NCBI GenBank assembly: GCA_002937525.1
Contig: PTKA01000004.1
Location: 1 to 13,085 of the forward strand
Source of the DNA: Alphaproteobacteria bacterium MarineAlpha10_Bin3
Lineage (GTDB): Bacteria; Pseudomonadota; Alphaproteobacteria; UBA8366; GCA-2717185
Direction: 5' to 3'
DNA: 13,085 nt
Below, in pieces: positions 1 to 13,085 of this stretch; the stretch's first letter is position 1; every line of letters begins with the position of its first letter. Both the position numbers and the translations under genes were made by a program. The notes under the pieces were generated by a model, which saw nothing but the letters and a program-made list of their open reading frames with translations, made no database searches and had not been told where the DNA came from.

Positions 1-456
1 ATGGCGAACCGGGTGATCGGGGCCTGCGGGGGATCGGTTGACGGGGCGATTCTCGCCGTTCTGGGCGTGACCTTCAAACCAAATACCGACGATATGCGCG
101 AAGCGCCGAGCCTGGAAATCCTGCCGGCGTTGCAGGCGGCCGGCGCTCATATCCGCGCCTATGACCCCGAAGGCATGGCCAAAGCCGAACCGCTGTTGCC
201 GGGGGTGGAATGGTGCAGCGGCGCCTATGAGACGATGGACGATGCCACGGCGGTCATTATTCTGACCGAGTGGGATGAATTCCGCATGCTCGACCTGAGC
301 CGGGTCCGCGCGGCCCTGCGGCAACCCTTGATGCTCGATTTTCGTAATATCTATGGCACCGGCGAGATGTCCGCCGCAGGTTTCGTCTATCACAGCATTG
401 GCCGATCCGGTGTGGCGGCGGCGTCAATCCAGAGCGCGCTGGAGAACACCGCATGA
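1..456 (+). CDS. ugd: UDP-glucose 6-dehydrogenase, C-terminal part (5' partial)
   Basis: C-terminal UDP-binding domain of a UDP-glucose/GDP-mannose dehydrogenase family enzyme, which oxidises UDP-glucose to UDP-glucuronate with two NAD+ for surface polysaccharide synthesis in the cytosol. The diagnostic block [17 protein letters not shown] (about residues 21-37 of the visible part) and the later AYDPEGM and ILTEWDEFR blocks are typical of this domain. The N-terminal Rossmann fold and catalytic cysteine would lie left of the window. The ATG at base 1 aligns with an internal Met of homologues (the usual K-M-A-x-R-I-I context), so the gene is taken as partial rather than starting here. The stop TGA overlaps the ATG of the next gene (ATGA), implying translational coupling and one operon. 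A GDP-mannose dehydrogenase is less likely given the FKPNTDDMR signature. Confidence 0.9.
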
Positions 457-1832
457 AGGGCCACCGCTTCGAGCCGCAAATTTTGCGCCAATACGATATC
501 CGGGGCACGGTCGGCGAAACGCTGCACACCGCCGACGCTTATGCGCTCGGCCGGTCGTTCGGGGCTGTCGTCGGGGCCGGCGATGGGCGGCTGGTCTGTG
601 TCGGATACGATGGCCGTTTGAGCTCGCCGGCGCTCGAAGAAAGCCTGGTGGAGGGGCTTTGCGACAGCGGCATGCGGGTGCTGCGGATCGGAATGGGACC
701 GACGCCGGCATTGTATTTTGCCACCCGCGCCATGCATGCCGATGGCGGCATCATGATCACCGGATCGCACAATCCGCCAGATCATAACGGTTTCAAGATG
801 ATGCTGGGCAACGCCCCGTTCTGGGGCGGCGACATCCAGAAGCTGGGCGACATCGCGGCCAAGGGCGACTGGCCCCAAGGCGACGGCGGCGCGATGGACC
901 TGCCGGTGATGGAAGCCTATGTCACCCGGCTGTTGATCGATTACACCGCGCCGCGCGGCTTGAAAGTTGCGTGGGATGCCGGCAACGGTTCCGCCGGCGA
1001 TGCGATGGTGCGGCTGACCGAGCAATTGCCCGGCCAGCATATTTTACTCAACGAAGTGGTGGACGGCACCTTTCCCGCCCATCATCCCGATCCGACCGTG
1101 CCCGAAAATCTGCTTCAGCTGCGCGAAGCCGTCGCCGCGCAGGGCTGCGATCTGGGCATCGCGTTCGATGGCGATGGCGACCGTATCGGCGTCGTCGACG
1201 GCCAGGGCCGTATTCTGTGGGGCGATCAGTTGCTGTCGATTTTCGCCGCCGATCTGCTGGCGCGGCGGCCAGGCGCGACCGTCATCGCCGATGTGAAGGC
1301 CAGTCAGGTCCTGTTCGACGAGATAGCGCGGCTTGGCGGAAAGCCGCTGATGGCGGCGACCGGGCATTCGATCATCAAGTCGAAGATGGCGGAACATTCG
1401 GCCCCGCTGGCCGGTGAAATGAGCGGGCATATTTTTTTCGCCGACCGTTATTACGGGTTCGACGATGCGCTTTATGCGGCGGTCCGCCTGCTGGATATCG
1501 TCGCGCGTGGCGACCGGTCGCTGGCGGCGATGCGCGACGCCTTGCCGCAAGTCGTCAATACGCCGGAAATCCGCTTCGACGTGCCCGAAGACCGCAAGTT
1601 CAAGATCGTCGACGAGGTCAAGGCGCGCCTTGCCGCATCCGGCGCAACACTCGATGACACGGACGGCGTCCGGGTGCGGAACGACGATGGCTGGTGGCTG
1701 TTGCGGGCATCCAACACCCAGGCGGTTCTGGTGGTCCGCTGCGAATCGCGCAACACGGCCGGCCTGCGGCGGCTGAAGGAAATTGTTGCCGAACAGTTGC
1801 GCCAGTGCGGCGTACAAGCGCCGGATTTTTAG
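453..1832 (+). CDS. manB: Phosphomannomutase/phosphoglucomutase
   Basis: 459-residue alpha-D-phosphohexomutase, full length for the ManB/AlgC/PgmG group, interconverting hexose 6- and 1-phosphates (mannose and/or glucose) for nucleotide-sugar synthesis in the cytosol. All four domain signatures are visible: the phosphoserine loop ITGSHNPP with catalytic Ser105, the Mg2+ loop DGDGDR with Asp239, Asp241 and Asp243, the sugar-specificity loop GEMSGH at 321-326, and the phosphate-binding loop RASNTQ at 418-423. The GEMSGH loop is the form seen in bifunctional PMM/PGM enzymes, so either activity is possible. The start is fixed by the ATGA overlap with the upstream dehydrogenase gene. The 3' end is only 9 bases from the stop of the convergent carboxypeptidase gene, and I see no terminator between them. 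Confidence 0.93.
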
Positions 1833-1841
1833 GAATATTTG

Positions 1842-3131
1842 TTAACGGGCTCGTTTCGCCGTCTGGCTATTTGGCGCATCGCTTGTCGATACCCGGTTGG
1901 GTGGAATGGCGATGCAGGGGATTTTGCGCCGTTCAAGCCGCACGCATGCGGTGCGCGCGCTGGCGGCGGTTAACCCAATGAGCCGCGCCCGGTACATCAA
2001 CCGCTTGCCGGCGTAATAGGGCGAAATGCTGACCCGGGTGTTGCCGTTCAGTTTGGGTGCGCGGGTGATGGCGCGCTGAACGGCCCGCCGCGCCGGGTTG
2101 ATATCGCCATAGGCACCGACCTGTATGGCCCACTCTTTCGAATAATCTGGCGGCGTTGGCGCCGGATTCGGCCTGGGGCGCCGTGTCGTGCGGGCCGGGG
2201 GCCGGTGTTTGAGGGTCCGGGCGGATTTTGCCGCCGGCGCGGCTCGTTTCGCCGCCACGCGCCGGGCCGGTTTTCGTTGCAACGGAATCGTGGTTTTTGC
2301 GGTATTGGCGATTTTCCTGAAGCCGCGTTCCAGCAATTTAGCGATATGTTTGTCGCGCGATCCCGCCGTGCGGCCGCCGAACACGACCGCGATCAGCCGC
2401 CGGTCGCCACGTTTGGCCGAGGCGGCAAGATTGAACCCCGAAGCCCTTATATAGCCGGTTTTGATGCCGTCGGCGCCCGGAAAGCTTCGCAGCAAACTAT
2501 TGTGATTCTGGAACCGCTTGCCGCGAAAGGTATATTGCTGGCGTGAAAAATAGCGGTATTGCCTGGGAAAATTCTGAATCAATTGACGGGCCAGCGTCGC
2601 CATGTCCCTTGCGGTCGAGCGGTGACGCCGGTTCGGCAATCCCGAGGCGTTGCGAAAGTTCGTGCGGCGCATGCCGAGTTCCCGGGCCTTGGCGGTCATC
2701 ATGCGGGCGAATTTCACCTCCGTGCCACCGAGCGCTTCGGCGACGACGACCGCGGCATCATTCGCCGATTTCGTGATCAGCGCCAGGATCAAAGCCTCGA
2801 CGGCGATGGTCTCGCCTTTTTTCAGCCCCAGCTTCGTGGGCGATATGCCCGCCGCGCGGCGCGACACCGAAAGTTTCCGCGACAAAGTAAGCCGGCCGCG
2901 TTCCAGGGCTTCGAAGAGCATGTAAAGCGTCATCATCTTGGTCAGCGAGGCCGGGTAGTTCCGGGTGTCCGGGTTGACCGCGTACAGCACCCGGCCGTTA
3001 TCTGCGTCCATGACAATCGCGGCATAACGGGCCTGCACCGAAGACACTCCGGCAATTAAAGAAACCCCAAACACAACGATGGATAGGAAAAAGATTAGAC
3101 TTGATCTTCGTGTATAGCCGGAATGTTTCAT
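1842..3131 (-). CDS. dacF: D-alanyl-D-alanine carboxypeptidase with SPOR domain (DacF-like, S11)
   Basis: 429-residue penicillin-binding protein of peptidase family S11, which trims the terminal D-Ala from peptidoglycan stem peptides in the periplasm. An N-terminal hydrophobic segment (about 12-33) ending near V-Q-A is a signal peptide. The three serine-DD-peptidase motifs are present in order: SLTK with nucleophile Ser62 and Lys65, SAN at 122-124, and KTG at 224-226. The catalytic domain ends near residue 285. A basic, Pro/Ala-rich linker (about 285-330) follows, then a SPOR domain (about 334-409, starting WAIQVGAYG), which in this family binds denuded glycan at division septa. The usual PBP5 C-terminal beta domain and membrane anchor helix are absent; the SPOR arrangement is common in alphaproteobacteria. 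The gene is divergent from the selenoprotein gene across a 149-bp gap. Confidence 0.92.
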   Translation of the reverse strand: MKHSGYTRRSSLIFFLSIVVFGVSLIAGVSSVQARYAAIVMDADNGRVLYAVNPDTRNYPASLTKMMTLYMLFEALERGRLTLSRKLSVSRRAAGISPTKLGLKKGETIAVEALILALITKSANDAAVVVAEALGGTEVKFARMMTAKARELGMRRTNFRNASGLPNRRHRSTARDMATLARQLIQNFPRQYRYFSRQQYTFRGKRFQNHNSLLRSFPGADGIKTGYIRASGFNLAASAKRGDRRLIAVVFGGRTAGSRDKHIAKLLERGFRKIANTAKTTIPLQRKPARRVAAKRAAPAAKSARTLKHRPPARTTRRPRPNPAPTPPDYSKEWAIQVGAYGDINPARRAVQRAITRAPKLNGNTRVSISPYYAGKRLMYRARLIGLTAASARTACVRLERRKIPCIAIPPNRVSTSDAPNSQTAKRAR

Positions 3132-3268
3132 TGTGCGTTAAATATAATTCTAATGCCAAGCCGGTTCAGGTACTTTGAATACTATCTGAAACGTAGATAA
3201 ATCGCTACTGGGTATCCAGGGGTCTTTATCGCTCGTTTCCATGATATACAGTGAACGCTGGGCTCAAA

Positions 3269-3277
3269 AGAGGGGGG
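3269..3277 (+). promoter_or_regulatory. Ribosome binding site of the selenoprotein gene
   Basis: Purine run AGAGGGGGG just before ATG 3281; its GAGG core is 7 bases upstream. It favours ATG 3281 over the in-frame GTG at 3251, which has no such site. Confidence 0.6.
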
Positions 3278-3280
3278 ATC

Positions 3281-4153
3281 ATGTCAGTCGGCTATATCAA
3301 GGCCATCACCGAGCGTTACGAAAAACTCGGCTATGCCGCCTATCAATGGGTCCAGGCCAATGATCCGCCACCGTTCGCGCCGTTGCGCAAACCGCTCAAG
3401 GATTGCCGCATCGGCATGCTGTCGACATCGGGCGCCTATGTGGTCGGCCAGAAGGCATATTTTTATAAGGACGACACCTCGACCCGGACCATCGCGGCCA
3501 CGACCGACAAGCGACATATCCACTTCTCCCATCTCACCGAAAACTATCTTCCGGGCCCGCGGCGCGATCCGGGCTGCATTGTTCCGGTGGACGCCTTGCA
3601 GCGCCTGGCAGCGGAAAATGCAATCGGCGCGGTGGCCCCGGACGTAATTTCGTGCATGGGCGCGGTTTATTCGCAACGCCGGGTTCGCGAGGAACTCGCG
3701 CCGTCATTGCTGGAGACATTTCAAAGCCAGCATGTGGACGCCGTGCTTCTGGTGCCGATGTGACCGGTTTGCCACCAGACCGTGTGTCTGGTCGCCCGTC
3801 ACCTGGAAGCCGCCGGCATCGCGACGATATGTCTGGGCAGCGCGCTCGATATCTTGCAGTCGGGCAACCCGCCGCGCGGCGCCTTCACCGATTTTCCGCT
3901 CGGCCATACCGCCGGCCCGCCGGACGATCCAGAGCAGCAATACCGCATTGTCCGCGATAGCTTGCGGGCGCTCGACTCGATTTCGACGCCCGGCGATATC
4001 CGCCATCTCAACGTCGCATGGCCCGGCGGCGATGCCTGGCGGATCGAGGCCGAGCGCGGCGACAGCAGTGACGAACGCTCGCCCCGCGATACCGAACCGC
4101 GCTATCAGACCGAACAAGACCGCGTCTTGGCGGCGGCAATGGCTGGAAACTGA
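3281..4153 (+). CDS. Selenoprotein of the glycine/sarcosine/betaine/proline reductase B family (UGA read as Sec)
   Basis: One 290-residue frame if the UGA at 3761-3763 is decoded as selenocysteine (Sec161). Family features lie on both sides of it. Upstream is an N-terminal region with MLSTSGAYV, then HIHFSHLTENYLP, VPVDALQRLAAENAIG and VDAVLLVPM. Downstream come PVCHQTVCLVARHLEAAGIA, a GSALDI block, and FTDFPLGHTAGPP, which resembles the family's TDFPLGNPCGKP. The UGA lies in a U-x-x-C motif (Sec161, Cys164), the redox site type of GrdB/PrdB-like proteins. A SECIS-like hairpin directly follows. GrdB and PrdB are dithiol-dependent reductases of glycine or D-proline; the substrate here is unknown. 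No grdA, grdE, prdA or sel genes are in the window, so the partner proteins and selenium machinery must be elsewhere. A naive call would stop at 3763 (160 residues). The alternative, a nonsense-mutated Cys homologue, is less likely given the hairpin. Confidence 0.88.
3761..3763 (+). other. In-frame UGA selenocysteine codon (Sec161)
   Basis: The single in-frame stop between two halves of one conserved protein, at the first position of a U-x-x-C motif where cysteine occurs in non-selenium homologues. It is TGA, not TAG or TAA, as recoding requires. Confidence 0.85.
3771..3795 (+). promoter_or_regulatory. Bacterial SECIS element (SelB-binding hairpin)
   Basis: ACCAGAC (3774-3780) pairs perfectly with GTCTGGT (3786-3792) around the five-base loop CGTGT. 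A C-C mismatch at 3773/3793 is followed by two more pairs (3772-3794, 3771-3795). The loop begins 18 nt after the UGA and has G at its second position. Both fit the known rules for bacterial SECIS elements: the apical loop lies a short distance downstream of the UGA and has G within its first two bases. The hairpin lies inside the coding sequence, as in E. coli fdhF. Confidence 0.82.
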
Positions 4154-4158
4154 ACCAG

Positions 4159-4177
4159 GCGGGCCACGCCGGCCCGT
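4159..4177 (+). terminator. Possible hairpin after the selenoprotein gene
   Basis: CGGGCC (4160-4165) and GGCCCG (4171-4176) form a 6-bp GC stem with a 5-base loop, 6 bases after the selenoprotein stop. There is no T run after it, so a factor-independent terminator is only a guess. Confidence 0.25.
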
Positions 4178-4229
4178 GGGCATCTTCCCCATTTGGGATT
4201 GCGGATGTATCGCGAGTCCGGGTATTTTG

Positions 4230-4240
4230 CTGCATTGCAC
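4230..4240 (+). promoter_or_regulatory. PhaR-like operator, upstream copy
   Basis: CTGCATTGCAC differs by one base from the CTGC-N3-GCAG operator described for the PHA regulator PhaR in Rhodobacter. It lies just upstream of the putative phasin promoter. Assignment rests on the motif and on the phasin-like gene that follows. Confidence 0.3.
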
Positions 4241-4248
4241 AAAAACCA

Positions 4249-4277
4249 TTGGCAATGCGGCCAGTTTTTCATATCTG
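4249..4277 (+). promoter_or_regulatory. Sigma70-type promoter of the phasin-like gene
   Basis: TTGGCA (4249-4254) and TATCTG (4272-4277) are separated by 17 bases, giving a predicted start near 4284 and a leader of about 60-90 bases. This is the best promoter match in the gap between the selenoprotein gene and the phasin-like gene. Confidence 0.4.
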
Positions 4278-4285
4278 ACGTTATG

Positions 4286-4296
4286 TTGCGATGCAG
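4286..4296 (+). promoter_or_regulatory. PhaR-like operator, downstream copy
   Basis: TTGCGATGCAG also differs by one base from CTGC-N3-GCAG. It sits over the predicted transcription start, where a bound repressor would block initiation. With the copy at 4230-4240 it brackets the promoter. Confidence 0.3.
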
Positions 4297-4374
4297 CAAT
4301 ACCGGATTGCGCACCGCGTTACGAACAGATGTGGGAGTACGGCACGATGTCGAAAAAGACACAGGATACGTCGA

Positions 4375-4653
4375 ATGCCTCGGCCGCCATGGCAGGCGAG
4401 TGCGCTCTGCCTCGATGCCTATGGCCAGATTGGCGCGTCCTGTCTCGCTTATTTGCGGAATGCGACGGATCCTGGCATGACGGCGGTTCTGGCGGCAACG
4501 TCGATTCACGAGGTCATGGACGTTCAGATCGATTGCGCGCAGCAGCGCTACGATGTTTTCATCGCCGAGGGTACGAAAAGTTCCGCGCTATCGATGCGTC
4601 GCGCGGCAGGTATATCGTGTTATATGATTGTCTTTCCCCTCGGGGCAAAATAA
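4375..4653 (+). CDS. Short phasin-like protein, start uncertain, possibly frameshifted
   Basis: Phasins coat polyhydroxyalkanoate granules. The frame ending at 4653 has a phasin-like core: ALCLDAYGQIGASCLAYL, then a helix with SIHEVMDVQIDCAQQRYDVF and IAEGTKSSALSMRRAA, matching the family pattern of a DVQ..YA...YD.F..E..K.S helix. As called, the protein is 92 residues with an AGGA at 4363-4366 before the ATG. However, ATG 4347, in another frame, has a better Shine-Dalgarno (GGGAG, 4333-4337) and a typical N-terminus, MSKKTQDTSNASAAMAG. It would join the phasin core if one base were skipped near 4390-4400. So either the gene starts at 4375 or it is a frameshifted phasin gene starting at 4347. 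The C-terminus (CYMIVFPLGAK) is short for the family. It is followed 42 bases later by clpS. Confidence 0.5.
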   Translation: MPRPPWQASALCLDAYGQIGASCLAYLRNATDPGMTAVLAATSIHEVMDVQIDCAQQRYDVFIAEGTKSSALSMRRAAGISCYMIVFPLGAK

Positions 4654-4695
4654 GCAATATTGACGGGATGGCGGTTAGGGCTGGCGTGAGAGGCG

Positions 4696-5022
4696 ATGAG
4701 CGAGCAAAATAACGATACCGATGGCGGCGTTAAAACCGGTGTGGTCGTCAAAACCAAACCGAAAACTAAAAAGCCATCATTATATAAAGTGCTGATGTTG
4801 AACGATGACTATACGCCGATGGAATTCGTCGTCCATATTCTCGAACGGTTCTTCAACAAGGGGCAGGAGGATGCGACCCGGATCATGTTGCATGTACACC
4901 AGAAGGGGGTCGGCGTATGCGGCGTGTTCTCTTTTGAAGTCGCCGAAACAAAGGTGACCCTGGTCATGGATTTCGCCCGTAAGCACCAACATCCGTTGCA
5001 GTGTACTCTGGAAAAGGAATAA
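4696..5022 (+). CDS. clpS: ATP-dependent Clp protease adaptor ClpS
   Basis: 108-residue N-end rule adaptor that delivers substrates with destabilising N-terminal residues to ClpA-ClpP in the cytosol. The unstructured basic N-terminus (1-28) is followed by the ClpS core. The substrate pocket motif [10 protein letters not shown] (Asn36, Asp37, Asp38), the MLHVHQKG block with His68 corresponding to E. coli His66, and the end motif [10 protein letters not shown] are all present. Length is normal. GAGAGG precedes the ATG by only 2 bases, a tight spacing, but no other start fits better. It is followed 7 bases later by clpA, a conserved operon. Confidence 0.96.
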
Positions 5023-5029
5023 AACGCCC

Positions 5030-7351
<2,322 letters not shown>

Positions 7352-7417
7352 TCCCGGTCCGCGGATCGGCGTTACCGCGGCCAAGTGCCATGCGTTTGTT
7401 GTCGGCGGCGCTTGCTT

Positions 7418-7552
7418 TCAGGCGTCGGCTGCCGCCTGCGACACGATCCGCTCGGCGGGGAAGCGCACCGTAACCGTAGTGCCGACGCCAAACACACTTT
7501 GTAGATCCAGTGATCCACCGTGTAGTTCGACGAGAGATTTGCTCAATGGCAA
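7418..7552 (-). pseudogene. Histidine kinase relic: C-terminal end of the ATPase domain
   Basis: Reading from 7552 leftwards gives LPLSKSLVELHGGSLDLQS, then VFGVGTTVTVRFPAERI and a stop at 7418-7420. This is the classic end of a HATPase_c domain, just after the GLGL box. It is the missing tail of the kinase at 7641-9861, but in a different frame and separated from it by the 94-bp patch. It has no start of its own. Confidence 0.75.
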
Positions 7553-7646
7553 ACGTATCTGGAAGGAAAAATTCGTAGGCTAATCTAGACCTGACAGACG
7601 CCGCATCAAAATTGGTAACTGTCAGATCAAGTCGCGACTACTACAC
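7553..7646. other. Foreign 94-bp patch inside the kinase gene
   Basis: Kinase homology stops after GIGIALE and resumes at LPLSKSL. The 94 bases between encode no N-box/F-box/GTGLG sequence in any of the three minus frames, each of which has stops. The length is close to the ~28 codons it replaces, so the original sequence was substituted rather than merely interrupted. The patch contains the inverted repeat at 7585-7631. Confidence 0.6.
7585..7631. repeat. Imperfect inverted repeat, possible insertion-element remnant
   Basis: CTAGACCTGACAG (7585-7597) and CTGTCAGATCAAG (7619-7631) are inverted copies matching at 11 of 13 positions, with 7 perfect innermost bases, around a 21-base spacer. TG/CA dinucleotides sit at the inner tips, as in ends of several insertion sequence families. 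No transposase is present; identity of any parent element is unknown. Confidence 0.45.
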
Positions 7647-9443
7647 TTCAAGCGCGATGCCGATGCCGGTGTCAAAAATTTGGAACACATAGCCGTCATC
7701 CGGGCGGGACCAGGCTCTTATGGTGACTTCGCCGCTAGGCTGCGTGAATTTTATCGCGTTGGACAGGAGGTTGAGCAGGATTTGCTTGAACATGCGTTCG
7801 TTGGCGTATAGCGGACCAAGTTGGTTCGTAATCTCCGATTTTAGATTCACGCCGGCCGTCTTCGCGCTCCCGTTCAACAAATTCAGGCAGTCCCCGGCGA
7901 CCTTGAAAACATCAATGGCGACTTCGTGGAGTTCGGCCTCGTTCGCCTCGACCTTCGAGAGGTCGAGAATGTCGTTGATGAGTGCGAGCAGTTGGTTGCC
8001 GGCCGCGTTGATATCCTTTGCGTATTCAACATATTTCGGGATGTTGATCGGCCCGAATAACTGTCTATGGATTATATTCGAGAATCCGATGATGCCGTTC
8101 AAGGGCGTGCGTAACTCGTGGCTCATGTTGGCAAGGAACTCGGACTTGGCCAAGCTGGAAAACTTGGCATCTTCCTTGGCGTTGATTAACGCCACCTCTG
8201 CATTCATGCGCATAGTGATATCCGTGTCAGCCCCGCGATAGCCGTGATATTCTTCAGCCGCGTCGAATACCGGAACACCGCTGACGTTTATGTGGCGTTG
8301 TTTCCCATCGACGCCCGTAATCTCGTATTCCAGATTACTGAACGCCCGGTGCGCCTCCAGGTCTTCGAAATGTCGCCGCCATTTTTGCGGATTAGCTTGG
8401 ATATCGCGGTCCGAGATGAAATCCCGCCGGGTCTTGCCGATGACGGCTTCGGGTGCAACTTTCATCGCCTCGTAGAACCGATCGGAAATGTAGATAAATT
8501 TACTGTCCTTATCCGTTTCCCAGAACCAGTCCGATGCCACCGTGGCTACATCCCGGAACCGCTGTTCGCTGTTCCGCAGCGCTTTTTCCACCTGTTTGCG
8601 TTCGGCAAGCTCGTACTCCAGTTGCGCGGTGCGCATTTCGACCCTTTGTTCGAGCTGCGCGCGGGCTTCCTCGACCAATTGCAGCGCGCGCTCGGTCTTC
8701 TCCACCATGCGATTAAAGCTGGTGGCCAAATCGCCGAATTCGTCCTGGCTTTCGATGTCAATTCGGTGCGCCAGATTTCCATCGCCAATGATCTCGGTGC
8801 CGCGCACCAACGCACGTATGGGCATGACGATGCGTTGGGACAACATAAAGGCCGAACCGCATCCGACCAACAAAGCAATGGTGCCGGTCACGAGCAGCAA
8901 TAGGGTCGCCGTGGCGGTCGAGGCCTTCGCATCGGCTGCCGCGCGGATCATCTCGTCGTGGATCAAGGGTTGGATTTGGTCGTCCAGAATGCGGTCGATC
9001 TCCTTAAGGTCTGCCTCGAACCTCGCCAACTTCCCGCGCACCGAGTCGGTAATCGCGATGATCTCGTTTCCCGCCGCCACCACGTCACCGAAGGTCGTTG
9101 CAATCTGGTCGAGCCATTGCGTCTCGTCGACCGCCATGGCGGTTGCGCGATACCGCCTTTGGGCGCGTATGAAGCCGGCCTCCGAATCGGCGATCGCCCG
9201 CTTCAAGGCCGGATTGGGTCTCAGGATATAGCCTTCGATCGCGGCAAAGGCCCCAAATGCGTCGATTTCCATTTCGAGTGCGGCATAGCTCTTCGCCTGT
9301 GCGTCGGGCGCGGCACGGTCGATGGCGGGTTGGAGTTTGTCGTCGATCAGCGCGCGGATGGCGACGACGCCGTTTTGAAACACGCCAAGGTCGTTGAAAC
9401 GCAGCTTCGCCAACGCCGTAATCTCGTCGCCCAGGGTCTTACT
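7641..9443 (-). pseudogene. Sensor histidine kinase, main fragment (HAMP-PAS-HisKA-partial ATPase)
   Basis: The large remaining frame of a membrane-bound two-component sensor kinase, which would autophosphorylate and pass phosphate to an unidentified response regulator. Going leftwards: a helical periplasmic sensor domain (9443 to about 8920), a second membrane segment rich in Leu/Val (about 8840-8915), HAMP (about 8690-8840), a short coiled coil, PAS (about 8190-8560), HisKA with phosphoacceptor His at 8118-8120 in [11 protein letters not shown], and the ATPase N box NLLSNAIKF and G1 box FDTGIGI. It ends in tandem TAG codons at the 94-bp patch, lacking the ATP lid and G2 box, so it should not bind ATP properly. 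The 5' end is cut by a frameshift at 9441-9447. An ORF call might start it at ATG 9530, but the first residues there are out of frame with the real protein. Confidence 0.8.
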
Positions 9444-9861
9444 CTCTATAGAGGACCGCGACTTTCGCGCCCAGCGCCCGCTCCTCCTTGGTCTCGACCA
9501 GTCGCATGAAAATTTCCGCGTAGCGCTCAAAGTCGCGCCTGGAGTCTATTATTCTGTCGAGGTTTTCCTGCCCCAAGTCCCGAACGTAATCAAGCACCGC
9601 TAGGGCGGTCTCGCCGGCATTGATTTCCATCTCCAGGACGGCCTGTTCGAGCGGTTCTTCGATCTCGATAACTTGCCGAAACTTCCTGTCGATTTCTTCG
9701 GTAAACAGGTATGAAACGAGCCCGCCGGCGACCACGACCAACAATAATGCCCCGAATGATAAATACAGTTTGACGGAGACTTTCCAGCCTTCCGTCAATG
9801 ATGCAAGGGCCGTATGGCGAGCGCGAAGAGGCGTTTTGTCGTCGGTCGTGCGGTCCTGCAT
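9439..9861 (-). pseudogene. Sensor histidine kinase, N-terminal fragment (frameshifted)
   Basis: 140-codon 5' end of the same kinase gene: a short basic cytoplasmic start, a first membrane helix (about residues 32-53, LYLSFGALLLVVVAGG), and the beginning of an extracytoplasmic helical sensor domain. It ends VLYRE-stop at 9439. The next frame continues [16 protein letters not shown] without loss of pattern. The junction is an AGAGAG run (CTCTCT on the plus strand, 9442-9447). Adding back one AG unit would restore a continuous [12 protein letters not shown], so a 2-base contraction is the simplest explanation. If expressed as it stands, it would be only a membrane stub. Confidence 0.75.
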
Positions 9862-9907
9862 TGCGCCATGTCTCGTGCATTGTGGATTGGCGGCACACTA
9901 CATATGA

Positions 9908-9931
9908 AAGCCTAAATATTGGTTAAGGCTT
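9908..9931 (-). terminator. Possible hairpin after the FemAB-like gene
   Basis: AAGCCT (9908-9913) and AGGCTT (9926-9931) form a 6-bp stem with a 12-base AT-rich loop between the FemAB-like stop and the kinase start. On the minus strand it is followed by TCATAT rather than a T run, so termination is uncertain. Confidence 0.3.
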
Positions 9932-9955
9932 GGTCGCTATCAAGGGCGGTCGGTG

Positions 9956-11143
9956 CTACTGGATACGCCGGAACGGCGAGAACTGGTCGAGGGCGATGAC
10001 TTCGCCGGCTTCGGCGCGGCGCTCGCGTTCGACGAAATCGGCAACGGCGGCGCGAAAACCTTCGTCGCGGATCCAATGGGCGCTTTGCGTGCGCACCGGC
10101 AGATAGCCGCGCTGGATCTTGTGCGGCCCCTGGGTTCCTGCTTCCACCGTCGTCAACCCCCGGGCGATGGCGAAGTCGATCGCCTGATAATAGCAGCACT
10201 CGAAATGCAGGAAGGGATAGTCCCCATTGCTGCCCCAGTTGCGGCCATACAGCGCGTCGCCGCCGATCAGGTTGAGCGCCCCGGCAATCGCCTGGCCGTC
10301 GCGTTCCGCCCGGACCAGGGCGACCTGGTCGGCCATCCGTTCACCGATCATGGCGAAGAAGTCGCGGGTGAGATACGGATAGCCCCATTTGCGGTCATAG
10401 GTGCCGACATAGAATGCGTGGAATTCGTCCCAGTGATGCGCGCGGATATCGTCGCCGGTCAGCATCTCGACCCGGATGCCGGATTGCGCCACGCGGCTTC
10501 GTTCCTTGCGGATGTTCTTGCGCTTGCGGCTCGACAAGCTGGCCAGAAAATCGTCGAAATCCCGGTAACCCTGGTTGCGCCAGTGAAATTGATGGCCGTG
10601 CCGGATGAGAAAATCCGATGCCTCCAGCCATTGCGCGTCTTCCTCGTTGGCGAAGGTGACATGCAGCGACGAGACGCCGAAGCGCGTCGCCACCTCGACC
10701 AGCCCGGCGGCCAGGGCGGCGCGGATCATGGATTGGTCCGGTCCGGGCCGCGCCAGCAGCCGCGGCCCGGTCACCGGCGAAAATGGCACCGCGGCTTGCA
10801 GCTTGGGATAATAGCGCCCGCCGGCCCGTTCATAGGCGTCTGCCCAGCCCCAGTCGAAGACATATTCGCCCTGGCTGTGGTTCTTGAGATACATCGGCAC
10901 GGCGCCGGACAGTTGCCCGTCTTCGTCCTTGATTGTCAGATGCTGCGGCGCCCAGCCGGTTTCCCGGCTCGCCGACCCGCTTTCTTCCAGCGCGGCCAAG
11001 AAGGCATGGCTGACGAACGGATTATCGCCGCCGGCGCAGGCGTTCCATTGATCCGCCGGGATCAAATCGATCCGGTCGGCGATCGAAACGGCTATCGGTT
11101 CCCGCCCATCTGGCATCGCAATCCCCGCAAGGGCGAATGACAT
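9956..11143 (-). CDS. FemAB-like / GNAT-fold protein (DUF482 family)
   Basis: 395-residue protein resembling the FemAB_like (PF04339, COG3146) group, annotated as GNAT-fold proteins of possible peptidoglycan-related function; the true substrate is not established. Supporting blocks are NPFVSHAFLAALEESGS near residue 40, the basic LSSRKRKNIRKERSRV segment mid-protein, and the terminal AGTQGPHKIQRGYLPV and SAHWI, all characteristic of this family. There is no signal peptide. Translation could begin at ATG 11143, at a TTG one codon upstream, or at ATG 11116, which has a GGGG a few bases before it. I chose 11143 for lack of a decisive site. The protein is complete, unlike the broken genes on both sides. 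Confidence 0.85.
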   Translation of the reverse strand: MSFALAGIAMPDGREPIAVSIADRIDLIPADQWNACAGGDNPFVSHAFLAALEESGSASRETGWAPQHLTIKDEDGQLSGAVPMYLKNHSQGEYVFDWGWADAYERAGGRYYPKLQAAVPFSPVTGPRLLARPGPDQSMIRAALAAGLVEVATRFGVSSLHVTFANEEDAQWLEASDFLIRHGHQFHWRNQGYRDFDDFLASLSSRKRKNIRKERSRVAQSGIRVEMLTGDDIRAHHWDEFHAFYVGTYDRKWGYPYLTRDFFAMIGERMADQVALVRAERDGQAIAGALNLIGGDALYGRNWGSNGDYPFLHFECCYYQAIDFAIARGLTTVEAGTQGPHKIQRGYLPVRTQSAHWIRDEGFRAAVADFVERERRAEAGEVIALDQFSPFRRIQ

Positions 11144-11273
11144 CAATCTTGAATTGCTTTAATGACCGGCTGGACATTACCCTGCCGGGCCGTCCGGGCA
11201 AAGCGTTCAGCGTCTTCACGGGAAAATCGACATGCCGAAACCAGCACGTTTCGCGGACGGGCGGTAATTGCCG

Positions 11274-11423
11274 GTGCCCAATCGCGAAAACCGCGCCCTG
11301 GCCGGCATCCTGTTCTTCATTACCGGTAATTTGTTGACGGCGATTGTCGATGCGGTCGCCAAGTCGATGACCCGAACCCGGAAGTTCTTAATGTCACAAA
11401 TGTATAGCTCCTTATCGTCTTGA
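11274..11423 (+). pseudogene. DMT-family transporter relic (N-terminal end only)
   Basis: From GTG 11274 the frame reads PNRENRALAGILFFITGN and LLTAIVDAVAKSM, the first membrane helix of EamA/DMT-superfamily permeases (typical pattern N-R-x-L-x-G-I-L-F-x...MDAVAKWL). Homology ends at about 11369. The next 17 codons (TRTRKFLMSQMYSSLSS) are unrelated and end at TGA 11421. Full-length relatives have about 290 residues and ten helices, so this is a truncated start without function. Confidence 0.6.
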
Positions 11424-11494
11424 CTGAGGCTTATTGAAATAGGATCAGCCAGCATCGCTTCAGTTGCCGGAATGCCATCGCCGTTGTATCCAGC
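11354..11494 (-). pseudogene. NHL-repeat fragment wedged between two other relics
   Basis: The minus strand encodes [18 protein letters not shown], then [16 protein letters not shown] and IKNFRVRVIDLAT. This is one NHL repeat unit of a beta-propeller protein (consensus AG..GYSGDGGPAT.A.L..P..V..D..G.LYIAD..N.RIR.VDL.TG). Only about 47 residues carry the pattern. A longer open frame (11216-11563) encloses it but its ends read into neighbouring relics. It has no propeller partners nearby, so it is a displaced scrap. Confidence 0.55.
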
Positions 11495-12028
11495 GAGGAC
11501 AAGCGGCAATTCTGCCTCGATCACGGCGCCATCGGCGTCATCAACCGCAATGATTTCGATCATTGGGGCGTCATGCCCGATGTCGATTCACAACAATACG
11601 GCGCCTGGGCCAAGGGGGCGCGCGCCTTCGGCAAGGCCATATGGGAGATCGCCGGAGCCAAGATCGGCCCCAAAATCGTCTTCGAGCATCCCGGCGAGGC
11701 GACCCTGCCGACCTCCGAGTTGGTCTGCGACAAGGGCGGTATGATGGTGATCTGCGCCGGCACCACGGGCTACAACGTGAGCCTGGACCTGCGTTATCAC
11801 TGGATGCGCCAGAAACGCTTCCAGGGCAGCCATCTGGCGAACGACGAACAGGCCCGGGCGGTCAATGAGCTGGTCATATCGGGCGAGGTCGATCCCTGCC
11901 TGTCGCGCTGCTTCGCCTTCGACGATTTGCCGCTGGCCCATCAATTGATGCGCGACAACGCCCATCCCGCCGGCAACATGGCGATCCTGGTCAACGCCAC
12001 CGATGAAGGCCAGGGCGCGAGCGGGTAA
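11471..12028 (+). pseudogene. ccr: Crotonyl-CoA carboxylase/reductase, C-terminal relic
   Basis: The C-terminal ~185 codons of Ccr, the NADPH-dependent reductive carboxylase of the ethylmalonyl-CoA pathway (full enzyme about 430 residues). Recognisable blocks are [85 protein letters not shown] and [12 protein letters not shown], ending in a normal TAA. The N-terminal half, including the start of the nucleotide-binding fold, is missing. An ORF finder would start it at ATG 11573, inside the protein. The frame upstream closes at a TGA near 11435, so no complete protein can be made from it. Confidence 0.85.
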
Positions 12029-12062
12029 GCGTCCCGCCCGTCTTATCCAATGAGCAGCCGGC

Positions 12063-12413
12063 ATGATTGAGAATTCGACCGACAGGCGGGATCATCAGAG
12101 TTTCAAAATCTATCAGCCCTGCCGCGTGACCATCGGCCACGGCTATTTCAGCGGCGGCGGCAACATCAAAGGCCTCATCACCAACATCTCCAAGGGCGGC
12201 GCGGCCATACGTTTCGTTTTGAAAATGGCGAAACCGCCACCGGTCGGCTCGCCGGTCAATGTCTACATCGCCGGCGTCGGGGACTTCCCCAGCAAGGTCA
12301 TGCGCTGCTACGACGACAGCTTCGCCATCGCGTTCCGGCCGCGCAAGACATGGGACAAGCAACTGGTCGAAAAGCTCGACCGCCTGCTGCCGGATGACAG
12401 CGACGGGGAATGA
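12063..12413 (+). CDS. PilZ-domain protein
   Basis: 116-residue single-domain PilZ protein, a likely cyclic di-GMP receptor or a relative that binds a partner instead. The second ligand motif (D/N-x-S-x-x-G) is present as NISKGG (Asn41, Ser43, Gly46), followed by the beta strands AAIRF and VNVYIAGVGDFPSKVMRC, then FAIAF. The first motif RxxxR is weak: Arg21 is there, but the position four residues before it is Tyr17. This may lower or abolish c-di-GMP binding. The gene begins 34 bases after the ccr relic. Ribosome binding site is poor. Confidence 0.85.
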   Translation: MIENSTDRRDHQSFKIYQPCRVTIGHGYFSGGGNIKGLITNISKGGAAIRFVLKMAKPPPVGSPVNVYIAGVGDFPSKVMRCYDDSFAIAFRPRKTWDKQLVEKLDRLLPDDSDGE

Positions 12414-12426
12414 GGGGCTTGGCGGT

Positions 12427-13085
12427 TCACTGGTATGTCGTCGCGCCGCCTTCGCCGACCACCACGAAGGGGGCACAGAACATGGGGTGGGCGAAGTGGT
12501 CCTTTCCCTCGGTCTCCATCATCGCCAGCATGGAACGGCGCAGGGCTTCGGCGCGGCCGATGTCAGGGTTATCGGCCATTTCTCCCAGCATGCCCGTGGT
12601 GATGGCCACGGCGGCCTCGGAGTTAACCGCCCAGTGGGAGACCAGCAGCGCCCGCGCCCCGGCGTAGAAGAACGCCTTGGCCATGCCCGACAGCCCCTCG
12701 GCTCCCAGCGTGCCGTCGGCGGCGGCGGTGTTGCAGGCCGACAGGATTACCCAGTCGGCATCGAGTTTGAGGGTGGCGATCTCGCTCGCCGTGAGCAGGC
12801 CGTCGTCGGCTTCCGTGCCGGTCTCGGGCGGGGTGAACACCAGCGCCGGTTCGCCCAGGCCGCTCAACTCGCCCGAAACCAGGCCGTGGGTGGCGAAGGC
12901 GAGGATGCGGTAGTCGGAGAGGTCCATGGAGCGCACCCGCGTCTCGGTGGCCCGCGCCTGTAAATAGATTGCCTCCTCACCGACCCCCTGGGCCGTCGCC
13001 AGGGCGATTAACTCGTCGGCGGTATCGGGAAGCCGGGGCAGTTCGCGCACCGCTTCTACGTCGGCCACCGCGCCGCGCGTGAACA
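12427..13085 (-). CDS. CHAT-domain (caspase-like) protein, C-terminal part (5' partial)
   Basis: The open frame reads through the right edge, so the gene is 5' partial. The visible part is a CHAT domain, a caspase/separase-fold peptidase often preceded by TPR repeats, which would lie outside the window. The catalytic pair is visible: His in ILAFATHG (codon 12886-12888) and Cys in WVILSACNTA (codon 12733-12735). The later GMAKAFFYAGARALLVSHW block and the end MFCAPFVVVGEG are also typical. A GTG at 13068 could pass as a start, but the upstream codons (FTRGAVADVEAV) continue the family pattern. Its tail faces the pilZ gene end-to-end with a 13-base gap. Targets are unknown. Confidence 0.88.
   Translation of the reverse strand, partial: FTRGAVADVEAVRELPRLPDTADELIALATAQGVGEEAIYLQARATETRVRSMDLSDYRILAFATHGLVSGELSGLGEPALVFTPPETGTEADDGLLTASEIATLKLDADWVILSACNTAAADGTLGAEGLSGMAKAFFYAGARALLVSHWAVNSEAAVAITTGMLGEMADNPDIGRAEALRRSMLAMMETEGKDHFAHPMFCAPFVVVGEGGATTYQ

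Follow-up and report, generated by a model that had tools for sequence, protein, structure and literature searches.

The window, by which we mean the whole stretch of 13,085 nucleotides analysed here, is contig C334 of a 2.3 Mb alphaproteobacterial assembly (our genome G000; 502 contigs, 64.33% complete). The gene of interest lies on its forward strand, opening with the ATG at 3281 and ending with the TGA at 4151-4153. The frame contains one internal stop only, the TGA at 3761-3763, and reading through it gives a product of 290 residues. These limits rest on a family match in one frame on both sides of the UGA and on homologues of equal length. The gene and the features in and around it are as follows.

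3281..4153, forward strand: PrdB-like gene, very probably encoding a selenoprotein; 290 codons including one selenocysteine (Sec) codon, plus stop
3270..3277, forward strand: Shine-Dalgarno-like G-rich stretch, GAGGGGGG, before ATG 3281; read from the sequence
3653..3655, forward strand: codon of Cys125, within S-C-M-G-x-x-Y-S-Q-R
3761..3763, forward strand: in-frame UGA, codon 161, read as Sec; Cys equivalents, and TGA in homologous loci
3770..3772, forward strand: TGC codon of Cys164, partner of Sec in U-x-x-C
3774..3792, forward strand: SECIS hairpin, stem 3774-3780 with 3786-3792 (7 bp), loop CGUGU 3781-3785
4034..4150, forward strand: conserved C-terminal tail, about residues 252-290, beyond the end of annotated PrdB

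The G-rich stretch at 3270-3277 looks like a ribosome-binding site, and an alternative GTG start at 3251 gives rise to a 170-residue form of the protein. The neighbours in the window are a D-Ala-D-Ala carboxypeptidase gene, a phasin fragment and clpS. Since this clpS is 81-87% identical to those of three congeners and of genomes G005 and G007, the contig fits the genome to which it is assigned. The phasin fragment is a short frame at 4291-4653 with a sub-threshold match to Phasin_2 (20.5 bits, cut-off 24.9); it looks frameshifted, as its likely start region sits in another frame. At 12427-13083 there is a gene for a CHAT-domain protein, its frame open at the contig end. No conserved neighbour that might hint at a substrate was found, none being common to all the loci compared.

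The two halves of the protein each match the PrdB profile TIGR04483 on their own, with E-values of 2.1e-17 for residues 1-160 and 7.2e-12 for the part after the UGA, and do so at consecutive profile positions. The sequence-only reading was therefore right to place both in one frame and one family. Its further expectations, that gene callers truncate the protein and that Cys homologues carry Cys at the first position of the motif, were borne out by a database search returning 1440 homologues, the best 120 of which underlie the protein counts given here. Among these 120, all 59 short homologues (160-172 residues, the window's own entry included) stop one residue before the UGA column, and in homologues of more than 200 residues (query excluded) the column is occupied by Cys in 60 of 61 and by Arg in 1 of 61. 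That full-length database proteins among the best 120 are Cys forms (one Arg) reflects the truncation of Sec forms in the database, and the sampling is uneven. One homologue, P0024, has Arg at the Sec position and keeps the second Cys.

At the DNA level, the codon at the Sec position is TGA in 102 of 109 loci and TGC or TGT in the other seven, the 109 being those of 126 loci whose alignment spans the codon, with some contigs counted twice; the family loci include 83 distinct UGA stretches. Two further family copies were found in G000, on contigs C167 and C9, at about 32% identity; both carry the UGA, followed by the same stem. Cys164, the partner of Sec in U-x-x-C, is invariant in alignments of 22, 58 and 10 rows, the last of which includes PrdB and GrdB. 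A UGA homologue with the hairpin, L018 (contig C253 of G008), reads Asp at the second Cys codon (U-P-L-D-H); it has a very long branch in the tree described below and is perhaps degenerate.

The hairpin begins 10 nt after the UGA. It was assessed in 78 of the 83 distinct UGA stretches, the five from L026-L030, which are longer and more distant GrdB-like genes, being excluded. Of the 546 stem cells, 97.4% pair, against 90.4% in shuffles, none of 500 reaching the observed value; with the stem partners slid out of register, at most 32.8% pair. Double-sided changes affect 52 cells, and both this count and the covariation score are higher than in any of the 500 shuffles. Neither the tally of pairs with double-sided changes (three of seven) nor that of further pair types (five) stands above the shuffles, 156 and 244 of the 500, respectively, reaching the same values. 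One pair joins the third base of a Gln codon to the first base of a Leu codon: CAG goes with CTG in 68 rows and CAA with TTG in 10, mixed combinations being absent. As both changes are silent in the protein, this points to selection on the RNA, although the relatedness of the rows is included in the count. In the small set of seven Cys loci the paired share of stem cells falls to 57.1%, and one particular pair is disrupted throughout. The stem is part of the fold predicted for the RNA of the window, the total fold energy being ordinary (z -1.49), and no Rfam family exceeded its gathering threshold in the window.

The selenium machinery was assessed in the genome itself and in its relatives. 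Of the genes that the sequence-only reading had marked for a search, selC and a partial selA were found, while selB and selD gave no match in the 64%-complete assembly. The tRNA-Sec has the anticodon TCA, and the selA match, which is over cut-off, runs to position 8467 of a contig that is 8470 bases long. In the congeners G001 and G003 both selB and selD are over cut-off (selD in all of G001-G003) and selB directly follows selA, so that the absence of selB from G000 can be explained by the contig break at selA. In a set of 59 genomes that includes our own, a UGA-bearing family match occurs in 23. We took as a sign of Sec competence either selB over cut-off or a tRNA-Sec scoring 67 bits or more, the line being drawn at a gap in the scores; by hand count one or other is present in 20 of the 23, compared with 2 of the 36 other genomes (G049 and G056). 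Genomes with Cys forms only (G013, G015 and G030) have neither selB nor a strong tRNA-Sec in any of the three cases. Neither was found in the UGA-bearing G002, G033 and G053, which are 77-88% complete; G002 does carry selA and selD.

Two other accounts of the in-frame UGA have to be set against these data. The gene might be a pseudogene or the product of a sequencing error, the UGA being a true nonsense change with residues 1-160 only, or nothing, made. The failure to find selB and selD in the incomplete assembly would suit such a view, but the genome does carry tRNA-Sec and selA, the hairpin covaries, and the UGA is common to separate database entries as well as to 102 of the 109 loci. Six of these entries, with an identity of 84-90% across residues 1-160, break off at the same point, which makes a sequencing error unlikely. 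Moreover, residues 162-240 show pN below pS against UGA homologues in all 37 comparisons, a number that includes duplicates; against the nearest orthologue, dN/dS is 0.14/0.96 for that region and, ahead of the UGA, 0.25/1.45. Constraint is looser over the last 50 residues, and some dS values are saturated. A decayed or misread gene is thus very improbable. Still less credible is a code in which the organism gives UGA the meaning Trp or some other standard amino acid. Any such code would trivially leave the frame open, but the PrdB-like, clpA, PilZ and CHAT genes of the window all terminate at TGA, the genome has a Sec-type tRNA with the matching anticodon, and Trp never occurs in the column among the longer homologues of the best 120. 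Taken with the Cys homologues, the TGA loci and the covarying hairpin, this upholds the proposal that the UGA is decoded as Sec, and the gene is very probably a selenoprotein gene.

Its family name is a different matter. The group first suggested, reductase B proteins of the glycine, sarcosine, betaine and proline types, was matched, with the refinement that among named families PrdB, not GrdB, comes closest and that the match lies below the PrdB cut-off. The whole protein scores 124.7 bits with TIGR04483 (E 3.9e-36, residues 26-243), the best of the named profiles; the cut-off is 300 and the annotated PrdB of Terrisporobacter scores 424.7, so that by score the window protein falls outside PrdB. 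The two share 32% identity, and Sec stands in the same alignment column in both, followed by x-x-C-H. The annotated PrdB stops at the column of residue 251 and is without the conserved tail, which is some 40 residues long and keeps W253 and R269 in every one of 58 aligned homologues. Cys125 is kept by nearly all close homologues, but PrdB and the more distant members L118 and P0062 have another residue there.

The resemblance to GrdB is weak. The Sec of the GrdB of G009, again a UGA codon, and the x-x-Cys that follows it align with those of the window protein, which at 290 residues differs from the GrdB models of 431-435 positions. The Pfam GRDB entry (PF07355), whose gathering score is 22, matches residues 95-158 only, at 23.4 bits, and TIGR01917 and TIGR01918 give 24.5 and 27.3 bits, below their cut-offs of 602.2 and 65.45. 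In the part of PMC10838667 available, GrdB-like genes are linked to fluoroacetate reduction. The FarB of Cloacibacillus described there offers a further likeness, being GrdB-like and a predicted Sec variant for another substrate; it differs in pairing with a GrdE-like subunit, FarE, in an anaerobe, where our own genome has no such subunit over cut-off.

Partner subunits are missing more widely. PrdA exceeds its cut-off in none of the 59 genomes, our own included, the sole match being a weak one in G009; in the control, an annotated prdB lies one gene away from prdA. GrdE-type subunits (PF09338) and GrdA are each over cut-off in one genome of the 59, again G009, with sub-threshold PF09338 matches in G022 and G031. 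PrdA-, GrdE- and GrdA-type partners are thus under cut-off in 58 of the 59, among them our 64%-complete genome, and PrdA is absent also from the orthologue-bearing G005 and G007, which are 92-93% complete. An unrecognised protein could substitute for the PrdA or GrdE subunit. In G009, contig C421 (locus L160) carries a UGA-containing GrdA, a UGA-containing GrdB, a GrdE-type subunit and a probable GrdC; this looks like a glycine reductase cluster, its gene naming being partly interpretive. Tandem pairs of GrdB-like genes, with frames of about 400-440 codons and one TGA each, were seen on contigs G011 C4, G016 C3, G019 C14, G028 C55 and G031 C24, in genomes without GrdE-type or GrdA genes over cut-off.

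A COX1-type oxidase is over cut-off in all 11 genomes searched, our own included. This suggests that a role in anaerobic fermentation is unlikely and that the PrdB-like protein operates in an aerobic setting, although an oxidase gene alone is no proof.

We therefore read the locus jointly as a UGA at 3761-3763 decoded as Sec and a product that acts as a stand-alone 290-residue PrdB-like oxidoreductase without PrdA or GrdE, and put the probability of this at about nine in ten. What was computed for it comprises the UGA, its Cys equivalents, the covarying hairpin, the tRNA-Sec, the partial selA and the partner genes missing from relatives; Sec insertion and the redox cycle are predicted. SelB and tRNA-Sec would decode the UGA, guided by the hairpin at 3774-3792. 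The Sec161 selenolate would then attack an electrophilic substrate, either by reductive cleavage of a C-X bond, the chemistry of the PrdB/GrdB group, or by reducing an S-, Se- or peroxide-type oxidant, and Cys164 would resolve the adduct as a selenenylsulfide, to be reduced in turn by thioredoxin- or glutathione-type donors. All this may proceed without a PrdA/GrdE subunit; the lack of one implies that the substrate is activated another way or is reactive by itself. The roles given to Sec161 and Cys164 follow the chemistry of PrdB and GrdB. That chemistry is in part set out in the available passages of PMC13188914 and PMC10838667. Fold relatives with a telling function were sought and none was found.

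Two other views of the function bear on this. Were the protein the true Sec subunit of D-proline reductase, acting with PrdA, its best profile and the shared Sec column of the annotated PrdB would be accounted for. Against that stand a score under half of the cut-off, a tail that PrdB is without, the absence of PrdA over cut-off from all the genomes and a neighbourhood that holds no prd genes, and we consider such an identity most unlikely. Somewhat less doubtful, and overlapping the stand-alone oxidoreductase reading as a more restricted form of it, is a protein whose main task is stress defence, by thiol peroxidase or disulfide reductase activity, and not the cleavage of C-X bonds. The gene stands alone, one Cys-type relative adjoins SelO, and U-x-x-C is a general redox motif. 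The motif is treated in that way also in the passages seen of PMC13188914 and PMC1088965. Yet the family kin are substrate-cleaving reductases, and conserved His, Arg and Asp positions in the 58-row alignment suggest a specific substrate pocket, so that stress defence as the main function seems possible rather than likely. A stand-alone Sec-x-x-Cys oxidoreductase remains the most likely prediction.

D-proline reductase (TIGR04483, UxxC) is a known selenoprotein, as the available parts of PMC13188914 and PMC9312934 state, and Sec-containing 'PrdB' in the sea is already catalogued as abundant. In the passages seen, the Sargasso Sea survey counted 42 Sec PrdB sequences (PMC1088965) and the GOS survey 235 (PMC2398784), both with the motif UxxC and under the name proline reductase; those passages mention no missing PrdA. 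Judged by their description, these sets very probably include the subfamily of the window gene. The portion of PMC8124441 that was accessible deals with selB and tRNA-Sec of alphaproteobacteria and never uses the word PrdB. Text on a PrdB without PrdA was not found in the literature searched, to which subscription papers are mostly external.

The name PrdB is probably wrong for this gene family. We lean, with less assurance than for the locus itself, towards a widespread PrdA-independent family of single-subunit selenoenzymes in oxygen-respiring bacteria, marked by the tail and catalysing an undescribed reaction, for which the 'proline reductase' label of the ocean surveys would be mistaken. 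As matters stand, the database version of the window protein is a fragment of 160 residues that lacks the redox centre, and its relatives bear the name of an enzyme of anaerobic amino-acid fermentation. If the protein is truly an orphan of this kind, an abundant environmental selenoprotein family is without a known substrate, and surveys that score it as proline reductase misread the use of selenium by environmental bacteria.

For the evolution of the family we built a quick tree from 89 Sec, 64 Cys and 1 Arg proteins (154 in all), masking the Sec residue and excluding identical rows as well as loci with scores below 100 bits. The Sec/Cys state changes at least eight times, five of these changes being forced by well supported branches; support is weak for 51 of the 151 inner branches, and very long branches lead to three rows. 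Sec forms come from contigs labelled Pseudomonadota, Actinomycetota, Chloroflexota and SAR324. Carriers include a named strain, Vineibacter terrae CC-CFT640 (L067). The direct orthologue is present in the sister-genus genomes G005, G007, G009 and G010 (62-69% identity); in the three congeners searched it was not found, only more distant copies being seen there. Near the four close orthologues L047, L048, L049 and L057 there is a histidine-ammonia-lyase-type gene, which does not occur in the window, and L049 and L057 have a urocanase nearby; these neighbours were checked with Pfam for L047 and L049 only. Finally, the loci L070, L071, L096 and L112 lie on MAG contigs titled Klebsiella pneumoniae or Bordetella parapertussis; the titles look wrong, since their genes group with environmental relatives on the tree.
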